DNA from: Sclerodactyla briareus
Taxonomy: Eukaryota > Echinodermata > Holothuroidea > Dendrochirotida > Sclerodactylidae
NCBI GenBank assembly: GCA_026419785.1
Contig: JAODTK010001065.1
Location: forward strand, 124,001-188,000
Direction: 5' to 3'
DNA: 64,000 nt
The first letter of the stretch is position 1; each line of letters begins with the position of its first letter. Shown here piece after piece: positions 1 to 64,000 of the stretch. A program made the position numbers and the translations under genes. The notes beneath the pieces were generated by a model, which did not search any database, was not told the origin of the DNA, and saw only the letters and a program-made list of their open reading frames with translations.

Positions 1-735
1 CCAAGTCGAGAATCCGGCAGAATAGATACTGTGTTGAGTATGTGGTTTTTCCACAGTTTTGGTGCGAAGGTGAGAGGTCCCCGGAACGGGAATTAATTTT
101 CAACAATGAGATGGACGATTTTTCTACTCCCAACGTTGAGAACTACTTCGGACTCCCTCCGTCGCTCCAATACAGGCAACGGGGAAGCGACCATGTCCTC
201 TATGGATCCGACGATTACCTCAGCCAGGCCGATGGGACGTCCACTGGTAGTGGGTGCATCAGGTGCACGAGAATTACTACGGCGGTGGCTGCCCCCCCCG
301 GTAAGCGAATCTTAGGCTCACGAATTGTGCTACCCAAGTGCAGCGATCATGGGGGGGGGGGGGGGGACGGCGTGCCCCCAATATTTGTTGGGGGATGCAA
401 TGTATTCCCCCCCCCCCAACCAATTTGAGCCCAATGCGATTTCGTACGGATCCAAAATACCCCAGTAACCGTGTTCAATAACAAATGCATGATGACTTAA
501 ATTATCAAGTTGAGTGAATCTGATGCTTCATTTTCGAATTGGCGGGGTATGTTCTCCCGTAGGGTTCGACAGTGATGTGCCTGGTGCAGACATATGATGT
601 TCCTTAACCAAAAACAAATGTCTGAATTAGCTGGGTTGTTCTAAAATGGACCAATGGAAAGACGGGTTCTTATTCAATCACTACTGTTTGCATAAGACTG
701 GCTTTACAAGTTGGTGTGTTGCTCCTTATGGAATT
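1..735. other. Stretch without a recognisable gene; G and C runs
   Basis: Open frames here are short and give low-complexity or arbitrary peptides, so I call no gene. A run of 16 G lies at 351-366 and a run of 11 C at 407-417. Homopolymers of this length are also places where long-read assemblies miscount bases. Confidence 0.5.
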
Positions 736-739
736 ATCG

Positions 740-1870
740 AATCCCCGCAAGTGGACCAGTCAAATAAACCAACCAACCAACATTGATACGGCTATCTCGA
801 GGTGAAGGGGTACGTTGAGGCGACGGCGGTAGGTATACCACCTGGCGGGATCTGTGGGTTTTTTCTTGGTTATTCAGTGGGTGCAACCACTTGTTGAACG
901 GTGGGTTGCACATATTTATCACTGATGAGGGCACACGGTGCGCATCGAAAAATGCGCAAGGAAACGCCACAAATTGCGTGTAAAAAAAGAATGATTCAAT
1001 TCAAGTGAAGAAGTGCCTGGATTTTCGATGGAATGCCCAAAAGTGTGACCTTTGTTGTTTGAGGGGCAGGAGAGAGCGACGGGGTGAGTCTACCACCTGC
1101 GGGACTGTGAATTTTTCTTGCTATATGGGGATTTGCAAATTTTAAACTAGACAAGCTTGGCGGGTGAACCACCAACGTGTAGGAGCAATCAGTGGGAGAG
1201 AAAATGTAATCTCATTGATACAAGCCTGGAACAGGGTGAGGTCTGATGAGCTTGAAACCAAAGTTGGTCCCAAAATGATGGCCATGTGTCCGAGATGCGG
1301 AATTTGCGATTAAAAAAAAATGTCGCCAAAACATCCGAAATGGCCGCCGGGTGGCAGTCCCATGGGACGAAAATAAAAAGTTGGGGCTCAAAACGAACGC
1401 CATGTTCCGAAACGCGCAATCAGCGACAAAAGTCTGTACAAAAACCCAAGTGGCCGCCCTCGTGATGATGCGGCGACGCCCACTTTTGAACTCATCCGAC
1501 ATTTTTCTATCCGATATCATGTTTGCCAAGTTTCAGTCGATCAGACAATGCGTTGGAGAGTTATGCGTTAACAGAAAATTCTCCGGCGGCGGCGGCGAAG
1601 GCAAAACCTATATCCCATGTGGGGAGGTAAATAGGAGTATTAGCTATCAATTTAGGAGTGGCGACCACTTGTTGAAAGCTAACTGGGTGCATGCACGGTG
1701 AACTTACTAAGGAGGCATGCACACGGTGCGAGTAGGAACCCTAACCCTAAAATAGCCGTGATAGATTCGGCCAGGGAACGCTAAAAATTCGTGCAAAGAC
1801 TTGTTTCAAAATTCAGGTGAGGATAAGTTTGGAATGTCCAAAAGTGAGAAATTTTGCGGGGCTTCGCGCG
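740..1870. repeat. Diverged direct repeats, two main copies of ~260-300 bp plus a partial copy
   Basis: Copy A (about 800-1060) and copy B (about 1600-1860) share an ordered set of words. Both have ACCACTTGTTGAA, then a CACACGGTGCG word, and end in a GGAATG(C/T)CCAAAAGTG(T)GA word. A partial copy around 1070-1185 repeats the start of A, with ACCACCT, GGGACTGTG and TTTTTCTTG. Between them, about 1250-1490, two weaker ~105-bp monomers share the word TGGCCGCC. No transposase or coding frame accompanies the copies. They could be an old satellite or parts of a non-autonomous transposon. Confidence 0.5.
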
Positions 1871-2029
1871 CAGTTTCCGTTATTCCTGGTATACCATTTG
1901 CAAAACGCAAAAGGTCCATGAAGTTCGAATTAGACATAAATAAAGGTATTATTGTTGGTATCAGTTAAGGTCGAAGAGGCGAATGCGAATATGCTTGGGA
2001 GCACACTATAAGTAATTGCAAGGCAGCGC

Positions 2030-2700
2030 CAAGGTCGGATGAAATATGTTAAAAGGTCAGGAGAGGCTAAAATAGAAGAAAACTTGCGAGGAACATTATC
2101 ATGGGATAGCACGCCCCAATGCACTCGAGTAGATAGTGTAGTTGCAGGTATGAGAGGTATAGGCCCGTTTTGCTTTTTGATCAAGAGAGTCCAACAACAA
2201 CGAAAATGCTTGTGTGCACGATGTCAGGAGATTTTAGACATGATGAATCTCAAATTAGACATGTAGGTTGCAGTATAAATATGAGAAACCATATGTTTTA
2301 ATACGGACTTGAGGGACATTCAGGCCGAGAATGAAACATACTCTGGGCATGATATCGGGAAATGGATGTAGGCATGTAGGCTTCAAATGTAAACGTGTCT
2401 GTGCGTATGTGTGTATGGTAGGTGTGTTTGTGTGTTAATATGCCACCCCCTTGTCAGCACGATATTCTAACGAACTTGAACAGGTACCAAGTTAAATTAG
2501 GCACGTGGGCTGCAGCTATGGAGAGGATGAACCGTATGTTTTTAGTGACCGTCACGGTCATTCAAGGTTACGACAGGGCAAGTTCAAAAACCTTGTCAGC
2601 GTGATAAATGATGAAGACAACTATATACTAAGTTCAATTTAGGGATGGGGCCATATGGTGAGGATGAACCCTATTGTGCCTGGTATCGGGTAAGCTAATG
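2030..2700. repeat. Diverged tandem array, monomer about 115-141 bp
   Basis: CTTGTCAGC recurs at about 2450 and 2591, a spacing of 141 bp. Each is followed by an AAGTT(A/C)AATTTAGG-like word and then GAGGATGAACC. Earlier, more diverged monomers carry AAATTAGACATG then GTTGCAG at about 2252 and similar words near 2130 and 2365. Monomers differ by substitutions and indels, so the array is old. A GT-rich patch (about 2397-2440) lies inside it. The size and the GTGCACGATG and AGG(T/A)CA words recall the array at 45.29-45.72 kb, but I cannot show by eye that they are one family. Confidence 0.5.
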
Positions 2701-2785
2701 AAGAGGCAGATAGGGCAATCTTCTATATCTAACAACGAAACATGTCAGAGCAATGTTGTAATTAAAAAGGTACAGGGGACGAGTC

Positions 2786-2865
2786 TAGGTCGACGGTCGG
2801 CAACCTGTGGGTCGCGACCCATTCGGGTGGCGAAAGAATTTTGGGTGGGTCGCGAACAATTTTAA
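2786..2865. repeat. Possible hAT-type transposon end with a perfect 12-bp palindrome
   Basis: The segment carries GGTCGGCAACCTGTGGGTCGCG. Vertebrate hAT (Charlie-type) elements often start with CAGGGGTCGGCAACC, so this could be a terminal inverted repeat. GGGTCGCGACCC at 2809-2820 is a perfect palindrome, and GGGTCGCGAAC repeats it a few bases later. I did not find a matching opposite end or a target duplication, so the call is weak. Confidence 0.2.
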
Positions 2866-2869
2866 GGTT

Positions 2870-5090
2870 CCAAAAAATGGCAATTTCACACGATTTCATA
2901 CCAGTTTGCTGTAAACCGTAGAATACTTTCAATCGTGAATGACAAATCTTGTACTCGCACCGAGTAGTAATGAAACGTATCAAGCACACACGTAAACTTG
3001 ACATTAACACAGTCATATTTTAAAGACGTGCTTTGCAGATATGGGTAGCGATTGAGTACTACTAACGTCGCGGCCAAGTGACACATGCCTCAAAAATCCA
3101 AGACAGCAAAGTGGTTTTAAAGAACAAGTGGTCGATGGCGATATTTATCACCACTCTGTGTAGGCTATTCTGTAAAAGTGTTTGCAAATTGAAGTTCAAA
3201 ACCTGACAAATTGCAAATTGGCACCTCTCGAGAGGACAACTAATAGCAGCTCGTACAGGGGCGGCGCCAGCGCTGGGCCTGGAGCACCCCACCCGTCGGG
3301 GAATAAATTTAAAATCGTCGGAGAATATAATAAAAAAATACTTTGAGGAAAGAAAAATCCTGTCAACAGAAAAACTACTGAAATAAATACTTAAATCAAT
3401 AAACTGGACTGGGGATAGCATAAAAAGGCCAACGGAGGTTTAGGACCCGAGCAGAAAACCGGTCACTCCCCCCCCCCCCTCCCCAATCCGGCGGCGAGGA
3501 ATGTTTTACGAGAACCGTAGTTTTCTGGTTAGGTTTTAAGTCCAAGAATCACAAAGGACATTGCGTGGTGAACGTAATTAAAATATATATTTGGGGTTCG
3601 GGGCTGTGTTCCTGTTCCCAATGGACGCCCAGACAGTGCTGTGCTGGACTGTAACCAGATCTTAACTAGGCTGCTAGTGGGGCACATTTCCCCCTCTCAA
3701 ACACAGTTGAAAATGAAAAATTTGCGCAAAGTGACGAAATTCGGGAAATATTGGAATGAGCAGACAGAAGGCAAATAGGAAGAAACTCCCAGACTCTTCT
3801 GGCGACAGACATGTTAGTAATGTTATCATTTATTGATAAGGAAGTGGTGTCAGTGAAACCAATTCTGATCATTGCGCAGGCCAGGAATATAGTCATGGGC
3901 AAATAAACACCTCTAAAGAATAATCTACTAAAAAAAACTACAAAAAAATCAACAGGCTCAAACACTGTGAGGAGGCCTGGCTGACACCAAGCGTGATAAC
4001 TGTTTGTTGGTATTAGATAACTAAATTTTTGAATTGTGGCAGTAGTAAAAGTGGAAAAAGAAACACCTTCCTTCAAATTGTTCAGGAATTCTTCTTTCCA
4101 CAGTACAGGAATCCTTGCTTATTGACTATGATTCTGAAGATACCAGTTCAAATGAGGAACCTGTTAACACTAGAATCCATTAAACTCCTCGAGGGCTTGA
4201 ATCCTCTGTTTGCAGGGTGGAGGATCGGGTCTTGAACTCGACTTGCTTCTGCGATGACTATCATAATGACGATATACCGCCTTATTATTTCAGTTGCATT
4301 GAGCGGTTTTTCGTGCAAGTCTTGCAAAGGACGCCGCTCGTGCACAGTGTACCAGAAGGCCATGCCCCTTCAAGAAAACAGCCCTTCTGTCGGTCCTTTC
4401 GATATCTTTAGGAGCAAAAGATATATGGCATACGCACTGGGTGTGATATTTTAGATATGTGTGTGTGTGGTGGGGTTAAATGGGTGTTGTCTGTTTATGC
4501 GGCATACGACCTATAAATTGCATTGGGTTACTACTCAAAAAAATGATGAAATACCCTTTTACAAAATTAAATTTTTAAACCGTTGAGATATCAGAGACTC
4601 AGTATTTAGTACATATACATATTTTCACTATGTAGACCTACATTGGATAATTGAATTTTGTATTGGGGAAACTGAGGAAATTATTCAATGAAGGAATCTA
4701 TGCGGAGAACACCGCTCTACCTATAAACTGGGTTAGCGGCAGTACAATGTGTATAGGCAATATTGACAAAGCTGCGTGGTCAGAGAGTATGCTCATGGAT
4801 GATCTGTTATAATTTCCCAGACAACCTCCATACAAAGTGGCCGGCGTGATCTATTCGATGCAATTGAAAAACCCCGAGTACACGACCAGCTAGTCCGACG
4901 AGGGTGGGTAACGTATGAGGAGGAATTGACGAGGTGAGGAATGACTTGAAAAAAATAATAAGATTCGATGTTAAATAAGCTACTTCTTGTCGAACCCAAA
5001 ATAAATATACAATACGCTTTTTTTTTATATTCAGTCACTAATCACTCCACAGTGTATCACTTCACTGAGTCATCCGGGACGGGAGACCTG
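2870..5090. other. No recognisable gene
   Basis: The longest open frame (minus strand, 3666-4076, 136 residues) has no motif I recognise. On the plus strand around 4126-4185 a short acidic, Ser/Asn-rich frame vaguely recalls N-terminal regions of piggyBac transposases, but no catalytic core follows. A C run lies at about 3469-3480. The segment at 3255-3300 starts CAGGGGCGGCGCCAGC, a word of the kind seen at hAT-like ends, without a partner. Confidence 0.4.
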
Positions 5091-5099
5091 TGGGTATTG

Positions 5100-5890
5100 A
5101 GTGATTTGTCTTTGTGGGGGGGAGGGGGGGTGAGACCATGGGAAATAGCCCTATCAGAGAAGTCACCTCCTATTGGAAAAATATGGCACTGTGGGGGGGG
5201 GGGGGGAGACCCTATGAAGATCGCCCTTATCAGAGGACGTCACCCCTCCCTCATGGAAAATATTGCAATTTCATGCCCCTAGAAACAAACTCGTGCAATA
5301 CGTATGCAAAAGAAGCTGCCAAACGTCCAAAATGAACGGCTGCCACATATGGTGCCCACTACTTTTTATACACTACAGCAAAAAACACCCAATATACGAC
5401 TTCCTTCTGTAGCATTGTAGAATAGAACCGCCCGTTGGTCCTCAAAGAAATTACAACACACACTAGTAATGTAATCAGTTCGGAACGGAGCTCTGCCGAC
5501 CAAGCTGATAATCTGCTTCCGAATTGGAGTTCCAAGGCTATGTTTTAGTGACGCTGTGGTCCAAGGCATAAAAAACATGAATGGTTGGAGATGTTACACT
5601 GAAAATCCATGGTTGTAGGTAGGGTTCCACCAGGCGACAGTTGTTGACAGGGAGCGAAAGTCCTCGCGGGGGGGGGGGGGAAGGGGGTAGGGGGGTAGGG
5701 AGGGGGGAGGGGGAGGGGGGAGGGGGGAGGGGGGGTTCATGCTCCCGACCAATGGACATCACTGTACCGCCTATCACAATAACATTATTGTCCAATTGGA
5801 ATCTTGATTTGATTTTGTATTTCCTCGCTGGAGATTTGTGTGGAGATGGGGGGGGGGGGGGGGGGTTGGGGGGGGGGGGGGTTGCAAGCA
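5100..5890. repeat. Cluster of long G tracts (G-quadruplex-capable)
   Basis: Runs of at least seven G occur near 5115-5130, 5190-5206, 5668-5735 and 5850-5882. The third is a quasi-repeat of G5-7 separated by A, TA or GA. The fourth has two runs of more than ten G separated by TT. The complementary strand gives an apparent 185-residue open frame (5538-6095), but its Pro/Ser-rich part is only the translation of the C tracts, so I do not call it a gene. Confidence 0.75.
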
Positions 5891-5894
5891 CACG

Positions 5895-8160
5895 TATGCG
5901 TAGTGGTCCCGCGTAACAAACGCTCTTCGAAAAACTCAGTACATTCCCCGACATTTTCAGTGTCTTACTATTCAGTGTCTTACTATTACTCTCTATATAT
6001 GTAAGTACAAGCCTCAATGGCGACAATATGAAAATTAAGAATTTTAAGTCAGATACCCCGACAGATTCTCGATTTGTCAGAGGCAACTCTAACAAGGCAA
6101 CTCTGTAAGTGCTCTCCTCGTTGGCTGTTCTTCTTATTGTACTACATGTGATTGTGTTTTTCTCGGGTTATGACATCAATTAGAGAGGTGCTTACTGGAG
6201 TCTGTTTTGTTTTGTTTTTTTGGGGGGGAGAGGGGGGTTGGGGGTCATCGCTTTTATTCTTGTTTCTTCTTATTGACATGTCTCCCTCGGCATAATTAGT
6301 TATTCCCGCTCAACACGTGGTTACGCCATAGAAGCACAGCCCCTTCCCCGTAACCCGAAATAAGGTCCACTGCTGGCGTCTGGTTGCAGTATCCGTGGAT
6401 CCGTGGGACCATGACACAAAAAAATGACTGACAAGTATACTGACTTCCTGGGAAAAGAATTTTACAATGTTCTAAATAATTACAGAATATACGACGTTGT
6501 AAACTTAAACGCCAGCAAACGGGGTATGTACAGAGCGAATTTACTGAGAAAAGGGAGAATCGGCATGGCCCAAATACGCCTCCTCATAGCGTCACTTGTA
6601 CATACAACCCTACAGATCATAATTAAGAAAGAAAAAGGTTGATTCAACCCAGCATTAACTGTTGGAGACTGATACCGTAAACGTCCAGTCAACACATGCT
6701 ACGATAAGTTGCAATACCCCGTACCCCGCGCCAGTTTTCATGGGGTGTCCTCCATACATAAACGTGCTCGGCACACACCGAACCATTCTCGTACAAACAA
6801 CTGCTTGAAAATTAGACAGCGGCTCACCAGCGTGGGCGTGGGTTAACACCTGATGAACCGCCCTCTCTAACGACATCGTTATCGAGGCACGGAAGACGCA
6901 AGTGCTCTCGACCGATCGAGCCCTCAAGCGCTCCTGCGGGCTGTTTTTTCCTGTTTCACCTGTTTACTTTGATGGAATGGTGGGCCCAGGTACTTTTCGG
7001 CCCTTTTTTGTGAAGTTATTAGTTTATTTCAACCTGTTTGCTTTAAACACGTGAGCAGGGGGTGGCCTGTTTTGACTGAGTCTTGCCAAAGCCGTAGAGT
7101 TAGAGATGGATTTATCTTTTCGGGGGACCCGGTCAAGTGGTGTGGGCCATGATTTGTTGGCCCTCTTTAATTGGGAGACCTCAGACCTGTAAAGCAGGAG
7201 AACTGAGGGACAAAGGAAGGGTGGAGGAGGGGCGGGTAGGTCAATGAATGGTAATCATGAAAATGACCTTTGAACGGGGTGAAGGGAGGGGGCTGCCTAG
7301 TAGGACCCACAGGGGGGAACATATAGTAAAGCTCATATGAAGTGGCTAGTTAGAGCTAGAGATTGTCCAGGGGGACATTCTGAGAACAGGGCGGAAAATA
7401 GAGTAGAAAATATAGACGTGGGTGTAGTTTTCAGCATGCAGCTTTGGATGTGGCTGCATTTGCAAGAAGTGGAAGAAGTGTGATGTTGCTAACAAAACCA
7501 GAGGATTTCCGTGATAGCTTTGTTGAAAATACTAACATGTCAGAATTTGCATTCCACAGGATATCGTCTCCGGCTTAGCGGACAAAGGTCACAACATGAC
7601 GGACCGAGCAGCGCCTTCTTGCGGTAGGTCAGGAATCGACTACTGGGAGACGGTGGGTACAAAGCCCCCACTGCGACTACAGAAAGGGCGGCAGACCTTC
7701 TGGATATGAAAGAGGGTTACATATTGGCAAGAACTGTTACAAGCGTTACCGTACAAGCTCATCAATGAAGAGTTGCATTATACAGACGGCACTCTTGGTT
7801 CTGACCATGACCCCACATTGAACAGTTTTGCTTGGTGTGGCCTATAGTCCTACTCACATACTTGACCAAAGTAAATATTGAATGACTCGGAACTTGTTCT
7901 TCCAATGCATGCAATACTGTTCATGCCGTGTTGATGCTGTCGGGGCGTCATTCGTATGAATTTGCGGGGGTTTTTTTCAACACTTGGTTAACCACAACAT
8001 TGTCGCACACAACGGCTGCTCGTCACGCCCGCCTAAACTGTCGAAAAATCAACCCAAACAATAATGCGGAATACCTATATTACTCCTTAAAGTAATTCGG
8101 GTGTTATGGGCTCGAAGCGAAGCCGGGACCGTTCAATCTCCACGACAAGAGCCCCCCCGG
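5895..8160. other. No recognisable gene
   Basis: Only short frames with arbitrary composition are present. A T-rich and G-rich patch lies near 6205-6245. I see no tRNA, repeat array or protein motif. Confidence 0.4.
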
Positions 8161-8164
8161 CTGC

Positions 8165-8205
8165 GCTTTTCTCTCACCCCCCCCCCCCCTCTCTCTCTCT
8201 CCTTA
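8165..8205. repeat. Pyrimidine tract (C run followed by CT repeat)
   Basis: A C run of more than ten bases is followed directly by (CT)n. It is a simple-sequence tract in otherwise featureless DNA. Confidence 0.7.
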
Positions 8206-8209
8206 GGGA

Positions 8210-11200
8210 TGCCACTGTTAATTTACTGGAATTTATTCGAGAGTGGGAATAAGTGTTTCAGAGTATTGCAGGGTGACGTAGTGTCTAGTCAGTATTAGAT
8301 GGTGGTCATTTTAAAACACAGTCAAAACCATACAATCAATAACCAACGACCGTCTCTCATTTTACTTCGACGAACCACCGTAACGACAAGAACTCTTGAA
8401 AACAACTACTTAGATTGTTCTATAAAAAAAAGAAACCATAGCGAGTGTGTATGTTCAATTTTTGAAACGCTTAATGAATCAAATGAATTGTCACGATGCG
8501 GTGTCCGAGGCAATTTGAAGGTATAACTTTTTACTGCATTTACCATGGTAAGTTAAAGACACGTAAAAACGCTTTTTAAAGACGGAATGTCGGCTACAAT
8601 AGGCTCTCTCTGGTCCTGCTTCTGTAAGCCAGATCATGAGAATTATGGAGGTCATTTAACGTATCGTTATAATGAAAAACATAAATACGGTTACATATTT
8701 ATGCAAATTTTAATAGATATCGTTAAAAGGGTAGTATTAGTGCCGCAGGTACTTTGCCGTGCACGATATTATCTAACTACGAGAGCAGACTTCACACAGC
8801 TTCCTCAGAATTGATATGTTTTATTCTTCAAAAGGAAGTACGTAGACCCACATTTCATTTTATGAATCTCATTGAATAAACGGCATGTTGTTTATGAATA
8901 GAGGAGTCATTTATTAATAAATACTGTATATGATCAGAGATGTAACCGCCTTTCAAGAAACGGTTCCCCTTGTCACCCCCACCACCCCCCACTCCCCGAA
9001 TATTTTTTCCTCGCAGGATAAATAGATGATAAACTACTTCAATTTGTTATCTCGAAAATGCATAGGAAATTAACTCCCCTCCATAAGACGGCCAAATATT
9101 AGTTCTCGTCGTACAGTAGTACGCGGTATTGTAATAGGCCAGTTCATGGATGAGTTAGAATGGTGAGAGTATTGATGGCTGTGTCAAAGTCATTCGGGTA
9201 AATACACAAACCCGCACGGTCCGAACCTGTACCTGAGCTGAAGCATCTTTGGACTAGCCTTTGCAAATTTCTGCACATGACCACCAACTTTGCAAATATA
9301 CACCGTCACTCGAGAACATCGTAGTTCGTTTCCAAAGAGTAACCATACGGTACAATTGTGAGGAGTAGCCAATAGGGGGAGAATTGGTTGTCCGACGTTG
9401 CAGCCATAAATCCCCGATGTCTTTCCAGTCAAATTCCTCGCCAATCGCAAATATCCCACCCCCCCCTGCGGGGTCTGGAGGGGGTGGGGGAATTGTCGAG
9501 GTTGGAACTGGGCCCTCTTGGAACGCCGCTGTGATGCGCTCAACGCATACTCACACGTACGGGTCAAGACCGAAAGGATTCATCGCAGTCACGCCCGGGA
9601 GTCCGTTGGCAGCTCGTGAAAATGGATTCGAATGCGCAAGCGACCCGTGAGGCATCCGCAAGCGGGTAATAGAGTGTTGTTTGGGGCGGACATAAAAGCT
9701 CGCAAAAGGAGACGAGCAGAGATACGTTCTCTCAAAGGTTTGGTCAGCCCTATAGAATACTGGGAAATGTGGCATGGGCACTAATCGCATAATAGTACTA
9801 TTTTCAGTTTTTACTGCATATCCTTATTTCGCTGCATCCCTATGTAATCCATACCATACCGTTCTCTGGAAGGTCAGTGGACGTGTGTGAAAAGTTATGA
9901 TTTTTCTAATTAGATTTCCAGAGAAACTGATTATGGTCGGTAAACGTGAAAAAGGAAACAGAACTATATACGCAGTTATCTGATTATATGACATCGAAGA
10001 GAGGGAGGGAGGTGAGAGAGATCTGCCAATGCAAATCTTCATTGTAAAATTATGTCACATAGAAATTGTTAATCTCCTTTGAATGAAAATTCGCAATACT
10101 CCCAAGAATACTTATGGATGTAAGCATTATTGATTTCGGAGAAAATATCGATAAATATGACGTCATGGGACCGAGACAATTGATCTATTATTGTAATAGA
10201 GAACACAAGGAAGGAATGAGCCTGGTACTCCTATTTGGGGTTGGGTTATGGACTCTTACGCCCTTCTCATTATGAAATAAAGTTTAAGCACTTTGCTTTG
10301 CCCTTAGAGAAATGCCTGTAACCATTATGTATGCATGTAGGATCAATTCGAGAAGAAATATTAATGAAGAAAATTTTAAATATTATAAGTTGCATGGCGT
10401 TCACTTCCTCTGTTCACTTGATTTTTATATCTTGAAGTTTTTCCCAGATCACGCATGCCGTATTGGCTTAATTTGATGCTATTTTGTCCCCAGCAGTGAG
10501 GACCGTTTGGCCCAGAATCAAAAGTCAACAGCTAATTGCCGCAATTGACGGAGGCCTTGCATCTACAACATCTACATTTGCCTATAGGCGCAGATTGTCA
10601 ATAATGAAATTATTTCAAACTACATCACATGTATAACATTCCCGTCACCATGCTGAATCCTGCGTATTCTATATGTTCAATTTTCCGACCCTGGACATCT
10701 TGACCTTGTGAAAAGTTAAGGTCAAAGGTCATTGAAGAGAATGGGGAATATTTGGTTCATATCTACAAAACGCATTTTCTGCTATGAAGAGGATTGGGGT
10801 TTTGTTCAAATTGCATTCTAATGCTCTCTCGAAAAGTGCTTCTTCATAGCATGTTCACAATATTTACATGTTATGTTATCTGAGGTAGTTGCTAGTTTGA
10901 AGGTAATTTCATGCAAGGTGACATTTTTCCCAGATCCTTTCATGTCTCCCATAATGCAGTCGGAGATCTGAAACTCGTATTAAGCTCATAAGGATATAAT
11001 TGTCAAACATGACCCCACCGGAAGTACAATTCCGAAACATGTACTGTTACCGAGCGACTCGCGCAGGCATCCGAAGTGACACTCCTATTCAATTGTACCG
11101 TAGATACTCCGTATTATGTGTAATGTGTCTACAGAATGAACATATAGAGATCGGAATTTTTACGAAAGATCGCGATTCAACTAGACCCTTGAAATCGAGG

Positions 11201-13830
11201 ATTTTGGAGCCACTTTGAAGCGAGGGTTTGAAGCACAGGGGCTCGTAGCGTCGACCGCCTATACCCATAAATGTAGCCTCGGCCTAGGCTGTATAGCATT
11301 CGGTAAGTAGGTCAACACTACCAGCCGCCGTGGTTTTGAAGAGGGTGAGTGTCGGAACGTCTGTGATATTTTTGGACAATGTATGCATACTCATCTAATT
11401 GTGTGTCAGACAGAGTAAACTGCAGGACATGAGAGAAAACACTAAGGGGGCCCGTTGACATGAATCATGATTTTGCAGACTGGTGTGCATGTAACAGTAT
11501 ATTTTAACCTTGTGGAATGGGACCAAATCACTGTAAAATCACGTTAAAATCCGCAATCTTAAAACATTTGAAAATCCATCAAATAATGAATAAAGGCATG
11601 TAGATGGTTATACAACACATTCACAAAAACGATTGAATTCATGTTATTTGCAAGTGTCTTCAGAAAAGTGAATAAAGTGTGGTCCCTGTGACAAATCATA
11701 GCCAAGTTCGTGATTAGGCCTACTGCTGGCTACTTGTGGGAATTAATGGAATTAATTAAAGCCATGGGAAATAACATTTTTGTTTTCGTATTCACACAAA
11801 ATACAATTTTGCCTGGAAAGAAATTCATAGGGGCCAGAAAATGGTGCGTTGGAAGGATTGCTCTCGGCGACAGTCATATTTATAGCTAGGGAATGGACGA
11901 GGACGGGATGGCATGGGGTACCATTCCCATTTACCACTGGTACAGTGTAACTGTTTAGGAGTAGTTTTTTTGCAATGCATCATGGGAGGTAGGGAGACAA
12001 ACTTGGGCAAGAGGAGGACTGTACCCCTTTAGCACAAAAGATACTTCCTATTGTTAGAAAAGGGCAATGTTCGGAGTATGCATGATACTGTACCAAGATT
12101 CGCTGATCATTTTTGAGAAAAAACCACCCCCCCCCCTCATAGATTCAATAATCCCTCTTTGATTTTTTTTTTTTCAACCTAACGTAAATAATGATATATA
12201 TCAAAAAATTCACGTACAAATGACTTCAAAAAAAGGAATAGGCCTTTTTTAAATATTTTGAGAAGTGATGTACATGTACCCCTACTGGTCATATAAGTCA
12301 ACTGTCAAGAAAGCTTCTTATAACATTTGCAAGGCAGTAAAGTTGAAATCAGTTTCACCGGTATAATTGCATAATGCTTATCCATGTGTGCCTGGATGTT
12401 TAGAATGGTATTAGGGGTGAGGTCAGGGTTCGGAGTGGGATCAAAAGGTTACGGGATGGATACCTGCAATTGGAATTGACCCTAACCTTACCCTAGGCCC
12501 CAATTCCCGACAACAACTTGTAACACTAATATGTACATCCAGGTACCACATGGGTAGCAAATCATGCTCGTTTTGTTTCGCCTGACAACTCGTTTTAGGG
12601 AGATTCTCTGGACGGTTGAGGCGATTTTGAAGAAATTTTGTATGAAGTAACTGGTTGGTTAACACGATCTGACTAGTTTTTGGGCGCTAAACTCACTATT
12701 AAGGAGAGTAATTAGCCTATTTTATATATCGTTGTTTTAAGCTCGTTAGACAATATTAAGGATGGAACCGTAAGAAGTGCTATGGTTGACGTGGTTTGGC
12801 AAATAGTGAAGGATATAAGGCGATTGAGCTGTGTAGATTACAGCGTAAAAAATATGCTAATGGAGTTGTCTAATTTGCATCATTTTATGCAAAATGGCAG
12901 ATTTTCCCGAAACTTGGTGAAGATGCTCTAAATACCAGTCCAGTGAAACTTTTTTTTTTAACATAGAGATTCAGGGTCAATGGAGTAAGTAATGTGTTAA
13001 TTGCATAATTTATTGAAGCCACCCCTAAACTATTATTTGGGTTGGACATCCAAAGGTTTCGACCTAATGCTTTCTAGAAGTGTTGGCCAACAAATGTTTC
13101 AGCCAAGTACTTTTCAAGCTACCTATATCCATGGATGTTGCGGCCAAACCACCCTGGATGTTTTGACTGCCTGTCTTAAATATAACCAACATACCCCTAT
13201 TTATTCTCCATAATAACGGTGCTATTGCAATACTGTGGGACCTGTTCTAAACCATAGAGCGTTCGGAGATACATATAACTTCTCGATACAGCGCCATCGA
13301 ATAAGAAGGGCCAAAGCAGTGAATTTGGGCCGAAAGGGAACTGAAGTGTACGGGCTTTTTTTAAAAAGACTTATTTATTAAACATTTTTTTTTTTTAAAT
13401 TGGGTGGTATGAGGTGCGAAATAACAATCAAGTGACCAATCGAGGATAGGTCAAAAAAATAAAGGAAACAACAGCATTCACATTAAAGTTCCCGTAAGTC
13501 TTAATGCTCCTTGTTATCATTCTGACGGTGAAAATATGATGAGCTTTGTTTGGGTTTGAGCTACGCACCATTGTGCTCTTGTTTCAGGTATACTGCCGCG
13601 CAACCTATTCATAGTCCAGCAGGCATGCAGACCTGGAAACTGCACCTATTGTCAGCGGAGGGAATCCCTCAACAGTTACACCAGAATAAGGCAATACCTC
13701 TTTAGCGTTACCTTTATGTGTGGGTGCAGACGGGCAACTTGCAAATTGTTTACCCATCGTTTTTCCCTGTTCCAATCCCTGTGGCTTAGCGTCCAACTAG
13801 AAGCAACAGTACTCATTTTTAAGGCTTTGG
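8210..13830. other. Long stretch without a recognisable gene
   Basis: All frames are short, and none shows domain motifs or convincing splice-bounded coding. Words of the AAGGTCAAAGGTCAT type occur around 10715-10735. These are common in dispersed invertebrate repeats and are the only sign of repeat content. C runs lie near 8978-9000, 9460-9490 and 12127-12138. T or A homopolymers near 12950 and 13387 are unremarkable. Confidence 0.4.
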
Positions 13831-13837
13831 TATGACC

Positions 13838-13912
13838 ACGACCTAAAATTCGAAACCACGGTCCCTACCGGTGAAGGCGACTGCTCTACCAACTATGCCA
13901 ACCACTCGATTA
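13838..13912 (-). repeat. tRNA-like sequence, probable SINE head or tRNA pseudogene
   Basis: Read on the minus strand, GGCATAGTTGGTAGAGCAG resembles a pol III box A (TRGYNNARNNG). GTGGTTTCGAATTTT, about 35 bases later, resembles box B (GGTTCGANNCC). The interval and order match a tRNA D arm and T arm. Acceptor-stem pairing is not evident and box B is degenerate, so a working tRNA gene is unlikely. A tRNA-derived SINE head is the better reading. Confidence 0.45.
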
Positions 13913-14369
13913 AAATAAATGAAGAGAATACGAGCAGGATTGGGTCAGGAATTTTTCATTATGGTTTGAAATTGTTATCTATATGAACATTTACGGTTGT
14001 AAGCAATTTGGCCACGAACGAATTGTCCTAATATCGGTTATTCATGGTTTCTGCTTGTTAGGGTATCATTATTCTCATTTACCTTAGTAAACGTTGCTGA
14101 AAACATGAACACTTTGATATTACCGGAAAATATTTGGAGAAGTGAACTTAGATTCTGACACAAAACCTTCCTTCCTGTGAACAGTTTGTTTTCATTTTTA
14201 TTTTTCATGGAAGTTCATTTTGAGCAAAACAAAATTAGGGTTTTGTTTGAGTTGGAGGAAAACTTGATTTGAAAAGAAATTTTGTGTCCGTTTATGTATA
14301 AGGATAACTGTATCGTCTTTTTTTTTTCTTTTTGCATACCAAAACTAGTCGAACGGTTGAATAGCCTGA

Positions 14370-15265
14370 ATTAGCCAGATCATCTGTCAGTCCCCACACC
14401 GAAGAATGTTATATGATGGTAAGCATCATGTCAAAGGATGAGACCGTCTGGCGTCTCGCAAGGTTCCGATCTTAATATCTTATTTTTTTTTTTTTTATTA
14501 TGATCTTATCTATATCGGTTTCTTCAATTGTTCGACTGTTGCAGATGATGTCAACTCACATTGGACTCCACGGCTGACTATAACGACTACTCCAGACTTG
14601 CCTGATGTCATAAGGGTAAATGGTCCAACAGGGCATGCACTTCCAGGATGGGTCTCAAGTTGTTGTTACTAATCACCCTCACAATCAAACTGTAAGATTG
14701 CCTGAAACCATTTGGGACAAAAATTGGGAGTGGTAAATGTCTTCCTTGTCTCTGTATTAATTTGCAAGTCCCAGCTTTCCATTGACCTTGTAACATGCCC
14801 CCCCCCTGAATTATGCCAGATCATTTCTTAAATAACCCTAAACAAAGATCTGTCAGTGATGGTAAGCTCAGTGTTCAACCCCGGTAGTTGGGAATTCTTG
14901 GCGTCCGCAAGCCCCCCTGGTACCGTATGGACCTATTTACTCTGTTATACATTAATCGCATATTCGGTTTCTTCAACTGTTCCAATGTTTGCCGAGGAGT
15001 CATACCAAAGACCTCCAAACAGATGGTGATGACTACTCCCCGACTGACTTGCCTGATTTCATTAGTTAAATGGTCCAAAGGCCACACACTTCCAGGATGT
15101 GTCTTGTGTTTACAATCACCCTGTAAAACCAACTGTCGGGATTTGTCTAAAACCATTGTGGGGGCCCAAAGAGTTGGGTGGTATAACCTTTTCCTCATCT
15201 CTGTATTATTTGATATTTCAGGCTTTCCAGTACCTGACCTGTAAAATTATATCGCTTAAAACCAC
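14370..15265. repeat. Diverged tandem duplication, unit about 440 bp
   Basis: Unit A (about 14370-14805) and unit B (about 14806-15265) share the same ordered words: CTGAATTA(T)GCCAGATCAT, GGTTTCTTCAA(C/T)TGTTC, GACTACTCC, GACTTGCCTGAT, AAATGGTCCAA, CACTTCCAGGATG(G/T)GTCT, AATCACCCT, CTCTGTATTA and CTTTCCA. Identity looks roughly two thirds by eye. Unit A carries a T run near 14480 that B lacks. Short open frames occur on the minus strand of both units but are not convincingly related as proteins, so I treat this as a non-coding repeat. Confidence 0.6.
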
Positions 15266-15269
15266 TAAA

Positions 15270-16725
15270 CCCTGAATGTTCTTCGTAGAACCAGGAGATT
15301 TGTCGGACCCCCCCCCCCCCCCCCGCTTTTCAAAGTTTAGTGATGTCTACCAATCGGAGTATATGCTTCCCGCAAGTTGGTCCTCAAAACACAACTAAGA
15401 GGGCCAACCCCGGAGTTGCATTCTCATCGGCATTTTTTTTATGTTGAAAATTCACTCTCCAGAAGTTCAGAGCCCCAGCCATTATTACTGCAGTGAATGC
15501 CTGGAATAGCTGTCTAAACATGCCGTTGGTGCAATATAAGGTGAGCAGTGCGAAAGCAGACGGTCTAAATCTGGTGTGAGCTTCTGGGCCAAGTCGTCAT
15601 GATAGTTAGGTTTACAATTGAGTCTTCAAGGTGTCAGACTCTTTCAGATCGGCTGGAGAGAAGTTTAATTTCTGGATAGTGAATGGGTGGTACTAATTTC
15701 TTAGCAGTCATTCTCCAAATTTTGGCAAAAATTTTATATGCTTAGGCGACATTTCTCCCGGGGTTTTCGGGCCAACGATTGGAGTGGGGGAGGGGAGGGG
15801 AGTGGTAGTGTTGGTTGTGACGGGTGAACCTCTAACTTTATGAGAGCGACACAAAGCAGGTCCTGTACCAGATTTAGATTATTCATTATTCCCCCACAAA
15901 CTTTACTGAATTTTGGGGGCAAGTTTCACTAGATCGTCTTGCTTTGCCATTATTCCATTCCCAATTCTTGAGCTTCCCGCTCATTTTGACCTCCGATTGT
16001 GCGGGCAATTTTTTATTTTCTCTCCAACAGAATAACACTGAATAAAGCAGCACCACCACCTTGACACCTGAGTACATCCGCCAGGTGTTCCCCTTCGAAA
16101 AATAGACATACTGTTTTGTAGCTTTGGGCCAAGGTGGGGGTTTAGCCTCTCGGCTGGTCTGTTTGCAATTTGTATACATTTACATGAAATGCTGCAGTTT
16201 TGAGTATTTTCTCTCGAAAATATTCCCTGTCTATTATGATGTGAGATTTCACCCTGTGATGAAGGTCTAAAAGTCCGTTCAATCAAGCAACTTCAAGCAT
16301 GTAATCAGCTCGAAACCATCAATGGTCCAGGGCTCCAGGACTCTGAGTATGGAAATTTAGAGCCAAAGCCATGCTGGGTTGGTTGTTAGCTGCAAACACG
16401 GAGATGGAGGATTGCCTGGTAATAATTGTTGCTGGGCTCAGAAAGAGGTGTGAAAGGGCAGGTTACGAGTGCCAGTTTTGGGCCAATGCCAGTATTTTGA
16501 CCGGGGAAAACACTCAATTGTGGAGTTCAACAACTTAGGAGGGCTAGGCTATTGTAATACTCGTTTTATACTTGGTACTGGTACTTGGTAGTTGAGATAC
16601 AACACTGGCCAACGCTCATAGAGGAGCAAGACGACCAGGATGGGGCTGGCAGCCCAACATAAACAAAATTAGTCGTCCTCCAAGCCAAGTTGTAGAGGGG
16701 TGCCCAAGCTGTTTGAAACTGTTAT
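15270..16725. other. No recognisable gene
   Basis: A long C run lies at about 15307-15324. Minus-strand frames around 15886-16286 (97 and 101 residues) have no motif I recognise. They lie downstream of the LINE C-terminal remnant at 16729-16962 on the same strand, so this stretch may include its decayed 3' region, but I cannot show this. Confidence 0.35.
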
Positions 16726-16728
16726 ATC

Positions 16729-16962
16729 CTAAATGGATACAATGCGGAATGGCAGTGCGTTCCAGTCTCGTACAGTTCTTGGGACGAAACGAGTATTTGT
16801 GAGCAACTGTGTTGCCGCAATGGTGGGTATGAATTCGGTGCGTGGGTGTGCCGTGATTGACGCAGGACAGGTTGTAAGAGTTGACTTATGGGCAGGGACA
16901 TTTGACCTATAAGCTTGTTTGTTTAAAAATTAACAAAGTCGTTCTTTGTTTTCTGCGGAGTT
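16729..16962 (-). pseudogene. C-terminal remnant of a LINE reverse transcriptase
   Basis: The minus strand is open for 77 codons with no start codon and ends in a stop at 16731-16729. About 20 residues before the stop it reads RFVPRTVRDWNALPFRIVSI. In many LINE polyproteins the last part of the reverse transcriptase region ends in a closely similar block (F-P-R-T-x-x-x-W-N-x-L-P), so I read this as the 3' end of such a frame. The catalytic reverse transcriptase motifs are absent upstream, so the copy is heavily 5'-truncated, as is usual for LINE insertions. The clade cannot be assigned from this short block. It is isolated from the other LINEs in the window. Confidence 0.6.
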
Positions 16963-17374
16963 CAAGGGGATCCCAAACCTAGCCGGGCCGGGCTAGTATG
17001 ACTGCTGATTGAAGAGGTAACTTCAAATGTTAGCTGTAACATTAGGCCAGGCTAGGCTAATTGGCATATGATTGTATAATGTATAGCTATTGGTCACCTG
17101 GATGTATGAGATAATTGTAGGATATTAGGGGTGGGGTTAGGGTTTAGTAGATTACAAGTCCAGAATTCCAAATCTTTGCGGTAGTACCAACCAAATTAAC
17201 ATGCACCCTCATTGATGGACCACCGACCTCATGGGCACCCCACCAAAGGTTATTACCCCTCGGTGGATAGTTCTTAACCACCACTAACGTACCATAGCAA
17301 CCGTGCTATGGCAATCATAACAGTATTATAGGTGAAATAGTAAACTGACTGCAATATCTAATCTGGCCCTTCAG

Positions 17375-17552
17375 GGACGACGAGAAAAATACCCGGGCAA
17401 AGAGACTGAAGAGATGTTCAAGCTAGCACTGGCAGATTTCGTCACTGACCTATACATACGCTTCTCACTGTCAGTATCAACTGATAATCATGACTCCCTT
17501 GATTGGCAGACCATTAGGCACAGGCATGACTTGGTGACGCCACATTCCGGAG
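17375..17552 (+). CDS. Candidate internal host exon, function unknown
   Basis: The segment is preceded by TCTAATCTGGCCCTTCAG, a plausible branch point, pyrimidine tract and acceptor AG. It is followed directly by GTATGT, a strong donor match. The frame between them is fully open, from GRREKYPGKETEEMFKLAL through a hydrophobic segment (ADFVTDLYIRFSLSV) to HSGG. The exon would be 178 bp, entering in phase 0 and leaving in phase 1. An in-frame stop lies upstream in the presumed intron at 17333. I do not recognise the protein. No second exon could be found, so this may be a chance open frame with good-looking splice sites. Confidence 0.3.
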
Positions 17553-17929
17553 GTATGTTCTTCTTATTTCACACAACCCCGCGCTCCCACTGTTCCTCAG
17601 CTGGCGCGCACTCGAGCATGACGTCCAGCGTCCCCAAGAGGTACGAGCCAAGTACTTGTTAAGCGCTGGGAGGGATTAGCAGCACGAGCGCCCCGCGGAT
17701 TGGCTACACCAGTGGGGCAGCGTGCGTGGACGAACGCCTGTTATATTAATCTCAGGTCAGTGGGCGTGACGTGCATAGCGCTTATGAGAGATATGTGTTC
17801 GCGGAAGCCGCTGCCTAAGTTTCGATGATCACTGTGCAACCGATAGGAGGAGGGTCCGTCCTCTACGTACGCGATAAGGTAATATAGAGTCGGCCGTGCG
17901 CATGCTGGCATACATAATCCATACATACA

Positions 17930-18115
17930 AGACCAAGATTGACAAGGGGTAGCGGTTGACCTTTGCGAGCAAGCTTTCCGGGTTCGAAATCCGCAGTCAC
18001 CTAAATCGTTTTTTCGAAGGTGACTTTGCTTCATGGTCCCGCTGTAATGCAGTGGGACTTTCTGGGTACTCTATGTACACATGTAACTGTTGGCATGTAG
18101 ATTGGCCATAAGAGT
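17930..18115 (+). repeat. Probable tRNA-derived SINE
   Basis: GGGTAGCGGTTGACC near 17947 resembles box A, and GGGTTCGAAATCC at about 17979 is close to box B (GGTTCGANNCC). After the tRNA-like head comes a body with an imperfect hairpin (TCCCGCTGTAATGCAGTGGGA), then GGCATGTAGATTGGCCATAA. The A/B box spacing and a following non-tRNA body are the usual SINE plan. I could not find a LINE-like tail or target duplications, so the ends are approximate. Confidence 0.45.
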
Positions 18116-18974
18116 AAACATGTTCCCTGGGTTTGGTCCGAAGTCATCTGGAATTTTGGTGGATTTAAAAATAAGGCAAGGAATCAATATACATTGTTGC
18201 ATTTATGTTTTTGTATCCTATTATGAAAGGGGGTTGAGTCGAACCCAAGGGAAGTTCGCCCTTATAAATGGCCTCACCCTCCTATTTGGCAATAATAAAA
18301 TTTCTGGGCCCCAGACCATGTTGCGTGCAATATCGCTAAATAACAGCTGCCAAACCTTCCTTTCTGAACCTGCCGAAAACTAACTCTTTCTTGTGTTAAA
18401 AATTATTGATCACTTGGGTCATGGGGATCTGACCCCCAAACCCCCCCCCCCCCGTGCGTACGCCCCCCCCCCCTCCCCCTCCCCTGCGCGTGTACCCACT
18501 GATGTACTTGGCTGATTAGGTGGATATTATTTCGTTCAAACATATCCTAACATCACGATTATGTGAGCAAAGTGCATTGATGCAGTGTTTTCATGTTGTA
18601 TCTACATGGGTGAATATTTTTTTGTAATGTATCATGATAGGTTGTAGTGAGTTCAATACACTATAATTACAACAATTATGTTGAGGCTAAATAGGGTGTA
18701 ATCCTTCTAATTTACGTATCATTGCATTCAGCGCAGAAAAGTTTCTTGTATTCAATCATTATTTGATTAAGGAATTGCCCCTAAAACATTAAATCCTGCC
18801 ATGTGGGGCACTTCTTTTTGCCATGATTGTGTAGCTGTAATTCTTGTTCTACTTCAAATTTCACAATTTCATTCTAATATTTTACAGCTTGTTGTTTGAT
18901 TTTCACCTTGAAATCTTTCATTCTGGGATTTCAATAATAATAAATATTCTGCCTTGAATCTTGTTATATTCGGG
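18116..18974. other. No recognisable gene; C-rich tract
   Basis: Two long C runs separated by GTGCGTACG lie at about 18438-18485. The rest is AT-rich and without coding motifs, up to the left edge of the tandem duplication. Confidence 0.45.
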
Positions 18975-19029
18975 AAATGACATGAGGTCTGAGATAATTC
19001 AATTATATGACCTGAAACTGTCCTCAAAT

Positions 19030-19412
19030 TTGTTCTAATAATTTGTAGTTTGGAGCTAGTCCGTTTTGCTTGTGAGTTGCCTCTTACTAAAAACACGTTG
19101 TCGGTGACCACAGACTAGAGATTGAAAGCTGATAGTAGGGAGAGGCACCACACTGAGTAGCACATTTGCTAGTCCAGATATAGTCCGTGTAAATCGAATT
19201 CATTTTGTAGCTAGTCTGGGTGCTCTAGTCGGTGACTGGTAAAGTGATCATCTCTTAGTCAGTAGCAATGCTTACGTTAGTCTGTTATGATATAAATGAC
19301 TATTGGGTAAACTAGTGGTTCTGGAATAACGACTAGAAGCTATCAGTCAGTGGCTGTATTGGCACTGTCCCTGAACGAGTTACTCTAGTCAGTAGGACTA
19401 ATTAGGTTTCAG
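19030..19412. repeat. Dense cluster of TAGTC/GACTA pentamers
   Basis: About a dozen TAGTC or GACTA words, often as CTAGTC(A/G)GT or GCTAGTCC, occur in 380 bp at irregular spacing and in both orientations. It ends at a 15-A run (19414-19428). The motif is too regular for ordinary sequence but has no fixed period. It is copied exactly in the second unit at 25581-25963. Confidence 0.55.
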
Positions 19413-19429
19413 TAAAAAAAAAAAAAAAC

Positions 19430-20085
19430 CCTCCCCCCGCTCTGGACATTCATTGACAGCGATTTATCGAACTGCTCCCCCCAATCTTTGTTAATGACCC
19501 ATCCGGCACGGGGACGCGGCGGCTACAAATCATTATCATAATATGGACACAGTGCCCCGAAATATGATTGGCTTTCGGGGGGTGTGAGGCGCTAATTTAG
19601 GACCTGTCACGAAACTAATACAATTCTTTCCATGCAGGAAAGAATAGCGTTATATACATTTGGTAAGTTTGCATTTTAGAGATCTGATGTTTGGGCCTTT
19701 GGTTCTGAGATAACAGAAGGCCATTTGTAAAATGACTCTTTGCGTTTTCAACTGACATCGTTAAACCCGGGGGAGTCGTTGTCAATTTTCAATTTACGAG
19801 AAGAAATTCACTCTTCACCGTAACTATAACCACAGTGAACTTCTTTGATTATTTACATGCTACCAAATCTGGAATTAACTGCCAAATGATGTACACTTTG
19901 CAAATTACATTCGTAATTCAAAAATGAGCTAACAGTTATCTATTCCTGAAATACTCAAAATACTTCAGACTCGTTCCAGTACAGTCACTTTCTAGCATCC
20001 CTTTTTTGTTTCATTTTCTATATATGCTTATGCTATGGGTCCCCAGCCTCGATAAACATATTGTTTTTCTAGTATCCCGCTAGTA
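19430..20085. other. No recognisable gene
   Basis: No coding frame or tRNA-like sequence is visible. The stretch leads into the 3' end of the minus-strand LINE. It is identical in the second unit. Confidence 0.4.
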
Positions 20086-20089
20086 TACT

Positions 20090-21560
20090 TAGTACTTTAT
20101 TATGTTAATCATAATAATACAAACTTTATAATGCGCCATCTATCTAGCGAACTAATCCCGGGCGCAGATACAAAGACACATAACGTCGGAACGGTTTTCA
20201 AGTGAGATCTGAAAGTGATTTCAGAGGTGTAGTTCCTCAAATGAAGTGGCGGATCATTCCACCGCGCCGGTAGGAGCGGCAGTTGCAAACGAACGATTTC
20301 CATAAGTGGATGAGGACCTAGGGACAACAGAAGAGATTCTCACAAGACCTAAGTCGTACGTGGCGCAGGGACATATGGGGTAATCAGAGTAGTGATGTAT
20401 TCAGGAGGCGCTGCCATTCATAGCCTTCCAGGGGCATTTGTAATCGTTGCGCTCACGTATTGGGAGCCATGTAGATCTTGAAAGACTGGCGTTATGGTGC
20501 TCAGATTCCCTTTGTCTAATGTCCAACACCCTAGCAGCAGCGTTCTGAACAAGATGGCGCTTATTACGATGTTTCATCATGAATACAAAAATGAGGAGTT
20601 GCTTCTATCGAGGCGTGAGAGAACCCAAAGCATCATGAAAAAAAAAAAAAAAAAAAAAAAAGAACAGAGCGGCCTGAATCTGACAAGCGATTTACTGATT
20701 GAAGGAAGATTCCTGATAGAATAAGAGTCTGGGGTGCCTAATTTCCCTTATTTGAGGTTCCAATCGTCATAGCAGCATTGAACAAAACCCCAAGAGTTTC
20801 AGGCAGTTGGGACAAGACTGAACTGGGCGTCGCCAATTTGAATACAGTTTTGCTTAATTTTGGTTGTTGATGCGTTTTAGGGGCCATAGGCATTAACTCC
20901 GTTTTGGCATCATTGAAAGCTCAAGTTTATTCCAATGTTCATCCCTGCTGATCTCAGTTATCACAGGACTCAACTCGCTGTCGAGCTAGGGCATTAGGGA
21001 AGTTTAGAGCTCAATGGTAGAGCAGCTGTGTATCGCGTCAGCAAACAGGTGGATTTCATCAGTGCCGTACTTGTGAGCAATTACAGCACACAACGGGACT
21101 CGTATATCACTCGAAGCAATAGTACCACACCGGGGGGAACCTGAGGACAACCAAATTTATGCAGTTGGTCAAACATGGCTCGACTACTCCAGTATTGAAC
21201 TCTCCATCATGCTCCCCCGCAAAAGTTAAATGGATCCAGTCCATTCTGCCTCCTGACCCAGAGATTCCGACGTAAAGTAGTATGCCATGATCCAGAATGT
21301 CAAATGCGGCTGACAACTCTATAGCAAAAAATCACCCCACGTTTATTATCCAACGTTATCCACGATTATGTACAGATTAGCGATTTAGTGAACCATACCA
21401 GCCATAGATTCCTGGATCCCTGGCCAGGCAGCTGAGTGAGGTCGAATCGTTCGGTTTATTTCCATTCCCGCCATCGAACACTCTAATTCATTAACCAAGG
21501 CGTTCCGGCTACCGACAAGTCTCTAATCCACAGGGTCTTCTCAATTTATTGCTTCGCGAG
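20090..21560 (-). mobile_element. CR1-like LINE, 5'-truncated and decayed (unit 1 copy)
   Basis: On the minus strand the order of motifs follows a CR1-group reverse transcriptase. SAAFDILDHGILL (about 21314-21275) matches motif A of the LSAAFDTIDHDILL type and is followed by a GISGS block. A degenerate VPP-G-VLL block (motif B) lies near 21140, then HKYGTDEIHLF in the place of YADDTQLY. ARWNDPPLHLRNYTSEITF with SHLK-T (about 20270-20190) is the usual C-terminal LWN-LPLHLR block. Several frameshifts and stops separate these, and the catalytic YADD is replaced by YGTD, so the copy is dead. The 3' end runs into an AT-rich TTATTATGATTAACATAATAA tail near 20090. A 24-A run at 20638-20661 interrupts the frame. 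Confidence 0.85.
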
Positions 21561-21899
21561 TACGGTACTCTTTTTGGGACCTGACATAAAATTGATACAA
21601 AATCCTCCGAATGGGATAGAAAGGATAGAGGATACTATACATAGATACATGAACCTTTGGCATAGGCTACATACGCCTATTCGTGAAATATGGCGTGTGT
21701 TTTGAGTATCACTTGCCAGTTCACTCAATTAGAAAACTATAGAACCAATGGTTCGTAACTCCCAACCGGACAACATTTTCACTATGTATGAACTGGTATG
21801 AGTTGTTATTGGAAGTTGTGCATTGGCTTTCAATTATACTGACCCTCGATGACAAACGGAGCGAGCATCATGCACAACTTCATTTGTGACAGGAGAATA

Positions 21900-24330
21900 C
21901 ATAGTTTCCACACAGGGCCCTTTAGGGCTCCTTCAATGATCTTCGACCTCGACATTTGGGTGGTCAAATGTCACCCAGCAGTCAATATATATTTGTCCAA
22001 CTCAGCCATCAACACGAGCATTTAAGTGCCAAAAACATGCAAATTACACATCATCCTACAATTTGGACAAATTGCCTAACCCCCCCCCTCCCCCCTCCAC
22101 CCCCTCCCTTTGATGACCTTCCACGTATAATCCTGTTGGACCCATAATTACTACTAGTCAATAATTAAACTGTTCACATATCATGGCAATCTGTCCTAAC
22201 CTGCAGAAGTAACGTTTTGCAGTTTTCACATCTGCTCGTTGACCCCTTTCCATGTCATTTGACCTTGACTTCATGTGGGTCATGACTATGCATTGGTCAA
22301 TGAACATGGTGACCAAGTGTGTTAAGAGCCATTGAAGCATGAGAGTCAAGGGCCTAAAACATCAATTGCCATATTCCTTTTACAATTTGAACATAATTTA
22401 ATGACCTTTCACCTCCGATTCCTTACAATGCATGAGTACCACTAACAATGATTATACTGATCATGTATATGTCTCAAATTCACTACAACCTCCATGCCTC
22501 TACCAAAGCCATACATGTAACTTCGAAAATATCACTTGGAGCGTGTGGGAGGAATTGCTTCCAGTACTAGTATGTGTTTTTTTTTCCCTCTCTTTTTCCA
22601 TTGCTTCTGACCTTATACGCACGTGGCTTACCTCATATAGAAAGTCATGCATATAAATTAAATTGATATAAAATAGGCGAAGCCAGAGCCAATACTTTCT
22701 CCCAGATAGACCTGCTCCATATTTTCTTGAAGAATAATCTTTTGCAACGAAATATTGATAATTATTATAGCACCATTAACGTGATAGCCTGTATTCGTGT
22801 GGGGGTGGCAGGGTGGTGGTGGTGGTGGAAGATGTAACTTTTAGCAACCATAATTATACGTTCAGTACTCGCGGCCAAATCACCAACCAATAGCACAGCA
22901 GAGATATCTTAATGTACCATAGCATTGGAAATTTCTATGCTACTTTTTCCTGTGCTTCCATATCCTTTGTTCAAACTTAACTGAAAAATAAATGCTCAAT
23001 AGTCTCATCATAAAGCCAGACAGAAACTGCACTTACTCGATGGAAAATACCAATCTTGTGTAAATACACATGGGTCGGAATAATTCTCTGCAATAGCGAT
23101 ATTGAAGCCACCGATATAACCATCGCCATAAGAATTAAACGGCAACCGCACAGAAAACTTTCCAATCCTCATAGAGATATCGAAAAGTGTTTGCCCATTG
23201 AGATAGGAGTTACTTGACCATGGTTTGACTATAAACAATCCTACAATCCAAACTATGATGGTTACAATGCATTCAAAATATTGTTAACCGTGCTCACCAG
23301 CAATGACTATCAACTTGGCCATTGCAATTCTGCCAGCCACTTAAACAAAGCTACTAGGCCATGGTACTTCCAAGAAATATTACTTTTAATGGAATACTTT
23401 TTCACAGAAATGTTCGTAGTTAGAAATACACCGTCAGTAATCTAACTATCACTCACAAAAGGACCTCCACCTGTGCCCAACTACGATAATAAACAGGGCG
23501 ATTATCATTTGGGCAAATACTGTTATCCAATAGGCATATATATAATATATAATACCCCACAAAGTGAGATATAATCAATAAGAGTATTGAACCTATTCAA
23601 AACAGTAAGCTGAATAAAAAACGTCCTCCCACGAAAATTCTTTATATGTGAGCGGTATTCATATAATGATTACCATTTCTAAAGAACTCTTCCAGTAATA
23701 CGTTATGACTCTCAAAAGTCAATGCGAAATTGTTCTGAAACTATTAAGTAAATTCCGGAAAACAGTAACTTTCGAAGAAGTACAATGCGTAGAGAAGTCA
23801 ACCATTTTGAGACCGCCGTCGAATAGCACACTGGTAAATCTGTCACGACTGATCTATCAGGCATGTATTTGAAATGAAATGAAAAAGGCGAAGTGTTAAT
23901 TTTGGGATATATTTTTCTGATGGTAGTGGCCGTGACAATATGTAGTAATTGAAGCAAGGGAGAATAAGAGACTTGACCACTGTTATTCGTGGTCCCAAGG
24001 TCATCCCAAGGTACTCTACCCAAGGACCAATACCATGTAACCACTTCAAGAATATCAATTGTGGAGCATGTGGAGGAGATGCATTCAGGTACTATTAGGT
24101 GAAATCAATAAAGTCGGGCCCCCTCGTGCCAAAGGGGGATCTTGGATCGAAATGCCGACAACAACACGAAGGTATGTCTGTTAGACCATAATTATGACCG
24201 TAGGTCAGCACTGTGACCAAAATTGTATAAGAGGAGAAGCCTATTGCATAATTTCACATGATGGGCCCCAGGACCACACTGGTCCCTGTTGTCCTAATCA
24301 TCTGGACACGCTACGTAACGGCCCCATCAT
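21900..24330. repeat. GGTCA-type dispersed or tandem repeat block (unit 1)
   Basis: Recurring words include TTTGATGACCTTCCAC and TAATGACCTTTCACC, and a conserved block of the form ACATGTAACTTCGAA...GGAGGAATTGCTTCCAGTACTA. That block occurs near 22502 and again near 24023. It also recurs on the far side of the plus-strand LINE, near 34315. A run of Cs lies at about 22080-22110. The middle part (about 22575-24000) is AT-rich and may be a separate insert. It contains a 76-residue minus-strand frame (23008-23238) that I do not recognise. Confidence 0.5.
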
Positions 24331-24399
24331 GCCAGCTTAATGACCGAACAACAGTACTGTGCAACAGATTTGTGTGCGATACAAGCCTTCGTGTATTCC

Positions 24400-25525
24400 A
24401 TATATAGGGCCCTAGATCGGTGTTTCGGGGTGCCCAATCGAGGTCCGTGCTCTCCCGAATTATCCTTTGTTGTCTCTGTCTTGTCGTAGTGCCGCTGGGG
24501 TTTTCCACTTGCCCTTCCTTTGCCTCCCTTCTTCCTACCTTATCATTTATTTCAGTTTCTCATACGACAACTACTGCAGCAGCCCCTCACGTGACATCTG
24601 GTTCTCTTTTTTATTTTCCTCTTTTCGCGAATATACGCGGTCTCCCCCGCAATCTCAACCATTCCCACCAACTCCTCATGGCTCACCATCCCATCTACTA
24701 CTTTTTTTAACTTAAACAACAGATTAAATCACCTCTTGCTTTAACCATCTCCAGTGTCCCAACTATATTCTTCAAGATTGTTTTTCATTTTTAAGGCTGA
24801 GTGTGCGCCTTTGTCCACTCCACATCCCATCCCTGTCAGCCGCCTATTTGATTTTGATCTCTGTTGTGATGACGTTCAACTTCCTGGCTCAACGTCTCCT
24901 CTTCCGTCCTCTCTTCCTCCTCTCTTCCCCTCGTTTGACTAAGGTGTTGGTTGTTTTACCGTTCGCCCAATTTGTAATAATCACGAAGGCTCTATTCTCA
25001 GGCATCTCACCTCTGCTGTTGGATTACTAATTCAACGATATAACGACTGTGACATTGCTATAACTACTGTGATTTCAATGTGCATAACGCAGAATGGCTC
25101 ATACACTCTATCGCCTCTGATAGAGCTTGGTGTCCGAAGCTGAGTCTTTTGCTATTATACCATGGTCTCACCCAGCTCATCAAATTCTCCCACCGTATCC
25201 CCGACCCGGGCCGTCGGAACTCTGCTACTTGTGGATCTCTTTCTCCCTACTCAGCCCCTTATTTACAAGAGTCCAGCAACTGTCTCTTGCCTATTGTCCT
25301 CCACTGACCATTGCCTCATTACCCCCGTGTTCTCATCAATCTAACTCCTATATGCACGTCCCCACCAAAGCAGAACTCTGGACTACTCCAAAGCTACGGG
25401 TTTGGTCTTCGGGGATTTTTTCAGCAGTCTTCCCTTGGGATGAAACACCTTCTCAGATGACCCCTCTACCCTCTGCTTCTGCTATTTCGAATTATTCTTT
25501 TAGGAATGAACGCTTTTAATTCCGT
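24400..25525 (+). mobile_element. LINE with apurinic-type endonuclease, 5' part only (unit 1)
   Basis: The plus strand encodes, with frameshifts, the endonuclease (EEP) domain of a LINE. NIRGL lies at about 24628. The segment at 25046-25100 carries IAITT and then DFNVHNAEW, matching the catalytic ILGDFNVHH block. SSTDHCLIT (about 25297-25323) matches the catalytic SSDHNLI block. A post-endonuclease linker with FPWDET follows. The element is cut at 25525 by the junction with the second unit, so the reverse transcriptase is missing. The family resembles the Jockey/BS-like or Nimb-like LINEs known from crustaceans and other invertebrates; the clade is my inference. Confidence 0.85.
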
Positions 25526-26639
25526 AAATGACATGAGGTCTGAGATAATTCAATTATATGACCTGAAACTGTCCTCAAATTTGTTCTAATAATTTGTAGT
25601 TTGGAGCTAGTCCGTTTTGCTTGTGAGTTGCCTCTTACTAAAAACACGTTGTCGGTGACCACAGACTAGAGATTGAAAGCTGATAGTAGGGAGAGGCACC
25701 ACACTGAGTAGCACATTTGCTAGTCCAGATATAGTCCGTGTAAATCGAATTCATTTTGTAGCTAGTCTGGGTGCTCTAGTCGGTGACTGGTAAAGTGATC
25801 ATCTCTTAGTCAGTAGCAATGCTTACGTTAGTCTGTTATGATATAAATGACTATTGGGTAAACTAGTGGTTCTGGAATAACGACTAGAAGCTATCAGTCA
25901 GTGGCTGTATTGGCACTGTCCCTGAACGAGTTACTCTAGTCAGTAGGACTAATTAGGTTTCAGTAAAAAAAAAAAAAAACCCTCCCCCCGCTCTGGACAT
26001 TCATTGACAGCGATTTATCGAACTGCTCCCCCCAATCTTTGTTAATGACCCATCCGGCACGGGGACGCGGCGGCTACAAATCATTATCATAATATGGACA
26101 CAGTGCCCCGAAATATGATTGGCTTTCGGGGGGTGTGAGGCGCTAATTTAGGACCTGTCACGAAACTAATACAATTCTTTCCATGCAGGAAAGAATAGCG
26201 TTATATACATTTGGTAAGTTTGCATTTTAGAGATCTGATGTTTGGGCCTTTGGTTCTGAGATAACAGAAGGCCATTTGTAAAATGACTCTTTGCGTTTTC
26301 AACTGACATCGTTAAACCCGGGGGAGTCGTTGTCAATTTTCAATTTACGAGAAGAAATTCACTCTTCACCGTAACTATAACCACAGTGAACTTCTTTGAT
26401 TATTTACATGCTACCAAATCTGGAATTAACTGCCAAATGATGTACACTTTGCAAATTACATTCGTAATTCAAAAATGAGCTAACAGTTATCTATTCCTGA
26501 AATACTCAAAATACTTCAGACTCGTTCCAGTACAGTCACTTTCTAGCATCCCTTTTTTGTTTCATTTTCTATATATGCTTATGCTATGGGTCCCCAGCCT
26601 CGATAAACATATTGTTTTTCTAGTATCCCGCTAGTATAC

Positions 26640-28110
26640 TTAGTACTTTATTATGTTAATCATAATAATACAAACTTTATAATGCGCCATCTATCTAGCG
26701 AACTAATCCCGGGCGCAGATACAAAGACACATAACGTCGGAACGGTTTTCAAGTGAGATCTGAAAGTGATTTCAGAGGTGTAGTTCCTCAAATGAAGTGG
26801 CGGATCATTCCACCGCGCCGGTAGGAGCGGCAGTTGCAAACGAACGATTTCCATAAGTGGATGAGGACCTAGGGACAACAGAAGAGATTCTCACAAGACC
26901 TAAGTCGTACGTGGCGCAGGGACATATGGGGTAATCAGAGTAGTGATGTATTCAGGAGGCGCTGCCATTCATAGCCTTCCAGGGCATTTGTAATCGTTGC
27001 GCTCACGTATTGGGAGCCATGTAGATCTTGAAAGACTGGCGTTATGGTGCTCAGATTCCCTTTGTCTAATGTCCAACACCCTAGCAGCAGCGTTCTGAAC
27101 AAGATGGCGCTTATTACGATGTTTCATCATGAATACAAAAATGAGGAGTTGCTTCTATCGAGGCGTGAGAGAACCAAAGCATCATGAAAAAAAAAAAAAA
27201 AAAAAAAAAAGAACAGAGCGGCCTGAATCTGACAAGCGATTTACTGATTGAAGGAAGATTCCTGATAGAATAAGAGTCTGGGGTGCCTAATTTCCCTTAT
27301 TTGAGGTTCCAATCGTCATAGCAGCATTGAACAAAACCCCAAGAGTTTCAGGCAGTTGGGACAAGACTGAACTGGGCGTCGCCAATTTGAATACAGTTTT
27401 GCTTAATTTTGGTTGTTGATGCGTTTTAGGGGCCATAGGCATTAACTCCGTTTTGGCATCATTGAAAGCTCAAGTTTATTCCAATGTTCATCCCTGCTGA
27501 TCTCAGTTATCACAGGACTCAACTCGCTGTCGAGCTAGGGCATTAGGGAAGTTTAGAGCTCAATGGTAGAGCAGCTGTGTATCGCGTCAGCAAACAGGTG
27601 GATTTCATCAGTGCCGTACTTGTGAGCAATTACAGCACACAACGGGACTCGTATATCACTCGAAGCAATAGTACCACACCGGGGGGAACCTGAGGACAAC
27701 CAAATTTATGCAGTTGGTCAAACATGGCTCGACTACTCCAGTATTGAACTCTCCATCATGCTCCCCCGCAAAAGTTAAATGGATCCAGTCCATTCTGCCT
27801 CCTGACCCAGAGATTCCGACGTAAAGTAGTATGCCATGATCCAGAATGTCAAATGCGGCTGACAACTCTATAGCAAAAAATCACCCCACGTTTATTATCC
27901 AACGTTATCCACGATTATGTACAGATTAGCGATTTAGTGAACCATACCAGCCATAGATTCCTGGATCCCTGGCCAGGCAGCTGAGTGAGGTCGAATCGTT
28001 CGGTTTATTTCCATTCCCGCCATCGAACACTCTAATTCATTAACCAAGGCGTTCCGGCTACCGACAAGTCTCTAATCCACAGGGTCTTCTCAATTTATTG
28101 CTTCGCGAGT
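26640..28110 (-). mobile_element. CR1-like LINE, 5'-truncated and decayed (unit 2 copy)
   Basis: This is the duplicate of the minus-strand LINE at 20090-21560. It has the same motif order, the same decayed YGTD in place of YADD, the same internal 24-A run and the same AT-rich 3' tail. Its reverse transcriptase C-terminal block lies at about 26820-26740 and its FDILDH block at about 27863-27830. The two copies share the same frameshifts, so they arose by duplication of an already dead element, not by separate insertions. Confidence 0.85.
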
Positions 28111-28439
28111 ACGGTACTCTTTTTGGGACCTGACATAAAATTGATACAAAATCCTCCGAATGGGATAGAAAGGATAGAGGATACTATACATAGATACATG
28201 AACCTTTGGCATAGGCTACATACGCCTATTCGTGAAATATGGCGTGTGTTTGAGTAATCACTTTGCCATTCAGGCGCTCATGAAAAACTAGAAGAACAAT
28301 GGTTCATACTCCAACCGGGACACTTTTCAATATTTATTGACTGGTATGATGTGTTATTGGCGTTGTGCATTATTTCAGTTATACTGACCCTCGATGACAC
28401 GGAGCGAGCATCAAGCATGCACAATTCATTTGTGACGTC

Positions 28440-30930
28440 ATGAGATACATAGTTTTCCACAAGATGGCCTGTTAGGCCCTTCAATGATCTTCGACCCTCG
28501 CCATTTGGGTGGTCAAATGTCCCACCCACATCATAGATATTTGTCAACCAATTCCATCAAAAAAAACACGACTTTAAAAGTGGCCCAAAAACATGCAAAT
28601 ACCCATCATCCTAAAATTTGGACAAAATTGCCTAACCCCCCCCCCCCCTCCACCCCCTCCCTTTGATGACCTTTCCACCTATAATCCTGTTGGACGCATA
28701 AGGTACTACTGGTCAATGATTATACTTTCCATACATGGCAACTCTACCTTATCGGCAAAGTAAACGTTTTGCAGTTTTTCCCACATCATGTCATGGCCGT
28801 TGAAAACCTTCCATGTCATTTGAATTTGACCTTGACCTTCATGTGGTCAATGACGATTCATTGGTCAATGAACATTGTGACCAAGGTGTAAGTTAACTCC
28901 ATTGAGCATGAGTATGCAAGGGCCGAAAACATGCAATTTGCAAATCATTTTTACATTTGAACATAATTAAATGACCTTCCACCTCGCGATTCCTTACAAT
29001 GCATGAGTACCACTAAATCCATGATTAACTGACCTGTATCATGACATTATCAAAATTCACTAACACCTCCATGGCCCTCTACCCAAAGGCCAATACATGT
29101 ACTTCGAATAATATCAATTGGACGTGTGGGAGGAGATGCATTCCAAGTACTAGTATGGTGTTTTTTTTTTTCTCTCTGTTTCATTGCTCTTGACCTATAT
29201 ACGCACTGGGATTAACGGAATATAGAAAGTCAATGCATATAAATTAAATATGATATAAAAAAATAGGCGAAGCCAAGCCAACTTTCCCCTCTTTTCCCCC
29301 AGATGACCTTCCATATTTTCTTGAAGAATAATCTTTTGCAAACTCGGAAATAATTATATGATTATACAACCATTAACTGTAGGGATAGCCTTATTACGTT
29401 GGCAATTGAAGATGTAACTTTTAGCAACCATAATGAACGTTCATACGCGGGGCAAAATCACCAACAAATAGCACAGCAGAGATATCTAATCGACCATAGC
29501 ATTGGAATTTCTATGGCTACTTTCCATGTGCTTTCCATATCCTTGTCAAACTTACACGAAAAAATAAATGCTCAATAGTCTCACATCATAAAGCAGACAG
29601 AAACTGCACTTCACACTCGAGGTGAAAAAAATACCAATCCGTGGTGTAAATCCAACATTGGTCCGGATAATTCTTTGCAATATGCGATAGTGAAGCCACC
29701 GAAACTATAAACAGCGCCAGATTAATTAAACGGCAAACCGACAGAACTTTTCCATCCTCAGTAAGATATCGAAGTTTTTTTTGCCCATTTGAGTAGGATT
29801 TACTTGGACCATGTTTGACTATAAACAATCCTACAATCCAAACTATGATTGGTTAAACATGCATTCAAAATATTGTTAACCGGTCACCCCAGCACTGACT
29901 AAAATTGGCAATTTGCATTCTGCCAGCACTTAACCGAAGCTACTTACTAGGAGGCCTGGTACATGCTACTCCAAGAAATTTACTTTTAATGGAAGCTTTT
30001 CACAGAAATTTCGTACGTTAAAATACAACAAATACAAAAAACAAAACCCGTTCATTATCTAACAGATCACTCACAAAAAGGACTCCACGCTTGCCCAACG
30101 TGACCGATAATAAACGGCGATTATCATTTGGAAAATACGTATTTTTCCAAATAGAGACATTAATTATATATATATATATAGTATACCCCCAAAAAGTATA
30201 TTTCAATAAGAAGTATTGTAACCTATTCAAAAAACAGTAAGCCGAATAAAAAACGTCCTCCCAAGAAGATTCTTTATATGTGAGTTCTGGTAATTCTTTA
30301 TATAATATCAGCACTTCTTAAGAATCTTCAAAGTCTACGGTTATGACTCCTCCAAAGCCATGCCGGAAATTGTCTGAACTCTTAAGTAATTCCGGAAAAC
30401 AGTAACTTTCGAAGAAGTAACAATGCGTAGAGAAGTCAACCATTTTGAGACCGCCTCGGAATAGACTGGTAAATCTGGTCACGACTGATTCTATCAGGCA
30501 TATTCACATGAATGAAAAAGCGAAGTGTTATTTTTGGAGATTATAGTTTTCTGATGGTAGTGGAAGTGACAATTGTAGTAATTGAGCAAGGAAGATAAGA
30601 GACTTTATCCATGTTTTCGTCCCAAGGTCATTCATCCCAAGGTACTCTAACCAGGACCAATACATGTAATTCGAAGATATCAATTGTGGAGCAGTGGGAG
30701 GAGATGCTTTCAGGTACTTTATGTGACATCAATAAATTGGCCTCGTTCCAAATGGGATCTTGGATCGAACATTCCGGAACACACGAAGGTATGTCTGAGA
30801 CCTTCATTTATACCGTTGTCGCACTGTGCACCAAAATGTGTATACTAGGAAAGCATATTGCATAATTTCACATGAGGGGCCCAGACCCACACTTGCCTGT
30901 TCCTAAATCTCTGGACACCCTGAAGTTAAC
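28440..30930. repeat. GGTCA-type repeat block (unit 2)
   Basis: Counterpart of 21900-24330. It has the TTTGATGACCTTTCCACC word, the ACATGTACTTCGAA...GGAGGAGATGCATTCCAAGTACTA block near 29095 and its second copy near 30650. A short TA microsatellite lies at about 30165-30182. The counterpart of the unit 1 minus-strand frame is present at 29586-29828 but broken and shifted, which argues against it being a conserved gene. Confidence 0.5.
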
Positions 30931-31228
30931 GGCGGCCTCGTCCAGCAGTATTACCGAACAACCGTACTGTGCACAGAATTTGTTGGAGAACAAGCCCTAG
31001 CCTTCTTGGTTATTCCATATAATGGGCCCTAGATCGGTGTTTCGGGGTGCCCTCTCGAGGTCCGTGCTCTCCTATTTAGTCTTTGTTGGTGTCGTGTCGA
31101 TGCCATGGGTTTTCCATTGCCCTTCCTTTGTCCTCCTTTCTTACTACTTAATCATGGTTATTCAGTTTCTCATACGACCCCTCTGCAGCCCCACGTTTGA
31201 CATCTGTTCTCTTTTTCTTTCTCTTTCG

Positions 31229-31900
31229 AATATACGCGGTCTTCCAACCGCAATCGTCAACCATGTCCACCAACTCCTCAATGGCTCAGCGCATCCTCAT
31301 CTACTTTTTTTTAACTGAAACACGATTAAATCACCTCTGGGATAACACATCTCCAGTGTCCCAACTATATTCTTCTTGATTGTTTCAGTTAAGGCTGAGT
31401 GGCGCCTTTGTCCAACTCCAGCATCCCTGTCAAGCCGCCTTCTGAATTTGATCTCTGTTTTGATGACTTTCAACTTCTCTGGCTCAAAGTCTCCTCTTCC
31501 CGTCGTTTGACTAAGGTGTTCGGGTGTGTTTACCGTTCGCCCAACTGTATAATCACGAGGCTCTATTCTCGCAACTCACCTCTGCTGTTGAATTACGATT
31601 CAACGAGATACCGACTGTAAATTGCTATAACTGAGTGATTTCATGTGATAACGCAGACTGGCTCATACACTCTACCGGCTTTGATAGAGCTGGTGTCGAA
31701 CCTGATCTTTGCTATTACCAATGGTCGCACCCAGCTCATCCAATTCTCCCACCCGTATGCCAGATCGGGCCTCGGACCTGCTAACTGTTTGATCTCTTTC
31801 TCACTACTTAGCCCCTTATTTACAGTCCAGCAGCTGTCTCTGCCCCTATTGCCTCCTCTGCCATTGCCTCATTCCCCCTTCCTCATCAATCTAACTCCTC
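31229..31900 (+). pseudogene. LINE endonuclease domain, frameshifted
   Basis: This would nick target DNA to prime reverse transcription. Visible pieces are NIRGL- near 31229, HPHLLFF and then TETRLNHL around 31290-31335, VYRSPNC near 31530 (usual form AVYRSPN), and a Phe-Asn-rich DFM-type stretch near 31636 where the GDFN catalytic block should be. Decayed SDH and S-D-HCLI-like sequence is near 31850. Compared with the unit 1 copy at 24628-25345, frames shift at different places in the two copies. That is unexpected if a single duplication copied an already broken gene and the sequence is accurate. Confidence 0.7.
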
Positions 31901-32549
31901 TAATGCAAGCTCCCCACCAAAGGCAGAACTCTGGAACACTCCAAAGCTTACTGGTTTGGTCTTCGGGGTTTTTTTCAGTCTTCCCCTTGGGATGAAACTA
32001 ACTACCTTCTCAGATGACCCCTCTACCTCTGCGTCTTCGCTATTTCGGAAAATATTCTTTTAGGAATGAACGCTTTTATTCCCTACACTTTTAAGATTCA
32101 TGCTCCTCTCATCACCTTCATGGTTCAACCATCAATGTATTACTGCCGTCCAGGAGAAGAACCGCCTTTATCGAGCTTGCTATCTTCCTTTCCCTGATTC
32201 CCGTCAGCCTATGTTACTGCTCTTAATTGTTGTGCTCTGAGACTATCGTTGAGGCAAAAAACTCTTTCACTTCACGTATGGCTAATAAACTTTCACTCCT
32301 GCCCTTCTGGTAGTCGTTCATTTTGTCAAGCTGGCCAAATCTGTGTCCCAGACTTCTGTACTTTCCAATTCCCTCCGCTGGTCAAACCTGATGCTCTATT
32401 GGCTAGTGATGCCACTCTAAAGCTAATACTATACTTTGCCGAGCGATTCTCTTCTAATTCCCCTATGAACACAGACTCATCCTCCCCCATCTTTTTGCCA
32501 GCTGGTGTGAACGATCTTTGGATGTGTTTTCACTCTCGCATGGTCCACC

Positions 32550-34135
32550 AAACCTCATGTTTTAGCCATTAATAAAATCCATTCTGGTCCTGATGGGGCA
32601 ATTCTTCTCCTATGTCCCTCCTAAGTATGCCCCGAACTTGCGCCTATCCTACAAGCTTTCCCCCGCTTTGTTATACTATGGGATGCTACCCTTCTGTGTG
32701 GGAACATGCTCATTTCTGCCCAGTCCCTAAAAGGGTGGAACAACTCCACCACCTCCAATTACCAGGCCGATTTGCCATCAACCTCGGTCCTCTCCAAGTT
32801 AGGAAACTATAGTAAACAGCATTTTTTGAACTTCTTGACTTCACTCTCTCATCTGACCACCAGTATGGTTTTTTCTCCCGGCATGGCCGATCTACTGGGG
32901 ACCTTTCTTGAGGTTCACTCTCTCATCAGTGACCACCAGTAATGGTTTCCTCCGGCATGGCCGATCTACTGGGGACCTACTATCTTTTGTCACCAATCAG
33001 TTGGCCCAAGCCATAGAGTTTTTCGGTGAAAGTAGGGCTATTGCCTTGATATCTCTAAGAGGCCTTTGACCGTGTTTGGCACGCCGGACTCCTTGCAAAT
33101 GAACTTCTTTGGTTTCAAGCCCCCTCTAACCTCTTTGGACTGCCAGTGTTCTTACCGGTCGCTCTATCTCTTTTAGGGGTTGATGGTTCTCTCGCCTCTC
33201 TCCTCTCCGAGACCTTCGTATCATGCCTGGTGTTCCTCAAGGTGTGTTTTCTCTCCTACATGTTCTCATTTTTATCAATGATCTTCTAGCTCCTACCTCC
33301 TATTTATTCCCATGCTCATGTTCTACCCTTCAACCCTCTCTGTGCTTTCCTCACGCCCCGAAGCGAACTATTTTTGTCTCAACCGTTCCCTAGTTGCCCA
33401 TCAGCTGAACAATGATCTTCATTCATTTTGAACTGGGGCACGGCTATCTGGTTACCTTCAACCAATCTAAAACTCAGACTTGCTGATTTCTGGTCGGCTT
33501 GTTTCTGAATGCACCAGCTATTTTCAATGGCTGACCAGATCCGCCTCAGTCTACTTCTCTTAATCCTTGGTATGGAAATCAGCAACAACCTGTCTGGCAC
33601 TCCCTCAAGCTAAATCGCTACGAATGCTGCTAGAACGTTTGGGCTTCTTATTCCGCACAAGGAAATACTTCACCTCACAAAAGCTACTTCTGCTTTACAC
33701 AGCCCAAATTCGCTCCCTAATGGAATATGGTTGCCATTTTTTGGGGTGGGGCTTTTCGCCATCCTGTCTCATTGTCCTTGATCGTATCCAGAGAAAGGCC
33801 ATCGTACCTCATCGACGATTATCATCTTACCTCCTCACTTGACTCTCTATCCCCTCGCAGATCTGTATCATCTCTCTGCTCCTTTACCGTTACGTTTCAT
33901 GGGCAATGTTCTTCTGAGCTTGTGGGGATGCTTGTTCCTCCTTTACTCGAGTTACCGCCATAACTCGCGCTTCTTCTTCCATTCCACCACCCGTTCGTTG
34001 CATCTTCCACGTCAACGCACCGAAACCTATGCTCGCTCCTTTTTTCCTCGCGCACGTTCGCGTGCCTGGACTAGGCTTCCTCCGGATGTATTTCCTCCTG
34101 ATTGTGACCTCCAGGCGGTTCAAGAGTAGAATTAA
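32550..34135 (+). pseudogene. LINE reverse transcriptase and C-terminal region, frameshifted
   Basis: Reverse transcriptase blocks in order: LCYTMGCYPSVWEHAH with PVPK (about 32660-32735), a QYGF-HGRSTGDL block near 32925-32985, and LDIS-AFDRVWHAGLL, motif A with its catalytic Asp (about 33045-33095). Next come a MPGVPQG-type motif B near 33222-33245 and FINDLLAPT near 33275. The YADD catalytic block near 33310 is not intact; the sequence reads as SHAH followed by a shift. The thumb and C-terminal region has LLFRTRKYFTSQKLLLLYTAQI (33636-33705), MEYGCHF and FHGQCSSEL. A 65-bp segment carrying the HQYGF block is duplicated in tandem (32840-32904 and 32914-32978). Confidence 0.8.
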
Positions 34136-34257
34136 CACGCTGGATCTCTCCCTTTCTTTTCTTTTAAAGTCTTGTGCTTGGGTGTGCTTTTTGTTTAGGC
34201 AATTAAAGGGTTTCGCCCTTCCTCATGTCACTTTGTGTAAAAAACAAAAAAAAAAAG

Positions 34258-34880
34258 AGCCCAAAGTGGCCCTAGGCGACAAATTCCGGACGCCCCAAAT
34301 GCCCTCTCCCCGAGGACCATTAACATGTAACTTTGAAGAAAATCATGAATCTTGTGGGAAGAGATGCCTCTCAAGTACCATTGTGTGAAATTTCACAAAA
34401 TGGCCCTCATCCAAGTGGGACCGTTGGACTAAACCTTCCTGAACAACCCGAAGGGTACGGCTGTTTAGACAACCATTTTACCGATTTGTCAGCACTATGC
34501 CACCAAAATTCGTATAAGATACAGATTTTGCGGTATTTCATCTAATGGGCCCGAGAGCCCAAGTGGGCCAGGCCAATATTCACGCACACCCCCAATGGCA
34601 CTCTACTCAAAGACCATTACATATAACTTTATGATGTTAGACCATCATTATGAATGAATGTAAGCACTGTGCATCAAAATTTTAGTAGAAGTGCGTTTTC
34701 GGCAGTTTTTCCACGCATGGGCCCCATTGTGCCCCTTTGATGCCATTTGACTTTGACGTTTGGTGGTCAAGTGATGGACCCTCAAGTCAATACAATTGGA
34801 CCGAGTCCTGGTCGAGATTCATCGTGCAACGAACATTTTGGGGCTCCAACACCAGAATTTTTAACAACTGGATAGATGAT
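34258..34880. repeat. GGTCA-type repeat block flanking the LINE on its 3' side
   Basis: The block GGACCATTAACATGTAACTTTGAAG...GAGATGCCTCTCAAGTACCATTGTGTGAAAT (34315-34390) matches the block at 24023-24105 on the other side of the LINE. Downstream words match as well: CACCAAAATTCGTATAAGA against GACCAAAATTGTATAAGAG, and TCATCTAATGGGCCCGAG against TCACATGATGGGCCCC. A further partial copy starts near 34613 (GACCATTACATATAACTTT). The LINE therefore sits inside this repeat. Confidence 0.55.
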
Positions 34881-34983
34881 GAGGATAGATAAATGCCTGG
34901 GCATCACAATTGCTCAACCAGCATAGCTGGTTTGAGCTAAAAATCAGAGTCCTAGAAGTTTATTCCGAAAGAGCCACTCGGGC

Positions 34984-35043
34984 TATATTATATATATATT
35001 ATATAATATATTATATATATATATATAATATATATTATATAAT
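34984..35043. repeat. AT-only tract with extended inverted symmetry
   Basis: About 60 bp made almost only of TATA/ATAT and TTATATAA units. Several segments are self-complementary and could form a cruciform or slipped structures. It is a simple repeat with no accompanying element seen. Confidence 0.7.
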
Positions 35044-35049
35044 ATTCGA

Positions 35050-37760
35050 ATTCCACATGCGCAAATCCTACCAGGCCAATTTCCCACGCATCTTCCGATT
35101 GCAATTTTTTCATCCTTCTTCCTGCCTTTTTCAGGCTTACCATTGCACATATATTTACTCCGATATATGTTCCCCGACCTATGGTGATAACGATTGAGAA
35201 TTCTGTTTCCATAGAAGTATGACACTACCTCTCATTGCTCTAACCTTAATTCTCATTGCTCTATATCTCTGTATTACAAAGAGATATGCACTAGATTTGG
35301 GAAAACAGACGCGATATTTAAATAGATTTCAATTTAAATTAGATTCCCCGGTGTTGTAAAACGTTTGGGTTTATTTCTGTATCTGATTTGTTCACATTTT
35401 AGGTAATTTTCAACTGTTCCAGTTATGCAGCACATTTGTTAATATCGCATACAATTCCATTTACATACGCATATCCCCAATTGAACTATGTTGCTGCTGC
35501 ATCCATTCCCCACCGAGTTGTATAATTTTTTATACCCTACCTACCCTGTCTATTCACTAGTCATCATTGACATGTATTTATTTTCACAAAGATATGTCTT
35601 TCTTCCCTTCTCCGACCAACGGATAATTACGATTACAATAATCTCCGTAACACTGTGTTTATAATAATTTCCCTTTGCCACTCTATAGTTCCTGATGAAA
35701 ATGAATATACGCACTACCCACAGACGAACAGAAGCGATATTGCAACGGTATATACGACTATAATGCCAACCCGGAATTTTGAAATCCGGAAAAAAATCTC
35801 ACATAATAATCACCCGTGGCAAGTCCGCCCCTGTTGTTGTCTCTACGTGGTGCGGGGCCCCCCCAACCTTAGAACCGTTTATTCGTGGCACCACAATCCC
35901 GCAATTCAGTCAAGAAACAAACAGCTACGATACCTTCCATCTACATACGCATATTCTTTACATTCTCAACTATCCACGAACGATGTTCCATAACGGTCAC
36001 GGATTGTAACTCGATTACGGGAGCATGCAGATGTCGGAATCAGCTGCAGAGAGAGCTCTCTCTCTTGTTAAAGTTATGTAAGAAGTCAGTTCGTGGCTGT
36101 ATGTGCGCATGCTCCCCACTGAACAGTTCGGGGGAATAGACGAGATTCCCCACATAGCAATAGCGTTCCTTTTTTTTCATCTGTCACATATTTGAAAACG
36201 CAACCATTTATCCAAGGTTTCGGATGTTATTGTGATAAGTATGTGGAGGCGGGGAGGGGGGGCTGTAAAATTTGGTGTTGGCAGGATTCATAATTTCGAA
36301 AATCGTGTGCACACTGTATATTCAATGTCGACACGTAGGCTTATCCTGACTGCTGTGACACAATATCATTATGAATCTCATCAAACTGTAACTCCGAACT
36401 GACTTATAGTTCCGTGAGATATACCACAAGATCAGGTGCCAAATTAGGACCTGAAACGACAACTATGTCTCCCAACATGCGAAGTAACAACTTACCTAAT
36501 CAAAGTAATATGCACATTGGAAATGTTGGTAATCAAGTAGGTTATCAAGCAAATTTGAATATTTCGGAACACGACCAACTTAGTCACGGGTCTGACGATG
36601 GAGTGAAACAACCCCTCACAACTAAGTTCGATAGTCACACTAAAAAAATTCTAACAAAGTTTGTTCCGCCATAAATTCACTTGTCTATTCCTTCATGCAA
36701 CATTTGGTTTTAGCTTAATGTAGACCCTGAGCCAGAATGGAGCAGCCATTACTTTGTTTTTCACATACATACAAAACATTTCTATTCTGCCCTATAAAAA
36801 CCCCCCCCCCATCCACCAGAGAACGCACTTCTTCATGTGTTTTCCGGTTTAACACAATCAGACAGACTTATTTCGCCATCGCTTTCAAAGGCCTTCGAAT
36901 GTTAAAACTTTTGTGTCTAACATAACATGGTCGCGTTCGTTGCTAGAATAGACGTTTAACGTAGCGTGTGTTTCATTTTGCTGAACTTTGTATCTCAATG
37001 ACTGTTTTCATTTGTATAATCCCCTTACTTTTCCAAGTGCACACATTGGAAACATGCTTATGATTGAATATCTAAACAAACACTTTCCTATTTCGCTATG
37101 ATTTTAATGACCAGAAGTGATGACAGACTAGGTGTTTTAGAAGTGCCCCATTCCTAACATGTTTTCATAGTGTATGGTGTTGTCCGGTTGTTTGATTCCC
37201 ACCAGCCCACCTGGTCATGATTACACTGCGAACATCCGTTGTCCTAATCCTATTCCATATCTCGCACATCTTATCATCATATAGGTTATTTTTCTCCGTT
37301 CCACACCGTTTTTGGGGCCTCCTGACACTTACACTCGGCGTATCTAACCGTTCGAATCTCTCTCAGACGTAATGATTTGGCAATGATAACCACGGCGTAA
37401 GGCCCTGTAATGTCCCTCCCTTACATAGAACTCTAACAACTTTGTCGCCCAGACTATTGTAAATCGTTGTGAAATGTTAGGGAGACCCTTTCCACAACTC
37501 AAGACATGTTATATCTTCTCACAGAGACAATCACGGAGGTGAATAGATTTCAATAAAAGGTCTTTTCGAGAAGTATATTACCCAATACAAACCATTACAC
37601 ATCTCACTGGTAAATATACGTAAAAAGCCTACGTGTCTCCCATACCTGTTTTTTTTCACTCCGATCTCTCCATCCTGTATTCAGCGTTATTTTCTATAAG
37701 TTGGTAAATTCATCTGCGGGAATTTGCAACGGACATTCGACGTAACGTAAGGATCTCTGC
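35050..37760. other. No recognisable gene
   Basis: One plus-strand frame (36414-36674, 86 residues, starting MRYTTRSGAKLGPETTT) is polar and rich in Asn, Ser and His, with no motif I recognise. Its start has the TTRSG flavour seen at some retroelement Gag starts, but nothing around it supports that. AGAGAGAGCTCTCTCTC near 36047-36065 is a near-palindrome. A C run lies near 36801-36810. Confidence 0.35.
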
Positions 37761-37765
37761 CTATT

Positions 37766-37822
37766 TGGTTGTGTGTGTGAGTGTGTGTGTTGGTGTGTGG
37801 GGTGTGTGTGTTTGTGTGTATT
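37766..37822. repeat. (TG)n microsatellite
   Basis: Imperfect TG/GTGTGTG repeat of about 55 bp. Confidence 0.85.
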
Positions 37823-38880
37823 CTAATAACGTGTTTGCTCAGTAATGTAGCCTGATTTTTCAGTACAGCTTTCAGTACACATCGAGCGAAATCGCAATAG
37901 TTAGTCTGATCCTTAACAGGATGGTACACACAGGCTCACCCAGTCATCCTTCCTCCCCAAGAAGGACCGAGATTGCACGGCCTTCCGGAAGCTCTCGTAG
38001 ACCCCAACGATGGTGAGAAATTGAAAGCGGCTGTAAGTACCAGCGAGTGGGTACCAATCGGGTATCAGGACGGAATGTATCAAATCTATGGAGAGGGTTA
38101 AATGCATCAACGAATAGAACTAGCCCTGTTCAAGTACGATATTTACCTATTGTTGGGTAGCGACGTACACATGGTCTCGCGAGCTTTATGTTGTTGGCAA
38201 CTCTTTTATGAATGGCATTTTAACAGGCGCGTATCTAGAAATTTTCGATACGGCGCAATGCATTGGGTTGACCGCCGTCTTATGGAGGAAGAATAATGGA
38301 AGGGGATGTTCCCTCTCCTTTGCTCTGAAAAGAGGTCAAGAAGCCATATAGTGCGTTGTGTGACACGTTATTCGGCCCTATGTTCCCGAGAGTCAACGGT
38401 TTCATTTCTCGTGACTGCATGCCCATAGAATTTTGGTCCCTATAGCATTGTGTGTTCTCTCTATATTGCTCCAATCTTTATGGGTATAGCAATTATTATG
38501 GCAGGCTATGTTGTTTTCTTGAATTTGAGTTCATGAGTCCCATTTTTCATTCGTTTTGGAGGCATGAGAGGAGAAAACCCTATTGTTTGGGGGTCGGGTG
38601 TGAAGTCCACATAAGGTCAACAGAGATCTATGGAAAGCATATGAGCACGATAAATAATATTATTATCTCATTCTTATATAACACTTTCCAGGTCGAAGTG
38701 GCTTTAACAGATATTACCCCATATCATTAGTGACTTGTCAGACCGTACCATACAACAACAACACCTCTTTGCTTGTTCTCTGCCTACGCACCTTTCCAGT
38801 CCGTCACGAAAATCATCGTGCCCTCCTTGGGGGGACTTCCCAATGTCAGCAGCTTACTACGACTGCGCTCGAATCTATTC
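37823..38880. other. No recognisable gene
   Basis: Short frames only (64-92 residues), none with a family motif or convincing splice borders. Confidence 0.4.
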
Positions 38881-38959
38881 ACAGTCACCTCACAAGGTAT
38901 CCACTTCCAACACGTGGGTGGGGTAATAACAGGCCTTGGCCACAGCACTCCTAAAAACT

Positions 38960-39025
38960 CCTCTTGCTCCAACGGGCGCTGGTTTGCGGTCTGACGTTCT
39001 ACCGACTAGCTAATCCGAAATGACT
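38960..39025 (-). repeat. tRNA-Lys-like fragment, probable SINE head
   Basis: On the minus strand, CGGATTAGCTAGTCGGTAGAACGTCAGACC closely follows the 5' half of a metazoan tRNA-Lys (CGGATAGCTCAGTCGGTAGAGCATCAGAC). The 3' half does not continue as a tRNA T arm. It reads CCAGCGCCCGTTGGAGCAAG, so this is a tRNA-derived repeat or pseudogene, not a gene. Confidence 0.4.
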
Positions 39026-39029
39026 TAGA

Positions 39030-41160
39030 GAGCTCATACTCGGCATGGTTACGTGTGGTATATGACTCTACTGGTTTGGGAACAGGTCCAAGGTCACCAG
39101 GAAGTTCAACAAAGGGTTTCGCGTCTGAAAAAGCTCGTGACTTGTCTGAGCAACGAAATTAATGTTTTTTGGTGATTTTGTTTTTACCGACATGCCCGGG
39201 ATTCGTAGATTAAAGGAATCCCAGGGAAGAGGCGTGTGTTTCCTTTTCCTCCTCCTCAGTAACGACAAGTGGTGCCGTGATGTGAAGTGATTTTCCGAAG
39301 GAACCTCCCCAAATGTTGGAAGTCATTACGATTAATGCAGACCGTTCTATTACCACGGGATGTTTCATCTGTGACTATGGCAGCTGCCGAATATCAACCC
39401 ACTTGCCGGATACCAGCTTGGCACTCCAGAGTCTTCGCAATGTCAATTTCAAGACACGATAATGCGGACCCCAGTACGCTTTCCATTGTTGCGGGGGACG
39501 TCAACCGTGCAAATCTACATGCTAATATTCTTCTTATCCCTGTTACAAACCAAATCTCAACAACGAGCCCTTCAAAAAGAACTCTCTAGGTTTTGGTCCC
39601 CGGTAGTGGGAATACGGTCCACCTTTCCTGACATTAGGGACTGGATTATATTTATGGATGGAATGGATCTGCCATAACTTCACAGACACCCAGAAGTTTT
39701 CGGAACCAGAATTAAAGCCTTCATTGCTGGGGGTCAATGGGCGAGTTACCATATTGGTGATTTAATACTGACGATAGTGTACGACGTTTATCGTAGAAGG
39801 ACCATCCGCTGTTCTCACCTCGTCAACAAAACTACCCTTCATTGCTGGGTTGGAGAAAAGGTGCAAATATTAAATGGTGGCATCCATGTCAGACGGCCTT
39901 TGTGATGAGCAATCTTGTTATATACGTTGTGGAACAATAAGTGTGACGAGATCCATCCCATGCTACTAACGACAGGAGTTAATGGCATGGTTGTAGAGTG
40001 ACTATTAGTAGTGATGGTTATAACTTGGACCATTTTACTGCATCCATATTTAATCCCCACCGAAGTTTGGCCCCTCCCCAACTCCTCAAGTGTGGTTGAA
40101 GGCCTGCCTCTTCACACGATGCCTGTTTGTCTGGAGGGCATTCAGTTGCTTAATAATACAGAGACTATGTCGCTGTAGCTTGGCAATGAGAAGCTGCTGG
40201 AGATGTTTTGTGGTGAGAATGCCTTACCCTAAAGGAATGCATCCTCTCACCTAATGATAGGGTTTCCATTTTATACCATACCACATTTTGTGATGTTTGT
40301 GATGTTAGTTAGGAAAAACGAACTCAAATCATTATATCATTGCAATATATTTTTAGGTGTTTAAAAGCAACCAATCAAAATTTGGGGATTTCTCACGTGG
40401 ACAGTAAATGTTACGCTGACTGTACACTGTTGTCAGCCGAAGAAGACTCATTTCAGTTATAAAAAACAGATTGAACTAAATCAGCTTTGTTGTGATTTTC
40501 TTACATGTAAAGTAAAGTAATTGAAAGACAGGCTACAATACTTTTACTAGTGCCGCCACCTGCAAGTTTTTTGTTCAGCTTCAGGTGACTCCACACAAAG
40601 ATTATAATAGCGTAGGCATAGACTGTTGTAGGCTTTCAACTTGGTCCACTAATTGGATGACGTGCAACACCCTAAATCCTGTTTTCCACATTGCCATGAT
40701 TGTAGCAACCTTAAGGCCAGTAACAAGCTTATGCAAGTGACAGCCTAGGCCTATTCATTTACTCACTAACTTTCATATTCTACTGCAAAATTCATATAAT
40801 AGTTAGCCTAAGTTAAAGGGCCTTGTCGCGAATGAGATTGGGCTGGATAGTGTTTAGGCCTATTTATTCTTGCGGCGACTGTGTAACCTAATTTGTAGAT
40901 TTGTAATGTGAATTTTTTATGCCGCCAGGCAGGCCGGCAAGCTGAGGGCCTAACGTTGGCTAACCTAAGCCTAAGGTCGGAGCCTTCACTTCAGCCTACT
41001 TGGTCCAGGTAACCACCGTAATCTCACGCCTACAATATACTATTACCCTCCTAACTAATGAACCTTCAATCACCTGATTGGTTTGACCGCGGAGAACTCC
41101 TCTGAACATTAAATCACCTGATTTGTTCATTTTGTTGAAGCAGGTGTGGAGTCCATTCCT
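39030..41160. other. No recognisable gene
   Basis: Short open frames without motifs. GGCCTA-rich words (for example AGCCTAGGCCTATTC near 40742 and TTAGGCCTATTTATT near 40855) are frequent, a base-word habit of several marine invertebrate genomes. Confidence 0.4.
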
Positions 41161-41165
41161 TCAAG

Positions 41166-41471
41166 TTAATAACAGTCACTGTTGTCAGCGATATGCGCGA
41201 ACAACGGTGCCAACGCGGTTGCTGTTGTTGTTGTCCCTTTGCTGTTGTTCTCGGAAACGACTCTGAACAAGTCGTATTTGTTGTTATTTTCGTCAATATG
41301 ACCTCGGCTAAACAAGACTCTTATTCTTAACAGGTCGAATTTGTTGTTGTTTTCGTCCATATGACCTCGGGGGGCTGCACAAGATTCGGACTTGTTGTTG
41401 TTTTCGTCAATATGACCTCGGTTCATAGGTTATAATGACGTCACTTGTTGTTTTCGTCAATAGGACCTCGG
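41166..41471 (-). repeat. Short tandem array that reads as repeated RGHIDENNNK on the minus strand
   Basis: The plus-strand word TTGTTGTTGTTTTCGTCAATATGACCTCGG occurs at 41278-41307, 41341-41370, 41392-41421 and, shortened and changed, at 41445-41471. Spacings are 63, 51 and 53 bp. On the minus strand, one open frame of 86 codons (41426-41166, starting MNRGHIDENNNK) contains three copies of RGH(I/M)DENNNK, then NNSKGTTTTATALA, and ends in a stop. Differences among these copies include one Ile to Met change and a synonymous AAC to AAT. The first two spacings keep the frame and the third does not. I know no family with this repeat. A non-coding minisatellite with a trinucleotide (TTG)n core is the simplest alternative. 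Confidence 0.5.
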
Positions 41472-41559
41472 GTCCTAGTTATAATATGCGATCTAACGAT
41501 TACGTAATCGCCCGAAAAATCCTTAATTTCGGCCAAAATAACGCGCCTGCCGAAATATT

Positions 41560-43600
41560 TCAATGATTTCTTGGTCCCTTAAAAATATAGCAAGGTATTC
41601 CATGCGTTCAACGCCATCAGGGCGGCGTAACAAACCATTACCGTCGATCAGGCTACTAAACAATTGGAAGTGTTCCTTCAAAGCTGTCATGGTGTGTAGC
41701 CACCTTACGGTGGATTTCTGGGAACTTTGCGTCGAGACGCATGACATAGAATTTTGTCAGGACCTCTGTATCCCCGAAAAGATTGTCACTGACTACTCGA
41801 ACAACAAAACCGTGGTTCGACAAGCCCATCAGAGATGAAATCAAGCAAAGACAGAGCATATCGGTCGAGAGCGACTAATCCTCAAACTGTTTTTTCGCAC
41901 TCTAATCGGATCTCAAAGGCCCAGAACGCAAAGAGCGCACAAAGGGAACGCATTGAACGCAGTTTTCAGAACGCTAATTCGCGAGAGGTTGGGACAATAT
42001 TGGGTTGATCACGCATTACAAAGGCAGGAAAGGGGCGACGGACAATGGAGACAATACACTACCAGATAAGCTAAACGAGTTTTATGCAAGGTTTGACAAA
42101 GCCAACACCGATCAACCTATCTCAACCAATTGCATCTACTAACATTTCCGCGCCATTTGTTATCGATGAGTCATCAGTGAAATGGAACTTCCAGCTACTG
42201 AACAAACCCCCCCCAACAAAAAACATTTGTCGTGCATAAAGCGCGGGCCTGACGGTATTACTCCGAAATTACTGAATACTTCGCCGATCAACCTCGCATA
42301 TGTTCTTCTTTAATGTCTTCAATTGGTCACTACAATCATGTACGGTACCAAGGTCGTTCAAGGACGCGCTAGTAATTCCAATTCCAAAAAGAGCAACATT
42401 TCATGTTTGAAGGACTATCGACTGTAGCTCTCACATCGGTACCAATGAAAAATATCGAACGATTCAATCTCAATTTCTTGAAAACTCTCTTACCAAGCTA
42501 ACTTCGACCCAACGCATTTGGCCTATCGTCCAAAGAAGGTCCGTAGACGGATGCCATTCATATAAATGATGAAACATCGGGTTCCTTAGAAAGGAAATGT
42601 TCTATGCCCGTGTCCTCTTCGTGGACTACAGTTATGCTTTCGAAATACCATGTTCCTTCCCGACGGCATTCTCAAAACTGCTGGATCATTCATTTTTCCT
42701 GCTCTATGTGCGATTGGTTTTGGGACTTCTACTTAACCGAAGCAGTTCGAGTTCGAGTAGTTCGAGTAGGTGCAAATTACCCCGACGCTCTTGTTCTTAG
42801 TACGGGCACCCCACAGGAATGTGGCCTATCGCCCTTTGTTACTCGCTCTGTAGCTACGACTGTATTACCGCCAAACGAGGCGTGACTCGTACGAACAAAT
42901 TTGTTGACGACACCGCGGTGACCGGACTGATTATCAACACCGATGAGAGGGTTACCGCCCCGATGAAGTGAACAGACTGGTGGTGTGGTGCAACACTAAT
43001 AACCTGAATGAATGTGAACAAAACTAAAGAACTGGTAGTGGACTTCAGGCGAAATCAGATCCTACGGAACCCTCTCATATTAATATTACTGTGGTTGAAC
43101 AGGTCAAAACAATAAATTTGTAGATACACGTTATGAATAATTTATCATGGGTGACAAAACCTGATGAGATCCTGAGAAAGGACGCCAACGACTGTTCTTT
43201 CCAAGTGCACTCAAAATCGTTATGGGGCACCAGAGCCATTTTAGTCAATGTAATCGTCGATCATGGAAAGCGTTTTAACTACCAACATTTTAGCTTGGTT
43301 TAATCGCCATATTCAGAATGACATTAGGAGAATGCAATCTGTCATTAAGACTTCATGGTCTCCCTTGCCCTCCCCATCTCTCTCATCGGAACGGGACTTA
43401 CAACGCACCAGCACAATTCTGAAAGTTGTTTCACACCAACCACGAAGTACTCGTTCTTGCCTCCCGGTGTAAGACCTAAAACTTTTAGAGGTTCTCAGAG
43501 GCTCATGAACAGTTTCTAATCCATCTGCCGCTAGGATTTATAATGCCGCCCTGCACATTAATTTGGTGCTATCCCTCCCTCTATGGTATTTTAGACTTTT
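41560..43600 (+). mobile_element. L2/Rex1-like LINE, 5'-truncated and frameshifted
   Basis: On the plus strand a pre-reverse-transcriptase linker includes DLCIPEKIVTDYSNNK (41761-41808). Reverse transcriptase blocks follow: GPDGITPKLL near 42248, VFNWSLQSCTVPRSFKDALVIPIPK near 42310-42390, ARVLFVDYSYAF (motif A, 42604-42642), STGTPQECGLSP (motif B, near 42800-42840) and KFVDDTAVTGLI (catalytic motif C with FVDD, 42897-42935). The C-terminal part has ESVLTTNI and LPPGVRPKTFRG-like blocks up to about 43590. Several frameshifts and stops break it, and no endonuclease part is present. Block order and wording resemble fish L2 and Rex1 elements; the clade is inferred. Confidence 0.85.
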
Positions 43601-43639
43601 TGATTAGGTCTTATATCCATTTTAAGTTCTTGAATCGTC

Positions 43640-44970
43640 TTCATTCATCGTCTTATCCATTTGGAACCAAGTTTTAGTTTAGTTAGTTTAAGTGAATAAG
43701 GGTCAGGAAGGACATCCTCATAAACGCCCCGAAGCCACAACACCCCAGAAAGAAAAATGAACCAACTCGAACTAAATAATACTCCCTGATTCCTGAAAAA
43801 TAAATCAAGACTGTCTTGAAACGCATTCACATTCTTAGAGCAAACAAACACCATTTCAGGAAGACAATTCACTCATTGATCCACTTCTGCTAGAAGAACT
43901 ATTTACGATGTCCCTTCTGCATCCTTTGCCACGAACTGAGACAGTGGCCTCTATTTTTGCCGTAACATTTGGAAATTCAAAAGAAGTAGTGGAAGGACGG
44001 GCCATCGAGTCGATGGACATTTTGAAAACCTGAATCAAGTCAAAACCCGAATTCCTCCTCAGCTCCATGGTAGTTAATTAGACCGAGACGCCTTAATCTT
44101 CCTCGTAAGATAAAATTTTTTCAGACGTGAAATCATTCTAGTTGCCCCACGCGAACGTTCTCAATTACTAACCATGCTTGTCTTTTGCAAGTAGGGATTC
44201 CACACTGACATAATACTCTAGGTGCGGTCCACAACCATGGTTGCTTAAAAACAGCCTGACACAATATTCCTTATCAGGAAAATGAGTGACGTCTAATCAA
44301 GCCAGAGCCAATTACCTTACCTCTTCTAGCACAGCTTGGGCACACTGCTTGGAAGGTTTCAAGAAGAATCAAAAACCCCGAAGATCTTTTTCTGAAATCA
44401 CCTCCTGAATATTTCGGGCATTCAACTTGAAGGAAGCGTTGCGATTGTGAAAAGCAACATACATAACTTTGCCCTTGTCGACATTGAAAAACATTTGCCA
44501 GTCGGAAGACCATTTGGAAATAGTCCAGATCCCTTTGAAACAATATCAGCTCATCATTCGAACCGACCTCCCGAGACAACTTAGTATCGTCAGCAAACTT
44601 CTTAACCCTTGAATCCACAGAACCTTCAGATCGTCAATATACGCCAGACAACCGAGCGGGCTCAAGATCCGATCCTGGGGAACACCACTAGTGACCTTTG
44701 CAAGAAGACGACCGCCCATTAATGGACAACGCGTTTTTCCCTATTATGACGCCACTCCGAATCCACTTGTGGACATTCCCCTCAATACCAAACTCTCCAC
44801 CTTGAGCAGAGACGCTCATGAGGACCTTGTCAAAAGCTTTCTGAAAGTCCAGGAAAATTATATGAACAGCATTGCCGTGTCAACGAACTGAACATCTTCA
44901 TAAATTCCAAAGATTAGTCCAAACACGACGTTCCTCCTAAACCCTAGCTGCTGAATCGCAATCAGACTAT
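43640..44970 (-). mobile_element. CR1-like LINE, 5'-truncated and frameshifted, facing the L2-like LINE
   Basis: Minus-strand blocks in order: HIIFLDFQKAFDKV near 44860-44815 (motif A), a GNVHKWI block and an INGRSSS block, then VKKFADDTKLSREVG near 44606-44560 (motif C with intact FADD). The thumb region follows with DKGKVMY near 44480, a PSKQCAQA block and HLEYYVS near 44222. The C-terminal part has ELRRNSGFDLIQVFKM (44065-44020), and CLPEMVFVCSKNVNAFQDSLDLFFR near 43860-43790 is the usual terminal block. Frameshifts interrupt it. The N-terminal half of the protein is missing. It ends within about 100 bp of the end of the plus-strand LINE, so the two are tail to tail. Confidence 0.85.
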
Positions 44971-45210
44971 GCCTATTGTTGTCAGTATTTATCATATTTT
45001 TTCTATCAAATACCGTCATGCAATACTGTTTTGTAGGTTCGTTTATGTATTTGGGTTCTCAAACCTCCTGCTTCTTCTTATTGTTCCTATATATTTCTTA
45101 TATGTTCTCAATCGTTTCATGTTTGTACCAGTTCTTTTTTTTTTCTTGCCATCGCCCAATCCATTGTAAAATTTTTAAGTCACATTTGCTTAATAACTGA
45201 TCTTCATCTG

Positions 45211-45212
<2 letters not shown>

Positions 45213-45247
<35 letters not shown>

Positions 45248-45283
45248 ATCTATCTATCTATCTATCTATCTACTATCTATCTA
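45213..45283. repeat. (CTAT)n microsatellite
   Basis: CTAT repeated with occasional slippage, about 70 bp, directly upstream of the ~130-bp tandem array. Confidence 0.9.
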
Positions 45284-45284
45284 G

Positions 45285-45720
45285 CGAGAGTTCATACTTG
45301 ACACAAGGGGTTGCCATTCGGATGATCCCAACTTGTTTGGGGTGGGGTACCAAGGTCAAGGTCAAAGTCGAGAGAGACTCTCTAGCTCGAACTGTGCAAC
45401 CAATGATGTAGAGAGCTCAATTTGACACGAGGGTTCCAAATGAGTCGTAGTAATTAGGTCCAGAGTCAACCGAAGGTCACCGGCGGGTCAAAGTCAAGGA
45501 CTTGCTGGGTACAATAACTGTGCACGAAATGAGTAGAGGGCATAATACATAAAGAGTTTGTCATATAGATGATGAACGCCTATTGATTGGGAGTCCGGTT
45601 CAGGTCCCTGAGCTCCACCAGAGGTTCGAAGAGTCTAAAATTTTAGGCATGAGAACTGTGCAAACGGTGGAACAATAGAGAGCTCCTATGAAAGGGTTAA
45701 TCCCTTTGGACTAGATGAAC
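45285..45720. repeat. Diverged tandem array, monomer about 125-140 bp
   Basis: Three monomers and the start of a fourth begin near 45285, 45411, 45536 and 45676. Monomers start with AGAG(T/C)TCA or a variant followed by TTGACAC(A/G)AGGGTT. The middle carries AGGTCAAGGTCAAAGTC or GGGTCAAAGTCAAGGAC. They end with AACTGTGCA(A/C)(C/G)AA-TGA-GTAG. Monomers are diverged by substitutions and small indels. Arrays of this style are common in marine invertebrate genomes. Confidence 0.65.
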
Positions 45721-45724
45721 ACTA

Positions 45725-47485
45725 TCGTTTTCCGGTCGGGCAAAAAATAGCCGTCCCAATATTGAGGTATTACTAAAATACATCCCTTATTAGCTCATGC
45801 ACGATGAGGAATTACTGTTTCAAATTCAGGCAATTGCGCGCGATGAGACCTCAGATGTTTCATTTTCTCTTCATTTTTCTATATCTACAGACTGTTGCCA
45901 TTCCGGAGACCGAGCATAAAACCCCGCAGAACAGGCGTGGACGCAGTGGTGGTGGGAATAATCCAGTGATTGTCTGCTCCTGATAAAATATAATAATGAA
46001 AATGATAAATGGGAATATGAAGTAAGTTTTCGGAGGTTAAAAACGCTGTCCCTAATTAGTTGAGAATATATTGACTTATCACATGTAATGTTTTGTAATC
46101 GCGCGTCCGCTCACTTTTTCCTAGCGAATACAGAGGAGGGTACGGGGGTCCGGCCTCCCCTTTTTTTTTGTTCGGAGCTCTTTGAAACACTAATGTCATT
46201 CGACCAATGATGTGGATGTAAGCTTCTGGCTTCCAGTTTTCCTCCACGCTAGTAAGGCGTGCGAAGAGGCCAATGCTTGAGGCAACTACGAATGCTCTCG
46301 TGAATTTTCAGGGAATAACGAGCCGATTCCAGCCTTTTCCATTTCGATGTGGAAGCACTGGTACAACCCGACAGCATCCCCCCCCCCCCCCCTCTACCAC
46401 CTAAGTGACCAACATAATTTTTTTCAATACAAACGACTGTTCTATTAATCGATCGAATCGATCGTGAGACAAGATGTATATGGAATGCAAAAAAGACAAA
46501 ATGAAACACGTGCTGCTCCCTCATTTTTTTATTATCCGTAAGCATAGTGTCGTGTTCAGTGTCCCATCCCCAGACGGTCCTTACTCGATCGTTAAATTGA
46601 CACCCATGGATTGACTTTTGATCGTAGTTCGACCACTTTACTCTCGATACATCATCTTCTCATCTGTTTGGATACAGTTTCTCAGTGTTCCATTCAATTC
46701 AATCTAAAAACAACCGACATCCGTTTACGCTTTCCCTTACCCTTTGTTCTGACTGCCTCTGGCCTGCGGCTTGATCCTGTACGCAAAGGCGAGGTCGGAG
46801 GGTGGGGGTCAGACCCCTCTGGACCTTGTGACCAACAAATTTCTAACGCAACAGCACATTACTGTTCAGTAGACGTTTTTACACTACCAACAAGCGTTTC
46901 TCAAACACATTTTGCATGCAGCTTCATGTCTTGGGGGCTACATGTGCATCATTGCCAAATAGTAGACGACTAAAAACGAGAGGTCACTTCCCCGGGGTCC
47001 CGACCTCAACCCCCCCCCCCCCCACAACCCCCCCCCCCCCCCTCAGACAAATTTATCTGTACGATACTAGTATCCCCCCAGTACGTGAGTTGTCTGACCC
47101 AGTTCAAGGTCCGTGTTTGGAACAGCCCTTCAGCCCAGGGGTTGTTGACACACCCGTACTGCTGTGTACAGCTTCTGTTTCATTCATCATGGGTTTCTGG
47201 TCTCAATTGATCTCAGTTTACCCCTCGTTGCAGCGTCAAGTAAGTGAATTTTAACACTCGGACCATCTCTCAGCTCCACGCGCTCATAATCTCACAATAT
47301 GATAACTGGCCAACCCAAGGGCAGCCCCGCTCACGGTTGCGCCTGGTCTAGTCACTGGAAGATGTAGATAGATACACGTTCCCAAATAAAGGAGAGCGCG
47401 AATGCTTCTGATCTGCCCGGCGTTTCCCTTTTTTTTTTTCGTTCTTTCTTGTGGCTCTGTGGAAAACTCCCGTGGACAAAGGAGG
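45725..47485. other. No recognisable gene; C runs
   Basis: C runs lie at about 46379-46392 and in two blocks at 47011-47042. Frames of 98-120 residues near 46249-47254 have arbitrary composition. A small palindromic CGATCGAATCGATCG sits near 46449-46463. Confidence 0.4.
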
Positions 47486-47489
47486 AGGG

Positions 47490-47790
47490 CATTTATTGTG
47501 CTTGTCGAGGCATGCCGGCATGGTAATTATGGGCTAACTGCATGAATGGCAAGAACTCATTCCAATTATCCTGGACCTCGTTAGGATATTTAGACAAGGT
47601 GCTGGCAATGTACGACATGGTAACTTCACTATTTCCATTACAAATACTGTAGGTGATATGGTGTTGTGGCCGTTTGTTAGTACATGAGTTTAACAGATCT
47701 CCTTGAAATATTCGGAGAGGCATTAGTAGTCTACCCCTATCTGAATGCTGTATTCTGGGCAGATGCTGTCTGTAGGCCACTCTGTGCACG
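47490..47790 (-). mobile_element. Ty3/gypsy-type LTR element fossil: end of integrase core
   Basis: On the minus strand, wording such as LSKYPNEVQDNWNEFLPFMQLAHNYH resembles the end of the integrase catalytic core in Ty3/gypsy elements, where a Trp/Asp-rich block precedes an L-P-x-x-x-x-A-Y-N block. Only this short part is recognisable. I see no neighbouring reverse transcriptase, Gag or LTR pair. It is a small, broken fossil, and its age cannot be judged without a family consensus. Confidence 0.55.
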
Positions 47791-47799
47791 AATGCCTAA

Positions 47800-49095
47800 G
47801 CAATCTAGCTGCAGCTTCAAATGTCTGACAGCGGCCCTAGCCGCTACGACACACGAGGGCCATACTTTTGCAGTTGGGCGAAACGTGGGCAATAGGCCTA
47901 GAATATCAATACTCGGTTGCCACAGTTTCATTCAATTCTTTCCAGTGTTGTTACTTTTGCCATGTGTTTTCCCCCCATTATGGTGAATCGTGCTAATCCA
48001 CGGGGAGTTGCCTGACACGAAGAACTTATTTTTTCGAATTACAGTTCGTGTTGGTTTATTTGTTGTAACGACGTTTTATTTAGAAAACAACGTCATCTAT
48101 ATGTACAGTTGTTATGACGATTCAGTATAATTACCTCCTCGTCGAATTTACTATCGCCTGAATCGTACATTCAGTGATGCAAAAATGTAAGATTTACACT
48201 CGACTGTCATTTCGCGCTGTAACGTTTCAGACTAACCTGGGTATCCAAAAGTCACCTGCCGCGTTTCAAAAGGGCTATTCCCGTCGTAACATTTGCTTTC
48301 GATTTACTATTTCGTGGCGGGACGTAGGCTACGCAATGGGTTTCTGGCACGTGGGTCAGTGGGCCACGTGGGTCATTTCTTATTTTCTTCCGTTCCAACC
48401 TAAAGTCCTGAAAATGGATGGGTTTTCTTCTTGTGTAACCTGTCTATTCCCCTGCCAGTCTAATATTGTGATGCCTCCGTTGTTAGCGAAGATTTGTTTT
48501 TTGCGGTACTAGATATATTTAAATCATAGCGCATCAGCAAGCTTAATACTTTTCGAACAAGGCGATTTGATGGTTCATTCGGTTTGAACAACCAGGTGAA
48601 GCTGAATGATCGACAGTACCTGATGAGGAGTATTCCGCAGATAACATCCAACAATTTTCAACTGCGGGAACTAGCGCAAGGCTTCCCTACATCCCCGTTA
48701 GTCCATAGTCCGAGTGTGGCCCATGCACACCGTTTCGCAGTTCTACGCCCATCCTGTATCGACGAGCCACACTAGGCACACTAAGGGATACAATAAACCA
48801 CGGGCTCATTGATCCCTCCGCAGCGCCACTGGTTCATGACCTTATATGGACTGTAAATTTGCGTTGACATGGTGTATTCCTTACCTTCTTGTTTACCCCC
48901 TATGAACCTTGCAATTACCTTCATGTAGGTTCGGACTAACACAGTTCACATTCACCGAGGTTCAGTTCGTCAAATCCGCAAAGGTGTAAAACGCAAAAAC
49001 AAATTTGACCTCTGTTGAACCTTGAAATCAACCGTCATGGTTTCTTTGGACCAGCTTTTGTACCCACCCACCATGTTTCGTGAGTGGGTGTTTCG
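47800..49095. other. No recognisable gene
   Basis: Frames of 63-112 residues without motifs. The stretch follows the LTR-element fossil and may contain more of it, but nothing is legible. Confidence 0.4.
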
Positions 49096-49099
49096 TTCG

Positions 49100-49475
49100 G
49101 GAGGAGGAATTAACTCATTCGATAGAGCTCATAGTGCAAAACCATTGGTTTTGCAAGTTCGGAGCCATTGGAAGCTGACGACTGTCCAGCCATGCTGTTA
49201 GACAAGGCATGGCGCCAAGGGGCATGGGGGAACATGTAGAGTATGAGCGCCGTATGTTACTGCTTATATTGGCCAGTCACCCAGAGGCCACGACGAACTT
49301 GAGTGAATGGTGCGTCGGAAGATAACGAGCAAGAGGTGCGTTCTGTATCTGTATGTTACGGGCGTGACAAGCCACTGATGATCAGGGGTATAATATCTGT
49401 AAGCGCTTTGAGCAAGTCTGCGACATGGAAAAGCGCTACTGCAAGACGATATATTACATATAATATATAATCGGA
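49100..49475 (+). repeat. Probable SINE: tRNA-like head and CR1-like 3' tail
   Basis: Near 49111, TTAACTCATTCGATAGAGCTC resembles box A of a tRNA (TAGCTCAGTCGGTAGAGC). Near 49153, GCAAGTTCGGAGCC resembles box B. At 49401-49438 the tail reads AAGCGCTTTGAG...GGAAAAGCGCTA, the form of 3' end used by many CR1/L2-group LINEs and by SINEs that borrow their machinery. An AT-rich end follows. The minus-strand LINE at 61.7-63.3 kb ends in a similar tail. The central ~220 bp has no match that I recognise. Target duplications could not be identified with certainty. Confidence 0.5.
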
Positions 49476-49479
49476 CTAT

Positions 49480-52400
49480 TCTGTATTTTCGTGTAAAAAG
49501 AGGGCAGCAGACATGCAGCGAGCCCTTTTTCGAACTCATTCGAAATGTTTACTAGGGCGGACCTGTCTACAAGTTCCATAAAATCAATGAGAGTTATTTC
49601 ACTAACGCCTAAAAGTTTCCGGCGACGGCAGCGGCTGCACCCCCAGACCATGAACATCTCCGCACACTTTAAACGTATTGCGGAGATAGAATTGGAGAGG
49701 TCACCTTCGAGGAATATCTACGGCATAGTACAGCGTTAGTAACCTGCAGGCGCCTCCTTGGTTGGAATCTCATTGTAATGTCAATTCTGACTTTACCTGA
49801 CTGTCTGCATGTTCGAGGCTGACGACAAGCATCGTTCCCTTCCTTTTTCTTCTCAATTTTCCATTTTTAAAAAAAGATTTTTCTGCTATATGAGAGGTTG
49901 TCATATATCCCATGATAACCATTATAAATAACGTTTCCATCTTGTATTCCGCCCATTTTTGCTGTTATACTCACGAGGCATAATGTCAAAACGTTACAGT
50001 CACGATAACCAACAACACGCGTGTGGGTATGGGACTTCCTCCCCCCCATGGTCGCGTCCCAATTTTAGGAGAGATTGGTGGTCAAGTAGCGTCATGGGTC
50101 ATCGTGTGGTTTGTCTTCTCTCCTCCGCAATGTGTTTTCCGACACAGGAATCAAGAAGTCCATCCCAGAATGATAATCGGTGTTAGGTTCCTACCTACAC
50201 GATATACTGGTATCGATAACGTTTTTGCCTTGGCACAATGCTTGACCTGAATACATCCTGAAAAGGGCAATTTTTATTTTATTCGCGTGTAAATATGTCC
50301 TTGTCGTTCGGGAAATGTCACCCTATGGGCTTAGATGATATGTGGAGACCATTCCATGGTCTGCAACAGAAATGTCAGCACAGTTAATCTACCCACCCAA
50401 TAGGCGAGATATACCAACATTCGCTGAACTGGGAACGAAATTCCTTAATATGGAAGAACTCTCGCCTCTTTCCGAAAGTCTGTACACATGGGACCATGGA
50501 TAACGTTGACAGGTACGTATAATACTTATTGGCAATCGTGCTAGAATCTGATAAGTCATTGAATTCTATGTGAAATCCGTGATTCGCTCACTCGGATTGT
50601 TCCACTTATGCTACATAATTCCTTACTCGCGGGATTGAGGTATGAAACCACATGTGGAAAGCTTTTATGTTCAGGAGTAGTAATCACTCCTGCTCTCGTA
50701 CCCAACACCTCCCATTCCCTTCGCCAGACACAGCTGGTAAGACTTGTTTGTTGGACGTGGTGAGCCATGATTCCTGGGGAATCCGTGGGTACAAATCTCT
50801 TCTGGCTGTCTTCCACTCAAATAGCCATCTGGTTTCCGGTCGCTATGGGTTCTCTGAGGCCCTCGTTGGCTGGTCGGGTCGAACCTCTTCCAAGGAGTCG
50901 CTTATAATAAAGAAGCCACAGCCCCGAGACCCCTGGGCCCCAACCATAGGAGGGATATACCCCTCCTCTGGCGATGCTCCCTGACTTTTAGCATTTTCAC
51001 CCCAGATTCTGGTCAAAAAAAGGCCTATCATCCTTCCCTCCTTCCCACATGTTTCACATGGATGTACCCCACTGGCGAGGACCATAGCTTCTCTTCTCCT
51101 TCCCTCTTCCTGCCAAATGGGCAGCCCAGAGAACTGGTCGAGACGGTAAAGAGGGCACGATAACGAGAGTACGAGGAGGTAAAATGCGGAAGTTGTATTT
51201 AGGCATTAACCTTAGGATTACTAGCACCCTCTACCACGTGTTCCATTCATCTCGTTGAGTTCGATTCTGGTTTCGGTAACAGAGATTGCGCGCGAGGTCA
51301 AAGGCGAGAGATGAGAAAGATCAACGAAATAAGGTGTAGCATACGTCAATTTATCCCGCACGGTCCCTAATCTCTGACCTAAACAGTACTATTCGCTCTT
51401 CACTCCTTTCTCACGCAATTTCAATCTTAATCTCTGTCCTAATCTCAATTTCAATGACGACTGCATGAGTATACATAGATATCTACACAACACATTCGTA
51501 TTCGCAGGCAGGGTAAGGATATATCGGATTCCGTGGAACCCCTACGCAGCAACAAGTTACAATAAGGTTGACTCATCGTGACCCAATGCGGCCTCGCTGC
51601 GTGGAATCCGGACGCCTCAGGTTTATATTAAGCGTTCATAGAGCCATCATCGCGGACGTTCGTGGACCCGTTTTATCCATATACATTGTTTACAAACTTA
51701 CATCATTTGCATATATCAGATGATATTGTAAGATCATTATTGTCTCTTGAATAGTACAGTTGGCCCGTTACATGACGTCAACGCAAAAAAAAATCGTTCG
51801 TGTCGCGGTACATTGGCTCGTCTTACATTGACACATCAATTGTGACGATACCGCGTATCGATATGGAATTGCTCTGGGACGATTTTTTCGATGTGCCGTC
51901 ATAAAAAGTCGCCGTCGCTGTTTTTCGCCAGTGGCTACCAGACGACAATGCCATTTTCAACTGTTCTCTGTTTCGGTGACTGGTCTTCAAGGAAATCACA
52001 CAATGTATGAGTGCCATGATGGAAGTTGAATTTCACATGATTGCATCTAGATGCAATTCAGTTGGTAAGTGCCCATTGAAATAGGCCACATTGGTATATG
52101 AGTCATTTTTACGTCTACTGGCCAACCAGAATCCTTCGTCATATTCTATCTACTACCATTCTAAAGGTACTAGTTTGTCTATGTGAATCAGCGTATAACT
52201 AAAAGCAGGCGATCTTAAATAGTCCCCTTTCACACTGGTTGTGTACTATCCCAACTGGGCTTCTCCGGGTGTTCAGAGGTATCTTTCAGTCTTTCAAGCG
52301 TATTGCTGAAGTGGGCTGGTTGCCAGTCCACTCTCCTATAGTACACTTGGCAGTAACTGTATTAGCATAACGGTACCACTTCAAGATCCTTACAACCTAA

Positions 52401-53245
52401 ATTCAAACCATTTATACTTTCAAGCTGGTACCGATCCCACAACCTGAAAATTATGCGAGCCTCGATATCGATAATGTGAGTGATATTATTGACAGAAATG
52501 TATGTCCCCTTTTCCACAGCCATCCGTAATATATATGCCTCGTTGGCGATGACACGGTGGTGGCGTTGGACGGAAAAATTCCAGTGCAAAATCCACCATA
52601 TGAGTTGATATTTAAGCGGCCTACCAAAAAACACTAAGCAGGAAATAACAAATGGCAGCATTGACTACTGGAAATTTTATGTGCATTGGGGACATTTTAT
52701 GAAAAAAAGTTTTCGATATGAACATTTTTCTGTGGGACACCATTTTTACGACTTATTTTCCTACAAATCCGATACAATCATGTCTTCTTATTCGGTGGTT
52801 TGTTTGATACTCCACATTTTGTTCAGGGGTGGAAGAAAATAAATAAACAGTATTAAGGCTAAATAGTGTTAAATCAATTAACGAATTAACAAAATAACAA
52901 GGGAATACTAATATCCCGATACAACTATACGAAAACCCCGGAAACCACATCCAGAAATTGTCCAAAGTCCAATGATCAGCAAATCGATTTCTTTCAAACT
53001 AGCACAGGTAGACAGTGAAGGGAATATGCCTAATTTACTTAATCGAACTCGAATTTCGAAAATCTATAGAGAGAGATTGTAAAGGCTGTTTGTAGACTGA
53101 TGTATGACAATAGTCTGAGAAGGAGTGTGAAAAGAGTATTCCATAGAAATTAAGAAGAGTATCTTCATCATCTCGGTGAACAATTTTGTAGTTCTAAAAT
53201 GTGGGTACCAACTACGTTGTTACGGGTTTTCAAAGTACATGTTTA
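49480..53245. other. Long stretch without a recognisable gene
   Basis: Frames up to 110 residues (for example 50652-50984 and 52362-52661) show no domain motifs. I see no tRNA, tandem array or LINE block. An A run lies near 51784-51792. Confidence 0.4.
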
Positions 53246-53249
53246 TTGC

Positions 53250-53530
53250 TCCCTTGAACTTTGTTCAAGGAGAGGGGAACATAGTGCGTCACTTTGTCTG
53301 TGTGTCTGGGTGTCTGTCTGTCTGTCCGTCCGTCTTGTCTGTCTGTCTGTCTGTCTGGTCCATATGTGCGGTTAGATAGCTCCTGAACCGTGGGCAGCCA
53401 TCGTGGCGGAACCTTTTTGTGGAGGTCGGCGGTGAAGAGTTGTCGATGTGCATCCACTTTTCGTCCCGAAAGACCATTACTCCTTTGCATACATTTGATT
53501 TATCATGAAAATTGGTCCAGAAGCTTTTCA
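53250..53530. repeat. (CTGT)n microsatellite with a flanking unique-looking block
   Basis: CTGT/CCGT repeats span about 53290-53360. They are followed by GCTCCTGAACCGTGGGCAGCC and ATCGTGGCGGAACCTTTTTGTGGAGG, which looks like ordered repeat sequence, not random DNA. I cannot name the family. Confidence 0.5.
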
Positions 53531-53739
53531 CAAATATCTCTGATCGGTAGATGTATTGGTGATGACGTTCGGAGTATTAACAACTATGAGGTGTACACAA
53601 ACTGATAGATTCCTGGCATGATATATGCTGATTACGTAGTTTAATTTGATTAAATCTGCGATATTTTTGAAGGTCGTTGAATTTGGAAAACTAAATTTTA
53701 CAGTAGGGACGAGGGGACCAAAGGTCATTTCAATGTTAC

Positions 53740-54430
53740 TTAAATTCGCATATACCTAGTCTAATTTGCATGATTTATGCAGATTTTAAAGTTGGTTGAA
53801 CCTCCTTCATCCTGATGAATTTAACAACATGTAAAGGTCACTTAAGGTCATTTATATTGTGAATAATTTGCCTAAATCATCCAATTCCTTCGAAGTGTTG
53901 TTAAATGGCCAAATACAATGGAATGATTGCAATTAGGGTGCTCGTAGAGATTTGTCATGGTAAATTGGGGGTTCAGTGGATCAAACAACCTTTAAAGCGA
54001 GTCAAAAGGTCAAAGGTCACGTCTTAACGGAAATTTGTTATTTTAAGGAGTTACAGGCCGAAGGAATAAAAACCGTCAATTGTTGGAAATGTGCATAGGC
54101 TCTGTGTGCTCATAACGAACCAACTCCTCGCTTCGATCTGACAACTGGTCTTCAAGTACAAGGGGCCAAAGGTCGATTTGGTACCTTTTGGGCGATAGCA
54201 TATGGCTTGTGTATCTTATTTACATATGCTTCTGGGCTTGGTGCATCACATCGAAGCGAGCATTTTCATAAAAACCGTCATGTCATCAAGGTCATTCAGG
54301 GTCCACCTATGGAAAAAACGCTACATAATAGCATTTTCGCATTTTCTCCAACAAAACCCCAAAAACTGTATGCGATATGCTGCTATGTTTATGCAGTGCT
54401 CATTATCGAGGAATCTTTTCATTGGAACTG
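53740..54430. repeat. GGTCA-rich repeat region
   Basis: AAAGGTCACTTAAGGTCATT (53834), AAAAGGTCAAAGGTCAC (54003), GGGCCAAAGGTCGATT (54161) and AAGGTCATTCAGGGTCC (54288) recur at 120-170 bp spacing. The surrounding words (TTTGCATGATTTATGCAG and similar) suggest an old tandem or dispersed family. Two overlapping plus-strand frames of 81 and 77 residues at 54202-54447 are probably chance. Confidence 0.4.
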
Positions 54431-54449
54431 TAGGTCATGAAGACTAACA

Positions 54450-55735
54450 ATCAGATGTTCATTAAATTCTAATTGCTTAATCCAAAGATTTCTCTCATCC
54501 CTCTACAATGAAACTTCAGCCTTCAGCTCCAGCCTTCCCCCAAAATGTCAACATGAATCGCGTCACTGGAGTTTATGCAGTGTGTATAAATTGCTCATTC
54601 ATGCAAATGGTTTCAAGTTTTTGTTTGAAATTCCCCATGAAATGTGTTAAGTGTGGCCCCTGAGAGTTGAATATTGGTGTCAATTTGCATAATCAGGCAA
54701 TCTTAGCACATTTCCCGAACACTACTACTTCTCATACTCTTTAGTAACATTGTCAACAATCAAACCTTACGAATTTGAAATTGATCACTGCTTAGTAGGG
54801 TGTTTCAATGCTAATAACCAAATTCTATAGTCAACACTTAATGCCCTTGTAATTGTTGCATGTGACTATTAGATAGAAACACCTGATCGTCGCACAACCA
54901 GGCGAGACACTGGGGGCGATCAGCCTTTGAGTTATTTCGTTTTTCAGGGGCCTGCGGTTCCCCCTCTGATGTCACGAAGGAAGTTGCGCAATAGCGGATT
55001 CCAGCCATAAAGGCCCGGGCTTAGATCAGGCAAACCTCTGGAGTCCAGGTCATCTATATATGACCTTTGTGCTATAAGACGGCGCTGGGTTATTGCCTTC
55101 ACGTACTGGTATTTATATACGGAGTGATGCAATAGCCATTATGCCCGATTTTTCATTTCAAGTGGTGTTTTATGGATAGAGGGTGATATTTTAATGAGCC
55201 CTGCATCCAGACTGATGGCCTATCTAGGTATCAGTCGTGACGAACGTCTTGTGAAAGCCTGAAAATGTGCGACGCTAAATTGACTGTCAAGTATTGTTGC
55301 TTTGTAGTAATAATAATTAGGCTCTGAAGATTATTATTCTATCTTATTATTGGAGAAAAATCCATTCCACATAACTGATTCTCAGTTTGAATGACGTGAG
55401 AATGAGAACTCACTACTACTAAAATGTGTTTTCGTGATCAAAAGAGGGGCGAGAAGAAGCCAAACTCACGATTCCTTGGCTCTTTGCTGTTCGTTGACCT
55501 CAGTAACCTTTCACACCTAACCCTGTAACGCATTATAGAGAGCTCAATATACCAAGTGTGAGCGTGATCCATCCAGATGGGGCCGATTCATCGTGTTTCA
55601 CATGGCCAAACGAGTCAAAATATCATCTTCACAATGTTCGATATTTATTACCACGAACCCCTGATCTACTCTAAAATCAACAGGGTTCTTGTGTCTGAGC
55701 TATATATTCACAAGAGAACGGGTATAACACACTGT
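54450..55735. other. No recognisable gene
   Basis: Only short frames. Words such as ATTATAGAGAGCTCAATATACCAAGTGTGAG near 55532 recall the monomer start of the array at 45.29-45.72 kb, so a stray monomer of that repeat may lie around 55530-55690. Confidence 0.35.
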
Positions 55736-55738
55736 ACA

Positions 55739-56663
55739 CAGTGGTGATCACCCGACTTTTAAAACTGGGGGGCACAAGGGGGCTAGACATTTTGGTGCGG
55801 GCCACAAGAAAATCTATAGCGATCGCCACCTTCGGTTGGCGCGGAGCGTACCCGAAAATTTTAGGCTACATGTCCAAGCCTCAAATCTGGGGCATTTTGT
55901 ATCACCAATTTCTGTAATCGGTGGAAAAATGTTTAACATGTCAGACCTTCACGTCCTAATCGCTGCCCCGACCTTTTGGCCAGACTGTTCAATAAGTTTG
56001 CTCCACACTACACGGTTCACCATGCGCGCAATGCGCGCAATGTTCCCCTGGGTTTTCCCCCCACATCGGAAAACAGGTTCTCACCAGGACATTTAGCTAT
56101 CTTGGCTCTCTACTGTCCCAACCATGATATGACAACATATCAGTTACCTGGAGACAACATGTGTTGAGAATCGAAGCAGTCCTGATAGCATAAGCTACTG
56201 AGTTGCAAATCACGCTTGGTCCGAAGGAGGAGAACGCCACCGGAGGCTATAGGGTTTAGTAATAAAACAGAGTTGATTGTAAGTTTTCGTTCGAGTCAAT
56301 GAGTATTTGTTGTATATTTTCCAGTATTTCACTCACAGATCTTAATGAGTGATGGGTTAATGAAGATTCATAGAGTACTGTGCGGAGATGACGGAAAGCG
56401 ACGGGACCATTCCCACCACCACTGGTACACACGCACAAAGCGCGAAAAATTTCACTTTTCCATCGCATTCGAGCGAATTTGGCGTCAATAACTGCTTTTC
56501 TGTGTGATATTTTTTGCTGTGTTCTGCAGAATCTTTCAAACTGTTAGTCGAAACTGCACTAAGAAAAAAGAAATTCTTCGAATCCAATCTCAATTGGGGG
56601 GCAAACGGGGGCACAAGTTTCGAGGGGGCACGTGCCCCTGCCCCCCCTTGGCGACGGCCACTG
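55739..56663. mobile_element. Possible non-autonomous hAT-like DNA transposon
   Basis: The left edge starts CAGTGG and soon reads GGGGGGCACAAGGGGGC. The right edge, on the other strand, starts CAGTGG and soon reads GGGGGGGCAGGGGCACGTGCC. Short CAGTGG ends followed by G-rich sequence are typical of hAT elements in invertebrates. Inverted identity beyond the six end bases is weak, the eight-base target duplication expected of hAT is not seen, and no transposase frame lies inside. It may instead be two unrelated ends. Confidence 0.25.
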
Positions 56664-56669
56664 AGTTTA

Positions 56670-59600
56670 GTGAGCACGTCTATTTAAAGATGGCTGTCGG
56701 AAACCGGGAAGGTTTGACCGACCCTATATACAAACAGTGTGGTCAACAAATATTCCAGCTTGCTTTCACTGATCGAAATTGGCTATAATAAAGTCCTGTT
56801 ACTTGTCATTATTTTTGTCGGTGTAGTCACCACTATTTTGAGTGGCTGTTATCTACATTTTTGCAACGGAAGTGAAGAAATTTAACAACTGCTGTTCGCC
56901 TTTTGCAGGTATATAATCTTCTCATTTCCTTTGCGACTACCCTCATTATGTCTTCACAATGGACGGAAAAACTAGTATAAGGAAGGGTAAACTCACATAC
57001 CGGTAATGCATTATATATTGCCTGGACCGTCGACCATCCAATAGAGAATGAAAACATGAGTACATTGATGGGATAACTTTCGTATTTTGTTTTCGTTTTT
57101 TTTATTTTGTACCATTCGCCATTGTGTCGCTTTCCATTTGAGAGGAGTTATCATTGCAGTTGATCACTCCGGTATACACAAAACGGTCCGTGAAACAGAA
57201 TGACCGCCAGGAGGAGGCCTGTTGCATAATTTTCTTGGAATAATACATCGTGATTGGAATTACATTACTTCGTGGAATGAGAGGAGAATTGAGGTGTCTT
57301 TCGGGGTGTCCTACGTAATCTCCACGCGAAAGCAAAAGGTAGGAAAATTGAATAACGTTACACGAGTGTGGGTCATTCTTGTGTCCTATCAAATAAACCA
57401 ATATATTAGGAAAGACCGAGAGGCATGCTGACATGATAACCCTACAATTTGCTGGCTTAAGTGAACCTCGTCCTATAGAAGTGCGTTCCATAGAAGTTGC
57501 GGAGCTCTATCGACCAAGCTATCCTCCCCCCCCCCCCCCACCTCTCCCTCTCTTGAGGTGTGTCGGTATATGAAAAGAAGCCAGTTTACTCCATCAATGT
57601 TGGTTTTTCGTAAGGTGACATCTACACCGCCATATCCCTCCCATGCCTGATTGACCGAGTGTGTCATAGGCGGTCTTTTGGTCGAATTGTTACGGATACC
57701 TCACCCCAGTTCATACTATGCTGCTATCACTGATGGGCTGGGAAAGAACTAGCCTTTCGGTAAATGTAAATTAATCTTTATATTTGAACCTTCCTTCCGT
57801 ATATCTCAGTGAGTAATTGTCCAAAGGTGGTGAGAATTCTTTTTGCCATTTTGTGGAGGCAGCCAACGTATCCTTACAGTTAAATTGGATGAAGATTGGT
57901 CTTGTTATTACTAAACAATGCTACACATAAAGGCTGAAATTAATAAAATGCTTCTCCGCCACATCTTGAACGAGTTTGGTCATAATGTAAACATTGCTAT
58001 GACCAACTCGCCCAAGCATCTCGGGTGTAATGCCACAGACCGCGAGAGCTCTAACCCTGTTTTCAACTGCCCCATGCCTCCCGATTTCTTCTGATAGTAT
58101 GCATGTCTACCCGCGGCTCAGCCACGATGATTGCATCCATTCGAATTCACATGCAGGCGTGGGCTTAGCCTTGTACAAATCCTCCACATACCCAGCCCAA
58201 CGTGACCCTCACATCAGATTCTCGGTCAAAAACGCCCCACGTCTTAACAGCTGGCACCGCACCACTCGTAGTATCACCTTCCCGGCTCTCACCGAGTCGC
58301 CCTGGACTCCGCCCTCACGGTCATCGAGTGCCCTCTGGCTTAACGTCTGCTTTCCTTCCCTTTTACTATCTTTATTTTACACTCTTTTAAAGTGGGGGAA
58401 CCTTCCCCCCTAAAATTTTGACCGAATGAAATTTGAAAATTAACATCAACAGCGACACTTAAACTATCTCGGAACATGATGGAATATAGATAATAGATAT
58501 CATTATAACACGGGCGGAATCAAATGTGAAACTATCTCCTATTCAACAAATGTTGCCGTACCGAACCCGTCGCCGCCTGGTCCGCGATATTTGCGCTTGT
58601 ACGAAATCTGTAATCGAATGGGAATATTGACCTCCGCGTAGTGAAAATGTGAAAAAAAAGACTCAGTGGTATCACTGTACCAAACCATATTGTCCGAACG
58701 AACATTCGAACATAATTCCCGCTGTCCCCCTCGGCCGACTGACTGTAATGCTAGTCTCTTGGACTAGGCTACTAGATTATTCAAGATGGACAATAATCCA
58801 AATCCCCGCTGTATGTACATGGCCGCAATACTCGACTACAGTGGGACATTTGAAAAAGTTTAGTCCTTAAATTGAAAATAGAAAAGTGATGTTTGCATTT
58901 TTGTTCAGCTTTTTCATGAACATGAAGGAAACCCCAGATTGACCTTCTGTCAATGACTTATCATTCACTATCTTGTAGAAATGGCTCTTACGTACTTTCA
59001 AACCAGGCGATCGCCAAAGAGTATCTCGCCTGGTTGCACGAACGGTGGTTTCTATTATTCACTACACTGCACACGATACACAACCAACTAGTTCATGCAG
59101 ACCATCGTCATGTCAAACGAACATTTTCATATTTTTTATACATATTTTTACATATACACACCAAAATTCCTGAAAAAACTCTAAAAACTGACCAATAGTT
59201 TGACTTCTTATTACAGAACCCTTAATTGTTTTTTTCTTCTTCGTGCCCCCCCCCCTTACTCTTCTCTCTATAAAAAATTGAATAGTTTTATATAATGCTC
59301 AGTCAACTCACTTTTTTTTACACTACCCAAATCCAACTTGAAATGTTCTAAATCCCCTTAGCAGGCCGGGCTCTTGGCCTTTTAGAATCATTTCTTTCAT
59401 TGTTCATTGCCTTTAATTTTCCAACAGCCAGGACATGCCATCCCCCTCCCCCCCCCCCCAACCCCACAACACACAACCAACAAACTATCCCCATGCCGCA
59501 GTCACATATGTCCAAATATATCTAGGAAACCTCCACATTTTGTCCGCCATTCCCCGGGCAGAAGAGAGGAAGAAAATTTACACAGTCTTTTTGAAGGTAT

Positions 59601-59820
59601 AATCAACCTAAAACTCAAATTGGTGGGTAGAGAGAGTTTGCTTGTTGGCAGCCTATAACAGCACAATTTGTCACGGAGCTATGGTTTACTCGTTCCTCAC
59701 GTGCTTTATTCTTACAGAAGCTATCATATATTGAATACAATCAACTTCCTGACATCATGGGATCCAGAAAATTTTAACGGCCATAACTACTGAGTTTGGC
59801 GACTTTCTTACCAAGTTGGA
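56670..59820. other. No recognisable gene; contains a strong hairpin
   Basis: A 129-residue minus-strand frame (57102-57491) and a 127-residue plus-strand frame (58030-58413) have no motif I recognise. C runs lie at about 57526-57539, 59247-59256 and 59442-59459. The hairpin at 57971-58010 is listed separately. Confidence 0.4.
57971..58010. repeat. 40-bp inverted repeat (13-bp stem)
   Basis: CGAGTT(T)GGTCATA and TATGACCAACTCG are reverse complements apart from one extra T. They are separated by a 13-base spacer, ATGTAAACATTGC. As RNA this would be a stable stem. No gene or transposon boundary is recognisable beside it. Confidence 0.7.
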
Positions 59821-59829
59821 AATTGGAAT

Positions 59830-60425
59830 ATATTATGCAAATTGGGCACATACTGACCTCTACTGACCCCAGGTTTTTACATTCAAAAATGATCAAGATC
59901 AACGGTGGATCCCATCTACCAATTTTGTGGAAATCCAACGAACTTTTGAAAAATTGCATAACATATGCCCAGTTAGACCCATTAAATGCCTCCATGACCC
60001 CGATTTACTTTTCAATTTCTCGGGACCCCGGGTAGACCACATCCCCAAGTTTCGTGAAATCCGACGACCTCGAAAAAATCGCCCTCAATTTCAAATTAAT
60101 CCACTTAATTAGCATATGTTAGGTTGAAAATCTAATCAGTTCCGTCTACCTGTCATCCAGGTCCTACATGCCAAACTACATCACTGTAGCACATCGGTTC
60201 TTGCGTAATCCCGCTAACGAGCTTAAACAATAATTTAAATAAAATAAGCTAATAACCTAACTTAATTAATGACTTAACTGCCCAAAATCTAATCAGATCG
60301 TTTTCACCAAACCCCGATACTACAAACAAATTGGTCCTAATCGGGTCACGGTTTTGTTGAAATCCTGCTAACAAGAAAGTGTGTAACACAAACACACCAC
60401 CACACACACAACACACACGCACGCC
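59830..60425. repeat. Diverged tandem repeat ending in a CA-rich microsatellite
   Basis: Monomers of roughly 135-170 bp share ATGCAAATTGGGC or ATATGCCCAGTT-like starts. They share GTGGAAATCCAACGAAC or GTGAAATCCGACGACC, then a TTAATTAGCATATG-like end. The last two, from about 60128 and 60287, share AATCTAATCAG(T/A)TC and TAATC(C/G)(C/G)G. The block closes with GTAACACAAACACACCACCACACACA (about 60377-60425). Confidence 0.5.
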
Positions 60426-60429
60426 AAAG

Positions 60430-61605
60430 GACCACTAAGTCTCTTCCTGAATTGCATCAAGCGAAACAAAAATGGGTAGTTGGCTCACTACGCTTGATCG
60501 ACATCATAAAGCCATTAGATGGATGCTTAACGTTTATATCCCATTTGCCTTTGCCCAGGACTATCAAGAATTTCATTCAGGCGAGAGACAATAAAAAATA
60601 CACCAAAACAGCATGATTTGGCATGATTTAGTATCAACTGTATACCGTTAAAATTGCTATCAATTTGCGGACGAGATGTTGCGATTACAAAAATATCAAT
60701 CTGAACCTGGATTCCCTTGTTTGTTACAACATCATCACCAGTGAATAAAAGGGTGTTACCTACGTTTCAAAGACACCCTCAGTTGTCCCACTTTTGTGCC
60801 TTTTAAAAAGTACGTAATAATTTTCACTTAGTGGTCAACTATATAAATGCGAGGAAACCAGGAGTGAACATCATAATTACTCCAGCTCTAATCATGCACT
60901 GGAAATCACCGTAATGAGGACGAAAGTCGGTTTCCTCAGATGGGGGTGCGGAAGTGTGCCATCCCTTTCCCGGGCTCTCCCTCAGTGGAATTGATGTCTC
61001 CAAACCCATTGATATACATTATAAATTCTTCATACAGACATCTATAATAATTACAATTTGCAGACATGACCCCAGTTTGATAATGGGTAGATATAGCTCA
61101 CAACGCTCAGGAAGCGGCCATCTAGGAGGTTTCTAGAAAACCAAATTTTCGTTGTACACACCGAGCCAACCATAGTGGGACGCTCCGCTTATAGATAGTA
61201 ACACACATCCAAATCATCAAAAGTTTGGTCTGCTTCTCCCTACATTTGTAGGCTTCCCGCAGCCACTGCCCAAAAGTAGCGATTATCCAGAATAGTGACA
61301 GTTTTCAGTTTAGCAGGTCTTGCAGTGTTTCGTTGCGCTGTCAACCCCATATCCTGGTCGTTTGGGATCTACTAGCCGGACCAAAAGCAGATCGATATGA
61401 GGAAGCCGTTCTTAAAATAGTGGGGGCTATCGCTCTTTAGTCTTAATATACCACGGTCGCTCGTGCTTCGAATTATCACCAACAATTTGTTTAGGCACAA
61501 ATCTCGATTGGTTAAAGGGTCATCTCGCAATATTGAGTAAATGAGGGGACAAGGTGAACAAAGTCATAACGCCTGTTTCAACAGGCTAGCTCCTAACAGG
61601 AGCGT
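60430..61605. other. No recognisable gene
   Basis: No coding motif, tRNA or repeat array seen. TATATAAATGCGAGG near 60840 looks like a TATA box but no transcribed gene follows. Confidence 0.35.
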
Positions 61606-61609
61606 TGGA

Positions 61610-61679
61610 CCAGTATAATAATAATATAATAATAATAAGAATCATAATAATAATAATAATAATAATAATTTAAGGAAAT

Positions 61680-61711
<32 letters not shown>

Positions 61712-63285
61712 ATAATAAAATGAATGTATATAGCGCAAAGAGACCATTGACTCGAAGCGCTTAAACAGTGCAACCAGAAAACCATAACAACCAATAATAC
61801 AAACGAATAGGACAACAACAGATGAACTGTGTTGCTAGTTGAAAGGTTTGGGTTTCAGGCGAGGTTGAAGACATTCATGTGAGAGCAGCGGATGTGAAGT
61901 GGAAAGATTGTCCATAAGGTGGGGGCGGCGACAGAGAAACCTCTACTTCCGTAATAGAGTATTGAAAACGGGGTCCATGATATTAAGAAGTTGCTGTTGT
62001 GAAGAATGCATGAAACCCTTGGATGAGGTTTGACCGGTGAGAGATTAGGTTGCAAACAAAATGTAAGTAAGAGCAAGTCCATGAAATGATTTATATGTCA
62101 GTGGGAGCCCTTGAAGGGAACGTTCCCTAACGGTAAACCAGTGTGTAGTCGACGGAGATTGGGTGAGTGTTCCATGCGTCTCTTCTAGGTGACAAGTCTG
62201 GCGGCCCAGAGTTTCTGGACACGCTGTAGTGGCTGTAACTGTGATATTGTAACCCATACAAGAGAGAGTTGGTTAAGTCCAGACGGTATAGACAAAGGCG
62301 TGAACAAGTCGCTCAGTTGGAAGACTGTTGGGATACCTACGAAGACGGCCGATTTTGTAAAAAACCGAAGGCCTGAACGACATTCGACACTCTTGATGTG
62401 TATGGTCGAGCTGAATTTTATCACATCAATGAATGGACTCGAGGTTTCTACAGTATGGTAAATGTCATAGCAGAGGCCGCATATTTTAACTGAGGAAAGT
62501 GGGATATTTTGTCTACGAAACTTGGATCTATTGTGTACTATTTCGTCGGTCTTTGCATCATTGAACATTAACTTGTTATGGACTGCCCAAGTACGCGAGA
62601 TGGTTTTTTCACATGATTCATTCGTCATGCGGCCATGCGGTTTTAAGCTGTTAAAATCGTGTAGGTTTGAGTGGCGTCGGCATATTCATTTGATGAATTC
62701 CGTCGTGGGATTTGATGACTCCGACAAGGTACCAGTGGGTACATAATTAACTCGAACGGCCCCAGTACCGAGCCTTGTGGGACACCCCACTGTCGCGCAC
62801 AATCGTCGAAAAGAACATTCCCAATCGAAATAGCTTGCCTACGGTCCAGCTAGGTAGGATTTAATCCACTCTCAGAGGCAGTACCCCCTGATTCCATAGT
62901 CGCGATGTAAGCGATGTAGCAGAGTATCGGAGCGCTCGTGTCGAACGCTTGTCCGAGTATTCCAGGATAACAAGAACAACCTCCTCCCCCTTGTCGCGTG
63001 CAAGAAGGATACATCATTGGACCGCGAGTAGAGCATCTCCGTAGATTGAAACTGACGATAAGCTGACTGCCAGCACGACAGGAGATTAATTCGCATCAAG
63101 TAGGTTTTCAGTTGTTGGCAAGCGATCCTTTCAATCAAGACACTTTAGAAATAACATAAGTTTGCGATAGGACGATAGTTTTCTAAAAGTCATTTGGGTC
63201 AAGGTTAGGTTTCTTCAGAAGGGCGTATGTGAGATGTTTTGTAACGTCTGGAAAAAATGCCATTCCTGTTCAAGGGGTTAAAGTT
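61610..63285 (-). mobile_element. CR1/L2-like LINE, 5'-truncated, with its 3' tail and (AAT)n end
   Basis: On the minus strand, from about 63240: THLTYALLKKPNLDPNDF, IERIACQQLKTYL (63138-63095) and WQSAYRQFQSTEM, then LLHRLHRDYGIRGY (motif A region). GVPQGSVLGPF (motif B) is near 62795-62760 and YADATQTY near 62690, where the second Asp of the catalytic YADD is replaced by Ala. VHNKLMFNDAKTD (near 62578) and YGSRGFSVAAPTLW with LPLHIRCS-type wording (62010-61880) mark the C-terminal region. Frameshifts and stops interrupt it, so it is dead. The 3' end reads AAGCGCTTCGAG...GCGCTATA (61762-61729) and runs into an (AAT)n/(ATT)n tail (61615-61725). The endonuclease is absent. Confidence 0.88.
61615..61725. 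repeat. (AAT)n microsatellite forming the LINE 3' tail
   Basis: Imperfect AAT/ATA repeat. Because it sits directly at the 3' end of the minus-strand LINE, it is best read as that element's tail. Confidence 0.85.
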
Positions 63286-63289
63286 CAAG

Positions 63290-64000
63290 GCGTCAGACAT
63301 AAACAAAGGTTTCGGAGGTGTCTATAAGCTATCACCCAACTCTCATCAACCAGGTGCAAGGACGTTGACCAGTTACGAAGTTTTATACTGCTATGTCAAA
63401 TGGTGTGAAGTTACTTTCCCTGAGACAGGAATCAGCGATGATGGATCTAGAACTATGACGTCAAGTATTGCCGAGCGACAGGGAAAATGCGAAATAAGAA
63501 AAATAATTATTGTTCGGAGAGTCCTTCAAAAGAGGAACAAGTTCAGGAGCATATCGCCTTGTGAATGTCACCTGGAAAGGGTCTTTGAGATGTCGGGTAG
63601 GGAGTGCCGAGGTCACACAGCACTCTGCTTTTTATGATGGAAGGCTTTCGAATACAACCACGGGGAGTGTGGTTTTATCTTGGGGCTCTACAATAGAGTT
63701 GAAATGTCAGTTTATGGCGCAAGATAATCGCCTGACTACGGTCTGGCGTCTGCTGACAGTTCGGCAGGATGGATGGCAGTCATGGACCACTGCTAAACGA
63801 GTTCAGAGTTTTCGCTGAAGATGAAGCATACATATCTTAAACCAAAGAGTTCTTGAAATGATCAGTTGAACCTAAAGCAATGAATCACGTGTTGTGACGT
63901 AGAGCCGCAATGGAGAGATGATTTTTAGGCTTGACTGCCTGTTTGGCACTCAGTCATACATAACATACGTTTTGGGAACTGGGGCGCCGTGGTTTGAGGG
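63290..64000. other. No recognisable gene
   Basis: Overlapping plus-strand frames of 126 and 102 residues (63257-63818) have no motif I recognise. The first starts inside the LINE remnant on the opposite strand, so its N-terminal part is antisense to the LINE. Confidence 0.4.

What the first reader, a model, noticed from the sequence alone, without database searches (positions are those of the whole stretch)
18975..32083. Tandem duplication with an abrupt identity step
The first 2.73 kb of the two 6.55-kb units match except for two homopolymer-length differences. At about 21703/28252 the match changes within a few bases to noisy alignment with many single-base indels in both directions, and stays so for 3.8 kb. 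One duplication event followed by neutral drift would not give such a step. Either a gene conversion tract ends there, or the second blocks are raw or gap-filled long-read sequence and the first blocks are polished from the same reads.
Basis: seen in the sequence. Interest (0 to 1): 0.7.

Follow-up and report, generated by a model that had tools for sequence, protein, structure and literature searches.

The report
Unpolished sequence noise in a duplication
The sudden drop in similarity between two side-by-side copies of a 6.5-kb stretch is most likely a sequencing artefact: the repeat-rich part of both copies looks like uncorrected long-read sequence, so it says nothing about how the DNA evolved.

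Summary
Two 6.55-kb units lie head to tail. Their first 2.73 kb (A1/A2) differ by two one-base homopolymer gaps; from 21703/28252 the rest (B1/B2) differs by 388 indel events and 187 substitutions in 3.8 kb.

The step is best read as sequencing noise, not gene conversion. B1/B2 substitutions are 58% A<->C or G<->T and 18% transitions, against 35% and 46% in diverged copies of A. Third copies show private differences in both B1 and B2. The end of B belongs to an abundant repeat (TE2): 11 copies, B1 and B2 included, fit a star tree, and B1 is no closer to B2 than to copies on other contigs. The noise runs past the unit end, to about 34.0 kb.

So A looks corrected, while B looks like repeats left near raw long-read quality in both copies. 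The left edge (18975) and the right edge (32082) are native sequence; only 25524/25525 is a new junction. Whether the duplication is real, or two unmerged overlapping contig ends, cannot be told without reads.

The parts
18975..21702 (+). A1: clean first block of unit 1; its left edge lies inside native sequence shared with two other loci
   Evidence: matches from C463 and C3085 run through 18975
21703..25524 (+). B1: noisy second block of unit 1, made of repeats
24410..25524 (+). part of B1 that is a truncated copy of the abundant repeat called TE2 here
   Evidence: nine fetched TE2 loci stop matching between 25506 and 25528
25524..25526 (.). the only new junction: inside of TE2 joined to the start of A2, at most 1-3 shared bases
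25526..28251 (+). A2: clean first block of unit 2, equal to A1 but for two one-base homopolymer gaps
28252..32082 (+). B2: noisy second block of unit 2
31027..34012 (+). TE2 in unit 2, which runs on past the unit end with the same kind of noise
   Evidence: nine of nine fetched TE2 loci align through 32083; eight give further matches reaching 33345-34012

Best explanation
The step is the border between corrected and uncorrected assembly sequence. A1 and A2 were brought to high accuracy, by short-read contigs used as anchors or by polishing. From 21703/28252 on, the sequence consists of repeats, one of them with dozens of copies, and correction failed in both units, so B1 and B2 stayed near single-pass long-read quality (about 6-14% private difference each, by measure and copy). 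The step falls at the same base in both units because success of correction depends on the sequence, which is the same in both. Shown here: the step, the noise-like spectrum, private differences in both copies, the same noise in other copies of the repeat, noise running past the unit end. Inferred: the platform (PacBio continuous long reads fit best), the pipeline, and why correction stopped there. Left open: whether the duplication under the noise is real.
For: 388 indel events to 187 substitutions, 302 of 388 one base long. Substitutions 108 of 187 A<->C or G<->T and 34 of 187 transitions, against 172 and 221 of 485 for A1 aligned to six diverged copies with the same scoring; Fisher p 2e-7 and 2e-11. 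Private differences in both B1 and B2 in 11 of 11 third-copy comparisons: one (18 columns to B1's side, 28 to B2's, 9 neither, of 55) and ten (L020: 149 private to B1, 192 to B2; nine TE2 loci: 115-165 and 75-113). Eleven TE2 pieces fit a star tree, tips 0.046-0.10, rms residual 0.006, B1-B2 residual -0.003. The nine other TE2 copies show the same noise among themselves: indel/substitution 1.08, A<->C/G<->T 54%, transitions 28%. Noise continues past 32083. Simulated random noise gives indel/substitution 1.2-1.95; simulated neutral divergence 0.11 with 63% transitions.
Against: No reads were seen. The indel excess alone discriminates weakly: diverged copies of A are indel-rich too under loose gaps (571 indels, 485 substitutions; odds ratio 1.76). 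Among isolated substitutions the contrast is smaller (A<->C/G<->T 25 of 45 in B, 42 of 100 in the control). L020 against B1 and B2 shows a spectrum like the control (transitions 39% and 43%, A<->C/G<->T 30% and 29%), presumably because real divergence dominates there. The simulations used uniform substitutions and do not reproduce the A<->C/G<->T excess (28-37%). The insertion bias expected of PacBio reads is seen in private columns of B1's TE2 part (43-68 inserted, 5-23 deleted) but not of B2's (7-17 inserted, 12-30 deleted). Markov models do not single out B1 or B2.
Confidence: 0.9

Rival explanations
1. The duplication itself is false: two contig ends that overlap by 6.55 kb were put end to end because the noise in B hid the overlap. 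This is not exclusive with the best explanation; it answers the separate question of whether the duplication exists. The other answer is a real recent tandem duplication.
For: Layout is left flank, A B, A B, right flank, with both outer edges native and one new junction; no substitution at all in 2.73 kb of A; a published gap filler reports 'overfilled' gaps in which extensions from both sides show no overlap (PMC3504050, passages).
Against: A real tandem duplication gives the same layout and a collapsed A would be identical as well. There is no run of N at the junction (window has 0 N).
Confidence: 0.45
2. Only one of B1 and B2 is noisy; the other is correct sequence.
For: It would need only one border between corrected and uncorrected sequence; B1 has a longer tip than B2 in the star tree (0.10 against 0.08).
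Against: Third copies side with B1 against B2 and with B2 against B1 in substantial numbers in 11 of 11 comparisons.
Confidence: 0.05
3. Gene conversion: an old tandem duplication in which block A was recently made identical, while B shows the true older divergence.
For: A sharp step at a homologous base is what the end of a conversion tract looks like.
Against: Transitions are 18% of B1/B2 substitutions, below the one third expected at random (binomial p 6e-6) and far below the 46% of diverged copies. In its TE2 part B1 is no closer to B2 than to copies on other contigs. The noise continues outside the duplicated unit.
Confidence: 0.03

Closest known systems
Uncorrected PacBio long-read sequence in gap fills or hybrid-assembly backbones (PBJelly, PMC3504050; DBG2OLC, PMC5004134; passages read)
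   Same: Many one-base indels at a level near the stated raw error of about 15%; clean sequence next to noisy sequence; repeats affected
   Different: Insertion bias is seen only in part; the A<->C/G<->T excess was not found described in my searches; which pipeline made this assembly is unknown
False duplications in genome assemblies (PMC9516828, seen in a search listing with the start of its abstract only)
   Same: A duplicated stretch with a single new junction and no substitution in its clean part
   Different: Not shown to be false here; a real tandem duplication would look the same
Gene conversion tract between tandem duplicates (general knowledge)
   Same: Abrupt change of identity at a homologous position
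   Different: The differences beyond the step are not of the evolved kind

Membership tests
Uncorrected long-read sequence | One-base indels outnumber substitutions | tested here: met
   388 indel events (302 of one base) to 187 substitutions with loose gaps; with stiffer gaps 242 to 354, so the outcome depends on scoring, but it exceeds the diverged copies under both
Uncorrected long-read sequence | Substitution spectrum differs from the genome's own divergence | tested here: met
   weaker for isolated substitutions
Uncorrected long-read sequence | Errors are independent between copies | tested here: met
   star tree of 11 TE2 pieces with B1-B2 residual -0.003; private columns in both copies
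Uncorrected long-read sequence | Insertions exceed deletions, as stated for PacBio raw reads | tested here: inconclusive
   yes in B1's TE2 part and in B2's middle part, no in B2's TE2 part, even in B1's middle part
Uncorrected long-read sequence | Accurate reads do not support the differences | not testable with these tools
   no reads held
Gene conversion tract | Sequence beyond the tract shows evolved differences (transitions favoured, few indels) | tested here: not met
   transitions 34 of 187, indels 388 to 187 substitutions
Real tandem duplication | Outer edges native, one new junction | tested here: met
   an unmerged overlap of contig ends meets it equally
Real tandem duplication | Single molecules span the new junction | not testable with these tools
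   no reads held

The most novel reading that the evidence does not exclude
The noise is biological: a mutation process aimed at recently spread repeats in this genome that makes single-base indels and A<->C/G<->T transversions, and so blurs the copies of TE2 independently and about equally.
Probability: 0.02. Interest if true: 0.85.

Novelty: not a real feature. Interest (0 to 1): 0.12.

Why it matters
As biology it is ordinary. As a warning it is useful: the TE2 copies examined in this assembly carry roughly 5-10% private difference each that looks like noise, so ages of repeats, paralogue comparisons, gene-conversion scans and gene models in such stretches would mislead, and a repeat landscape drawn from it could show a false old burst.

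Tried and rejected
Markov models of order 3, 5 and 6 trained on 154 kb of the same genome did not separate B1, B2, A1 and A2 from ordinary chunks, and homopolymer-length distributions were inconclusive. A first MAFFT alignment turned many indels into substitutions and was replaced. Pfam scans of 30 stop-free frames (20 in the window, 10 in TE2 loci) gave no match at a curated cut-off, only weak ones below it, so TE2 could not be classed. No tRNA and no Rfam match in the window. C1059:250001-270000 was fetched as a possible counterpart of the unit and is not one: five short hits, which I take for dispersed or simple repeats. Eight literature searches: 23, 27, 28, 68 and 71 gave nothing of use; the six papers listed in 41 were not read; one listed papers on false duplications, none read; 38, by contig number, gave one unrelated fish genome. 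So the platform name is inference; I recall, from no call, that early PacBio dyes come in spectrally close pairs that could give an A<->C/G<->T bias.

Full report
What was checked. Self-comparison finds one long direct repeat, 18960-25523 against 25513-32082. Split at the reported step, block A (18975-21702 / 25526-28251) matches in 2726 of 2728 columns with two one-base homopolymer gaps, and block B (21703-25523 / 28252-32082) matches in 3346 of 4119 columns with 202 extra-base events in copy 1, 186 in copy 2 and 187 substitutions. The noise is even along B; the longest spacing between events (37 bases) is about what randomly placed events give (39).

What the differences are. B1/B2 substitutions are A<->C 56, G<->T 52, A<->T 26, C<->T 20, C<->G 19, A<->G 14. 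As control, A1 was aligned with the same scoring to the six best other loci fetched (L003-L008; one search scored 40 of 72 candidates and listed 51 matches, two of them A1 and A2): A<->G 135, A<->C 94, C<->T 86, G<->T 78, A<->T 51, C<->G 41. The spectra differ (Fisher p 2e-7 for A<->C/G<->T, 2e-11 for transitions). Results that weaken this: among isolated substitutions the contrast is smaller (25 of 45 against 42 of 100); with loose gaps the control is indel-rich too (571 to 485; B 388 to 187); and the control loci may carry noise themselves. Simulated neutral divergence to the same identity gives indel/substitution 0.11 and transitions 0.63; three simulated random-noise models give 1.2-1.95 and 0.32-0.40, but with uniform substitutions they do not make the A<->C/G<->T excess.

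Which copy is noisy. Both. A third copy of a small repeat at about 34303-34519 agrees with B1 in 18, B2 in 28 and neither in 9 of 55 differing columns. L020 (C155), a copy of the middle of B, leaves 149 private columns to B1 and 192 to B2. Nine copies of TE2, the repeat at 24410-25523 and 31027 onward, leave 115-165 to B1 and 75-113 to B2. Of 1819 candidates for B1 the search scored 40 and listed 44 matches, most of them TE2; for B2, 40 of 1743 and 41 matches, all but B2 itself being TE2.

The noise is not special to this duplication. The 11 TE2 pieces compared (B1, B2 and nine fetched loci) are 81-88% alike in every pair and fit a star tree with tips of 0.046-0.10 and rms residual 0.006; the residual of the pair B1-B2 is -0.003, so the two supposed duplicates are about as far from each other as from copies on other contigs. 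Among the nine other copies indel/substitution is 1.08, A<->C/G<->T 54%, transitions 28%. The simplest reading is a recently spread repeat whose copies are each blurred independently.

Borders. At 18975 the sequence is native: C463:318373-318937 and C3085:234044-234383 match continuously through it (loci L032 and L033 show the same C3085 place). At 32082/32083 it is native too: nine of nine fetched TE2 loci align through it, to 32430-32909, and eight give further matches that reach 33345-34012, with the same kind of noise. In unit 1 the nine matches stop between 25506 and 25528. The only new junction is 25524/25525, between the inside of TE2 and the start of A2, with at most 1-3 shared bases (by eye). 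This is the layout of a real tandem duplication and equally of two contig ends that overlap by 6.55 kb and were not merged. B1 and B2 also share the point at which TE2 starts (24410 / 31027), upstream of which other TE2 copies run on with a sequence that B lacks, so they derive from one locus or from a duplication of it.

Mechanism proposed. Block A was corrected in both copies by short-read contigs or polishing; block B consists of repeats, correction failed there, and the sequence stayed near raw long-read quality in both units. That the step sits at the homologous base in both follows from this. [quoted passage not shown] hybrid assembly that anchors raw reads with de Bruijn contigs and then polishes the raw backbone (PMC5004134). 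The expected insertion bias is met in B1's TE2 part and B2's middle part, absent in B1's middle part and reversed in B2's TE2 part. The platform and the pipeline are inference.

Verdict. The step is best explained as uneven base accuracy; gene conversion is not needed and not supported. Whether the duplication is real is left near even.

Noticed in passing
C1059:84409-121125 against C1059:187280-227768 (outside the window but for its last 0.7 kb; L009-L016): A colinear series of matches of 72-86% identity at an offset of about 100-110 kb, flanking the window on both sides: an old large tandem duplication or stitched divergent copies. Some blocks have noise-like spectra (109970-111822: A<->C/G<->T 51%), others do not (103512-104316: transitions 44%).
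   Followed up: partly
32832-32978: A 74-base tandem duplication inside TE2, present once in the seven of seven fetched TE2 loci that cover the place.
   Followed up: partly
21735-24232 (B1) and its counterpart in B2: A nested arrangement: C3118 matches B1 33-874 and 2303-2530, and C155 matches 877-2299 between them, as if a 1.4-kb element had inserted into an older repeat.
   Followed up: no
L019 (C103:458-1513): This TE2 copy is closest to all the others (star-tree tip 0.046 against 0.076-0.10), as if better corrected.
   Followed up: no
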